The position numbers and the translations under genes are program-made. Below are positions 1-64,000 of a DNA stretch of 64,000 nt, one piece after another; positions within the stretch are counted from its first letter, which is position 1, and every line of letters begins with the position of its first letter. Under the pieces are notes generated by a model, which was given only the letters and a program-made list of their open reading frames with translations, ran no database searches and had not been told where the DNA came from. Source of the DNA: Plumapathes pennacea (taxonomy: Eukaryota > Cnidaria > Anthozoa > Antipatharia > Myriopathidae); contig OZ038467.1 in NCBI GenBank assembly GCA_964036295.1, positions 18,821,670 to 18,885,669 on the forward strand, read 5' to 3'.

Positions 1-851
1 TGCTGTTCTTAATACCTTTGCACTGAAACAAAGAGATAGAGGTCACGTGTCACCAGATAGAGAGGTCACGTGTCAGCAAAGAGAGGTAGAGATCACGTGT
101 CAACTTTCGCATAACTGTGCCGCCTTATTGCGTTAAATTTATGTCATGTATGTGCAGTGTCATCGAATGCCGTATTCAGATATCTTTGTGTCTTGCTGTT
201 ATAACTAACAACTATGTCTATATGACTAGTTACTGACAAACAAATCGCCACAGCAACATGTCGCATCCTCAGCCAATCAACGATAAAAAAATACATTAAG
301 AATGTATAGCCCATAATCCTATGCGTGCCATGTAGCTTGATCGGCCATGTTGGGTTAGAGCGGATTTATTCTTGTTTTCAGCATTAAATCAATTTAAATA
401 CGAAAAGGGCCTTGAGAATGAACGACTTATTCGTGCCAGTAACTACTTAAGAATATACGGGCAACGGGGAGCAATGTATTATAGAATCTGCATTGAAACA
501 ATGATGTGCTTAGCGCTCATCTGTGGTTCACAGATCTTTCACTCTCATTACTTATTTTTGCTACTTAGTCAGGATGTACAACGGTTGGTGAGTCTTCTCA
601 TTGTACGCGGTTAAAGTTGCGTTCATTGTGGGGAATGTAAAGTGCGCGGGGGCTGTGGGAAAAAATCAAGCACGCGGTTCGCTCTTCCCGTCGTCCCCAG
701 CGCGCCTTCTTTTTGTCTTTTTTTACCCTGCCCTCTCCCCTAGGGAGCTTCTGCGGAGGATAGAGGGTTAGTGGTGCCTCACCTGCTTAATATATGCCGC
801 TACACTCAGCGCAATCAGTGAAGCAAGCACGAGCAGAACTTTGGTTGTCAT
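1..851 (-). CDS. Small secreted cysteine-rich peptide gene, copy A (partial)
   Basis: Exon 1 is 783-851: 23 codons starting MTTKVLLVLASL, a typical signal peptide (basic start, Leu/Val/Ala core, small residues before the cut). It ends at a GTGAGG donor in phase 0. Exon 2 begins at position 22 after a 'tttcag' acceptor, and only 22 bases remain before the window edge. These encode the first cysteine and a short run that differs from copies B and C by Ile to Gly. Intron 1 is 760 bp. An acceptor-like 'ttccag' just upstream of the ATG suggests an intron in the 5' UTR. Function is unknown; the full copies show the six-cysteine body. Confidence 0.75.
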
Positions 852-2797
852 CTTTTTTAATCTGGAATGAAAACATTAAGTCACATTTTTGACAATCTAA
901 ATGCTAATACTGCTAATCTATTTGTGTCTTTGCTCTTGTCCTAGCCCATCTGTTGATCTACAAGTCTTCCAACAGCATCATTATTGTTCAGTCTCGTTTC
1001 TTTTTCTCTCTGTTAACAAACTCGTAATGGTTTTCGACTTTTGTCTTCACTACAATGTTTTCCGTTGACGTGTCTTTGCCGGCATAGAAGACACTATTTT
1101 CCGACAAATACTGGTATCTGGACTATTTTGATAGTGCTCTTTTTATTTCTGGAGTCAAAAAGCAATATCTGTTATTTTAGAGGAATTTTTTGCGGTCTCG
1201 TGATCGCTTGATGAAGACACCCTTCGCATAATACGGGTCACACGATCCAAACTCCCACGTGTCTAAAAATTCATCACCTCAGGCTTTACTAAATCAACCA
1301 AAAATAAATATCGGCTACTTCGCCAAAATCAAGGCTAGATAATCAAAAATTGGTATCTGGACTAATTTAATAGTGCTCTTTTCATTTCTAGAGTCAAGAA
1401 GCAGTATTTGTCATTTAAGGGGGTGCTGTGGTCGCGTGCCCACTTGATGAAGACACGCTTCGCACGAGACAGGTCACTCGATCCAAACTCCCACGTGTCT
1501 AAAAATTCATCACCTCAGGCTTTTCGAGTGACAGAAATTGAAAGAGTGTGAGAAAATATGTAAGAATGGAAAGTTCCAGGCTCGCAGCTTTTACATATCG
1601 AAATTGGCAGCATTTTGAAGTTCAGAAATATTAAGAAGATTTGTATGGGAAAAGTTGCTGGGGTGCAAGGGTTTGTTGAAGTGGAACGTGCAGGTATTCC
1701 TTCATTACTGATATGGATTCCCTGAAAGTTTTACTATCGTCGTTAGCGGCTCCTACACGACTGTCCGGAGCGACTCTTTGGTTGTTTGTGGTTTTGTTTG
1801 TCTTGCATCGTACATTAAAATTCGAGTGGATGAAAATAGAATGTACAGGTCAGCCCGCAAGACGGATGTGATAATTAGTTGATTAGTGAACAAAGGAAAG
1901 GCAAATTATAACGAATATTGTGTACCTGGGTATCTTATGGTTGTTCCAAAGCTTTAGACCTTCAGTTGTGTTGAGGTTGTTTGGCGTGTTCTGAATTTGT
2001 CAAAGCGTATCGGATACTCGACAGTTTACTCGTGTTGCACCCGCTCTGATTGCAGCAATGTATGGTGACCCCCTGACCTATTTTGATTAACTTTACGGTA
2101 ATTTTACGCTCAAAATAACCCTTGGAGGTCTTAAATTTCACTGCGGAGTCGCCGCTTTTTGTGTCTGCAGCTGTCTGCCCTTTGTGTTGACGATATTTTT
2201 AGCGATATTCTTTGCGGTTTTGATTATCCGTTAATTGTACTTTTAGACACTGTCTGGGTATTTAGACTATGTGTTATAATCTATATTTTATCTCCAAGTG
2301 TGCACTTGAAGAACGTAAGTTTAACTAAACATTTCTTTCGAAACTTAACGCCGCTAATGATAATAATAATCATTGTTAATATGTTTTGAGCAAACACAAT
2401 TTGTATGAAACCTCTTTAATGATGTATATTCGGGAGACCAACAATTTGGTACAACAACTTTTCTTGTGTTTTATTTCGTCAAGCAACACTGTAGATGTGG
2501 TCGGAGAGAGAGCCGAGTCTGGGTTAGAAAAGCTGGTATTCTAATTCAAAATTGTACTGGCATGGCCGTCACGGACATTTGTTCAATCTATTGCCGTGAT
2601 TTTCAGTGATCTTCGTGACGGTGAAACGCGTTAAATGTTATCGTAGTGATTTTGCTGATGTATTGAACATGTAAACTGACAAAACCGTGTTAAATTACGA
2701 CCAATAAATATCGTTCAAGCAGCTATCTAGTCTGTTCTTTTGTCATGGGCAAGAACTGCTTGCAATGTAAAAGCGAAAAAAAACCCACTCTGAACCG

Positions 2798-3147
2798 CTA
2801 TTCAAAATCTTCGTAAACTTGCACATGAGTGTCAGAGTGCAATCTCTTGCTAGGCGCTCTGTTGATTCTGATATCCTCGTTTCGTTTTCTTTTCCGGTAG
2901 AGCTGTTCACTGGCAGTAGTCGGACGGGGAACACCGATTGAGGTCTGCGCTGTGTTGGAGGTTTCTTGAGTTCCGTCTTTGGATGAATTTGTAGCCGCGC
3001 TTCTGTCACGAGGGGCGGCGGCTGAGTCGCAGGACACTTGACACTGAAGCGAGGGCAGTTGAGAGGAAGTGCAGACTCCAATGTCCGCCTTGTTCATGAC
3101 GTCACCAGACAATCGGGTACCGGCTTCCCACGTGACGACTGGCGGAT
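2798..3147 (-). CDS. Hypothetical terminal exon, basic C-terminus
   Basis: Open frame after a plausible 'ttctttag' acceptor at 3148-3149, running to a stop at 2798. It reads PPVVTWEAGTRLSGDV early, then a low-complexity Ser/Thr/Gln part, a basic cluster (YRKRKR) and an end reading SDTHVQVYEDFE. The paralogous stretch in unit B (about 9480-9831) keeps the start and the end, but a one-base insertion near 9668 puts them in different frames. I do not recognise the family. It may be a downstream exon of the cysteine-rich peptide gene or of an unrelated gene. Because one of two copies is frameshifted, coding status is uncertain. Confidence 0.35.
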
Positions 3148-3482
3148 CTAAAGAAACAGTTGGTGAGTTAGAAAACTTGTTACAGGTAAACCTATTTAGT
3201 AGTTTAGCCTATAATCTTTAGTGTGGTCATTTAAGATTAAATTCTAAGGGCTTGTTTTGCACAGTTCCACTAAATTGCAGAAATTTTAAAATACCCAGAG
3301 CAGATCCAAAAAACTCGAAGAGGTTAAATATTAAAGCAACAGACTTAGTGCATAAGCCAAGGTTAACTGTAAGCCTTCCAGCCCATCCGTATCTCGCAAA
3401 AAATTGAATTTTCTTGTGACCATTCGAAGTTGGTCACTGCTTGCATTACCGAATTTATTTCTGAAAACGAGCGAGTTCTCGA

Positions 3483-3959
3483 TCATGTAAGGATCTTCCC
3501 CGTTGCTTTCCGAGTTCTCTGTTTGCAATGAAGGAAAAGTTTCTGGACGTGACCGTAAAAGTACGTCCAGTACGTAAAGAGGCACTTATTTATACTCCGG
3601 TCCTTACCAAGCTTACTCTTCGTCCTTCTATTGGCTTGTTTCCTCCTCCATTCCAACTTTGCGTATTTCCTGACAATAACCCTTGCATTGCCGTGTTTTC
3701 GCGCTACTCCCAGAGCGATGCTTGTGTTGTTGCTGTAAGATCGCACGGCTTCCGTCGACTCCACCTCCGGTTCGCTCTCAATAGAGTTCATTCTAGCGAT
3801 GTCTTCGTAAGAATGATGGTAAACCCAGACACTAGTTTTCATTTGAGGCGTCAGGGGTGGGTCAGATGGAGTCCCGAAGTCGATAAATTGCGAAAAACGC
3901 CACATCTTGCTTTCGGATTGACTAACGTCGAATGTAATCACTGGACAAATGCCGCGCAT
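3483..3959 (-). CDS. Hypothetical ORF, 158 codons
   Basis: ATG at 3957-3959, with identical upstream sequence ('cccattatttacgt') in units A and B. It starts MRGIC and contains KMWRFSQFIDFGTP, HHSYEDIARMNSI and a basic run ending RKYAKLEWRRK. The counterpart at 12067-12522 starts at the same ATG and stays open for 151 codons. About twenty amino-acid differences in the first 130 residues show no obvious excess of silent change, so strong purifying selection is not visible. An opposite-strand frame (3528-3965) is open over the same region in both units. No known domain recognised. Confidence 0.3.
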   Translation of the reverse strand: MRGICPVITFDVSQSESKMWRFSQFIDFGTPSDPPLTPQMKTSVWVYHHSYEDIARMNSIESEPEVESTEAVRSYSNNTSIALGVARKHGNARVIVRKYAKLEWRRKQANRRTKSKLGKDRSINKCLFTYWTYFYGHVQKLFLHCKQRTRKATGKILT

Positions 3960-5482
3960 ACGTAAATAATGGGAAGTTTAGCGCGCGCTCGTGCTCGAGC
4001 GACGTCCGTCATAACGGAAGATATTTAAAAACTAGAAGACCCGTTATATAGAGAGCAGGTTCAGCTCGAGTTGATCGAGGCAATTATTGTAATGTTTTAT
4101 CAGTCAGGCCCTTAGGGTAGACGGCGATTTGAGATGTACAGTTATTCGAACGGATTACGGACCCAAGATTGTCTATGCCGAAATATTCAGATTGAAAAGT
4201 TTTTTATCAAATATCTCTAGTTTATATGATTTTAAGAAAAACATACGTAAGAGGGATCTTTCTAGTCCTATAGACAACAACTGTAATTGTTATGCACTTC
4301 GTAGCGCATATCATGCTATTACCAAGTTCCAATAGGATTATTTTTTATCCGATAGTTTAGTTAGAATTTAGTTAGAATATATTGCATTGTTGTGTACATT
4401 ACTATTTAATGATTTACTCCCCAATTACTTTTGCTAGCAAATTATTTTTAGTGTCCCCAATTTGTTTGTAAAAAGATAAATACATTGACACATGAATGTA
4501 GGTATTATAATTATCATTTCTATTACTATTATCCACATCGCAACTGAGTTATAACGACATTGTACAAGTTAGTTATGTGCGAGTCCTAGCAAAAATAGCA
4601 AGCCTTCTCTTGTGTAAAGTTAGCATGGGGGGAAGGGCTTGGGGATTTGTAAAGAAATCAGAAGAGGAGCGGAAGAGTACGTCAGAATAGATGAATGAAC
4701 ACCCCGCTTCTTCCCCGGTAAATAGAAAAGACGCAGCTATAAAACTAAACTTGATTTGTACGTAACGAAGAGTACAATTTGGGGAGAAATAGACAAAAAG
4801 ACAAAAATGAAAAGAAAATATAAAAGGCAGGAAGGAAAGGAGAAAATGGTTAGAGACTAAGACACAGAACTTGCCGTGCATTGCTTCGGTTTGGACACAA
4901 ATGTGAAGCAAATGTTGAGTGTTGATAACGTTTAATATTTGTACAGCTTTTCAATGTTTTTGTTTAGATCTAAAAAATCAATAACTGAATTTGGTTTCAA
5001 CACGATAGAACGTAATTAATCAAAAGAAGAATAGGCTAATAGCACTTATAGATCAAAAGAAACTAATCTTCTCTTCAAACGAGTCGGATGGAAGTGAATT
5101 GCTACTCATCTTTCGACTTTCGGGGGCCCAAAAAATGGCGGAACCAAGGATTTCGGCGCGCAAAAGACTGTGGTTGAGGGAACCCCTTTAACGTCATGTG
5201 TTTTGGCTATATTTTTCTACACCGCGATTCAATTAAATATGAATGTACTACAACGAAAAGTTAAGTATGTTTTGCTTGAAGGACTTAAGGCAGGTCAGAT
5301 TAGTAGGTTGCGTTTGCGGGGCTGCACACATTCTTTATCTTCACACACCAGCCTTCCTTCATCACACAAGCAGTCATTGTCACTCACACAGGAAGATTTG
5401 AACACAGTTCGGTGACACTGCGGAGTTAAGGCGACATTTTGTTAGTATATAATCCGCCAGCCCAAAAGCTTACGTAGAGGAT

Positions 5483-5581
5483 ATTACACGGCGGCGCGAA
5501 GATATGAATATTATTTTCGAGTGGTAAAAACAATATTTTACGAACGAGCACTGCGCCCATATCTTCAAGCCGCCGTGTAAT
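5483..5581. mobile_element. Short foldback (MITE-like) element
   Basis: The ends are inverted copies: 'attacacggcggc' with 'gaagatatg' at the left and 'catatcttcaagccgccgtg' at the right. The interior is AT-rich ('ggtaaaaacaatattttacg'). There is no coding capacity in 99 bp. It is absent from the matching place in unit B (about 14455), so it probably inserted after the units duplicated. Confidence 0.7.
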
Positions 5582-5887
5582 TTTATTTCTATTTTATAGA
5601 CACAAGTGTTTTACGAGAGAATGCACAAACAACCGTGCAAAAGCTGGAAATGATGCCATCGATATCTTCACTAGTGGGGATATGGAAAATACGCCACTCA
5701 AGTCCCGGATGTAGTTTCGTATGGATTTTACGCACGATATATTTTCTGGTAAAACACTCGTGTCCATATAATAAATAGTTTAAAAAAAAAACATACGTAG
5801 CGATGTTTCCTTTCTCATAGACAACAACATGCGACAAATAGCATATTCTGTATATTTTCGTGCGGTACGGTCCCATTGCTGACTCAC

Positions 5888-6863
5888 CGGTTTTCCTCGC
5901 ATAATCGAATCGATAAAAGTCTTTTTAGCACAAACGCTTTTTCTGTTACAGATGAACTTGGCACCTGCGCATTTGCACTCAGAGTCTTGTGAACAACTGC
6001 TGTTCTTAATATCTTTGCACTGAAACACAGAGATAGAGGTCACGTGTTTGCAAGAAGATAGAGGTCAACGTCACCAGATAGAGATGTCACGTGTTAGCAA
6101 AGAGAAGTCACGTGTCAACTGTCGCATAACTGTGCCGCCTTGTGGCGTTAAATTCATATCACGTGTTTGCAGTGTCATTGAATGCCGTATTAAGATATCT
6201 TTGTTTGTTGTTGTTATAAATAACTACTCTGTCTATATGACTAGCTACTGACAAACAAATCGCCACAACAGCATGTCGCATCCTCAGCCAATCAGCGATT
6301 ATCAGCCATTATCCTTTGCGTGCTATGTAGCTTGATTCTCCACGTTGGATTAGAACGAATTTTCCTTATTTTCAGCAGTAAATTGATTTAAATGCGAAAA
6401 AGACCTCAAGAAGAAACGACCTATTCGTGCCAGTAACTAGTTGAGAATGTACGGGCAACGTTCAGCAATGTATTATAGGATCTGTATTAAAAACAGTGCT
6501 GTGCTTAGGGTTCATCTGTGGTTCACAGATCTTTCACTCTCATTACTTATTTTTGTCAAGTTTATCTGGTTAAGGATGTACAACGGTGACTCTCCTCAAA
6601 GGCTTCTCATTGTACGCGGTTGAAGTTGTGTTCAGCGTGGGAAATGTAAAGTGCGCGTAGGCCTGTGGGAGACAAATACCAAGCACGTGGTTCCCTCTTC
6701 CCGTCGTCCCCCGCGCGGTTTCGATATATTTTCTCCACCCTGCCCCCTCCCCTGGGGATCCTCTACGGAGGAGAGAGGGCTAGTGGTGCCTCACCTGCTT
6801 AATATATGCTGCTGCACTCAGCGCGATCAGTGAAGCAAGCACGAGCAGAACTTTGGTTGTCAT
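5888..6863 (-). CDS. Small secreted cysteine-rich peptide gene, copy B
   Basis: Two exons: 6795-6863 (23 codons, signal peptide beginning MTTKVLLVLAS) and 5888-6019 (44 codons). The intron is 775 bp with a GTGAGG donor and a 'tttcag'-type acceptor, phase 0. Exon 2 carries six cysteines spaced C-x7-C-x5-C-x-C-x6-C-x5-C, followed by a short basic tail ending RGKP. The spacing suggests a compact disulfide-knotted secreted peptide. A GTGAGT donor follows at once, and the sequence after it diverges from copy C within about ten codons, so exon 2 probably ends there and a third exon, not identified, supplies the stop. If unspliced, the frame would stop at 5780. The 5' UTR appears to be split just upstream of the ATG ('ttccag' near 6874). 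Function is unknown; defence, signalling and other roles are all possible. Confidence 0.8.
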
Positions 6864-9013
6864 CTTTTTGAATCTGGAATGAAAACATTAAATCACATTT
6901 TTGACAATCTAACTACTAATACTGCTAATGTATTTGTGTTTTCAGTCTCGTCCTAGCCCGTCTGTTGATCTACAAGTCGTCCAACAGCATCATTATTGTT
7001 TAGTCTCGTATTTGTTTTCTCTGTTAACAAACTCGTGATGATTTTCGACTTTTGTCTTCACTACAATGTTTTCCTTTAACGTGTATTTGCCGGCATAGAA
7101 GGTACTATTTTCCGGGCACCGTGTGTGCGACAGCCTTGTCACTGGTTATTTAGGAAGCCCCTACAGAAACCGTGGACTGGATTATTATTTTCTATAGAAG
7201 TCACAGATCGGTATGAAAAGTGTTCGGTGCGAAGTGCTGATTTTGTGCAGTCGCACACTTTAAATGAGAAAACATCAAAGCTTCTCCTCGGACATTTCGC
7301 CTTTCTCGTATCAACAGTTTTCACGTGACGCCATCAAAAAGCTACCTCAGGATTTACGCGTTGTACAAGCCTGATAAACTGACATTTTTAAAAATATATT
7401 TGCAAAAATATGGACCGATACGAAGTTTCTATCGGGAACCAAGGACGTTAGAACACCGTGACAACAAAGCCGTGTTTCACGCTTGTGGCCGCCTAAAATT
7501 GATACATGTGGTCTGAAGTAGAGTTTTTCTTCTTGAAACAAGTTAAAGTTACACTGCTAAAGATTTACAGTAAAACAGAATCAAACCGAGTCACAAATCA
7601 GCTTTAGTACGTGTTCCGTGTTATTCGATGCTGGTGGACAACCTTGATCAACCAACATGGCGGCTACACACAAAGCTTTACTAAATCCGCCAAAAAGAAA
7701 TTGCGGCTATTTCGCCAAAATGAACCCTAGACAATTAAAAGTTGGTATCTGGACTATTTTGATAATGCTCTTTTCATTTCTGGAGTCAAAAAGGCATCAT
7801 ACGTTATTTTATGGGATTTTTTGCGGTCTCGTGACCGCTTGATGAAGACACGCTTCTCACGAGACAGGTAACATGATCCAAATTCCCACGTGTCTAAAAA
7901 TTCATCACCTCAGGCTTTACTAAATCAACCAAAAACAAATTGCAGCTACTTCGCCAAAATCAAGCCTAGATAATCAAAGATTGGTATCTGGACTAATTTG
8001 ATAGTGCTCTTTTCATTTCTAGAGTCAAAAAGCAGTATCTGTTATTTTAGAGGAATTTTTTTGTGGTCGCGTGCCAACTTGATGAAGACACGCTTCGCAC
8101 GAGATAGGTCACACGATCCAAACTCCCACGTGTCTAAAAATTCATCACCTCAGGCTTTATGAGTGCCAGAAATTGAAAGAGCGTGAGAAAATATGTAAGA
8201 ATGGAAAGTTCCAGGCTCGCAGCTTTTACATTTCAAAATTGGTAGCATTTTCCAGAAATATTTAGAAGTCCAAGAAATAGTCTAGAAACATCAAGAAGAT
8301 TTGTATGGGAAAAGTTGCTGGGTGCAAGGGTTTGTTGAAGTGGAACGTGTAGGTATTCCTTCATTACTGATATAGATTCCCTGAAAGTTTTACTATCGTC
8401 GTTAGCGGCTCCTACACGACTGTATGGAGCGACTCTTTGGTTGTTTGTGGTTTTGTTTGTCTTGCATCGTACATTAAAATTCAAGTGGATGAAAATAGAA
8501 TGTACAGGTCAGCCCGCAAGACGGATGTGATAATTAGTTGATTAGTGAACAAAGGAAAGGCAAATTATAACGAATATTGTGTACCTGGGTATCTTATGGT
8601 TGTTCCTCAGCTTTAGACCGTCAGTTGTGTCGAGGTATTTTGGCGTGTTCTGAATTTGTCAAAGATACTCGACAGTTTACTCATGTTGCACCAGCTCTGA
8701 TTGCAGCAATGTATGGTGACCCCCTGACCTATTTTGATTACCTTTACGGTAATTTTACGCTCAATATAACCCCAAGAGTTCTTAAATTTCACTGCGGATT
8801 CGGCGCTTTTCGTGTCTGCAGCTGTCTGCCCTCGACTAAACGCTCGTGTTGACGATATTTAGCGGTGTTCTTTGCGGTTTTGATTATCCGTTAATTGTAC
8901 TTTTAGGCACTATACTGGGTATTTAAACTACGTGTTATAGTCTATCTTTATCTCCAAGTGTGCACTTGAAGATCCCAAGGTTAACTAAACATTCCTTTCG
9001 AAATTTAACGCCG

Positions 9014-9014
9014 C

Positions 9015-9069
<55 letters not shown>

Positions 9070-9097
9070 TATTATTATTATTATTATTATTATTAAT
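9014..9097. repeat. (TAA)n then (TTA)n microsatellite
   Basis: About 56 bp of taa repeats followed directly by about 28 bp of tta repeats. It occupies the place of a short 'taatgataataataatc' tract at 2356-2373 in unit A, so it expanded in unit B only. The long isoleucine ORF across it is an artefact. Confidence 0.97.
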
Positions 9098-9441
9098 ATT
9101 AATATATTTTTAATAAACATTAAGTGTAATTAGGAGACTAGTAACTTTGTACAACACATTTGTTTGTGCTTTTATTTCGTAAGCAACTGTAGATGTAATC
9201 AGAGAGATAGTCTGGATAAGAAAAAGTTAATATTCTAATTCAAAACTGTATTGGCCGTCACGGGCATTTGTTCAACGTACTGCGTGATTTTCAGTGATCT
9301 GCGTGACGGTATAACTCTTTAGCGTGGTGATTGTACTGATGTATTTAACATGTAACTTGACAGGGCCGTATTGTTATACGACTAATAAATATCGTTCGGC
9401 TCAGCCGTTTAGTCTGTTCTGTTGTCACTTACAAGAACTGC

Positions 9442-9831
9442 TTAGAACCCGCACGCTAAAAGATAACCCACCCTGAATCTCTCTTCAAAATCTTCGTAAA
9501 CGTGTGCATGAGTGTCAGAGCGCAATCTCTTGCTAAGAGTTCTGTTGTTTCCTGTCTCCTCTTGTTGTTTTCTTTTCCGGCAGAGCTGTTTATTAGCGGT
9601 AGTCCGAAGGAGAACACCGATTGAAGTCTGCGCTGTATGGGAGGAGTCGTGAATTCTGCCTTTGGAGGAAATTTGTAGCCGCGCTTCTGTCACGAGGGGC
9701 GGTGGCTGAGTCGCAGGAAACTTGACACTGGAGTGAGGACAGTTGAGAGGAAGTTTGGACTCCAATGGCCGCCTTGCTGATGACGTCACCAGACGATTGC
9801 GTACCGGCTTCCCACGTGACGACTGGCGGAT
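9442..9831 (-). pseudogene. Frameshifted copy of the 2798-3147 exon
   Basis: Same acceptor context and same opening (PPVVTWEAGT) as the unit A exon, and an end with SDTHAHVYEDFE. An extra base in the 'ggaggaaatttg' run (unit A has 'ggatgaatttg') moves the two halves into different frames. The downstream frame also reads 14 codons past the unit A stop, to 9442. It is either an eroded copy or evidence that neither copy is coding. Confidence 0.4.
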
Positions 9832-9984
9832 CTTAAGAAACAGTTGGTGAGTTAGATTACTTGTTGTATTTAAGTAAATTATACTTAGTAGTCTAGCCTA
9901 TAATCCTTAAGAGTGTGGTCATTCAAGATTACATTCTCACGGCACTGCTTGTCTTGTACAATTCCACTAGATTGTAGAAAATCT

Positions 9985-10742
9985 CAAAATACCCAGAGTA
10001 GATCCAAAAGACTCAAAAGAGTGTAAATATTAAACTAACAGACTTCATAGTGCATAAGCCAAGGTTAACTGTAAGCCTTCCAGCCCATCCGTATCTAAAA
10101 AAAATGAGTTCTTTTTTGTGATCATTCGAAGTTAGTCACCGCCATCGAAAACCTCAAAATATCTACAGCAGATCCAAAAGACTCGAAGAGTTTAAATATT
10201 AAACTAACAGACTTCATAGTGCATAAGCCAAGGTTAACTGTAAGCCTTCCAGCCCATCCGTATCTAAAAAAAATGAGTTCTTTTTTGTGATCATTCGAAG
10301 TTAGTCACCGCTATCGAAAACCTCAAAATATCTACAGCAGATCCAAAAGACTCGAAGAGTTTAAATATTAAACTAACAGACTTCATAGTGCATAAGCCAA
10401 GGTTAACTGTAAGCCTTCCAGCCCATCCGTATCTAAAAAAAAAGAGTTCTTTTTTGTGATCATTCGAAGTTAGTCACCGCCATCGAAAACCTCAAAATAT
10501 CTACAGCAGATCCAAAAGACTCGAAGAGTTTAAATATTAAACTAACAGACTTCATAGTGCATAAGCCAAGGTTAACTGTAAGCCTTTCAGCCCATCCGTA
10601 TCTAAAAAAAATGAGTTCTTTTTTGTGATCATTCGAAGTTAGTCACCGCCATCGAAAACCTCAAAATATCTACAGAAGATCCAAAAGACTCGAAGAGTTT
10701 AAATATTAAACCAACAGACTTCATAGTGCATAAGCCAAGGTT
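9985..10742. repeat. 169-bp tandem satellite, about 4.5 copies
   Basis: The anchor 'tgcataagccaaggttaac' starts at 10051, 10220, 10389, 10558 and, with only its first part intact, 10727: an exact 169-bp period. Copies differ by only a few bases ('ccgccatcg' or 'ccgctatcg'; 'aaaaatgag' or 'aaaaaagag'). Unit A has the same sequence once, at about 3280-3440, so the array is a local amplification of pre-existing sequence. It ends inside the anchor, where the 10743-11924 insertion begins. Confidence 0.95.
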
Positions 10743-11924
10743 AATCATAAATATTACAATTTCCTCGAATGTGATTGGTTCATAAACCCCCCGATTAATC
10801 ATTAATTGGACACCTATTGTTCTGTAATCGGATACTTCTTTGTTCTGTAATCGGACAGTTGGCTTGACCAATCATAAGCAAGAGTGAAATTTAAATGCAC
10901 CAATCAGCGTTACACTGATTTTCAGTGGAAAACTCGATTGCCGGTGTGAGTTTGTGGCTTCTCGAAAGGCGAATTTTGTTAATTCTTGGACAACTTAACA
11001 TGCAAGGAACAGTTTGTGGTCAATCAAAGAACGTGAACAGTCACTATGTAACGAAAGAAGACAGGAAATTTTCGCCGGTCGGGCGCGTTTGTTTAGTTCA
11101 CGACATCGCCAGCATGCTGTGCTACTGACACTCCGAAACTTACGGCTCGGCCAATGTCAATGAACGTCGTTAATTCATTTCAAAATCATGGAAGAAACTT
11201 AACTTTGTTGTGATGGACTGTGATGGACAAACGCTCCTAGAAAATTAAGCCGTCAAGAAATCGGTAAGTTTGTAATTGCTGTGCCGACCCGCTAAGATAC
11301 AGATTTTTTCAGTCTTGAGTATTTCCTTTGAATGCTTTGGAGTAAACTTCAGTGAAAAAAAATAAACTAGTATTCCGAGTTTCAAAGTACCTGTTATGTT
11401 AAAAAATGTAAACCTGAAAAGTCGAAATAAACTGTCTTTCAATTTGTGAGTTCGTGATGGGTTTACTGGTTTTTACCGAGTGTAAAGAACTTACACATTT
11501 TTTACTTTTACTTCAAAAATCCGCATTCAACTCAAATCATTGGGTAAATTAGCTTCTTCTTTCTCTCAAGTATTTTAAGTTGATATAACTGAGAGCTAGA
11601 TAACTACGAACAAGCGGCGTGTTTACAAACGCCGAACCGTGTGTACGCGCGTGTTAAAATAGATCGGCGATGAAGTACTTCTTGATGCTTTGTTTTTATG
11701 TATAGTACAGGAGAAGACGCTGAAGCTATATGATCATTTCATTCTCAGAAATTGTAATATTTATGATTAATTGGTAAGAGGACTTCGTGTCGTCCGATGT
11801 CGGTCTGTAATCATACTCGTGATTACGAAATCAGACTCCCGCGAAGCGCGGTCGTCCGATTTCGTAATCACTCGTATGATTACAGACCGAATCGGACTCC
11901 ACTCAGTCCTATTACCATTATTAA
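10743..11924. mobile_element. Insertion in unit B, with a foldback element at its right end
   Basis: Relative to unit A, 'ggttaactgtaag' is split: the left part ends at 10745 ('ggttaa') and the right part resumes at 11921 ('ttaactgtaag'). TTAA at both borders fits a TTAA target. The interior has motifs 'ctgtaatcgga' near 10820 and 10850. The last 158 bp (11767-11924) is an inverted-repeat element of its own: 'ggtctgtaatcatac' at about 11801 and its complement near 11876, each about 30 bp inside a TTAA border. No transposase frame is visible; the 67-codon ORF at 10925 has no recognisable features. Confidence 0.6.
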
Positions 11925-12066
11925 CTGTAAGCCTTCCAGCCCATCTGTATCTCACAAAAAATGGGTTTTCTTGTCAGCAACCATTCGAAATTAGCCACCG
12001 CTCGCATTACCGTATTATTTTCTTAAAACGAGTGAGTTCTCCATCATGTAAAGATCTTCCCCCTAG

Positions 12067-12522
12067 CTAAATCCGAGTTCGCGGTTTCCAATGAAGCAAT
12101 AGTTTCTGTACGTGACCATAAAAGTACTTCCAATACGTTAAGAGACACTTATTCATACTCAGGTCCTTACCAAACTTACTCTTCGTATTTGTATTGGCTG
12201 TTTTCCTCCGCAAATCCAACTTTGCGTATTTCCTGACAATAACCCTTGCATTGCCGTGTTTTCGCGCTACTCCCAGAGCGACACTTGTGTTGTTGCTGTA
12301 AGATCGCACGGCTTCCGTCGGCTTCATCTCCGGTTCGCTTGCAATAGAGTTCATTCTAGCGATGTCTTCGTAAGAATGATGGTAAATCCAGACACTAGGT
12401 TTCATTTGAGGCGTCAGTGGAGGATGAGACGGAGTCCCGAAGTCGATGAATTGCGAAAAACGCCACATCTTGCTTTGAGATTGAATAACGTCGAATGTAA
12501 TCACTCGACAAATGCCGCGCAT
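12067..12522 (-). CDS. Hypothetical ORF, 151 codons, unit B copy of 3483-3959
   Basis: Starts at the equivalent ATG (MRGIC) with the same upstream 'cccattatttacgt', and keeps KMWRFSQFIDFGTP, HHSYEDIARMNSI and SYSNNTS. It ends seven codons earlier than the unit A frame. No indel breaks the shared part, the only hint of constraint. No domain recognised. Confidence 0.3.
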   Translation of the reverse strand: MRGICRVITFDVIQSQSKMWRFSQFIDFGTPSHPPLTPQMKPSVWIYHHSYEDIARMNSIASEPEMKPTEAVRSYSNNTSVALGVARKHGNARVIVRKYAKLDLRRKTANTNTKSKFGKDLSMNKCLLTYWKYFYGHVQKLLLHWKPRTRI

Positions 12523-12818
12523 ACGTAAATAATGGGAAGTTTAGCGCGCGCTCATGCACGAGCGATATACGTCATAACGGAAGATATTTAAAAACTAGAA
12601 ACCCGTTATATAGAGAGGTTTATCTCGAATTGATCAATGCAATTCTTGTAGTATTTTTATCAGTCAGGCCTTTAGGGTAGACGCCGATTTGAGATGTACG
12701 GTTATTTGAACGGATAACGGAACCCAAATAATCTATGCCGAAATATTTAGACAAATGATTGAATAATTTTTTTATCAAATAACTCTCGCTTACATAGTTT
12801 TAAGAAAAGCTTACGTTA

Positions 12819-13050
12819 AGGTGGTGTTACACTGGTCGATTTGCAACGACGATTTGCAACGCCGATTTGCTTCAAATTCGCGCAACGGTGTTGCAAGTTT
12901 TTGAATCGCTTTCAAAAACTTGCAACGCGTTGCAGCACTGCAAACATCGCGAAAAATCGTTCGCAATGCCGTGTTACGCCTCAAGGTTTGTTAGCGCAAC
13001 ATCGCATCGTTGCAAATCGTCGTTGCAAATCGACCAGTGTAACACCACCT
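12819..13050. mobile_element. Inverted-repeat element with TTA target duplication
   Basis: The ends are long perfect inverted repeats (more than 40 bp), starting 'aggtggtgttacactggtcg' and ending with its complement. TTA flanks both sides (12816-12818 and 13051-13053), the target type expected of PIF/Harbinger-like non-autonomous elements. The uninterrupted site is visible in unit A at about 4245-4252 ('acgtaagaggg') and in the second internal copy at about 14480 ('acgtagggatc'). The small ORFs inside are spurious. Confidence 0.85.
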
Positions 13051-13208
13051 TTAGAGGGCCTTTCTAGTTTCATAGAGAACAACTGTGGTTGCTGTGCACT
13101 TTGTAGTGCATAATATGCTAGTACTAAGTTTTAATCGGATTATTTTATGTCCGACCAGTTTAGTCAGAATAGTTTTTTTATGAAACATCTCTATCCACAT
13201 CGCAACTG

Positions 13209-13291
13209 AGTTTACCCTGCGAGTAGAACAACCTTTCTCTCCCTCGCTTCTTTGGGGGAAGAGAAAGGTGGTTCTGCTCGCAGGGTAAACT
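13209..13291. mobile_element. 83-bp foldback element
   Basis: Arms of about 31 bp, 'agtttaccctgcgag' at the left and 'ctcgcagggtaaact' at the right, two mismatches, about 20 bp of loop. Unit A reads straight through the site at about 4548 ('cgcaactgagttataacg'), so the hairpin was inserted in unit B. Confidence 0.8.
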
Positions 13292-14639
13292 GATTTATAA
13301 CGACACTGTACAAGTTAGTTATGTGCGAGTCCTAGCAAAAAAAATGCGAGCCTTCTCTTGTGTAAAGTTAGTTTAGGGGGAGGGGCTGGAGGATTTTGTA
13401 AAGAAATCAGAAGAGGAGCGGAAGAATACGTCAGAATAGATGAATGAATCCCCCGCTTCTTCTTCTGCAAGTAAAAAGACGCAGCTATAAAACTAAGCTT
13501 GATTTGTACGTAAGAAGGAGTACATTTAATTTGGGGAAAAATAGAGAGAACTAAATAAAACTAAAAACAGAAAATAAAAACGGAAGACAAAGGAGAAGAT
13601 AGTTAGAGACTAAGAAACAAAACTTGCGTGCATTGCTTCGGTTCGGATACAAATGTGAAACAAGTGATGACTGTTGATAACGTTTAATATTTTTACACTT
13701 TGCTTGTCTAGTTGAAGCGTAATACACGTACACAAAATAACTTAAAATGATGCGGATGAGGTGATTTTGTAGGGTGTTTCTGCATAGAAACCTTTCTCAG
13801 TATTGTAAGTTGTCGGAACGTATCGTTATGTTTATAAGTCATGAGTCATGCTGTATTCCGTTTTATTGCGAGTCTATTAGTCCTTGACTACACGTTTATA
13901 CAATTGTATTTAGTGTCCAGTTTGACTGCTTAAAGGGGCCCTCTCAGTCTTTTCAATATTTTTGTTTACATCTGGAAAACCATAGCTGAATTTGGTTTCC
14001 AACAGAAAGAACGTAATGAATCAAAAGAAAAATAGGTTAGTAGCACTTTGAGATCAAAAGAAACTAATCTTCTCCTCCAGCGAGTCGGATGGAAGTGGAT
14101 TGCTATTCATCTTTCGGGAGCCTCAAAAATGGCGGAACGGATTGTGGTTGAGAGGACCCTTTTAACGTCACGTGTTTTGGCTACATCGTACTGTTCTCTG
14201 CACCGCGTTTCAATTAAATATGAATATACTACAACGAAAAGCTAAGTTTGTTTTGCTCGAGGGACTTAAGGCAGGTCAGATTAGTAGGTTGCGTTTGCGG
14301 GGCTGCACACATTCGTTATCTTCACACACCAGCTTTCCTTCATCACACAAGCAGTCATTGTCACTCCCACAGGAATATTTGAACACCGTTCGGTGACACT
14401 GCAGATTTAAGTCGGCATTTTGTTAGTATATAATCCGCCAGTGCAAAAGCTTACATAGTTTTAAGAAAAGCATACGTAGGGATCTTTCTAGTTTCATAAA
14501 GAACAACTGTGGTTGCTGTGCACTTTGTAGTGCATAATATACTAGTACCAAGCTTTAATCGGATTATTTTATATCCGACCAGTTTAGTTAGAATTAAGAT
14601 AGAATATGATTTTTTGTTGTATACATTACTAACCATTAC

Positions 14640-16420
14640 TAACTAATAATTGCGTTCGACGTAGGAGAACGCAACCCTAATCTTGGTTCCATGGGGTCGA
14701 TGGGATACCTGTCACGTACTTTCGACCAGCGCGAAGAATCGAGATTTTTACCACAACACACTAGTTTCTCGCTCTCTGATTGGTCGATTTACCGTGGTAA
14801 ATAAGAGTCCAGACAACGATGCTGACGCCAGCTGACGCCAGCATGTCACGTTTTGCAGCGAAATACAACGAAAGTTTCCTGTATATTTCTAAATGTTGTG
14901 GTAAAAAACAAATTTCCACTGGTTTGCCGTGGTGTGGACTCTTATTTACCACGATTTACGTCATCACATGGTCAAAATTAGTTGCGGACTCACTCGGCGA
15001 AGCGCCTCGTGAATCCACAACATTTTGACCATGTGATGACATAAATCGTGGTAAATAAGAGTCCACACCACGGCAAACCAGTGGAAATTTATTAATTTTT
15101 GGTCGGGTGGGTGGGCGGGCGGGCGAGCGATGTGCAAAATCTGCGCCATTTTGAAAAATTACTATAAGCGCTCTGTGTCGCACGAGTGGCTCTGAATGAT
15201 CACACTGAGGTCTATCAAGACAAAGACAGCTACTTTTCACTAAAAGAAGCCAATACCTGGATAATAAGGGCAGCACGACAGCAAGAATTCAACAGAAAAA
15301 TGTAACTCGACTCGCGATTGCCGTATTTCAGTTTCTGCGTTAATGTAAATATACTCAATATGCAACCGACACTTTACTGATGTTCCAGATACTTATCTGG
15401 AAGAAATATACGGCTTTGTGGAGACAGGTATCGCGGTGATTCAATCGCAAGCCACAGGATGGTCGAATTGTGAAACTCTCGTGTGCAACTCAACATATTT
15501 CTTCCGACGAAGGTATAAGTCACATTTGACCATGTCTTACAATATTCGTATATCTTCAAAGAATTAAAATAATATAAAAAGAAAGAAAGTAAAAGTTTTG
15601 GTTTAATATTGCTTGGCCGGGGGTTCGAACCCGGACCGCACGGTCTTCGTGCTGCTCACTTCCGGTTTCAGACGAAACCCACGAACTTTTCGAGATCGTT
15701 ATAGGGAAAAGCATTTTAGAACAAAAACAACTCCAAGCAAAGAGAAGTCGAACGCACTTGACTAATCTCTGATTACTACTAGTTTAGTCCCCAATTACTT
15801 TTTCTAGCAAATTATTTATCAGTGTCCCCAATTTGTTTGTAAAAAGCTATTTTACCATAACACGTCATTTTCTCGTTTTGTGATAATTTTCGTCATAAGT
15901 AAGAGGATAGACACATAAAATCGAGCGCTGTCGACAGTGATTTGGACGAAAAATGTGGATTAAGTTTCAATTTTACCTCGATTCTTGCAAAACCGACATT
16001 CGGCAATTGAAGTGGAGAACCGGAAGTGTTCAGAGGCGAAACTCCTTGAGCTTTGTCTTGAACTTGTCGAGAAAACCGCAGCAGAAAAGCGTCTAGTTTC
16101 ATTTCTTTCCAACTTCTTTGACAGAATTTTATTTTGCAGACGCGAAATGCGCACGTGAAATTGTCACTTTTTGGCCAATGAAATGCCTTGAATTTTAACC
16201 TCTGCCAGTTAGAGAGCGAGAAAAGTTGTTGACAACATTTCGGTCAAATCGAACAAAATCCAGTTTTCTTGCGTGTTTTCCCCGCTTTGTCGCTAAAGTT
16301 TTGTTATTGTAAAAAAAAAAACAACTTAACGTCGGTTTTTTATGTGTCTCGGCGAAGCGCCTTGTGGATCCACATCTTTTTGACAATGTTATGACGCGTT
16401 TCATGATTAATAAGAGGAGA
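14640..16420. repeat. Inserted block with nested inverted repeats
   Basis: Absent from unit A. It contains a strong palindrome (14910-14977 and 15023-15090, arms nearly identical over 68 bp: 'ccactggtttgccgtggtg' with its complement). A further partial copy of the arm lies near 14781-14812 ('ggtaaataagagtcc'). The loop motif 'ctcggcgaagcgcctcgtg' recurs near 16349 as 'ctcggcgaagcgccttgtgg', and 'aagaggatagacacataaa' (15900) and 'aagaggagagacacaaaa' (16413) look like ends of a second related element. A box-B-like 'gggttcgaaccc' sits at 15621-15632 without a convincing tRNA fold. No gene supported. Confidence 0.7.
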
Positions 16421-16487
16421 GACACAAAAAAGTCAATTTGTTAAATTCTGTATAAACTCGAACGGTACAGTCCCATTGCTGACTCAC

Positions 16488-16887
16488 CGGTTTTCCTCGC
16501 ACAATCCAATCGGAAATAGTCCCTTTAGCACAAACGCTTTTCCTGTTACAGATGAACGTGGCACCTGCGCATTTGCACTCAGAGTCTTGTGAACAACTGC
16601 TGTTCTTAATATCTTTGCACTGAAACAAAGAGATAGAGGTCACTTGTTAGCAAAGAGATAGGATCACGTGTCACCAGAGAGAGGTCACGTGTCAGCAAAG
16701 AGAGAGAGGTCTCGTGTCAACTGTCGCATAATTGTTCGCGCCTTTTATTCTATCTTTTCCACCCTGCCCACTCCCCTAGGGATCCTCTACGGAGGAGAGA
16801 GGGCTAGTGGTGCCTCACCTGCTTAATATATGCCGCTGCACTCAGCGCGATCAGTGAAGCAAGCACGAGCAGAACTTTGGTTGTCAT
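16488..16887 (-). CDS. Small secreted cysteine-rich peptide gene, copy C
   Basis: Exons 16819-16887 (23-codon signal peptide) and 16488-16619 (44 codons). All six cysteines are in the same spacing as copy B, and the same GTGAGG and GTGAGT donors are present. The intron is only 199 bp because about 570 bp present in copies A and B is missing. Exon 2 differs from copy B mainly after the last cysteine (AKGTISDWIVRGKP in place of AKKTFIDSIMRGKP) and at one residue between cysteines 4 and 5. The concentration of changes in the tail fits a divergent secreted family, but the sample is small. A stop-bearing third exon is not identified. Confidence 0.8.
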
Positions 16888-18430
16888 CTTTTTGAATCTG
16901 GAATGAAAACATTAAGTCACATTTTTGACAATTTAAATACTAATACTGCTAATCTATTTGTGCCCAGCTGTTGATCTACAAGTCGTCCAACAGCATCATT
17001 ATTGTTTAGTCTCGTATTTTTTTCTCTGTTAAGAAACTCGTGATGGTTTTCGACTATTGTCTTCACTATAATGTTCTTTCTTTAACGTGTCTTTGCCGGC
17101 ATAGAAGGTACTATTTGCCAGGCACCGTATGTGACAGCCTTGTCGCTGTTTATTTAGGAAGCCCCAACAAGACTCGTGGACTGGATTATTGTTTTCTATA
17201 CGAGCCATATATCGATATGAAAAGTCTTCGGTACGAAGGAAAACTTTGTACAACCTTGGTCCACAAACATGGCGGCTGCATACAAAGGTTCACTAAGTCA
17301 ACCAAAAACAAATTGCGGCTACTTCGCCAAAATTTACCCCAGATAATCAAAAATTGGTATCTGGATTATTTTGATAGTGTTCTTTTCATTTCTGGAGGCA
17401 AAAAAGCAGTATCTGTTATTTTAGAGGTTTTTTTTTTTTTTTTTTTTTTTTGCAGTCTCGTGACCACTTGATGAAGACACGCTTCGCATAAGACGGGTCA
17501 CACGATCCAAACTCCCACGTGTCTGAAAATTCATAACCTCAGGCTTTACTAAATCAACCAAAAACAAATTGCGGCTGCTTCGCCAAAATCAAGCCTAGAT
17601 AATCAAAGATTGGTATCTGGACTAATTTAATAGTGCTCTTTTCATTTCTAGAGTCAAAAAGCAGTATCTGTTATTTTAGAGGGTGTTGTGGTCGCGTGCC
17701 CACTTGATGAAGACACGCTTCGCACGAGACAGGTCACACGATCCAAACCCCCACCTGTCTAAAAATTAATTACCTCAGGCTTTATGAGTGCCAGAAATTG
17801 AAAGAGCGTGAGAAAATATGTAAGACTGGAAAGTACCAGGCTCGCAGCTTTTACATATCAAAATTGGCAGCATTTTCCAGAAACATTTAGAATCCAAGAA
17901 ATAATCCAGAAATATTAAGAAGATTTGTATGGGAAAAGTTGCTGGGCGGAAGGGTTTGTTGAAGTGGAACGTGTAGGTATTCCTCCATTACTGATATAGA
18001 TTCCCTGAAAGTTTTACTATCGTCGTTAGCGGCTCCTACACGACTGTATGGAGCGACTCTTTGGTTGTTTGTGGTTTTGTTTGTCTTGCATCGTACACTG
18101 AAATTCAAGTGGATGAAAATAGAATGTATAGGTCAGCCAGCAACACGGATTTGATATTTGTTTGATTAGTGAACAAAGGAAAGGCAAATTATAGCGTAAT
18201 TTCACTACGGATTCGCCGCTTTTCATGTCTGAAGCTTTCTGCCCTTGGCTAAACGGCTGTGTTAACGATATTTAGCGACTTTTTTTTTTGTGGTTTTGAA
18301 TATCCGTTAATTGTACTTTTAGACACTATACTGGGTATTTAGACTACGTGCTATAATCTATCTTTTATCTCCAAGTGTGCACTTAAAGAACCCAAGGTTA
18401 AGTAAACATTCTTTCGAAATTTAACGCCGC
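16598..18430. repeat. Segmental tandem repeat, unit C (truncated)
   Basis: Third unit, colinear with the first 2.3 kb of units A and B. It includes the internal direct repeat of about 240 bp (near 17356 and 17605) and the 'gttagcggctcctacacg' segment (about 18025). Homology stops near 18430 ('ttaacgccgctctatttag'), just before the microsatellite position of the other units. A T-run of 25 at about 17427-17451 is unit-specific. No CDS is supported beyond the peptide exons. Confidence 0.85.
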
Positions 18431-18686
18431 TCTATTTAGAAATTATTGGCATTCCACGGTCGCTTTTCAACTTAACGCACCTTTTTGTAAATGCCACACA
18501 AGTAGTTTGTCTTTATATTTAGAAGTCACAGCGCAGGAAGCTATTGATGTTAACGTCGTGTCAGATTGCTTTTGAATAATTATGACATAATTCTCGTGTG
18601 TTTGTTTGTAGTAGCAGCAGCAATAATTGTAGTTTAGTTGTAGCTGCAGTAGCAGTACTAATACTATACAGTATACAGTAGTAGTA

Positions 18687-19133
18687 AGGGCCTCTTCATA
18701 TGAGCCCGGCTACCGAGATCTCGCCCTCCTACTATTTCCTTTGTAAAAATTCCGATGTGTTCATATGAGAGAGCGGGCCAGCCCGGTTACCGAGATCTCG
18801 CCCTCCTACTATTTCCTTTGTAAAAATTCCGATGTGTTCATATGAGAGAGCGGGCCAGCCCGGTTACCGAGATCTCGGTCTTTGCGACCGGGATCTCGGT
18901 TAACCGGGCTGGCCCGTTTCTCATATGAACACTCCAGCCCGGTTAACCGGGATGAAAATCGGTTTCAACTATGCGAGTCTGAAATGTACTTGCTTCTTAA
19001 TTTGGCTTTAATGGCAGAATTGGCAAAAACTTTTGCTTTATAGACACTCTATCTCGGTTACCCGGGCTGAAATTTCCCACATGAACACACGATCGGGCTG
19101 GCTCGGTTGACCGGGCTCATATGAAGAGGCCCT
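18687..19133. mobile_element. Inverted-repeat DNA element with TA target duplication
   Basis: Ends are 'agggcctcttcatatgagcc' and its complement 'ggctcatatgaagaggccct', flanked by TA on both sides (18685-18686, 19134-19135), as for mariner-type non-autonomous elements. Inside are a 78-bp tandem duplication ('ccgagatctcgccctcctac' twice) and several 'cccggttaccgagatctcg' motifs in both orientations. No transposase frame. Confidence 0.85.
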
Positions 19134-20780
19134 TAGTTGTTGTAGAAGTACAAGTACAAATAGAAATAGAAGTTGTTGTCCACGTTTTGCAGCACGATTA
19201 GATTTAACCGTGTACACAGTTAGTCAGTGATAGCCAAATGCTCGCAAATACTTCCAATATTTATCTGTAACAAATGTTCTTTGTCTTCAAGACCATCAAC
19301 TCACTTACCCTCCCCGGGTTCAGTCATTTTTTGTTTGTTTGTTTGTTTGTTTTATGTTTACTGCCGTATTTCCACATGTTTGGCTACTGGCTTATCAAAT
19401 ACATGATCCATCGCAACACTTTAAACGTCAAGCCTGGTATCATTTCCGCCGATGGAAGCTCTTGTTGAAACACCTGTCTCATTTCGCATTTCTCGCCAAT
19501 CTAAAGGACATCCGCTGGTGATCTGCATTCCCAGATAATCTACTTTCGTATTTAAATACCTGCTAAAGACCCATTTGCTCGCGTAAGGGTCGGCGTGCGG
19601 TCGGCATTACTTGAGTGCACGCGCCATTAACGACTGCATGTTATGCCACGGGGCTGACGGATACAGAGTCAATATTCCCTCATGCTTTAAAAGCACGTCC
19701 ATGTAAGAATAGACCCCTTCACGGTGTTGAATCCATGGGTAATCAGAGCAAATAAACTGCATATACATTCGTTTTTCTGATCGGTGGAACTTTGAAACAC
19801 ACCAAATTGTCATTTGCAAGCTTTCAGTGGTTCAGATTGTGAGTGATTTCGAGACTTCTCGCACGCGTCGTCGCCATGTTTCTTTGTTCTTGCCCTGATT
19901 ACCATTATGCATTCAATACTTTGAAGGGTTTTTTTTATTCGGACCCTACGTACTGTTGAGTAAGGTGTTTGTCGAAGGACAATGTTATTTTGAATGAATG
20001 AACAATGTTATTTTGTCTTGACGAGGAGTACCACACCATCAAATCAGCCGACATCGACCCCAGGCAATCTTTAAATATTCGGAACATTTTCTCATTACTA
20101 GTTTTATTTCTGTTCCTCACACTAGCATGTTTGCACAGAAAAAGCTCTGAAGCCAGATTTAAACTTTTCAGATTTGTAAGATTATAAGAAAAATAGAGGT
20201 TACTTGCCATGTAACATATATGTAATTTGATGAAGATTCATTTGCGTAGAGTCATGCGCTGTATGTGTGTATGCGTGTATGTATGTAATAGCAATTGGTA
20301 ATTGCCAAGGCTAAGAAAAAGTGACAACGATTAAGAGTCGTGGCGGATTACGAATGACATAAATATTTTATCTTTCGACAATTTTAATAATTATTCATAG
20401 AGATAAGCCCGGAAGCCCCCTGCTTGCTTATCATTAGGGGGTAACCAACGAACCATTTGCAAATATTACAAGATTTACGTTTAATGCTGGCGCCAGAAAA
20501 AGCCATTTGTCTTTTGTTAAGTGAAGTCCTTGATTTATGATATTACTAAAACTAGCTGCTTCTGCTTTTTGTTACATTTATAGACGTATTCCTTTCCTGG
20601 ATATAAAATATTTTTATGCAAGAAAAGCTGACTTCTCTTGGGCGGCGTTGTATAGATATACTGCATTTGGTCCACAGTCATGATAAAACAATTATGGCTT
20701 GAAAGAAAAGAAAGCCTGGGCGGCTTTTTCAGTATTTTTGTTTGATGAATCTACTTTTGTTTCTCTCAGTGCGGAACAAA

Positions 20781-21202
20781 CTCAACTGATCCGAGTGGAT
20801 TTGAAAACCACTGTATTGTCCTTGTGTTTCCTCACATTTCCTAATGATTGTACACAGCTAGTATCTATTCGAGTCGTGATTTATAGAGTGGATGTTCACT
20901 TAATGTTGAAGTTAGTTTGGTTTAAAACTTAATCGTGAAAGCTTTTGATAAAACAGGTTAGACAGAAATGGTCGATTCTACACACTTTTCCACTCAACTG
21001 ATCCAAGTGCGTTTGAAAACTACTGTATTTCCTTTGTGTTTCCTCGCTTTTCCTACTAATGGTACACAGCTATTACTTATTCCAGTCGCAGTTCATAAAG
21101 AGGGGATGTTCACTTAAAAGTCGAAGTCAGTTTGGTTTAAAACTTAATCGTGAAAACTTTTGGTAAGACAGGTTAGACAGAAATGGTTGATTCTATACAC
21201 TT
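20781..21202. repeat. Direct tandem duplication, 211-bp period
   Basis: 'actcaactgatcc' begins at 20781 and 20992. Both copies run through 'gtacacagct', 'ggtttaaaacttaatcgtg' and 'aggttagacagaaatgg'. They have diverged substantially (tens of substitutions), so the event is old. No coding signal. Confidence 0.85.
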
Positions 21203-23886
21203 TATCCAAACTCCTCACGCTTCTCTGTCGTGTTATTACGCCTTCATAAAAAGTCATACTTGCGTGTTCTCGAACATTGTAAATGATACAACGAAAATAT
21301 CACCAAGAGGCCGTTTCTCCTATTAACGTGTCGTTTGTATGTATAAACTAAAGTGGACCTTGCGTTCAAGTTCAACTCACCAGCGTTGCGTAAACTTCAA
21401 TCAGCTGTCTTCTCTCAGGCAAATTGGGAAATGTGGCGTCTCATGAGAAACCTTTATTATAAATGGGTGTTTGTTGACATCCTGTTCTTTCAAACAAACC
21501 TATTATTGGTATTACGATTGGTGCGGCTTTTGCCCTATCAGCATCCCGCCCCCAGACTCTTTTCATTTCTTGCGTAGTGAGTGCTGAAACACCTACAACT
21601 CGTACACATGCTCTAATTACTTTATAGCCACGGGGGAGTTTTTCTTATGTGCTTTGTCATGAACACGCGGAAGTGGAATTTGTTTGTGGCTAATGGCTCG
21701 ACAGAGTCGCTTAAAGGCAAAAACACATATTTGATGAACATCAGATTTTCTGATCAAACAAATCGCCCTTCCTTTTTCAAGTCACCAGAAATTCATCAGA
21801 CACGTGAATTCTCAAATACCTAATTATTCTAGATTGCTAGATCGGGTGCTAACATAGGATTTTGCCACGAAGTACGAACTAAATAGCCATCAATTGATAT
21901 TACTTCCTTTTGGCAATCTTTGGAAAATGTCAAGTCACTCGTTTTGTTTTGTTCCTGGAGTCGTTCTTAATGTTATTTGCATAGGCAGATGGCGTGTAGT
22001 TTTACTGAGAGTCGGCAGTACCGCGAAAGGGCTGAATAGAAAGTTGCGGGTCGAAATGGTGCCGTTCAAAAAAAGCGTCTTCCTTCTATTTTTAAGTTAC
22101 AATTCACTTATATGATATAAGGGATCCCCGATTTAACAATCATGGAATATCACCAACAAAATCTGGTATTTGCGGTTGTGCTGTTTTATTTCTTTTCGTG
22201 GCTAGAATCCTTAAACTTTGTCACCATATTATATGGTCTTCCACGAACACGGGACTCAAACCTAACAAATGACAAGATAGCTATTTTAAAATATGACGCA
22301 TTTTAAAACATTTGAAAAAAGTTCCCAAGACGACACATGTTAACGATCATTTGTCTTCATTATGAACTTACGTAAGGATTCGTATTTTGGACGCCGGTAA
22401 GATGTCCTATTTGCGTCACAGCGTCAGCTTATCACGATGTTTAGATATAGAAATCTACCGACAGAATAGTAACCAAAACTCCGTCGGTGATCGTCGGAAA
22501 CAGGACACGTCAAATAACCTTATACACCGATCTGACCCTCGAGATCAGAGCTGTCTAGTTTTGTTCTCCATTTGACGATATTTTGAGTAATAGAATGAAA
22601 AACAGTCATAAACTTTATAAATTGTGCTTATCGAGTATGTTTTCCGTTTTTAAACCCCTTATTGGTAATATTGAAATGACTAAAAGCCGAAATGACGCAG
22701 TGTGCTGATTTTAGCTTGAAACGTTATTTTTCTGCTCAGAGTTCACAGCGGGAAATTTTCGGCATCTCACAAATGCAGACCACAAAGGTGACCTCCGTGG
22801 TTGATTCATTTCTTAATTACATATTAAAACGGAGCCTTATCGCAAGGAAACAATTCAGACCAGACGGAAGTAATAAAATATTGAGTTAGTTTTAGCACTT
22901 AGTAATTAAAATGCTTCAGCCAACAATATAATTAGTATGTTCGCGTTACAAGTCTTCTCTCTGTATTCCGGGGACGCATCGAACCTTTTCTTTTTCTACT
23001 TCTTCATTCAAAGTCATGTTTTCGACCGTCATACTGACTGGAGTCGTGGGAAGCACTAATTATGTTTATTCTGTTTGATTGAGCGAGTGATATGAATTAC
23101 TGACAGTGGATAAGCCGCGCCACATAACTGAGATGTTACACAACGGAAAAAAAGATAGAACTAGAGAATGGAAGAAATTGATATCATGGTTTATGAATTG
23201 ACGTAAAAAAGACCAATGCGCGTGATCCAAAGTTCATTAAAATATTAGTAGCTTGTTCTGTTCTCAGCTTCAAATTGAGAGCGAATCTCTCGCCAACGCT
23301 TGAGTCCCATTTCCTTTCAGACTCAACGCTTTTTACTAATGAAGTGTTGGACCATTCTATGTGAACATTTAAATTAAAAAATACGTTGCTCTTATTGAAA
23401 CAGTTATTTCGGTCGCTGTCCCCCGAGTTATAACTTGTGAATGGCCTTATCTGGTAAAGAGAACCAAAAAAAAATCAGACGACGCTATTGCTACGGACTA
23501 TAAGTGGTCAAGATCACAAGCATGATGACTTGTTTTCTGTGCTGATACGATAACGTTATGAATTTCCCTCTTTTGTTCATGAAAATAACTTCGAATTTCG
23601 ACTTTTAAACATTTTTCGAAAAACCTATTTTTTAAAAACGTATTTTTTAATCCTTCGGATTTCGAATCACTCTGCTACTGCTTAGACTACCGCGGTAGTA
23701 GTGTTTCTTCAAAATTTAAGGTGTCACTGGTAAAATCATATGCAGCTTACAACAAGGGTGCAAAAGTTAACTTTGAATTTAAAAAATACGGGCGTAATTT
23801 TATCGACTACGGAATATATGTTTATGTGGAATTTTGTACCCAATGGCGACAGAAAAACATCTTTAAAATGCAACCTAGTTACTGCT

Positions 23887-23890
23887 ATTA

Positions 23891-23960
<70 letters not shown>
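23887..23960. repeat. (TTA)n microsatellite
   Basis: About 25 uninterrupted tta/tat repeats. The long Ile or Leu ORFs crossing it are artefacts. Confidence 0.97.
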
Positions 23961-23964
<4 letters not shown>

Positions 23965-24324
23965 TATAAACATTGTCATTATTCTAACATATTGTAATTT
24001 ATTACCATTATTGTTATACCAGTCATAAATTCGTAATAAAAATTATTTATTGCTTTGGCAATAAATGGAAAGATAAAAGCGAACGTTCTCTCTCACTATC
24101 TGCTGTTACTGCTACTACTACTGGTAATAACGATAATAATATTAATATTAATAATACGGTAATAATAGTAATAGATAATAAACCTTTATTATATGACTGT
24201 GACGTAGTTTTACCATACAAGGTCGCAGCAGAGTGCACACTTTGGATTTGTATTACACTGTAGAAAACCGGTTTGACCTTGATTTTGACCTTGATTTTGA
24301 TCATACTTATTACGCGAAACCAAA

Positions 24325-24480
24325 ATGGCCGACGAGAACGCTTTTCCACCTTTCAACGACGACGAACTAAGACTTGCCAGGCCAAAATATCACTTAACAA
24401 ACGACATCATGCTAAATAATTACGGTGATTATACTTCACTACATGACAGTCCTCCATCTGTCACCAATAATGCAAAATAA
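24325..24480 (+). CDS. Candidate small ORF or first exon, 51 codons
   Basis: Good start context (aaccaaaATGGCC). The product begins MADENAFPPFNDDELRLARP and contains YHLTNDIMLNNYGDYTS. Acidic, Asn/Asp-rich and well mixed in composition, it reads more like protein than the surrounding frames. It stops at TAA 24478-24480. No membrane segment or cysteine is present. It could be a short independent gene, a first exon read past its donor, or the remnant of a transposon ORF. No neighbouring exon could be tied to it. Confidence 0.3.
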   Translation: MADENAFPPFNDDELRLARPKYHLTNDIMLNNYGDYTSLHDSPPSVTNNAK

Positions 24481-26676
24481 TAATGAAAGTATGAATAGCA
24501 CTTATGTTTAAAATCAAACCACAAATTCCTTGCGGTTTATCTTTCTATTGTTTCTGTCACTTTGGCAAGATCTTCCGTCAGGTTATAGGCTTAACTCGCG
24601 CCCCTAGCATCGCTTTTAATCCTTATGGTACCCGAATGTCGCCCTACATCACAATAGTCCAGTTCCGATAGCATATTTCCTGTCTATAATCCAACACTTA
24701 GCGGCAGCCATTTTGACGTTCTGGCTGCTATTGTTCCAGATTCTTTTGGCAGCTGGCCAGATTTAACGCATGTTAGCTGCGACTGAAAAGTTTCGCAAAC
24801 CAATTTAATCGTTTTGTGCAAAGTCCGAGAAAGCATTTGTTCTATTTGCTCTGGAAGGCGTTTGGCTGGCGCCACTTTCCCGCCAAAGTTGTCTGGGAAG
24901 GATGCACATCCTGGGATACGAATGCCAAAAACAACCGCTGGGTTTAATATTTCTATTGATCAAGAAACAGCGTCACATAACAATGGCGCACGTAATATGA
25001 CAAAATGTGTCTTTCTTCACTTATTCTTTCATTTTCTCTACTTTGCTGCCTCTTTCTGTGTCGCTTTTGTTGTCCAACCTGATTTTCTTACAATTGGTTT
25101 TGTGCAGCAACTGTATCGAAATTACCTAAGCTAAGTGGAAAAGGCCTTTTAAGTTTGAAAGCAAAGTCTTTCTACCAAAAGAACTCGCGCTTATTTTGTG
25201 ATGTTGCGTCACGACTAAGTTCGTGAACCAAAAACAGACCATAATACCGGATAAATAGACATGTCCGACTTTATAAAAGGGAAATATCCCTTCCAGTTAA
25301 CCCCGCTTCCCAGTTATAAACCCCCAGCTTCCTGTGCTGCTACATAGCCACGTTTTCACTTTTGTCAAGTTTGATTACATAACAAAGCAGACCTAAACGT
25401 GACTGATCGCGTGTACACAGTGTAATAACCTGTTATAAATAGATAGGGTGTGAAAAAAAGACAAACTGAGGACAAAGCGATGTTTAAGTTCGTTTTCGGT
25501 TTCGCTTCCTTTATTAATGTCCACGTCCTGACAAAAACGTAAAAAAGAAGCATTTGACGTGGCACGCGAGCGCACGACGACCCCGAGATCAGATCAATTA
25601 TTCACGTGCTTCTTTTGTCTTCTGCAACATTATTTCTATTGTTTCACCGACGTTGTCGTTGCCGTTGCCTTCCTGGTGTTTAAAGTCCCTACTATTGATT
25701 TTTTTGTGTTCTGAGTAAGGGTCGACAAGTCTTTAATGCCTCTGTGATATTCAAACAACGCTTCTGAATAAAAATACCCTGATGCCAGAAAAGTCACGAT
25801 AAATTTGAAAACGGATATTTATCTATCCGTTTTGGCCTCCGTCCACACCAAGACACGTTATCCATGGCCGAAAACGGATATTTTCGAAAATACGTTTTAG
25901 TGTGGACAGCAAAAACGACTCGAAAAACGGTAGTGTGGACCCGGAAAACTTTCGATGCGTATTAATACAAAACCTCCGTTTTCAAATTTATCCGGATTAA
26001 TGTGGACGCGGCCTAAAAACAGAGCTTAAGTTGAACAACACTGATGGAAGCAAGAACCGTATTAAGAAGTTGCTGATTAGTTGGCCTAGCTATTGTATGG
26101 CAGTTTTGCAATACGTGCTCTTAAGTAAGGGCAAGTTAATCACACGAGAGAAGACATGTAAAATGTTCAAAATGTTAACACATGGAAAACATATCTTCTC
26201 CGATAGTTTGTTTACAGTTTCTAGTACAACTCACCTTTACACAAATCTTTACCGTGGACGACACCTCTTCTTGTTGCTGTTGAAGACAAAAGAAACTGCT
26301 TATAGCTGCGCGTACCCAAACTTTATACACGTCTTGATATCGGCTCAGCGTGGCATCCACGACAATCAAATGACAATCTGTCAAAACTGTCGAATCAAAT
26401 TAACAGCTGCTTGGATTTCCCAACAATAGCTTTCATATTTCCCTCGGCCATTGGATATTCCGTCATATCCGGCCCTTTTCGATTCATTTAGTTTCTTGGC
26501 GAGCAATTCACAGCTCGTTGTTTGCCAGTTTATTAACAGCAGATGGTCGGTGTGATCTCATGTGTGTACTACGTGTGGGTGTGGGAAGGTCAATTGGCCT
26601 GACGAGTCCTTGTTTATCCCGCTGTGGCAGGTTGGACTGCTATTTTAAACTCCGCCTTCCAGCTGAATATCCCTAA
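24481..26676. other. No supported gene; two repeat remnants
   Basis: 25518-25690 matches the right half of the element at 48550-48899 ('gtccacgtcctgaca', 'gcacgacga', ending 'taaagtccct'). About 25800-26015 is a repeat with 'gtgtggac' motifs and stretches of 'aaaacgg' ending 'gtggacgcggcc'; a relative lies in the insertion at 34289-34738. The remainder has only short unsupported ORFs. Confidence 0.6.
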
Positions 26677-27007
26677 ATTTTTCCCGGGAGGAAGGGGGCA
26701 CAATATTTTGGATGGGAGTGTGCCGCCCGGGACTGATAACCCTCATCCTATTTCACCGAAATATGTAATTTTCAACCCTATTTCAGACCAAAGTTTGCAA
26801 ATTTCGACCCTATTTCAGACCAAAATTGGCAATTTTCGATCCCATTTCAGACCAAACTCAAAATCTCCGACCCTATTCCAGACCAAAGGCTTAAAATTGA
26901 TACCCTATTTCAGACTAAAATGCTGAAAATGATACCCTTTGGGGCGGCACATACTACATGGTTCCCAGCCCCACCCCCCCTCCCCCCGCCTCCCCGGGGA
27001 AATTTTT
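26677..27007. mobile_element. 'ttcagaccaaaa' repeat element, copy 1
   Basis: About six tandem degenerate units of 30-40 bp built on 'ccctatttcagaccaaaa', bounded by 'gtgtgccgcccggga' at the left and 'ggggcggcacatac' at the right. The outermost ends are inverted G-rich and C-rich tracts ('tttttcccgggaggaag' and 'cctccccggggaaattttt'). Other copies in this window: 32417-32862, 42339-42645, 50612-50836. No transposase; probably a non-autonomous element. Confidence 0.75.
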
Positions 27008-30000
27008 TCACAAGTAAACATCAAAACACAGAAAAGCAGTTTTTTGCTGGTGATATTCGAAGTTGACGCTTAAATATACGCTCAGTGGCTTAAGAGATGC
27101 AATCGAATGCTCCTCTTTTTATGAAGTAATTCTTGTTGGCGAACATAAATGTTTCAACGTAGTACCGCTTGCCGTAAAGAATGTTCACTGACGTTTCAGG
27201 AACTTTTTTTTCTAAACTTCCTTTTCTTTCTTTTAGACCAAGAGAAGGTATAACATTTGAAACGTAGTCCAACTTACTCTTAAGCCGTTCAGTATTTCCA
27301 CATCAAGCTAGCTTACGCCAGTACCAGACGTGTTCTTCTTCAAGCAAAAAGGAAGGAAGGAACACCTATGAGATAGTCTTTCTATGGGTTTCCCAACCTT
27401 AGTTCAACGTGATGCTCTAAAATTTCGGAGCTTCCAGTTGTCCAAAGGTTGTCTTATAGCCCTGAGCGTTTCCAGATTAACGGACGTCCCATGGGTTTGT
27501 TCAAGTTACAGAGAAATAGAAGCCGAATTGTGCTCTCCGTGGTAGCGACTTGACCCACTGCATGCAATCTGGGGTCAGTCAAGTGGTTTAAGTGCGATGC
27601 AATAGAGTTCTGGCTTGTTTACCATTATGGGGGGCAAGTGCTCTATAGATTACCAATCAGAAGGTTCTCGTCGCAAATTCATATGATTCATTGCATTTTT
27701 ACTTAGAATTTGCCTTCATCGTCCTTGAAAACGTTGCAGACACATGAACGGACGTGAGAGTGAAACGCAATACATACGAAAAGTTATAAGATTTAAAAAG
27801 GATGTTTGGCAGACATGCACGTACCAGCGCTGAACAGTTCAGTCTGAAGCGAAGAACAAATTTGCGTGTGGCCAAGTTTTTGCAATTTGGTATGTGTTCA
27901 AATTCCTTAGTGATGGGCCGGCAAACCGATTAAGTAAATGGTCGAAAATGAGGAAATAATTAGTTTATAGTGACATCTCAACACTTTTCCAACGTTTCGT
28001 CTCATGGGATGGTTGCATGTGTGTATAAGTAACGGTTGGATACGTATCTCTAATCTGGAAAGAAAACACGGCTGACTGAGATATGTTCCAAACTGTGATT
28101 GCTTCGAACTATCTCTGGGTTATTGCGAGAGAAATTCAAGATCAAGGCTACGAGAACATAACAAAAGCCGTAAGTAAGTCTACCTCTGTGTAGAAGAACG
28201 CTGTAGATTGCCTGAATATTCACAGTTCCGGATACTTCCTTCATTGCGTGGCATTTTTTTACAACATCTGCCTTTACAATTCCGTTTTAAATGCCATTGA
28301 CGGCACCCAAGGCTGGGTTTGTCGCCTACATACCTTTATGTCCATCAAGTGCTTACCCCGAAGCTTTTATTGCGGCAAAACAGACTGTTAGATTACACTC
28401 GGAAGTTTCTCGAAATCGCTTTCAGAAAAAAAAAACTTTGTAGGGCATGGAGAAACTATTGGTCGTTCAACATTCGGAAAAGAAAATTGCAGTCTCTCAA
28501 ACATTTTAACAGAAGATTATTTCTATCTAAAGACTTCGTTTCTTGTGTTAAGAACATCTGGTTGTCAGGAAAGTTTTCTGATGAGCGAATTCCTTGTTTG
28601 ACGGGCAAAGCGAAGCTCATCAGTGACTATCATGTCTGCAGAAGTCACGCAAACTAGATGTTTTTAATTCAGCAGGAATTAGGATGTTTGGTAATGTGGT
28701 TTTTGTGAGAGGCGTCTAACATGCGATGTTTATTTTTGAAGTCGGCGGGAGATGAACTGAGTTTTAAGCAGGGCAACGTTGATCGATTAAACAAATGTAA
28801 AAAAATTAAAGGAAATAGAAATCATACCTTCCGAAGACAGTTACGTATAAAAAAAAATATTTTGGCGAAGATATACATAATGAAGAAATAAGACAATATG
28901 GCGACGAGTTGTCGCGTTTCATTTGTAAGTCATCCCATGCGCTTTCTTGAAAATGAAGTGCGCTGAAGCGGTGCTGTAAAGGGGTCAGGGCTGAAGTAGT
29001 GTCAGGTGCTAGAGGAACCATTACAAGGGCCGCACTTGAGTGGAAAGGAATTTAGGAAGGAAGACGAAAATATTTAACCTGAAAGCAATTACTAAATTGT
29101 CAGACATGCAGACTACAGTGGCAATAATGTAGAAGATTGAGACGGCTTAACTACAAAAACGTACACACGGGAAGCTAAGGATTGCACTCCCACTGAAATA
29201 TCAAACAGGGAAAGAATATCTCTATAGGTTTATGAGTTTCGGACGCGGGTAAAAAGCGTTAGGTTTTGCCGTAGAAACAAAACTTCAGTGCGGTCGTGGT
29301 GACGGGAGGAGATCAGAGAAATGAAAAAAACGTCCGTTCAGTGAACAAGATTAGAGCAAATTGAACAGGGCGGAAGTCGCCAAAGCTAATTCATTGCATG
29401 GACAAATGGCCGAACAGAATTAATAGAGAAGGCCAGCTGCATGAGAAGTGTAAACTCCTCTTGTCAGTATAAACCGACCCAAGCTTTCTGCCTAAGTGAA
29501 AGCATTGATGTTTTGACAGGATTAGTTTGCCGGGCAGTTTATTCAGCGGGCCACTATGTCATCAAAGACCATCATTGTCTCCGCTAATTTTTCTTTAACA
29601 TAACTCTTGTGTCACGGTGAATTTCCCATTCTTTTTGTGCTGTGAAGTTTCTGCCATTCAGAGGAGCTTCCTATAGAAATTTGATTATCTAGGTTTTACT
29701 CTATACATTTACGCGTTTATATTCATACTGTTTGGTTTTGCTAATTGATCAAGTCGACGTGATGTTTCAAATCATTAGACATGGCGAGCTCAGAAAGGTG
29801 CTTGTTTGAACACAATGCCTTCTAATCGTGTTCTGTTTATTTAAAGTTATTTCATTTTATGATCTCTTGTTTAATTACCACACCTTTACGTAGCCTAAGG
29901 CAGTTTATTTCCAAAGGGAGCCGCTGTTTATGGGTTTCGGACCATAAAAATATTTAATCATATTTTAGGAGTTAATTAAACTTTGCATATCGAATCTAGA

Positions 30001-32416
30001 TTGGGTAAAGGCGGAAAATGTCTAATGATTTTAGACGGCTCGTTTCTAACATCTGCTTGTCGTATCAAGAGAATTAATAAAACATGCAAATATTTGACCA
30101 CAATTTACTAAGCTCTGCCTCAATTCTCAACCTTTGAAAAGATAAGAGACCCAGTTTGCTTGCTATTAAATGTGAAAGCAGCCGAGCTAAAGAAAGCACG
30201 ATTGTTGTTTAGTAACTGGTTCTTAGAGCTCAGGAGATCCCGAAAGATGAAGCTACATAAAATATTAAGGGGAGACGAGTCTAGTGGCAAATATTTCATA
30301 GCCTGGCGTCCGTCTGCTTTCAGACATTCATCAATTATTTTGTGTTTTTCCTTTCCGTTCTTCGCCGTCTCAAACAACCAAGGTTTTTTTTTTTTACGTG
30401 TTCCGGTTTCGACTTACTTTTCCACCGTGTCTTTCGACTCTTCCCTTTTTAGTAAAAAACGACAACAAGAAAAAACGCCGATTGGTTTATGCGGCAAACT
30501 ATGAGTACGTTAGGGTCCCACTTGTTTGAGTAGGAAATTCAAAAGCGATAAGAGAAAAAAGGACCGTACCGCCACCTACCTCAGAGAAGATATCCGTCAA
30601 GTCTTGCCGGCTGTTGCAGTAAGTTTACTTTAATCCTCATTAGCATTTACACCCGCTCAACAGCTTTTGTGAGAAACCTTTAACCTCAACTCCTCATTGG
30701 TTGACAATACGATGCGTTACGTATAATGAAAATTTACAGTTGCCTTCATCCGCCGCTACAAATCCGCTTTCCTAATTGTCAGGCAATCATTTTCGTCACA
30801 AAAATGCATAGGACGCGTCAAGTGCATTTGGTGGTGAAATATATCCGTTCGATGAGTGTGGGCTAAAGACATGCTGTGCGTTGATGGACAAGTCTGCTCC
30901 TTTGTTGGTTATTTTTGGACAGACAAGCTGATAAAAACTTAAGCGTGACTCTCTCTCTTTCCGGTGTAGCCATCCACAATTGATTTAGTGAGTCCGAAGT
31001 ATGAAATAATAATGTTTCTAAATACGTGAGTGATTTTACAGATGTGCGACCAATTCCGTGGCCTGAGCTGCAGTTTATTTACTTGAATTTGAAATTCGTC
31101 GGCTATTGTTTCTGCAAATTGAACCCTCGTTATTTTTCCTCTTTTCTTTGTGATGATGGCTTCGCCATCTTTCCCTGTTATCACACGTATACCTCATAAA
31201 CAGCTCCCACACCACTAAGCGCGAAATATTGCACGCGTTTCCGTTTGATTCACCTGCCCTACCGCGGATCAACTCACTCCCCACCTTCCATGCTTTTCGT
31301 TGACCGGAGGGCCTTCTATGTTCCTTTATAGGTTTCATTCGTCCTCAGTCTGGTCGATGGGCCGTTCCATGGAGATAGGACACCCTCGCGTTGCTGTATA
31401 TGGGTCACTCGATGTTCCAAAAGGTAAACTTATCATTACAAAAAATGATTGTAAGTCAGTAGGTTATGAGTGCGATGGACTGCTAGTGCCTTGTGAGAAC
31501 TAATTATAAGGCCTGGCAAAACGAGGACTCATTGTGGCGCGAACATTGCTAGGCGAGCATGTTTCCCTAATGTTGTCCCATTTACCACGCGCGAAAGATT
31601 TGTCGCGGCACAACATTTGTGTCCCGGACACAAGAAATGTTTCTGAAAAACTTCAGAAACATTTGTTGTGTCCGCACTGAGCGCAACAATGTTGCCGCAC
31701 GTTTTGCCAACCTGGAAACTTCGAAGGACACTTAAATAGTGTAATAAATAGCCTGATAAACAAAATGAAAGCCGATATGGCAAAGTGAAACGCCGTTAAA
31801 AATGTTTAAGCTGACGTTAACGAGCGTCAGCCCTTCGTCTGAGCAATTTTGAACGCGAGCTTCTTTCGTAGTAACTGATTTTCGACAGTAATGAGCCCAT
31901 AAAGCTTTCACCGTGGCCCAGTCACCGTCATTCGACATTCTGTTGTTTTTCTGCTGCAAGCACTCCACGGAAAGTTTCAACGAATCGGAGTTCTAATGTA
32001 CTAGTGAAAACATCAATAGACGGATATCGATGGGAAGTTGTGTTGTTTTAAGGGATAGATGGAGAAAAAATCCAGAATGAACATAAATAGACTATCACGG
32101 ACATAAAAAACAACAGTTCTTTTAGGAATCGGAAATGAGTTTAAAAAGAGAATTTGTGCTGCCAGGTGACTGGATGTCGGGATGATGCTTCCGCATGTTC
32201 AAAAAACGGGGAGATTTTCATGTCGATCGATCGGCAACTCGTCGAGTGATACGGTAAAGTGTTACACGCACTACAGAGCAGTTTTTGCATTGAAACTGTA
32301 AACTGCATTCGAAATGCTTGAAATGGACTTCAAAAAGGAAAAAAAGGAAGAAAGAATACAAGAAAAAACTTTCGATCACTATTATATATATAATATATAT
32401 CATCCTCCCTTGTATG
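27008..32416. other. No supported gene
   Basis: Several ORFs of 60-115 codons lie here on both strands, none with a recognisable domain. A short exon-like segment at 31346-31420 (acceptor 'ttcgtcctcag', donor AAAG|gtaaac) stands alone. 31555-31700 has an internal inverted repeat ('gaaatgtttctgaa' and 'cagaaacattt') suggesting a degenerate foldback element. Confidence 0.5.
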
Positions 32417-32826
32417 GACCGGAGGGGGGAGGGGGAGGGGGGGGGGGGGGGGGGGGGGCACTCGGTATAATTTTGGGTGGGGGTGTGCCGCCCGATCCTG
32501 AAAACCCTTACCCTATTTCAGACTAAAATACCCGATTTTCTATACCCTATTTCAGACCTGACTCCAAAAATGTATACCCTATTTCAGACCAGAGATTTTT
32601 TGTTCTTTTGCAACGATTTCCGCCCTGTGTTTTCTTCCATTTGCCGTGCAATGTCCGCGGTGATTTATATTTCTGTTAAAATCATACCTATCCCAAACCA
32701 AAAAGACAAAATCGATACCCTATTTCAGACCAAAAAGGCAAAATCGATACCCTATTTCAGACTAAAAATGCTTGAAAACGATACCCTTTGGGGCGGCACA
32801 TACCTATATGGCTTATATATGGGAGT

Positions 32827-32862
<36 letters not shown>
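32417..32862. mobile_element. 'ttcagaccaaaa' repeat element, copy 2, with G and C caps
   Basis: Same body as copy 1 ('gccgcccgatcctg' at the left, 'ggggcggcacatacc' at the right). The left cap is a G tract at about 32412-32458 and the right cap a C tract at about 32827-32861, forming an inverted homopolymer pair. Glycine-rich and proline-rich ORFs through the tracts are spurious. Confidence 0.75.
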
Positions 32863-33220
32863 AGTGTATAGACACCGTGTCTTGTTTTGTGCGCCAACTG
32901 ATTCCATTTGCACCAAAACACTCCTTTTTCTTGCTATTGTTTTGAGTTGATTACTGGCATTGTAACGTCGGGCCCTTTTATTCGTTTTTCCACAAAAGAA
33001 AACAAAGCAGATCAATTGTGGATACGGCGCTAATTCGAGAGGCAAGCTTTTAAAATGTACGGCTCTCTTTAACATGATATCACGACTCAAATGAATGGAT
33101 GAGTTAAAATCCTCAAAATTTAAAGTCGAATTTTGTTTGTGTGTACATTGGATTTGTATGGTTTTTATTTTTAAAAAGCTTAACCTTGACAGATACCATT
33201 ATCGATCAGACACCATCATT

Positions 33221-35166
33221 GGAAAGTTTTCCTGTTTATAAGTTTTTTTGAAAAACTATGCACTTTAATATAATTCTTTATCCGTATCTCATATATGTGA
33301 GTTTGATTAGATATAAATATTTCATTCTCATCCCGTAACGAGGTGAATTGTTGACCTGGGGCCAATTCAATAAAATTTTTGCGACAAACTAAACTTCCCA
33401 CACGTTAAAACGCGCTTAATTCAATACCATGACAAAGTGTTGTTATAGCGATATGCATTTGAAATATGTACCCATAACGTTTTACAGCTTTAATCAGTTA
33501 AAGTCTGGTTAGTTATGTTTAAATAATGGTCTAACTTGTAAAACACACTTCTTGCAATTAGGCAGTTGAATGCGCCTGCGCAAAAAAAAAAAAAACGTAC
33601 TGAATGGTTCATAAGTGGAGTCTGTTCGTCTTGCATTTCATACTTCGCATTGTTCATGAATAAAAACCTGATGCGGACAAACAACCTTTCCATTAACACA
33701 TTTTTAGATCAATCTCTTTGTATTGTGAAGACACAAGTAAAACCTCTTGGTTTTATTCTACTTTACTATTTCATAAAAAAAAAGACATCCGTTTGGAAAC
33801 CGAGCGAAACATTTGTGAGTTTTGAAATATAAAACTGGTGTGCATGGTTGGCATCGCACTGTACCGAGTATCTTTTATTTAGGATGTTTTACTAAGGTTT
33901 GTTAGGGGATGTTTTGCATGAAGGTGATATAAAATAGTTTCTACGTTGATATCCAAGGAAAGTTTTCCTGTTTATAAGTTTTTTTGAAAAACTATGCACT
34001 TTAATGTAATTCTTTATCCGTATCTCATATATGTGAGCTTTATTATATATAAATATTTCATTCTCATCCAGCTACGGGGTGAATTGTTGACCTGGGGCCA
34101 ATTCAATAAAATTTTTACGACAAACTAAACTTCCCACACGTTAAAACGCGCTTAATTCAATACCATGACCAAGTGTTGTTATAACGATATGCATTTGAAA
34201 TATATATACCCATAACGTTTTACAGCTTTAATCAGTTAAAGTCTGGTTAGTTATGTTTAAATAATGGTCTAACTTGTAAAACACACTTATACACCAGTTA
34301 CTGGTCTGTTGACATGCTCTTAGAAAGCTCCAGTCCCTGTCCACACTGGTCCGTTTCGTTTAAAAACGCATCTTTGGCATGCGTTTTTTCTTTTCGTCCA
34401 CACTTGGAAACGGAGGTTTTCAAAAACGGTTCCCAAAGTGGAACTTTCCAAAACGTATGCGTTTTCAAATGAAAACAAATTAATGTGGATGGGCGACTCG
34501 AAAACGGAGGCTTTGTGTGGGCGGGCGAAAAGAAAAAGTTTTTGGAGAACGGAGGTTTTTGAAAACGCATTAGTGTGGACGTAGCTTCAGTCAAGACCGT
34601 TGCATTGATCGTCGCTTCCGGCGAAACCCTGGCTTTTTGTTTTCAATGCATGCAAAGGTCAGTTTTCAGTGTTGTTTTCGTTATCCTTTTGCATTTCAAT
34701 TTTGTGAAGAGAGCAGGATGTGAAAAAGGATCGAAAATCTTGCAATTAGGCAGTTGAATGCGCCTGCACAAAAAAAAAAAAAAAAAAAAAAAAAAATCAA
34801 ACTCACACGTACTGAATGGTTCATAAGTGGAGTCTGTTGGTCTTGCATTTCATACTTCGCATTGTTCATGAATAAAAACCTGATGCGGACAAACAACCTT
34901 TCCATTAACACATTTTTAGATCAATCTCTTTGTATTGTGAAGACACAAGTAAAACCTCTTGGTTTTATTCTACTTTACTATTTAATCAAAAAAAAGACAT
35001 CCGTTTGGAAACCGAGCGAAACATTTGTGAGTTTTGAAATATAAAACTGGTGTGCATAGTTGGCATCGCACTGTACCGAGTATCTTTTATTTAGGATGTT
35101 TTACTAAGGTTTGTTAGGGGATGTTTTGCATGAAGGCGATATAAAATAGTTTCTACGTTGATATCC
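33221..35166. repeat. 735-bp tandem duplication, second copy interrupted
   Basis: Copy 1 is 33221-33955 and copy 2 is 33957-35166. Both begin 'ggaaagttttcctg' and end 'ctacgttgatatcca'. They are nearly identical, including a poly-A run of different length (about 14 and 27). Copy 2 carries about 450 extra bases after 'aaacacactt' (34289-34738). The repeated short ORFs in both copies are shadows of the duplication. Confidence 0.92.
34289..34738. mobile_element. Insertion in second duplicate, contains 'gtgtggac' repeat
   Basis: Absent from copy 1, where 'acacacttcttgcaattagg' is continuous. The first 300 bp have inverted motifs ('ccctgtccacactgg' and 'gtgtggacgtagc') around 'aaaacg'-rich sequence, like the repeat at about 25800-26015. 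Clear target duplications are not seen. Confidence 0.6.
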
Positions 35167-35262
35167 ACGCCGTGGAAACAAATTAAGACCTATTCATGCC
35201 TATAAATGTTTGCTCTTAACACGCGTACACAATCAAAGGCGCAGCAGATACTATAACACTTG

Positions 35263-35270
35263 TATAAAAG
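35263..35270 (+). promoter_or_regulatory. Probable TATA box of the WSC-like/vWA gene
   Basis: 'tataaaag', about 30 bp upstream of a plausible start near 35293 and about 220 bp before the ATG. A 5' UTR intron fits between AAAG|gtaaca (exon end 35328) and 'ttattgtcag' (exon resumes 35451). Confidence 0.5.
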
Positions 35271-35485
35271 CAAGACATCTGGTACATCACCAGAGGAAGC
35301 GACTTGCCAAACGAGGGATTTAGTAAAGGTAACATTGATGTGATTTTTCCTTTTATTTCTGTGTTTTGTTCTTTTTCCTTTCTGCATACAAACTAACATA
35401 TGATGAGCGCCTTGAGTGTCCCATGACTAACTCGACCATTTTATTGTCAGGTACAGGTACAACACAGTTTTTTTTTGGTTAAAAC

Positions 35486-38400
35486 ATGAAGTTGGCCCTT
35501 GCTCTTTTGGTCGTGCTGGTGTTGTCTTGCAGCGTTTGTTTGGCGAAGTGGGGTTAGTTAAACTTTGTTTTAGTTACAAGTGTAGCGATCTTCACTGTTC
35601 ATAATATTAGTTACTCTACTGGTTTCAGATAGTGATACAGATGTGGAGACCGTTTTGGCTTTTAAAAATATGATCAGTGGATCGATCAGACGCTTCTCAC
35701 ATTTATTTATGTATTTGTTGATTAAGTAAGCATACTTGAAGTTACACGAGTACAGCCAAAGCCGAAGGCTTAAACGGCTTGGGTTGGGGAAGCTAAAACT
35801 AGCCTATACAAGTGTTTTTGAGAGTGGACATATCTATACCTTTTTTTTGTTGTTGTTTAGCTTTCGAATGCCAAAGGCAAAAATCAATGTTACTCAGTCC
35901 AAAAAACTTCCTGAACTGTCAAATAAAACCTGAAGGTGCAACCACTTAAATGAAAGCTCTCAATGAGTAAATTCTAACAGCAGTGTTCACTTCCATTTCC
36001 TGAACTTTCAAGTAAAACCTGCGGTGTGACCACTCAAATGAAAGCTCTTTATGAATACATTCGAACAGCAGTGTTCACTTTCAACTCCTGAACTGTCAAA
36101 TGAAACCTAAAGTGTGACCATTCAAACGAAAGCTCTCAATTAGTACATTCTAACAGCAGTATTCACTTCAACTCGTGAACTGTCAAATGAAAGCTCCCTT
36201 ACGTTGACGGCTTTGATTGGTGGACTATTTTTATGCTGGGCCTAAGGGCCCAGCATATGTGTCTTGTTTTTCACCCGAAAGCCAAAGCGTACGTATCATA
36301 GCAATTGGTAAAATGAACCCCTCTCTAGGATTTTGGAATTTGATTGACGTGGAAATTAAGCAAAAAACAAACAAACAAACAAACAAACTGTACTTTAAGT
36401 GGGTATTGTTCACGTGCAAGCGGTGTAGAAGTTTTTTTTTTTTTTCTTTTTTTTTTGGCTGAGTTTTAAGTATGTAACTTGAGATTTTTGTTGACGTCAG
36501 TGCAGTGGGGCTCTTGCGGTTTTGTTCAATTATATTCACTTTCGCATTCTTTTTCTTTGAGAAGTATTATTATTGCTGGTGAAAACTAAGCGAACCAAAG
36601 CAAGCATAATCAAACGATAGCAACATTTCGACAGGCTGAAGTCGCTCCCGGCTGTCACGGGTTTTTCAACTTTAATATACGCTTGTCAGACTTGTCAAAC
36701 AACCGTCGCGAATTTACCAAAATCTTGGTGATAATACAATAGACCGACTGGAAATTCAGAAAGGCTGATAGAAGAAATGCATTTTAGAAGAACAACAGAA
36801 ACTTAATGAAGCGCAGGCTGGATTAATCGTGGGCTGTGATTAAAAATAATTGTTCAAATTTAAACTGTCAAAATCGATTGTACATGAAAATGAGATAAGT
36901 CCCGTATTACTCTTTTCTTTGCTGGCCGACCCTCTAACTCCCAAGCTCAAAATTTTCTCATCCTTTTGAAGCAAGTGTATGAGTGTTGTAATTATGCTTT
37001 ATAGTTTTTAAATCAGTCTTCATTTGAGTAAGGTGTCAAAGGCCACGTTCCCTATACTTTATGAGATTTTTCTTGCGAGACACTGAAAGAGAAAATTAAA
37101 GGTGATCACTCTTGGGAGTCTCGCTCTAATCCAGAGATTGCGCATTTAAGAATTCTAATGGTGCGTGCGGATAGTTGCCACACCAAACTTAAAGCCCAGC
37201 ATCTGTCGCGTCTGCATTGATTAGAGAAAGTTGGCTGGGAAATGGTTGGGCCCTTTTTGTGTCCTTCGTCTCAGTTCCGGTCCTGTTGGCGCTTTTTATT
37301 GTACTGTACATAGTACTGACTTGGTGCCCGAGCGGTTTGGGGGTGGGGCGGACCTGAATCCGTAATGAAGCTCCAAGCCAGGAGGTCGTGGGTTCAATTC
37401 CCACGGCCGGCAGTAGTAAGAAGGTTTTTCATCCGAGGAGGCAACTCCAACGGTTTTTCCCTCCTGAACCCGTCTTCTTTCTACAGGTATTCCACCGGTC
37501 GGACATTTGAAACATGAGCCTCTGGCTCGGAAGAATGGGCAACCACTCCCTAATGCTTCGACTTTAAATAAACGATATTTTATTTTTTATTTATTCATGC
37601 TCACTTCTTGTCGACAGGTTTTGATTTCACTGACTGCCTGCGGGAGTACAAGAGTGAAGGCTGTTTTAAAGACCACAGTGCTCCTAACCGAGCGCTGGCC
37701 GATTTAGGGGACAATCTCAGGCCCGCAATCAATTGGAAAACATGGCCAGACTCAATGCACAGGTAAGAAGGGGGGAGATGAATCATGCAAAATATGTCGT
37801 ACAAGTAAAACACAATCAATCATCCAGGGACAAATTCTAAAATTGCGTGAGATATTGGATAAACCTCTGAATGATTACATTTACGGCTGCTATCTCGACA
37901 GCATTGTCAAAATTCCCAACCTCGTTCCCAGGCTCTTTCATCTCCCGGGAACGAGGTTGCAAAATGCCCTGACTTTTTTTGTTGTTGTTTCGTTGCTCAC
38001 TTTTGTAGAGACGTGAGTGAAATCAAAGCTTGCGAAAACGTTCGCGTGTGTTATAATCAAATAAAACTTGGTGTTCATTCAACTTTTATTATCCTTTGTA
38101 TTAAAATTGAGGTCATCTGGTATACTGGTATATTCTTTTCCGGCGGCGTGATCTAAACTAACAAGACCACTCGAACAACATTCTTGTAAGGCACTGATTG
38201 CCAATGGAAAAGGTACAGAAAAGCGATCGTAGATGAACCGAATTTTATCCTTTTATTTATTTATTTATTTATTTTTTTAAGTTTTGTTCTCTGAGATGTT
38301 TTTTTATGACGTTGCGCCAAACATCGCATTGTATTCCCAAATCAAAAATGTATTTTATAAAGAAAAACTGCCCGTTTACCAGCCGCCATATCTTTTCTTC

Positions 38401-41087
38401 TGTTGCAAAATTAAGCCATCATATATTTTTAATAATGTCGATACTATTCGTTTTATAAAATTATGTACTTTTGGAGTAAGACATTTATTGCATAGAAATA
38501 TGTAGTTTTAGACATTCGTAGTATATAAATGTGTACTTTTAAGCAACAATTAGATAATTCTAATATGACCGCATTTGTAATCTATTAGTCTATAGCTTAT
38601 AGTTAGTGGTTTAATACTTTTATTATATCTTAGATTTCTTGTTTTGGAAAGATTTTTATCTCTAAGATCTGTTAGGAGTCCTATGTCGATTTGAACGCAA
38701 GTCCTGTTTCTTTCTCCTGTCATCACTCCATTATTTTTTAAATTTATTTTGTGTGTGTATGACGAGTTTAATAAACTAAACTAAACTTGAGACCAGTGAT
38801 TCGGGAGCGATACGATTATCGTGTACAGCATTGTCGGTTTGATAAGGAGCGTGTAAATCGTCAGCAAGTATTATGGTGAAGTTGATTGCATGCAATATGA
38901 CGTGGATCCGTTTAGGTACGTTTAGTACTCCGATTAGGTTAGTAACAACGTTGACTGCATTTAGCTAATTAGATTAAAAATAAATAAATCAATCAATCAA
39001 TCAATCAATCACTTTATTTAAGTCTCAATGTATTTAGCACTGCCGTGCTAATTGGGGAGACTTGAAATTCAAAAACAAAATATCATAAACTGAACACAAA
39101 TTAAGTAATTTAAGTGAGGTATTATTACATTTTGTTGTAAAATAACTTTGATACTACGTGCGTTCTCACTGGCTAAAAAAATATATAAATATGTACAAAG
39201 ACGTGGTTTTGTGGAGCAGGTTTAATTAGTTTATAAAATCAATATAACACGATCCATGTTTTTGTACTCACCGAAGCGGCTCGTGATTTTGAACTTTTCT
39301 CGTGTTCTCACAACATCAAGTGTGTTTATATAAAAGTACAACGACATTAAAACGCGTGTTATATTGCTTTACTATAGATTAGACTGGGTACATTGAAAAT
39401 GTTAGTGTAGCTTGTAATTAAGGGTTACTCGTTATTCGTGTTGTTTATCCTCATAAAATAACAACATTTGCTGTAATTCATCGTTTCACTTCGCCACTGC
39501 CAAATTGCCTGAAACTGCACAGGGCGCAGGGAGTTCGCTTGCTTTCCGTTATGTAAAACCCTATACATTGACTTACATGAGGGATACCGCAGGTCGAAGA
39601 CTATGCCTTTGCGCGTCCGCGATGAAATCGTCTTGCGGTATCATTCATGTAGGTCAATATATAGGGTTTTACACAATGGAAAAAGCAAGCGAACTCCCCT
39701 GCGTCCTGCGAATCTGTCGCTGTGATCCTTAAGTGAATTGTTGGCTCAGTGCTTTTATCCTTATGTTTGTTTCTCTCTCTCTCGTCAGGCTTGCTTGCAG
39801 ATGTGCTTGGAAGGCAAAACAGGAGGGGCACAAATATTTCGGACTTCAGTTTTGGGGAGAATGTTGGACCGGGGACGACATGCCTGCGGAATCATCTCCT
39901 CCAAAAATGTGCGAGGGCCACAACGGGTACACGGGCAAACCACTTTGTAAAGCGGGCAACGAGTGGGAATGCGTGGGGAAACACTGGACTAACTTTGTAT
40001 ACAGCGTCGGCAACGGTATTGGTACGTACAAAACGCTATAGATTACAAGATGCTATTTATACATACAAAACGCTATAGATACATATTACAAAATGCTATT
40101 TATACATACAAAACGTTATCGGTACATATTACAAGATGCTAGAGTGATTTCAATAAACCCGTGAAACAGATACTACACTATTAGAGACTATTAGAGACAC
40201 GTACACACTCCAAGTAGATGTCAGACTATATGGCAATGGACTATGTTTATTTGCCACCGAAAATTCTTCTCAAAAACCCTTACACAAAACTCACAGTAAA
40301 CTAGACTCTTGCCCATCTAATGTTAGGAAACAATCTGGGCACTTGATTGGCGTGTTGAGTTGTGCGAGAGGAGCCTAGAATTGTCATTTTCCGCGTAATT
40401 TGCAAAACTAATGAGCCTGCATGCACTACTGGCATTTGGTCGGTGAAAGGAAAAGAAATTGCCTTGAGTTGACGTCGACTCGCATGCTTTTAGTGACGTT
40501 CCGTAGATATTCTTTCAATATATTTGTATCGACGCCGACATTAACACTTGCTAGCGGTCGGATCGCGGCCACTTCGGATATTCAATTTCCCAATATCGCG
40601 ACATTTTGTTTCGAATCAAAAATATAGACAAATACTCTCTACTAGATACTAGTACACCCTTACTAATAAAAACTGTTTCACGGGTTTATTGAAATCACTC
40701 TATTTATACATACAAAACGCTATCGATACATATTACAAGATGCTATTTATACATACAAAGCGCTATCAATACTATTACAAAATGCTATTTATACATACAA
40801 AACGCTATCGACACATATAACAAGATGCTATCTATACATACAAAACGCTATCAATACATATTACAAAATGCTATTTACACATACAAAACGCTATCGATAC
40901 ATATAACAAGATGCTATCTATACATACAAAACGCTATTGATACACATAACAAGATGCTATTTATACATACAAAACTCGATTAGCGCAAGCTATTTCCGGC
41001 AGCCCGTACCTAAGTTGTAGCACTATTATTTCCTGTAGTTTGTATAAATTATTTCTCGGTACAAATTGTTGTAACAGTATTGTTGTT

Positions 41088-41120
<33 letters not shown>

Positions 41121-42275
41121 ATCACTAGCCCCAAAACCATGCACGAAAAACCTCAATATTGGCATTGTCGTACAGCGGTCGACGCTTGGCATAATAAACG
41201 AGAGAAAAATAACCAGATTTTACAAGAACTTTCTGAAAATGTTCACTGAAGATCACAAGATTGGAGTCGTCGCACACGCCTCCAAGTCAGAACGTCGCTA
41301 TACATTCAGTGAGACGGATCAGGTGAAAATGATCAAAGCACTTGACCAGTGGAGGGATCCTGTCGCTGAAAAATTGCGTGACACATGGAAAGATGCATCT
41401 CTCAAAGAAAAGAATGGCCAAGGATCGCGCGAAGAAACAAAAGCGGCATATCGTGCCTGGAGTACAGCAATAAGAAGTGGATTGGAGAACGCAATCCCCA
41501 TAGCAGAGCAGCTCTTCACCGAAGCAAATCCGTCCTACTCTAATGTCATTGTGGTGCTCACACGCGTAAACTGGCTAAAAAATAAAAACCTTCCAGGCGT
41601 GGTTGTAAACGTAAGTGCAGTGAAACCTTTAGGTCACCTTTGGGGATAGCCAACTGACAGTTTAATAGAGGTCTTCTAACAGGTAATGAATTAACAGAGG
41701 TCTGACTGGAATGGAAACTGGTAAAAAAGGAGGAATTTGACTTGCGCTGCTGAACGTGGCACCGCTAAATTCAACCCCCCTCCCCTCCCCCCCCCCCCCC
41801 CCCCCCCCCAGGAGGGTAACCCTACCTGAAGCGTTTGCACGGCCAAAAGGAGGAGAAAATTGAAGTTGATCACTCTTGGGAGTGAAAGGGTTATGATACA
41901 TACCTAAAGTACAAACGATAGAAGCAATAATAATGGTATATCGATGTAAATTTGGGAGAAAAGCAAGACTGTTAATTCTTGTGTGTTAACTAATACCTTG
42001 GTGGTCGACTACTTATCTTTTTGTCAGCAAATTCACGTTGGCTGACCATTGGTTGATTTGTATATACAGCAATGCACAAGTGCTGTGAGTTAATTCGTGT
42101 TCTTGCTTTTTCTTTGCAGGGGAAAATAGTGCCGATAGTGGTTGTAGGTGTCGGCAAGGAGCTTCCGAGGATATTTTTACAGATTGAAGGCCGCACATTG
42201 GAACGTGTCCCAAGTTTTAATTTCTTGCTCGGAAGAATTGGCGAAATCACGAAACGGACATGTGACGCCGTGTAA
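35486..42275 (+). CDS. Secreted WSC-like plus von Willebrand A domain protein
   Basis: Five coding exons join without breaking frame: 35486-35552, 37618-37762, 39789-40021, 41129-41610, 42120-42275 (360 codons and a TAA). Donors are GTTAGT, GTAAGA, GTACGT and GTAAGT; acceptors all end in AG. Residues 1-20 form a signal peptide (MKLALALLVVLVLSCS...). Residues about 26-145 are a cysteine-rich WSC-like domain: GCFKDHSA, then ACRCAWKAKQEGHKYFGLQF, GECWTG, and the closing HWTNFVY. Residues about 153-357 resemble a vWA domain: NLNIGIVVQRS (strand 1), IGVVAHAS (strand 2), NVIVVLT and IVPIVVVGVGKE (late strands). Cysteines at 153 and 357 bracket it, as in many extracellular vWA domains. The metal-site signature DxSxS is replaced by VQRST, so cation-dependent binding is doubtful. 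An alternative exon 3 end at 40015 (GTATTG) keeps frame. Likely an extracellular matrix, mucus or lectin-like secreted protein; the ligand is unknown. Confidence 0.85.
35910..36200. repeat. About 88-bp tandem repeat in intron 1
   Basis: 'cctgaactgtcaa' or a close variant starts at 35910, 35999, 36087 and 36174, giving three and a fraction copies. Each contains 'atgaaagctct' and 'aacagcagtgttcac'. Confidence 0.9.
37310..37600 (+). mobile_element. tRNA-derived SINE in intron 1
   Basis: An A-box-like 'tggtgcccgagcggtttggg' near 37322 and a B-box 'gggttcaattccc' at about 37390-37402, about 65 bp apart as in class-II tRNAs, followed by an unrelated body and an AT-rich tail ('aaataaacgatattttattt'). 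The anticodon arm is not intact enough to call a functional tRNA. It lies just upstream of exon 2 of the vWA gene and may supply part of its acceptor region. Confidence 0.65.
38960..39110 (-). mobile_element. LINE 3' end with TGAT-type tail, intron 2
   Basis: Read on the minus strand, 'agcacggcagtgctaa' and 'gagacttaaataaag' lead into repeated 'tgattgat'. This matches the short tandem tails of CR1/L2-like LINEs. Only the 3' end is recognisable. A stretch at about 38590-38790 ending 'aataaactaaactaaact' may be another LINE tail on the plus strand. Confidence 0.5.
39523..39706. mobile_element. Foldback element in intron 2
   Basis: Arms 'gggagttcgcttgctttcc' and, inverted, 'gcaagcgaactccc', plus inner arms 'gtaaaaccctata' and 'tatagggttttac'. 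It sits about 80 bp before exon 3 of the vWA gene. Small ORFs on both strands arise from the arms. Confidence 0.8.
40022..40975. repeat. 43-bp minisatellite in intron 3
   Basis: The unit is about 43 bp ('acatacaaaacgctat', then 'gatacatattacaagatgc'), with anchors such as 40061 and 40104. It starts directly at the exon 3 donor: 'gtacgtacaaaacgctat' is both splice site and first repeat. It is interrupted at 40140-40702 by a TA-flanked element. Alternating 'aagatgct' and 'aaatgct' subtypes are visible. Confidence 0.9.
40142..40700. mobile_element. 559-bp inverted-repeat element with TA target duplication
   Basis: Ends 'gagtgatttcaataaaccc' and the exact complement, about 28 bp each, flanked by TA (40140-40141 and 40701-40702). 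Removing it restores the minisatellite unit 'gatgctatttatac', so the target is certain. No transposase frame; typical of a non-autonomous mariner-type element. Confidence 0.9.
41081..41120. repeat. (GTT)n microsatellite at exon 4 acceptor
   Basis: About 13 gtt repeats that also provide the pyrimidine-containing tract before the 'atcactag' acceptor of vWA exon 4. Length variation here could alter splicing. Confidence 0.9.
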
Positions 42276-42338
42276 CGACACGCCACGTTCACGACGGTAC
42301 GTTAAGCGCACTACATTCACACGGTACGACCGGGGCCC

Positions 42339-42645
42339 GCGGGGTGAGAGGGGGTTACTCCTCAATTTTTTTGTGGAAGTGTGCCGCCCGGGACTGAAAA
42401 CCCTTACCCTATTTCAGACCAAAATGTGCGAATTTCGATCATTTTTCAGACCCAAATTTGGGAATTTCGAGCCTCTTTCAGATCAAATTTTGCAACTTTT
42501 GATCACTATTTTAGACCTAATATCAAAATCTCCGACCCTGTTCCAGACCAAAGGCTCAAAATCGATGCCCTATTTCAGACTAAAATGCTGAAAATGATAC
42601 CCTTTGTTGCGGCTCATATAATGGGAGTCAGGGGTGCAATTATAT
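42339..42645. mobile_element. 'ttcagaccaaaa' repeat element, copy 3
   Basis: Lies about 65 bp after the vWA stop codon, so probably in or next to the 3' UTR. Left end 'gtgtgccgcccgggactg', right part 'gataccctttgttgcggctc' (degenerate here), with five internal 'ttcagac' units. Confidence 0.75.
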
Positions 42646-44770
42646 ATGAAGGCCGTATTTTTGCGCTGGTTGTTTTTTGTTGTTTATGAAAGCATGATGA
42701 GAGCACAAAATCAGCTTATGTCTCACACCGTTAGGTTTTGCTAGTCCCTAGTGTTTTACTTTATAACTGCAATGCTGACACAGACCAGGCTTTGACAGCG
42801 ACTAGAAATCAATCGTATTTTTGCGCTTACCGCTAAACAGATGATCATTTAGCCCCAAAGCAACATAACATGTGACCGTGTTTGCACTTTGTTTATAAAC
42901 ACGCGGGACCTGCCGTTATTTATCGTCTTCTTTAGATAACCATGTAAAATACGGTTTTAAACCAATCAGAGCGCGTGGACTTTGGAAGTTATTTAATAAT
43001 ATCAAGTGTCACTATCTACATCACAAACCGCTGACTGTTGTTTTCTTGTGCACAGGATCAGCGCTGGCTCAAGGGAAACAAGATTTTAGCAGGAGGGGTG
43101 GTGTAGGGTTGATGAAGGAACGGTATATTAGGCTTGTCGTAATAACAGGATATATCGGTGTCGGAAGGAGGGGAACGGTATGGTTTTTGTTGGTTGTTCA
43201 GGTTTTTCATGAATATGTATTCTCTATGTATTCTGGTGAAATAAAAGGTGTGAAATGGTTGGCTGTTTTTTTTTTTTTTTTTTTTTTCCTTTTTTCTTTA
43301 TTCGCAACTACGTGTTACTTGGGCGGGGGGGGGGGGGGGGGGGTAGGGCGGGTGCTAGCACATTTTTTGGCATAATTTGGGAAAATGAACACAGTTTTTG
43401 CAAATGTTTTTGCCCGGGCATTTGACACGAGTTTTGCCCGCCCAGCCGCACCCAGCAAAGATACACTGGTCTCTCTTCAAGGCGCATTCTTTGTCAAGTT
43501 TAAGAATATACCAAAATGTGTTATTATGGGAGAAATTCTCTTATTTCATAAGCCCAAAAGGTCTGGTGCCCGATCACAAGATCGCATGCAGAGAATTAAG
43601 AGTTGTAAGAGCTAAGCTGAGAAAAGGAAGTTAAAGTTTTGACTTTATATCTTGGCCGAAATTTGGACCATTTTAATCACGGTTTTTTTTTCAGCCAGTT
43701 CATCGGAGGAGTGAAAGGGGAACTGGAGACTGTTTAACATTCCTGCGCGGCCACTGTTGCTCTTTGCCAGGTTCCCTCGACAAAATGGCGGCTCGTTCGA
43801 CATTGAATCGAAAGTCGGGAATAGGGCTGAAAATCTGCATTGTTAGCGGCAATTAGGGCCATGGAGTCAAAATAACCTCGAATATACTTGCTTTGAAGTG
43901 TAAAGCGCCCGCAGTGGGTGAAGCAAATGAAACAAATCGCTCATAAATCTCACTGAGTGCGCACGAGGACGGACTTGCTTAAACAGCGAAAACGGACCTT
44001 CGTAAATCCATTATCCAATTGCAGGAATGAAGGTGAGTTGTTGCTTTACATTTTTCTGTTATTTATGGGTAGCTTTTCACGGGAAGGGTTAAATTGGCAC
44101 CTATTGCAAAGCCTGCATGTATACTTTTCATCAGAAGAGATTTGCAAATACAACTCGAGAAATATATGCATTAGTAAACTCAGGGCCCGGTTTTTCGAAA
44201 GGCGATTAAGCTAATCCAGGATTAACGAAATTCTTTCTGACGACCCCTCTGCCGATAAAATGCAGGGTTTTGTTCAAATATGGATTAAAAAGCTTGTTTT
44301 AGCTGAAAACGTATATCAAAGGAAATCGTTGCAGGACAGAACCTTCACATAATTTTTCAGGCTTATAAATGACAAGAAAGTTTACACCTACAGGATTAGC
44401 CTAATTGTGCTTTGAAAAACTGGGCCCTGTAATACTGTAGATGCTTTAATATAATGGACGACAGCACTTAATTATATCGGTTCTCAACACTAAATGTACA
44501 GTATGACAAGTAACATTCTAAATGTGGTGAATAAAACAAAAAAATAAATCATGATCACTCACTGTTTCTAATTTGATCTTTCAGGTCAGTTATGGCTGGA
44601 TCCTAGAACAACTCCTTTCATTTGTTTGATCTCTCTGGCAAGCAAGACCTGTTCTTGGAGGTGAGCAGAGAATTTAACAAGTCTTGCAAATCCTAAAACT
44701 GAGAAAAATTGGTCTCTCTGGTACAGTAAAAGAAGGAAATATGAAATTGTAGGGTAGTGCTTAGGTTTTA
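42646..44770. other. Possible promoter and non-coding exons; no CDS supported
   Basis: An ATGGCGGC (YY1-like) motif lies at 43785-43792. A strong donor follows at 44032 (ATGAAG|gtgagt), then a well-formed segment at 44585-44660 (acceptor 'atctttcag', donor GAG|gtgagc). No ATG-initiated frame spans these, so they may be 5' UTR or non-coding exons of a plus-strand transcript. An isolated acceptor-led segment at 43056 stops after 16 codons. T and G tracts occur at about 43266-43288 and 43325-43343. Confidence 0.3.
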
Positions 44771-44772
44771 GT

Positions 44773-44868
44773 CACAAGATCCTCCACACTGCTTGGCATC
44801 CGAAGGAGAACGTCATTGTGCTACCAGCCATTAATAACCTGTATTTGATTCTGGAAGCTGGAACATAG
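44773..44868 (+). pseudogene. Fragment like PP2A regulatory subunit B55 C-terminus
   Basis: Translation starts [16 protein letters not shown] and continues AINNLYLI before TAG at 44866-44868. This matches the highly conserved last WD-repeat strand of the B55 subunit of protein phosphatase 2A ('[12 protein letters not shown] ... TNNLYIF', from family knowledge). It is preceded by 'ggttttag', a usable acceptor. The final residues (LEAGT) depart from the family, and none of the other WD repeats are near, so this is probably a stray terminal-exon fragment rather than a working gene. Confidence 0.6.
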
Positions 44869-45184
44869 CAATAGTTTTAGGCCCACTCTAGGTATTACAT
44901 TCCAATCCATAATGATGAAATAATGTGAAAGGTTATCAGGGAATATTTATTAATTTGTCTAGTGAACAACAGTGATTTCTGAGCATATCTAAAGTACTGA
45001 AATACTAGATGCTAATGAAAACGTTTGGATAGAAACAACTGATTTAATGTTATTGGTTTGATTTATAAACCACCCAGCTTTTTAAATTGTGTATTCCTTA
45101 ACAAACATGAGGATACATTGCATATACTGTAGATTGTAATAATGTTAATGAAAGCTTTTGCAGATTTTTCCATGTTTTCAATAG

Positions 45185-45955
45185 AATTAGCAATAAGCAT
45201 GTGCCACTAAAATCTATTAAAATAATGAATAAGTCACATAAACCATGGATTACGACAGGACTAAATCAATCAAAGTGAGAGATAAACTGTACAAGAAATG
45301 GATAATATGTAATGTAGTTTTTCTAAATAAATGTAAGATTTATTGAAATAAGATATTCAATATAAATAAACTATATCATACTCTTTTTTACAACAAAGTG
45401 TTAACAGACTCTACAAAATAATACCAAAAAATGTGGGATATTATTTATTTAATAATCAATAAGAAGAGACCAAATTCCAAAATCGATGAATTAAATATTA
45501 ATGACAAACATCTAAAACATCCTGGGACAATATCCAATGTGCTAATTAAGAAATATTTCTGTAATAGTCCCCAGTTGCTTGCCTGTAGACTACCCAAATT
45601 AAATCATCACTTCTCTTCCTATTTATTACACAAAATAGGAATAGGAATAGCGATACTGATTGATAACATATTTTGCTCTGGGCTGAATTATGGTGAAATG
45701 TATCTGAATGCTGTTCAAAATGTCAGTTTGAAGGTTTTTATAGACAATCTGGAAAATATTTCCCCCAGAACAAGTAAAACTCTGGGTTATTTTAGCTCTT
45801 CCTATTCCAGAATACGGTCAATTGAATGCACCTTAAGTTATGATTTGGTCCAGTGGATGAAGGTGAAGTCTTCTTACTTCTTGATAATCTTGACATCAAA
45901 AGATCTTTTGGGATTGATAAAGTTCATTCTCTGTTGGCCTTGTTGAGTTTTTCTA
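45185..45955 (+). mobile_element. Decayed LINE (CR1/L2-type) fragment
   Basis: Translation gives SHKPWITTGLNQS followed by VRDKLYKKW, the linker between endonuclease and reverse transcriptase in CR1/L2/Jockey-type elements. After two stops comes a frame at 45431-45946 with KIDELNINDKHLKHPGTISN and NHHFSSYL. A frameshift near 45850 leads to DEGEVFLLLDNLDIKRSFGI, the opening of the reverse transcriptase domain. Catalytic motifs are missing; the fragment ends about 30 bp before the next element. Non-functional. Confidence 0.8.
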
Positions 45956-45984
45956 AAGGGATTGTTCCACCAGGGTGTCCGCTT

Positions 45985-47177
45985 ATGGGTCATTCCGCAG
46001 TATTTTGGACAAAAATATGAGTAGGAAAAAGTAAACAGCAAGAAGACAAAACTGACATATTTGAAAAGTAGAAGAGTTAAATTTGATTCAGGTGGGCCCA
46101 AAAATTTAATCATCATGTGACATCATGCATAAATTATCATTAATTATATGCATAACTAAAAAAGGCTGTTACGGAGGGGAAATAAGTTTTATATTCTAAA
46201 GGAGGCATTTTAAGATAAATAGAAACCAAGGTGGTAAAGACATAAAGTACTTTATACTAACATTATAAAAAAGTGAATGGAATCCAGAAAAAATTTTTCA
46301 GCAAAAATCCAGAATGCACCTAAAGTACCATTTTCCCCTCCGTAACAAATTTAGTTGGAAAAGTTTATTTTATTCCTAGTGTAGTGTGGCCTGGCATGTC
46401 ATGGTTTGTGAAGTTCCAATTTGAAGTGGAAGTGTTCAGATGAGATAACTAGTAAAACTGGACAAAGTTTATTGATCAAAATATTGAAATTTGAAATTTG
46501 TTACGGAGGGGAAAATTTTGTTACGGAGGGGAAATTGTTACGGAGGGGAAGGTTATGGGGCATCCATATGGACAATATTACAAACACTTCATATTTCTAT
46601 TATAAATGATAAATAGATTGTCCACATTGATAACATAGATTCTAAACTGAAGACATGACTTCTGAACTAACAACATATACCAGTATATAAACATTCTAAA
46701 CTAAAAACATATTCTTAAATAAAAATATATATGCTAACTTGATGTGGACAAAAAGTTCCCCTCCGTAACTTCCCCTCCGTAACAGAACATCCTTACAAAA
46801 AAGATGCACTTACTGAATAATGGCTAGCAATTCAATTCTTTTATCACAGTAAATTAATAGCATATGTACTGTCAAATAATCAGAGCATACTCTTGTTTCA
46901 ATCCATGCTGCAAACTCAGAGAAATTTGAGAGCAAAAACAAACTAGTGAAAAATGCCAATTCTCTGATTCCCCTCCGTAACAGGTAAATTTCACCCCTTA
47001 GTGCTGCCAGCATAAAAGCCCTGCAGTTTAAAACATATTCAAGTTGTAGCATCCCCAAATCTCTATGATACCATATGCATTTTATTTGGCTGCTGTGGAA
47101 TTTGTCAAATTTTGAGGCCTTGATATAGTCTGATTTTCCCCTCCGTAAGATTACCAAATACTGTGGAATGACCCTCA
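45985..47177. mobile_element. 1.2-kb element with nine copies of a 14-bp motif
   Basis: Ends are inverted: 'gggtcattccgcagtatttt' at 45987 and, complemented at the right (to 47174), 'gggtcattccacagtatttg'. Inside, GTTACGGAGGGGAA occurs on the plus strand at 46168, 46500, 46520 and 46537, and as its complement at 46333, 46756, 46770, 46968 and 47136 (the last lacks one end base). One copy sits about 5 bp from the right inverted end. Dense subterminal motifs are a feature of some DNA transposons, where they bind transposase. No transposase frame is convincing. Target duplications are unclear ('ttat' and 'tcat'). Confidence 0.7.
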
Positions 47178-48011
47178 TGGGAGCTTAAAAACAAAAGAAA
47201 GATCCAAATCTCACCCCTCAAACGTGTCTGCGTCCGCTTAGGAGAATGTGTAAATAGAGAGTTTGAGTGAGAGTTCAAACAGGGTTTCTTGAAGGTGTCC
47301 GTTAGTAAAACTGTCCTCTTACGAGAGTGTCTGCCCAGAGAGTTTTGACTGTACATGGGTTTAGTGAGTGTGGAATACTTTCTTGATTGGGATAACTTTC
47401 GCATGTGAAAATGTCCTTACTAATTTTGACTTGGTTGAGCAAACAATGCTGGACCAGTGTACTGGCTGCTCGCAGGGTATATACTCTGCACACTGCGAAC
47501 ATCAATTTATTAAACAATTATCTGAATTGGGAAGCCACAAAGTTGGAATGTGAACCTGAAAAGTAACCTTATGATAAGCAAAACTTGTAAGTGAAACCAC
47601 TCCCCGAGCTCTGCGAGGGTAATAATCACGACGCTAATCGCGCTTTTTCGAGACGCCAAGGGCGACGCCAGCGCGAAATCTAATGTTCGTCATTCTGTTT
47701 GTCTGGCGTGTGACCTCCAGGCGCGGTAGTCAAGCTTTCAGTTTTGATTTATTGCGGAAAGAAGAGATAGAGCACGAGAGAAGTGACTTTGTACAACAAG
47801 ATGCAGATACAAGGCCAGGCAGTTCAACGGATGGCTATAAACGACCTGGATATTTGTGCCATTGTATGGGAGGCAAGCTTGCTAGCCGTAAAATGAATAA
47901 AACGATTGGCATCGACTGGAGCCAACCTGAGCACATTCCCAGACGCCACTATTCTGTTAAAACTGCTTCTTCAGAAAGGATAAACAAAATACAGTCGGAC
48001 CCTAAGTTGCA

Positions 48012-48260
48012 AAATTTTGTTGCAGAAGTAGAACGAGCTTCTACTTTCTGCAACAAAATTTGAGTTTGTTGCGCGTATTACCACTGTCATTGCAACTTGT
48101 CACGCAACAAAACTTCACGGCCGCCATCTTGTATGTTAAACGGTCGAACTCCGTGTCTAATGGCAACAGAGTCCTGCTACAAGTTTTTTGTTGCGCAGCA
48201 TCGCTCTTCAACCTGCAACGCAACAATGTTGCGCGACAAGTTGCACGATTTTGTTGCCTG
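48012..48260. mobile_element. Foldback and 'ttgttgcg' repeat region
   Basis: A near-perfect hairpin at 48012-48061 ('ttgttgcagaagtagaa' with its complement 'cttctactttctgcaac') is followed by repeated 'gttgcgcg', 'caacaaaac' and 'gcaacgcaacaatg' motifs to about 48260. No coding content of its own. Confidence 0.6.
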
Positions 48261-48369
48261 TATTACTGTACCTTAAGCCCCTGTGATAAGCCCATCTTTG
48301 CGTGATCACCATTCTCTTGATAGTCTCCTATATTTTCTAGCTCCCATTAAATTTATTTTTCATTCTTAG

Positions 48370-51300
48370 GATTGGTCTTGGAGCTCTACCAGTGGACACA
48401 GAAAACCACAAGGTGGTCAAAGTGCGCAAGCACATCGGCAAGGTAGATAAGTACTTCACGTAACCCTATTATAATGTATCATTATATCAATATAATTATG
48501 TTTATATACATGTGTATTTCTATACGTGCTATCGCTGACCAGGATACTAGGGACTTTAAGCATACCAGAAGGGCGATGGCAACGGAACCAGGAAAAAGTT
48601 TCTTTATATTTCTGTCTTTGTAACTTTGCCTATTTGTAGGTTGCTGCATTTGTTCTGTTTTTGCCGAGGTTGTATTGCATTCATCGTTTCCTACTGAGAA
48701 GAACGATTGTCTTAATTTCTCGAAATGTTGTCCACGTCCTGACAACAACGTAAAAAAGAAGCATTTGAAGTCGCACGCGAGTGCACGACGATCCCGAGAT
48801 CAGATAGTCACGTGCTCCTTTTGTCTTCTGCAATTATTTCCATTGTTTCACCGACGTTGCCGTTGCCGTTGCCGTTGCCGTCCTGGTGCTTAAAGTCCCT
48901 ACTGATGGCTCCGAGACGGAGACCAAACAGACTTATTATGACACAAAAGCACCACATAACTTCGCCTAACAAGCCCCCATTGTCAGTAACTCGTGTGACG
49001 CGTGTTATTCAATTCACTTACTGACTGACTCATTTATTCACCAATACGTACTCGCTCGCTCGGTCGCCCATGCACTCACTTACCTAATCTCTTAGTTAAC
49101 CTGACTCGCTTTCTAATATACTCACTTTCTCATTTTCTTACTCACTTATTCACTCACTCACTTACCTAATCTCTTAGTTAACCTGACTTACCTTCTAATA
49201 TACTCGCTTTCTCATTTTCTTACTCACTTACTCACTTACCTAATCTCTTAGTTAACCTGACTCACTTTCTAATATACTCACTTTCTCATTTTCTTACTCA
49301 CTTACTCACTTACCTAATCTCTTAGTTAACCTGACTCACTTTCTAATATACTCACTTTCTCATTTTCTTACTCACTTACTCACTTACCTAATCTCTTAGT
49401 TAACCTGACTCGTTTTCTAATATACTCGCTTTCTCATTTTCTTATTCACTTACTCACTCACTCACTTACCTAATCTCTTAGTTAACCTGACTCACTTTTT
49501 AATATACTCGCTTTCTCATACCAGTTTCCTTACGAACAGACTTTGCGATATTTTTAAAACAGAATAGATGACGTGACAGAATACGGCAAAAAAAAACAAA
49601 ACAAAACAAAACAACAATAACAACAAAAACCAAAAACAAAAGAACACGATTACCAGCTATTCTGTACACTGCGAATAAATTGCTATTCCGTCAATTCTGC
49701 TATTGGGAGCAGAATGGACGGAACGCTGTTTAGTTTCTTCCGGAATCAGAATAGTTCTCAAAAAAAAAAAAAAAAAAAAAAAAAAAAACGATTATCGTCT
49801 ATTCTGGGATAAGAATAGACGAAATGGTCCCAAAAGAACGCGCCCTTAGCTTCAAAACGACATTCTTGCTTGACTTATACATGAGATTACCCCTTCCCTG
49901 GGTTCATATGACTTTGAGAAGATTCAATCATTCTTATATCAGTTTTACGGCGTGCTAATCCTTTCGCACCAAGTGCAGTCTGATAAAAGGGAATTTTTGT
50001 CACGCTTAGGGCATCAGTATTGAACAGGAGGAGTACAATAATGTGTGGGTAACAAGACGAAGCAAGAGTCCAGTCTTCGCCAAGGTAAAGTCAATTGCAC
50101 AACCCACTAAAAGCAAAACGTTTCATAAAAGTTTTAAGAAGTCACGGTGTTTTACCCAAGCTGCTTTCTGGTTAATTTACATAAATATTATATAATTTAC
50201 AAAAAACTACAATTTTTTTTTTGTGTGTGTTTGAAATAATGTCCACGTGATAAGCTGCGTAATTACTGTACGTGATCTGCGGATAAAACACCAGTTAATT
50301 CTTCCAACCGTTCAAGGAGAAAATCCGTGAGTGATATAGTGAGAATTGACAGTTCAATCAGCTTTCTTTGAGCAAACTATCAACCGCAAAGTTCTCTTTG
50401 CTACATGGTATATCTCTGCTGAGATTATAAAATACGAAGTTTGAAGTGGATCACTCCTGAGAGCGAATAGGTTCAGCATAAACGCAAACGTAGCCTTGAG
50501 AGTAGTCAACTATTTGCAGTTGTTTACCACTTTACTCCCGCTTAGATTCATGGACAATTATACCGTTCAGTCTTTCACTGCTCAGTTGAAAGCTTAGCCT
50601 TGTGAATAGTCAACTATTTCAGACCAAAATTTGCGATTTTCGACCCCATTTCAGACCAAAATGTGCAATTTTTGACCCTATTTCAGACGAAATATCAAAA
50701 TCTCCGACCCTATTCCAGACCAAAGACTCAAAATCGATACCCTATTTCAGACTAAAGTGCTGAAAATGATACCTTTTGGGGCGGCACATTCCTATATGGC
50801 TCATATATGGGAGTACCCCCCTCCCCACCCGGGGGTTCACTTTGAGCAGTGCTGCAATCAACAGTGCGAGACATCGCCTTTGCCACTTGTTTGCTTACGT
50901 GAGATGATCGCAATCGGGTTTTGCTTTTGTTTTTGATTGGCCAAACGCAAAGCAAAAGTAATCCTGCGATTACTTTCAGCAGTAATCTTAAAAGCGTTAA
51001 CCCTTTCACTCCCAAGCTCAAAATACAAATTCCCCCAACCTTAAAATAAGAAAATATATGAGTGAGGAAATGAGAATTGATGTTTTAACCAGCTGTCATT
51101 TGTCCAAGGTATCAAATACCAAATTCTCCATATACTGTATGATATATCTGGTGGGAGACTGAAAAGAGAAAATTGAAGTTGGTCACTCTTGGGAGTTGAA
51201 AGCGTTAACTTCGAAGATTACTCTTCCTTGTTACTGTATTTTTCATATGTTTAAAAGTCAGGGTGACCCTTTTTGTTATTTTCAGGGAAGTTTTCTATCG

Positions 51301-54002
51301 GTGGAAGTGATGGCCAAGAAAGGAATAGTAGGTTGGTTGTGATCGTCCGGGTTAGAGTAGTCTCCAGAAAGACTGTTGTTGGTGACTGACGTTTCGACTA
51401 CCTGAGCGGAAGTCATCTTCAGAGTCAAGTGAAAAGTATTCGTCAGATGGCGGTATATATGTCTCTGGTCGTAGAAGTGATTGGTCCGTTATGTCGGCCT
51501 ATGGTTGGTCGAGTCGGCTGGGTTGTGTTGATGTTGTTGATGTCAGTTGATGTTCTTTTGTCCTGTTGATTAGTCTATTGTTCGTTCGGTTGCGTTTGAT
51601 GTCATCTATCAGTCGTTTGTAAGGTGCCGGTAATTGTTGGCATCTGTTGAGAGGTTTCCGAGAAGTTTGTGTACCAGCTTTCCAGTGTAAGTCGTTGGTA
51701 GTAGTTGGTACTGTGGCTGATGCATTCAGCAGAGTCCCAGTTGATGTCGTGTTTAGTCTGTCGGTGGTGTTCAGAAATGTGATTTCTGATGTCGCCGTTT
51801 CTGGTAGCTCGTTTGTGTTCAGTAAGTCTCGTGTTCAGGTTTCTGCCAGTTTCACCGATGTAGGTGGCTTTGCAGTCAGTACAAGATATTCTGTATACTG
51901 TTCCCTGTCTGTTGATGGGTTCGTCTTTGTCCTTTACGTTGGTCAGTAAGTCGCGTAGAGTCGTGATGGGTTTGTGGGCTACCCGGATGTTGTAGGGTCG
52001 TAGAATACGTGCTATCGTCTCAGAGGTGCCTCTGATGTACGGTAGTGTGGCCAAGGTCAATGGAGTTGTGTCGTCAGTGGTTTCGTTGTCGGTAGTCTCG
52101 TTGGGTGCGGTGTTCTTGTGAGTGTTGCGTTTGACAAAATTAGGGTCGTAGTCGTTCTTCTGGAAAACGCGTTCCAGGTGTCGGGTCTCGTTAAGTAAGT
52201 CGTCGGGAGAGTCACAAAGTAGTTGCGCTCGTTTCGTCAGCGTTTTGATCGTGATAGCCTTGTGTTAAGTAGGGTTGTAAGAAGTCTGGTCAAGTAGTCT
52301 GTCAGTGTGTGTTGGTTTTCTGTAGACTGTTGTTCGTAGCCTGTCGTTGTCGTGGCTCACGAGGCAATCTAAGAACGGAAGTTTTCCGTTGTCTTTTATT
52401 TCCTTAGTGAACTGTATGTCAGGGTTTTGGTCGTTCAGGTGTTTGTGGAAGGAGTCAATGTCGTCTTTGTGTACAGCAGTAAACGTGTCGTCAACGTACC
52501 GTAGCCAGATAGGCAGCGTTTGTTCGTAGGTTGCAAGGGCGCGTTCTTCGATGTGTTGCATCACAATTTATGCTACAATAACAGAGACCGGTGAACCCAT
52601 TGCTGTTCCGTGTAGTTGTCGGTAGTGTTTTCCATTGTACTGGAAGTACGTGGAAGTCAAGCATAGAGTTAGTAACTCCATGACGTCTTTTGTCGGTAAG
52701 GGTAGTTTGGTTAGTTTACGAATACTTTTCACTTGACTCTGAAGATGACTTCCGCTCAGGTAGTCGAAACGTCAGTCACCAACAACAGTCTTTCTGGAGA
52801 CTACTCTAACCCGGACGATCACAACCAACCTACTGTTCACACTCCTGGGTTCAAACCATTTGCCAAGAAAGGAATACTACCGCTTAAGAAGGCCGCAAGG
52901 TAACAAGCCTGACCTAAATATTTACAAGGGTTTTCACAGCCCGCTTTTCTTGTATGCGGCTATGTTTATGCCATTAACGATACAAGGGCGCAGTTGGCTG
53001 ATCTCTGTTTCCTAGGAAGCAATTTTTTTATGGCAGAGGTCCACAGGCCGTGCTAATAGGGAGCTTAAGCAAACTAGGACGGCGACGGCAACGCGAAGAA
53101 CCAGGAAAAAAAGTGTCTCCGCATTCCTTATATGTCTTCGTAACTTTGCCTACTCTTAAAATGCTCAAATTTGTTCCGTTTTTGCCGAAGTTCTATTGGT
53201 TTTATCGTCTCTTACTATACTAAGAAGAACGACTGTCGTAATTTTTAATCAAAGCTGCGTGGCCACTGTAAGGTCGCCCATATATGTTATACTGCCTGAT
53301 CGGGATTAATTTTTTGCACCAAAGTAAGAGAAATTTGTTTGCGCAAAATCTGAGCAATCTGGTACCCAGACCCTCCAATGTGCACGAAACTCGAAGGGTG
53401 GGAGGACGTTTTAAGAATTGGATCGCTAGTTGAACCCGTCAAGGGTAATCTAGTTTAAATAGATCTCTGTAGTGCAAAGACGACCGGGAAAAGTACCAAC
53501 GGCCAGAAATGGCGAGCTTTCTCGAACGATGAAGTTGCAGGGACCCAGTTGATTTGGCGTTGCCAGTGAGCTTGCGGCGTGAGTTGCGTGGAGACCAGAA
53601 TATACTAAAATGGACAGAAGGGACAAGAGCGGAACTCTCAAGAGAGATTTCAGTTTCTCACCAGAAAAATATCTCACAGCATAGATAACTTGGCTTTTGA
53701 CACCTTCCTCCAATGAAACCTGACTAAACTATAAATTATCACTACAACACTCATACACTTGCTTCTTGAAGGTTGAGCTTCTCTGCATTTTGAGCTTAGG
53801 AGCAAAAGTGTCAGCCGGCAAGAAAAGCTGAGTAATGCGTGACATATATTTTTATGCACAATCGATTTTGGCAGTTTGACCTTCGCTTCAATACTTATCT
53901 ATTCCTTTTATTAACTGAATGCGTTTCTTCTCTCAGGCTTCAGAGTATTCGTGCGACAAGAAGGGGTATTAGACTCAAAATCGGCCATCTTTCTCGCTCA
54001 AG
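48370..54002 (+). CDS. Unrecognised gene: three phase-linked exons before the array
   Basis: Exon a, 48370-48442 (acceptor 'cattcttag', donor AAG|gtagat), reads IGLGALPV ... VVKVRKHIGK and ends in phase 0. Exon b, 51286-51327 plus 52877-52899 with a transposon between (acceptor 'ttattttcag', donor AAG|gtaaca), reads GSFLSVEVMAKKGI then LPLKKAA and ends in phase 2. Exon c, 53937-54002 (acceptor 'cttctctcag', donor AAG|gtaggc), reads LQSIRATRRGIRLKIGHLSR. In exon b only this frame is open, and it fits the phase of both neighbours, independent support for the model. The product is strongly basic. Exon a starts in phase 2, so at least one upstream exon is missing from the model. In exon c the frame meets TAG right at the donor, so it could instead be the last coding exon. 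Function unknown. Confidence 0.6.
48550..48899. mobile_element. 350-bp inverted-repeat element with TA target duplication
   Basis: Ends 'gggactttaagca' and 'tgcttaaagtccc', with inner ends rich in 'ggcaacgg' and 'ccgttgccgttgcc'. TA flanks both sides (48548-48549, 48900-48901). Half-copies lie at about 25518-25690 (right half) and 53055-53240 (left half, start 'gggagcttaagca'). Confidence 0.85.
49060..49520. repeat. 74-bp minisatellite, about six copies
   Basis: 'cctaatctcttagttaacc' starts at 49083, 49165, 49239, 49313, 49387 and 49469: spacing 74 bp, or 82 bp where an extra 'tcactcac' is present. It lies in the intron between exons a and b of the array gene. Confidence 0.95.
49521..50611. 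other. Intronic, no gene
   Basis: Contains a CAAAA-rich tract (49590-49640), a poly-A run of about 30 (49759-49788) inside a degenerate inverted repeat of 'attctg' motifs, and otherwise unremarkable AT-rich sequence. Confidence 0.6.
50612..50836. mobile_element. 'ttcagaccaaaa' repeat element, copy 4 (left-truncated)
   Basis: Starts inside the tandem body ('actatttcagaccaaaa'), without the 'gtgccgcccg' left end. The right end 'ggggcggcacattcc' with 'atgggagtacccccc' is present. Confidence 0.75.
51328..51443 (-). repeat. Inverted arm of the Penelope-like element (3' end)
   Basis: Read on the minus strand, this is the element's 3' terminus. It matches 52719-52833 on the plus strand almost exactly. 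It includes 'ctgaagatgac' and, 18 bases after its start, 'gtcgaaacgtc', resembling the CUGANGA and GAAA core of hammerhead ribozymes reported in Penelope-like elements. A short gact/agtc stem fits between them. Confidence 0.85.
52719..52833 (+). repeat. Inverted arm of the Penelope-like element (5' side)
   Basis: Second arm, opposite orientation, joined directly to the truncated RT frame at 52719. About 28 further bases ('tgttcacactcctggg...') precede the target duplication. Confidence 0.85.
52900..53936. other. Intron between exons b and c
   Basis: Holds the left half of the 350-bp element (53055-53240). The rest shows no repeat or gene. The 87-codon minus ORF at 53450 has no recognisable feature. 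Confidence 0.5.
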
Positions 54003-57000
54003 GTAGGCTATACACTTTGTAATTTTTAAAATTCGCTGGGCATTCTCATTATAACTTTGGGATCGTTTGAACACTAGGAGAGAGCTTCCGTGTACTATAA
54101 AGGTGCTTGAAATCTGCGATTGTTTCGATTTCATAGAACCAGGCCCGAGTTGGCAATTAAGATCTATCAATCATGCTATAGAACTATGTATGTCAGCTCT
54201 AGATAGTAATTTACAGGTGAAACCGATGATTATTTGCAGGGAAATCACTGCGACAAGAAGGGGTATTAGACTCAAAATCGGGCATTTTTCTCCCTCAAGG
54301 TAGGGTATAGACTTTGTACATTTAAATTTCGCTCGGCATTCTTGTTAGAACTTTAGGATCGTTTGAATACTTCAAAGAGTTTTCTTGTACTATAAAGAAG
54401 GTTTAAGTCTGCAATATTTTCCATTTCACACAGCTAGGCCCGAGAAATAAGAGCAAATCATCGACAAAAGTTTGCGGCTTTTCAAGCATAGAGAGGTTCA
54501 AGGTATGCATTTTTGTCTTGTGATATCTGTACAAATACAAGTTGGCAATTGGAATTTATAAATCATTCTATAGAACTATGTATGGTAGTTCTAGACGGTG
54601 ATTTACAGGTCAAACCGATGATTATTTACAGGGAAATCACTGCGACAAGAAGGGGTATTAGACTCAAAATCGGCCATTTTTCTCCCTCAAGGTACGGTAT
54701 AGACTTTGTACTTTGAAATTCTCTCGGCATTTTTATTAGAACTTTAAGATCGTTTGAATATTTCAAAGAGTTTTCTTGTACTATAAAGAAGGTTTAAGTC
54801 TGCAATATTTTCCATTTCACACATCCAGGCCCGAGAATTAAGAGAAATTCGTCGACCAAAACTTCGCCGCATTTCAAGCATAGAGGAGTTGAAGCTATAT
54901 GTTTTTGTCGTCTGATATCTGCACAATTACAAGTTAGCAATTAAGATCTATAAATCATTCTATAGAACTATGTATGTTAGCTCTAGACGGTGATTTACAG
55001 GTCAAACCGATGATTATTTACAGGGAAATCACTGCGACAAGAAAGGGTATTAGACTCAAAATGGGGCATTTTTCTCGCTCAAGGTAGGGTATAGAGTTTG
55101 CACTTTGAAATTCGCTCGGCATTCTTATTATAACTTTGGGATCGTTTTAACACTTGGAGAGAGCTTCCGTGTACTATAAAGGAGCTTCAAATCTGCGATT
55201 ATTTCGATTTCATAGAACCAGGCCCGAGAATTAAGAGAAATTCGTCGACCAAAACTTCGCCGCATTTCAAGCATAGAGGAGTTGAAGCTATACGTTTTTG
55301 TCGTCTGATATCTGCACAAATGCAAGTTGGCAATTAAGATCTATAAATCATGCTATAGAACTATGTATGTTAGCTCTAGATAGTAATTTACAGGTGAAAC
55401 CGATGATTATTTGCAGGGAAATCACTGCGAGAAGAAGGGGTATTAGACTCAAAATCGGGCATTTTTCTCGCTCAAGGTAGGCTATAGAGTTTGTACTTTT
55501 AAATTTCGCTCGGCATTCTTGTTATAACTTTAGGATCGTTTGAATACTTCAAAGAGTTTTCTTGTACTATAAAGAAAGTTTAAGTCTGCAATATTTTCCA
55601 TTTCACACAGCCAGGCCCGAGAAATAAGAGCAAATCATCGACCAAAAGTTTGCGGCTTTTCAAGCATAGAGAGGTTCAAGCTATGCATTTTTGTCTTGTG
55701 ATATCTGTACAAATACAAATTGGCAATTGAAATTTATAAATCATTCTATAGAACTATGTATGTTAGCTCTGGACAGTGATTTACAGGTCAAACCGATGAT
55801 TATTTACAGGGAAATCACTGCGACAAGAAGGGGTATTAGACTCAAAATCGGGCATTTTTCTCCCTCAAGGTAGGGTATAGAGTTTGCACTTTGAAATTCG
55901 CTCGGCATTCTTATTATAACTTTGGGATCGTTTGAACACTTGGAGAGAGCTTCCGTGTACTATAAAGGAGCTTCAAATCTGCGATTATTTCGATTTCATA
56001 GAACCAGGCCCGAGAATTAAGAGAAACTTGTTGACCAAAACATCGCCGCATTTCAAGCATAGAGGAGTTGAAGCTATACGTTTTTGTCGTCTGATATCTG
56101 CACAAATACAAGTTGGCAATTAAGATCTATAAATCATGCTATAGAACTATGTATGTTAGCTCTAGACAGTGATTTACAGGTCAAACCGATTATTATTTGC
56201 AGGGAAATCACTGCGACAAGAAGGGGTATTAGACTCAAAATCGGGCATTTTTCTCGCTCAAGGTACGGTATAGACTTTGTACTTTGAAATTCTCTCGGCA
56301 TTTTTATTAGAACTTTAAGATCGTTTGAATATTTCAAAGAGTTTTCTTGTACTATAAAGAAGGTTTAAGTCTGCAATATTTTCCATTTCACACATCCAGG
56401 CCCGAGAATTAAGAGAAGTTCGTCGACCATAACTTCGCCGCATTTCAAGCATAGAGGAGTTGAAGCTATATGTTTTTGTCGTCTGATATCTGCACAATTA
56501 CAAGTTAGCAATTAAGATCTATAAATCATTCTATAGAACTATGTATGTTAGCTCTAGACGGTGATTTACAGGTCAAACCGATGATTATTTACAGGGAAAT
56601 CACTCCGACAAGAAAGGGTATTAGACTCAAAATCGGGCATTTTTCTCCCTCAAGGTAGGCTATAGAGTTTGTACATTTAAATTTCGCTCGGCATTCTTGT
56701 TAGAACTTTAGGATCGTTTGAATACTTCAAAGAGTTTTCTTGTACTATAAAGAAGGTTTAAGTCTGCAATATTTTCCATTTCACACAGCTAGGCCCGAGA
56801 AATAAGAGCAAATCATCGACCAAAAGTTCACGCCTTTTCAAGCATAGAGAGGTTCAAGCTATTCCTTTTTTTTCTTGTGATATCTGTAATTGGCAATTGA
56901 AATTTATAGAAGCTGGCAATTAAGATCTATAAATCATGCTATAGAAGTATGTATGTTAGCTCTAGATAGTAATTTACAGGTGAAACCGATGATTATTTGC

Positions 57001-60000
57001 AGGGAAATCACTGCGACAAGAAGGGGTATTAGACTCAAAATCGGGCATTTTTCTCCCTCAAGGTAGGGTATAGAGTTTGTACATTTAAATTTCGCTCGGC
57101 ATTCTTGTTAGAACTTTAGGATCGTTTGAATACTTCATAGAGTTTTCTTGTACTATAAAGAAGGTTTAAGTCTGCAATATTTTCCATTTCATACAGCCAG
57201 GCCCGAGAAATAAGAGCAAATCATCGACCAAAAGTTTCCGGCTTTTCAAGCATAGAAAGGTTCAAGCTATGCATTTTTGTCTTGTGATATCTGTACAAAT
57301 AGAAGTTGGCAATTGAAATTTATAAATCATTCTATAGAACCATGTATGTTAGCTCTGGACAGTGATTTACAGGTCAAACCGATGATTATTTACAGGGAAA
57401 TCACTCCGACAAGAAGGGGTATTAGACTCAAAATCGGGCATTTTTCTCCCTCAAGGTAGGGTATAGAGTTTGCACTTTGAAATTCGCTCGGCATTCTTAT
57501 TATAACTTTGGGATCGTTTGAACACTTGGAAAGAGCTTCCGTATACTATAAAGGAGCTTCAAATCTGCGATTATTTCGATTTCATAGAACAAGGCCCGAG
57601 AATTAAGAGAAATTTGTCGACCAAAACATCGCCGCATTTCAAGCATAGAGGAGTTGAAGCTATACGTTTTTGTGGTCTGATATCTGCACAAATACAAGTT
57701 GGCAATTAAGATCTATAAATCATGCTATAGAAGTATATATGTTAGCTCTAGATAGTGATTTACAGGTCAAGCCGATGATTATTTGCAGGGAAATCACTGC
57801 GAGAAGAAGGGGTATTAGACTCAAAATCGAGCATTTTTCTCGCTCAAGGTAGGCTATAGAGTTTGTACATTTAAATTTCGCTCGGCATTCTTGTTAGAAC
57901 TTTAGGATCGTTTGAATACTTCATAGAATTTTCTTGTACTATAAAGAAGGTTTAAGTCTGCAATATTTTCCATTTCACACATCCAGGCCCGACAATTAAG
58001 AGAAATTCGTCGACCAAAACTTCGCCGCATTTCAAGCATAGAGGAGTTGAAGCTATATGTTTTTGTCGTCTGATATCTGCACAATTACAAGTTAGCAATT
58101 AAGATCTATAAATCATTCTATAGAACTATGTATGTTAGCTCTAGACGGTGATTTACAGGTCAAACCGATGATTATTTACAGGGAAATCACTCCGACAAGA
58201 AGGGGTGTTAGACTCAAAATCGACCATTTTTCTCCCTCAAGGTAGGGTATAGAGTTTGCACTTTGGAATTCGCTCGGCATTCTTATTATAACTTTAGGAT
58301 CGTTTTAACACTTGGAGAGAGCCTCCGTGTACTATAAAGGAGCTTCAAATCTGCGATTATTTCGATTTCATAGAACAAGGCCCGAGAATTAAGAGAAATT
58401 CATCGATCAAATGTTCGCCGCACTCAAGCATAGAGGAGTTGAAGCTATATGTTTTTGTCGTCTGATATCTGCACAAATGCAAGTTGGCAATTAAGATCTA
58501 TAAATCATGCTATAGAACTATGTATGTTAGCTCTAGATAGTGATTTACAGGTGAAACCGATGATTATTTGCAGGGAAATCTCTGCGACAAGAAGGGGTAT
58601 TAGACTCAAAATCGGGCATTTTTCTCCCTCAAGGTAGGCTAAAGAGTTTGTACATTTAAATTTCGCTCGGCATTCTTGTTAGAACTTTAGGATCGTTTGA
58701 ATACTTCATAGAATTTTCTTGTACTATAAAGAAGGTTTAAGTCTGCAATATTTTCCATTTGATGCAGCCAGGCCCGAGAAATAAGAGCAAATCATCGACC
58801 AAAAGTTTGCGGCTTTTCAAGCATAGAGAGGTTCAAGCTATGCATTTTTGTCTTGTGACATCTGTACTTGGCAATTGAAATTTATAGCTCATTCTATAGA
58901 ACTATGCATATTAGCTCTACAGAGTTATTTACAGGGAAATCAGTGCGACAAGAAGGGGTATTAGACTGAAAATTGGCCATTTTTTTCGCTCAAGGTAGGC
59001 TATAGAGTTTGTACATTTAAATTTCGCTCGGCATTCTTCTTAGAACTTTAGGATCGTTTGAATACTTCAAAGAGTTTTCTTGTACTATAAAGGTTTAAGT
59101 CTGTAATATTTTCCATTTCACACAGCTAGGCCCGAGAAATAAGAGCAAATCATCGACCTAAAGTTTGCGGCTTTTCAAGCATAGAGAGGTTCAAGGTATG
59201 CATTTTTGTCTTGTGATATCTGTACAAATACAAGTTGGCAATTGAAATTTATAAATCATTCTATAGAACTATGTATGTTAGCTCTAGACGGTGATTTACA
59301 GGTCGAACCGATGATTATTTATAGGGAAATTACTGCGACAAGAAAGGGTATTAGACTCAAAATCGGGCATTTTTCTCCCTCAAGGTAGGGTATAGAGTTT
59401 GCACTTTGAAATTCGCTCGGCATTCTTATTATAACTCTGGGATCGTTTTAACACTTGGAGAGAGCCTCCGTGTACTATAAAGGAGCTTCAAATCTGCGAT
59501 TATTTCGATTTCATAGAACCAGGCCCGAGAATTAAGAGAAATTCGTCGACCAAAACTTCGCCGCATTTCAAGCATAGAGGAGTTGAAGCTATACGTTTTT
59601 GTCGTCTGATATCTGCACAAATACAAGTTGGCAATTAAGATCTATCAATCATGCTATAGAACTATGTATGTCAGCTCTAGATAGTAATTTACAGGTGAAA
59701 CCGATGATTATTTGCAGGGAAATCACTGCGAGAAGAAGGGGTATTAGACTCAAAATGGGGCATTTTTCTCGCTCAAGGTAGGCTATAGAGTTTGTACATT
59801 TAAATTTCGCTCGGCATTCTTGTTAGAACTGTAGGATCGTTTGAATACTTCAAAGAGTTTTCTTGTACTATAAAGAAGGTTTAAGTCTGCAATATTTTCC
59901 ATTTCACACAGCTAGGCCCGAGAAATAAGAGCAAATCATCGACCAAAAGTTCACGCCTTTTCAAGCATAGAGAGGTTCAAGCTATGCATTTTTGTCTTGT

Positions 60001-63000
60001 GATATCTGTACAAATAGAAGTTGGCAATTGAAATTTATAACTCGTTCTATAGAACTATGTATATTAGCTCTAGACAGTGATTTACAGGTCAAACCGATTA
60101 TTATTTACAGGGAAATCACTGCGAGAAGAAGGGGTATTAGACTCAAAATCGGGCATTTTTCTCGCTCCAGGTAGGCTATAGAGTTTGTACATTTAATATT
60201 CGCTCGGCATTCTTCTTAGAACTTTGGGATCGTTTGAATACTTCAAAGAGTTTTCTTGTTCTATAAAGAAGGTTTAAGTCTGCAATATTTTCCATTTCAC
60301 ACAGCTAGGCCCGAGAAATAAGATCAAATCATCGACCTAAAGTTTGCGGCTTTTCAAGCGTAGAGAGGTTCAAGCTATGCATTTTTGTCTTGTGATATCT
60401 GTACAAATAGAAGTTGGCAATTGAAATTTATAAATCATGCTATAGAACTATGTATGTTAGCTCTGGACAGTGATTTACAGGTCAAACCGATGATTATTTA
60501 CAGGGAAATCACTGCGACAAGAAGGGGTATTAGACTCAAAATCGGGCATTTTTCTCCCTCAAGGTAGCCTATAGAGTTTTTACTTTTAAAAATTCGCTCG
60601 GCATTCTTGTTAGAACTTTGGGATCGTTTGAACATTTGGAGAGAGTTTCCGTGTACTATAAAAGAGCTTCAAATCTGCGATTATTTCGATTTCATAGAAC
60701 CATGCCCGAGAATTAAGAGAAATTCGTGGACCAAAACTTCGCAACTTTTCAAGCATAGAGGAGTTGAAGCTATACGTTTTTGTCGTCTGATATCTGCACA
60801 AATACAAGTTGGCAATTGAAATTTATATATCATTCTACAGATCTATGTATGTTAGCTCTAGACGATGATTTACAGGTCAAACCAATGATTATTTACAGGG
60901 AAATCACTGCGAGAAGAAGGGGTATTAGACTCAAAATCGGGCATTTTTCTCCCTCAAGGTAGGGTATAGACTTTGTAATTTGAAATTCGCTCGGCATTTT
61001 TATTAGAACTTTAAGATCGTTTGAATATTTCAAAGAGTTTTCTTGTACTATAAAGAAGGTTTAAGTCTGCAATATTTTCCATTTCACACAGCTAGGCCCG
61101 AGAAATAAGAGCAAATCATCGACAAAAGTTTGCGGCTTTTCAAGCACAGAGAGGTTCAAGGTATGCATTTTTGTCTTGTGATATCTGTACAAATAGAAGC
61201 TGGCAATTGAAATTTATAACTCATTCTATAGAACTATGTATATTAGCTCTAGATAGTGATTTACAGGTCAAACCGATGATTATTTACAGGGAAATCACTG
61301 CGACAAGAAGGGGTATTAGACTCAAAATCGGGCATTTTTCTCGCTCAAGGTAGGGTATAGAGTTTGTACATTTAAATTTCGCTCGGCATTCTTGTTAGAA
61401 CTTTAGGATCGTTTGAATACTTCAAAGAGTTTTCTTGTATTATAAAGAAGGTTTAAGTCTGCAATATTTTCCATTTCACACAGCTAGGCCCGAGAAATAA
61501 GAGCAAATCATCGACCAAAAGTTCACGCCTTTTCAAGCATAGAGAGGTTCAAGCTATGCATTTTTGTCTTGTGATATCTGTATTTGGCAATTGAAATTTA
61601 TAGAAGCTGGCAATTGAAATTTATGGCTCATTCTATAGAACTATGCATATTAGCTCTACAGAGTGATTTACAGGTCAAACCGATGATTATTTACAGGGAA
61701 ATCACTGCGACAAGAAGGGGTATTAGACTCAAAATCGGGCATTTTTCTCCCTCAAGGTACGGTATAGAGTTTGTACATTTAAATTTCGCTCGGCATTCTT
61801 CTTAGAACTTTAGGATCGTTTGAATACTTCAAAGAGTTTTCTTGTACTATAAAGGTTTAAGTCTGCAATATTTTCCATTTCAGACAGCTAGGCCTGAGAA
61901 ATAAGAGCAAATCATCGACCTAAAGATTGCGGCTTTTCAAGCATAGAGAACTTCAAGGTATGCATTTTTGTCTTGTGATATCTGTACAAATACAAGTTGG
62001 CAATTGGAATTTATAAATCATTCTATAGAACTATGTAAGTTAGTTCTAGACGGTGATTTACAGGTCAAACCGATGATTATTTACAGGGAAATCACTGCGA
62101 CAAGAAGGGGTATTAGACTCAAAATCGGCCATTTTTCTCCCTCAAGGTACGGTATAGTCTTTGTACTTTGAAATTCTCTCGGTTTTTTTATTAGAACTTT
62201 AAGATCGTTTGAGTATTTCAAAGAGTTTTCTTGTACTATAAAGAAGGTTTAAGTCTGCAATATTTTCCATTTCACACATCCAGGCCCGAGAATTAAGAGA
62301 AATTCGTCGACCAAAACTTCGCCGCATTTCAAGCATAGAAGAGTTGAAGCTATATGTTTTTGTCGTCTGATATCTGCACAATTACAAGTTAGCAATTAGG
62401 ATCTATAAATCATTCTATAGAACTATGTATGTTAGCTCTAGACGGTGATTTACAGGTCAAACCGATGATTATTTACAGGGAAATCACTGCGACAAGAAAA
62501 GGTATTAGACTCAAAATCGGGCATTTTTCTCCCTCAAGGTAGGGTATAGAGTTTGCACTTTGAAATTCGCTCGGCATTCTTATTATAACTTTGGGATCGT
62601 TTTAACACTTGGAGAGAGCTTCCGTGTACTATAAAGGAGCTTCAAATCTGCGATTATTTCATAGAACCAGGCCCGAGAATTAAGAGAAATTCGTCGACCA
62701 AAACTTCGCCGCATTTCAAGCATAGAGGAGTTGAAGCTATACGTTTTTGTCGTCTGATATCTGCACAAATACAAGTTGGCAATTAAGATTTATAAATCAT
62801 GCTATAGAACTATGTATGTTAGCTCTAGATAGTGATTTACAGGTGAAACCGATGATTATTTGCAGGGAAATCACTGCGACAAGAAAAGGTATTAGACTCA
62901 AAATCGGGCATTTTTCTCGCTCAAGGTAGGCTATAGAGTTTGTACATTTAAATTTCGCTCGGCATTCTTGTTAGAACTTTAGGATCGTTTGAATACTTCA

Positions 63001-64000
63001 TAGAGTTTCTTGTACTATAAAGAAGGTTTAAGTCTGCAATATTTTCCATTTCACGCAGGCAGGCCCGAGAAATAAGAGCAAATCATCGACCAAAAGTTCA
63101 CGCCTTTTCAAGCATAGAGAGGTTCAAGCTATGCATTTTTGTCTTGTGATATCTGTACTTGGCAATTGAAATTTATAGAAGCTGGCAATTGAAATTTATG
63201 GCTCATTCTATAGAACTATGCATATTAGCTCTACAGAGTTATTTACAGGTCAAACCGATGATTATTTACAGGGAAATCACTGCGACAAGAAAAGGTATTA
63301 GAGTCAAAATCGGGCATTTTTCTCGCTCAAGGTAGGCTATAGAGTTTGTACATTTAAATTTCGCTCGGCATTCTTCTTAGAACTTTAGGATCGTTTGAAT
63401 ACTTCAAAGAGTTTTCTTGTACTATAAAGAAGGTTTAAGTTTGCAATATTTTCCATTTCACACAGCTAGGCCCGAGAAATAAGAGCAAATCATCGACCTA
63501 AAGATTGCGGCTTTTCAAGCATAGAGAGGTTCAAGGTATGCATTTTTGTTTTGTGATATCTGTACAAATACAAGTTGGCAATTGGAATTTATAAATCATT
63601 CTATAGAACTATGTATGGTAGTTCTAGACGGTGATTTACAGGTCAAACCGATGATTATTTACAGGGAAATCACTGCGACAAGAAGGGGTATTAGACTCAA
63701 AATCGGCCATTTTTCTCCCTCATGGTAGGGTATAGAGTTTGCACTTTGAAATTCGCTCGGCATTCTTATTATAACTTTAGGATCGTTTTAACACTTGGAG
63801 AGAGCTTCCGTGTACTATAAAGGAGCTTCAAATCTGCGATTATTTCATAGAACCAGGCCCGAGAATTAAGAGAAATTCGTCGACCAAAACTTCGCCGCAT
63901 TTCAAGCATAGAGGAGTTGAAGCTATACGTTTTTGTCGTCTGATATCTGCACAAATACAAGTTGGCAATTAAGATTTATAAATCATGCTATAGAACTATG
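53937..64000. repeat. About 393-bp tandem array, 26 exon-bearing units, open at right edge
   Basis: The anchor 'gtattagac' (or a close variant) recurs at 53966, 54263, 54655, 55047, 55440, 55833, 56226, 56618, 57026, 57419, 57812, 58205, 58597, 58958, 59348, 59741, 60134, 60527, 60922, 61313, 61720, 62110, 62502, 62889, 63295 and 63688. Spacing is mostly 390-395, with outliers of 297, 361, 387 and 406-408. From the second unit on, a 60-nt exon-like block lies from 23 bases before to 36 bases after each anchor start (for example 54240-54299). All have AG before and GTA after, and none has an internal indel. Two or three sequence subtypes of the remaining about 330 bp ('gatttcatagaaccaggccc' and 'ccatttcacacagctaggcc') are interleaved. 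The roughly 60-codon ORFs on both strands are by-products. Confidence 0.95.

What the first reader, a model, noticed from the sequence alone, without database searches (positions are those of the whole stretch)
53937..64000. Array of at least 26 symmetrical exon-like cassettes, one reading frame open in all
Seen: each unit after the first holds a 60-nt block bordered by AG and GT. No block has an indel, although whole units vary from 361 to 408 bp. One frame is open in all 26; a second is always stopped, and a third is stopped in the unit at 58935-58994. The open frame is the one dictated by upstream exon b. Every junction would be AG|G, so any number of cassettes could be joined or skipped without frame loss. 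The encoded 20-mer is cationic (EITATRRGIRLKIGHFSRSR and variants). Inference: either a gene with a large tandem cassette-exon array, giving a variable-length basic repeat protein, or a satellite seeded from the 3' end of a gene. The TAG directly after each donor leaves the second option open.
Basis: partly seen in the sequence, partly recalled or inferred. Interest (0 to 1): 0.85.

Follow-up and report, generated by a model that had tools for sequence, protein, structure and literature searches.

The report
Noncoding exon-like repeat array
A 393-base stretch that looks like a small exon with its intron has been copied 46 times head to tail in an animal genome, but its open reading frame shows no sign of being protein, so it is most likely a noncoding satellite-like expansion.

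Summary
The array is real: 26 exon-like blocks in the window, 47 in all (46 complete), running about 8 kb past the window edge; a second array on contig C9 has 57. In the window every complete block is 60 nt between AG and GT, without indels, one frame open. The protein reading fails. "Exon b" is mostly the end of a dispersed Penelope-like repeat; "exon c" is a truncated unit. Changes in the block are 31 nonsynonymous to 14 synonymous, the neutral expectation. In C9, 7 of 57 blocks lost a base and 10 of 57 lost GT. Of six single-block loci read, five are stopped in all three frames; one is open. About 76% of 60-nt windows here have an open plus frame. The unit is one piece of a dispersed, duplicated, multi-exon-looking locus that appears noncoding; other pieces carry 1-2 nt indels between subfamilies. 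Left open: within both arrays the block and the 33 nt before it vary about half as much as the rest, which would fit selection on splicing of a noncoding RNA. No transcript data were available.

The parts
53952..64000 (+). Tandem array of a ~393-bp unit (part inside the window); continues to extended position 71974, C6:18893643
   Evidence: TRF period 393; 26 blocks in the window, 47 in the whole array
53943..54002 (+).
54240..54299 (+). First complete 60-nt exon-like block (AG before, GT after); 24 more follow in the window at 54632, 55024, 55417, 55810, 56203, 56595, 57003, 57396, 57789, 58182, 58574, 58935, 59325, 59718, 60111, 60504, 60899, 61290, 61697, 62087, 62479, 62866, 63272, 63665
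56170..56202 (+). Example of the 33 nt before a block (acceptor and presumed branch-site region), which together with the block is the least variable part of the unit
   Evidence: pi 0.050 (C6 array) and 0.017 (C9 array) against 0.120 and 0.091 in the other 300 columns
52741..52869 (+).
   Evidence: 39 other places in the genome at 97-100% identity over at least 126 nt (40 of 1692 candidates scored); a 99% copy (125 bp) also lies right of the array
51602..52264 (-). ORF with a GIY-YIG domain, taken as a remnant of a Penelope-like retroelement left of the array
   Evidence: PF01541, E 1.1e-5; the name Penelope-like is recalled, not from a call

Best explanation
A noncoding tandem amplification. 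The ~393-bp unit (about 330 bp of intron-like DNA plus a 60-nt exon-like block) occurs once or twice in other copies of a larger, multi-exon-looking but apparently noncoding locus, whose flank is dispersed over at least seven contigs. At two loci (this one and C9) unequal exchange or a similar process multiplied the unit to 46 and 57 copies. Shown: the copies, the boundaries, the shared right flank, and loss of the reading frame in most relatives read. Inferred: the unequal-exchange mechanism, and that the locus was or is transcribed and spliced. If this array is transcribed, the best guess is a long noncoding RNA with a variable number of 60-nt exons. The open frame is a by-product of copying one master sequence.
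For: Codon test: C6 array 19 nonsynonymous to 7 synonymous variants, C9 12 to 7, neutral expectation 0.704 to 0.271; pooled p = 0.62. Leaving out two C9 changes caused by shifted 59-nt copies and one at the donor base, 29 to 13, p = 0.61. No stop among 45 changes has probability 0.32 by chance. In C9, 7 of 57 blocks are 59 nt and 10 of 57 have lost GT; 40 of 57 are intact. Of six single-block loci read, five (L034, L036-L039, nearly identical to each other) are stopped in all frames (frame 0 by direct reading). At two C11 loci the first block is stopped in frames 1 and 2 and the second lacks GT after the block. The C6 right end, C9 left end and both C6b ends lie at unit positions 188-202. The right flank is shared by C6 and C6b, 95-97% over the first ~2.4 kb and 84-90% in longer pieces beyond, and by C9. 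A 371-bp piece of it has 52 matches, some being two pieces of one place (40 of 72 candidates scored). Exon-like pieces of that flank differ by 1-2 nt indels between subfamilies while AG and GT are kept. No protein relative at E <= 10.
Against: Within both arrays the block and the 33 nt before it vary about half as much as the rest (block pi 0.054 and 0.034 against 0.120 and 0.091), and no 60-nt window clear of the block is as low; the segregating-site difference is p = 0.066 in C6 and 0.0025 in C9. In C6, 46 of 46 complete blocks keep 60 nt and GT. Frame 1 is open in the single-block locus at C11:155 kb and in both C6b blocks, in two of three B-type blocks in L027, and in the donor-less second block of L044, so the frame may once have been open more widely. 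No transcript data were available either way.
Confidence: 0.8

Rival explanations
1. A working spliced long noncoding RNA whose repeated 60-nt exon is kept by selection (for example as a repeated binding site), so that array length sets the number of motifs per RNA. (This is a functional version of the best explanation, so the two odds overlap.)
For: Lower diversity of acceptor region plus block in both arrays. 46 of 46 intact splice borders here. Splice-like borders kept in neighbouring exon-like pieces between two subfamily copies. The 33 nt before the block match 31 of 33 between a single-block locus and the C9 consensus.
Against: Between that single-block locus and the C9 consensus the block is only 49 of 60 identical, between the upstream intron (136 of 151) and the downstream intron (98 of 135). 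The block consensus differs at 3 of 60 between the two arrays, against 19 of 300 in the rest. No structure signal in three blocks (z +0.4 to +0.9) or one intron (z +0.2). 17 of 57 C9 units are damaged. No RNA evidence.
Confidence: 0.3
2. A protein gene with a large tandem cassette-exon array encoding a variable-length basic repeat protein.
For: Frame 1 open in 47 of 47 C6 blocks and, read from the donor side, in 57 of 57 C9 blocks; symmetric AG|G joins.
Against: Neutral codon pattern. 59-nt blocks and lost donors in C9. Stops in most relatives read. Reading on in this frame into the next exon-like piece stops at that piece's last codon (direct reading). The upstream exons are a retroelement end and a truncated unit. 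No protein hit (7 candidates, none at E <= 10).
Confidence: 0.04
3. The unit and its flank are internal parts of an unrecognised large mobile element, the arrays being element-internal repeats.
For: Dispersed copies on C4, C6, C7, C9, C10, C11 and C12 in several identity classes, often as convergent pairs.
Against: In 5 of the 16 ORFs of at least 100 aa of L040/L041 that I searched against Pfam, the only hit over its cut-off was 7tm_3 (one more, UL21a, was under its cut-off); the other 11 were not searched. C6b and C6c share about 6 kb of left flank that includes a receptor-gene exon, which looks like segmental duplication. Element ends were not mapped.
Confidence: 0.12
4. A host gene for small nucleolar RNAs, with one such RNA in each intron.
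For: Tandem exon-intron units are the known shape of some such host genes (recalled).
Against: No C/D box pair in either unit consensus by a simple pattern scan, no Rfam match over the gathering score in L009, L013, L015 or L016, no strongly conserved island inside the intron. H/ACA type was not scanned for.
Confidence: 0.02

Closest known systems
Macrosatellite loci that make long noncoding RNA (mouse Firre, Dxz4)
   Same: A tandem head-to-tail duplicated locus, Firre duplicons 92-94% identical, linked to a noncoding RNA (PMC4391730, passages seen)
   Different: Firre duplicons are 3.4 and 6.2 kb and its RNA is measured; here the unit is 0.39 kb with 46-57 copies and no transcript is known
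hsr-omega gene of Drosophila
   Same: A noncoding gene with a long tandem array of 280-bp units (PMC9865238, passages seen)
   Different: In hsr-omega as originally described the array follows two exons and one intron; here each unit carries its own splice-like borders
Ordinary satellite DNA
   Same: Homogenised head-to-tail units, internal subtypes, more than one array of the family in the genome
   Different: The unit is also present once or twice inside copies of a larger dispersed locus and has splice-like borders
Cassette-exon arrays of protein genes (such as Dscam; recalled)
   Same: Tandem exon-intron units
   Different: No codon-level constraint; frame broken in most relatives read

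Membership tests
Satellite or macrosatellite DNA | Head-to-tail near-identical units in long arrays | tested here: met
Satellite or macrosatellite DNA | Changes shared among copies within an array (homogenisation) | tested here: met
   the lost donor (10 of 57) and the 59-nt block (7 of 57) recur in C9 and are absent from 46 of 46 complete C6 blocks
Protein gene with cassette exons | Excess of synonymous changes in the exon | tested here: not met
   31 nonsynonymous to 14 synonymous, p = 0.62 against neutral; 29 to 13, p = 0.61 after removing doubtful sites
Protein gene with cassette exons | Frame kept in homologous copies | tested here: not met
   stopped or shifted in most, though open in C11:155 kb and two of three B-type blocks
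Protein gene with cassette exons | Upstream coding exons specific to the gene | tested here: not met
Long noncoding RNA from a repeat locus | Splice borders kept among copies | tested here: inconclusive
   AG and GT kept in 46 of 46 in C6 and in six of six single-block loci read; GT lost in 10 of 57 in C9 and in the second block of two C11 loci
Long noncoding RNA from a repeat locus | A spliced transcript exists | not testable with these tools
   No RNA data available
snoRNA host gene | C/D box motifs or a known RNA family in the intron | tested here: not met
   (H/ACA type not scanned for)

The most novel reading that the evidence does not exclude
The array makes a spliced noncoding RNA in which one 60-nt exon is repeated up to 46 times, with selection acting on splicing of each cassette, so that repeat number tunes RNA dose or binding capacity.
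Probability: 0.2. Interest if true: 0.6.

Novelty: new member of a known kind. Interest (0 to 1): 0.27.

Why it matters
If only a noncoding amplification, it is a clear example of how a homogenised repeat can imitate a frame-preserving exon array: one open frame and symmetric borders come free when a single master copy is multiplied. If transcribed, it would be a natural series (1, 2, 46 and 57 copies of one exon in one genome) for testing how exon number in a noncoding RNA matters.

Tried and rejected
Protein reading: rejected on the codon test, most relatives, C9 damage and absence of protein hits. Second frame (KSLRQEGVLDSKSGIFLAQ) joined to an upstream exon-like piece U near C6c (L040 7889-7984): rejected, since that frame is stopped in 2 of 47 and 17 of 57 array blocks and in the five L034/L036-L039 loci, and much of U also matches a dispersed repeat. 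Spliced-leader or snoRNA unit: no strongly conserved island downstream of the donor, no C/D box pair, no Rfam match over the gathering score in four loci. RNA structure: none beyond shuffles on the plus strand; the minus strand of one acceptor-plus-block piece gave z -1.65 (9 of 200 shuffles as good), not followed. Organism: not identified; the only named protein relative of a neighbouring receptor exon is from a stony coral, at 39% identity, so a cnidarian-like animal is only a guess. Paper searches: I saw listings only, and none of the titles or abstract starts shown concerned this repeat; of two papers I saw passages. My first report draft called two C11 loci single-block; searches show a second, donor-less block at each, and the text is mended. 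It also said both arrays end alike; one search shows that the C9 right end differs.
Full report
What was checked. The window lies at C6:18821670-18885669 of a 290-Mb, 24-contig genome. I scanned the end of the window, its continuation and three other places for the 60-nt block, allowing 22 mismatches in 63. The C6 array has 47 blocks (26 in the window), all on the plus strand. A second array on C9 has 57. C6:22833083 has two (C6b) and C11:155432 has one. The genome searches behind this scored 40 of 109 candidates and 40 of 168, so whole-genome counts are lower bounds.

In the window 25 of 25 complete blocks are 60 nt with AG before and GT after and no indel; frame 1 is open in 26 of 26. Beyond the window the C6 array stays clean: 46 of 46 complete blocks are 60 nt with GT. 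C9 does not: 40 of 57 are intact, 10 of 57 have AT instead of GT, and 7 of 57 are 59 nt through loss of one base. In my earlier count of C9 the 59-nt blocks passed as open because they were read from the donor side.

How surprising is an open frame? In the first 53.9 kb of the window, 76% of 60-nt windows have at least one open plus-strand frame, and 138 of 179 AG-60-GT pieces are open. Copying one such piece gives an array open in one frame. Among the aligned units, 117 of 393 start positions in C6 and 132 of 393 in C9 give a window with a frame open over 57 nt in all copies. Gap-free 60-nt windows number 20 of 393 in C6 and 153 of 393 in C9; the C9 block counts as gap-free there only because units were cut in the donor-side register, which moved the one-base loss out of the block.

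Is the peptide under selection? Distinct changes from the consensus in frame 1 were 19 nonsynonymous and 7 synonymous in C6 (46 blocks), and 12 and 7 in C9 (57 blocks); the expectation without selection is 0.704 to 0.271. Pooled p = 0.62. Two of the C9 nonsynonymous changes come from the shifted 59-nt copies and one synonymous change is at the donor base; without them the count is 29 to 13, p = 0.61. The chance of seeing no stop among 45 changes is 0.32.

Is the block constrained as DNA or RNA? Within arrays, yes, moderately. Pi is 0.054 in the block, 0.050 in the 33 nt before it and 0.120 in the other 300 columns in C6 (45 units aligned, the truncated first one dropped); it is 0.034, 0.017 and 0.091 in C9 (the 50 units then fetched). 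No 60-nt window clear of the block is as low. Segregating sites are 21 of 60 against 145 of 300 (p = 0.066) and 15 of 60 against 139 of 300 (p = 0.0025). Between loci there is no clear constraint on the block: the two array consensuses differ at 3 of 60 in the block, 3 of 33 before it and 19 of 300 elsewhere, and a single-block locus (L040) matches the C9 consensus at 31 of 33 before the block, 49 of 60 in it, 98 of 135 after it and 136 of 151 in the upstream intron. I cannot tell selection on splicing from local gene conversion.

What the array sits in. The flank right of the C6 array is shared with C6b, 95-97% over the first ~2.4 kb and 84-90% in longer pieces beyond, and is found right of the C9 array. 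By BLAST the C6 array ends at unit position 188 and C6b at 191; C9 begins at 194 and C6b at 202. The other two edges differ: the C6 left edge is cut inside a block, with a retroelement remnant about 1 kb further left, and the last C9 unit stops at position 327. A 371-bp piece of the right flank has 52 matches, near 92-100% and near 77-80% identity, with further short pieces, on C4, C6, C7, C9, C10, C11 and C12 (40 of 72 candidates scored, and some matches are two pieces of one place); seven convergent pairs 8-15 kb apart are visible, and several matches lie within about 200 kb of contig ends. The flank contains exon-like pieces with AG and GT borders; one (C6:18893806-18893863) is 58 nt (direct reading). 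Between one copy of each of two subfamilies these pieces show 1-nt and 2-nt indels while the borders stay, so they do not look coding.

Other block loci. Twelve places outside the two arrays and the C6b pair carry a block. Six single-block loci were read: L034 and L036-L039, nearly identical to each other and stopped in frames 1 and 2 and, by direct reading, frame 0; and C11:155 kb, whose frame 1 is open. At C11:13.02 Mb and C11:14.83 Mb the first block has frames 1 and 2 stopped and frame 0 open; a second, degraded block follows that lacks GT at the end and is shortened at the second locus. Of three B-type blocks in L027 (beside C6b, minus strand), two keep frame 1 open and one, lacking the acceptor, does not. 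C11:12717002 and C11:14817584 were not read, nor was C6:21211669. The open ones run against a simple always-closed story, but fit a 20-codon frame drifting.

The upstream exons. Window 52741-52869, most of the proposed exon b, matches 39 other places at 97-100% over at least 126 nt (40 of 1692 candidates scored); an ORF with a GIY-YIG domain lies beside it on the other strand. I take this as the end of a Penelope-like element (name recalled). Exon c is the first array unit, homologous only from unit position 10.

Verdict. A noncoding tandem amplification of an exon-plus-intron unit from a dispersed, duplicated locus, with transcription unknown. Interesting as a mimic of a cassette array and as a possible repeat-exon noncoding RNA, but ordinary in kind.

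Noticed in passing
L040:6303-6878 (C6:22376302-22376877); also C6:22831054, C6:20331747, C12:83151: A class C receptor (7tm_3) coding match lies about 1.6 kb upstream, on the same strand, of the block at 4 loci; no 7tm_3 match is listed close upstream of the two arrays or of the blocks at C9:86 kb, C6:21.2 Mb, C6:21.7 Mb or on C11.
   Followed up: partly
C6:22378797 and 22387703; C9:17290190 and 17298523; C9:85510 and 76099; C12:80709 and 72243; C6:20334197 and 20342903; C6:21712422 and 21726587; C6:21212126 and 21226677: The flanking sequence family occurs as convergent (tail-to-tail) pairs of two identity classes 8-15 kb apart.
   Followed up: partly
C9:76099-86337, C9:17267283-17298779, C10:76236, C11:85176 and 155350, C12:72243-81537, C7:173835: Many members of the family lie within about 200 kb of contig ends, suggesting spread through subtelomeric exchange.
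   Followed up: no
L040:7889-7984 and dozens of places, many on C5 and C9-C12: An exon-like 96-nt piece near the receptor gene largely matches a dispersed repeat, as a similar split match in dozens of places.
   Followed up: no
L010:2870-3780: Long arrays of tataaaagtc/tatataagtc followed by ggttaaggctaag units right of the array.
   Followed up: no
window 9977-10744 and 49074-49519: Other tandem repeats in the window: a 169-bp unit (4.5 copies, 97%) and a 74/156-bp CTTACTCACTTA unit.
   Followed up: no
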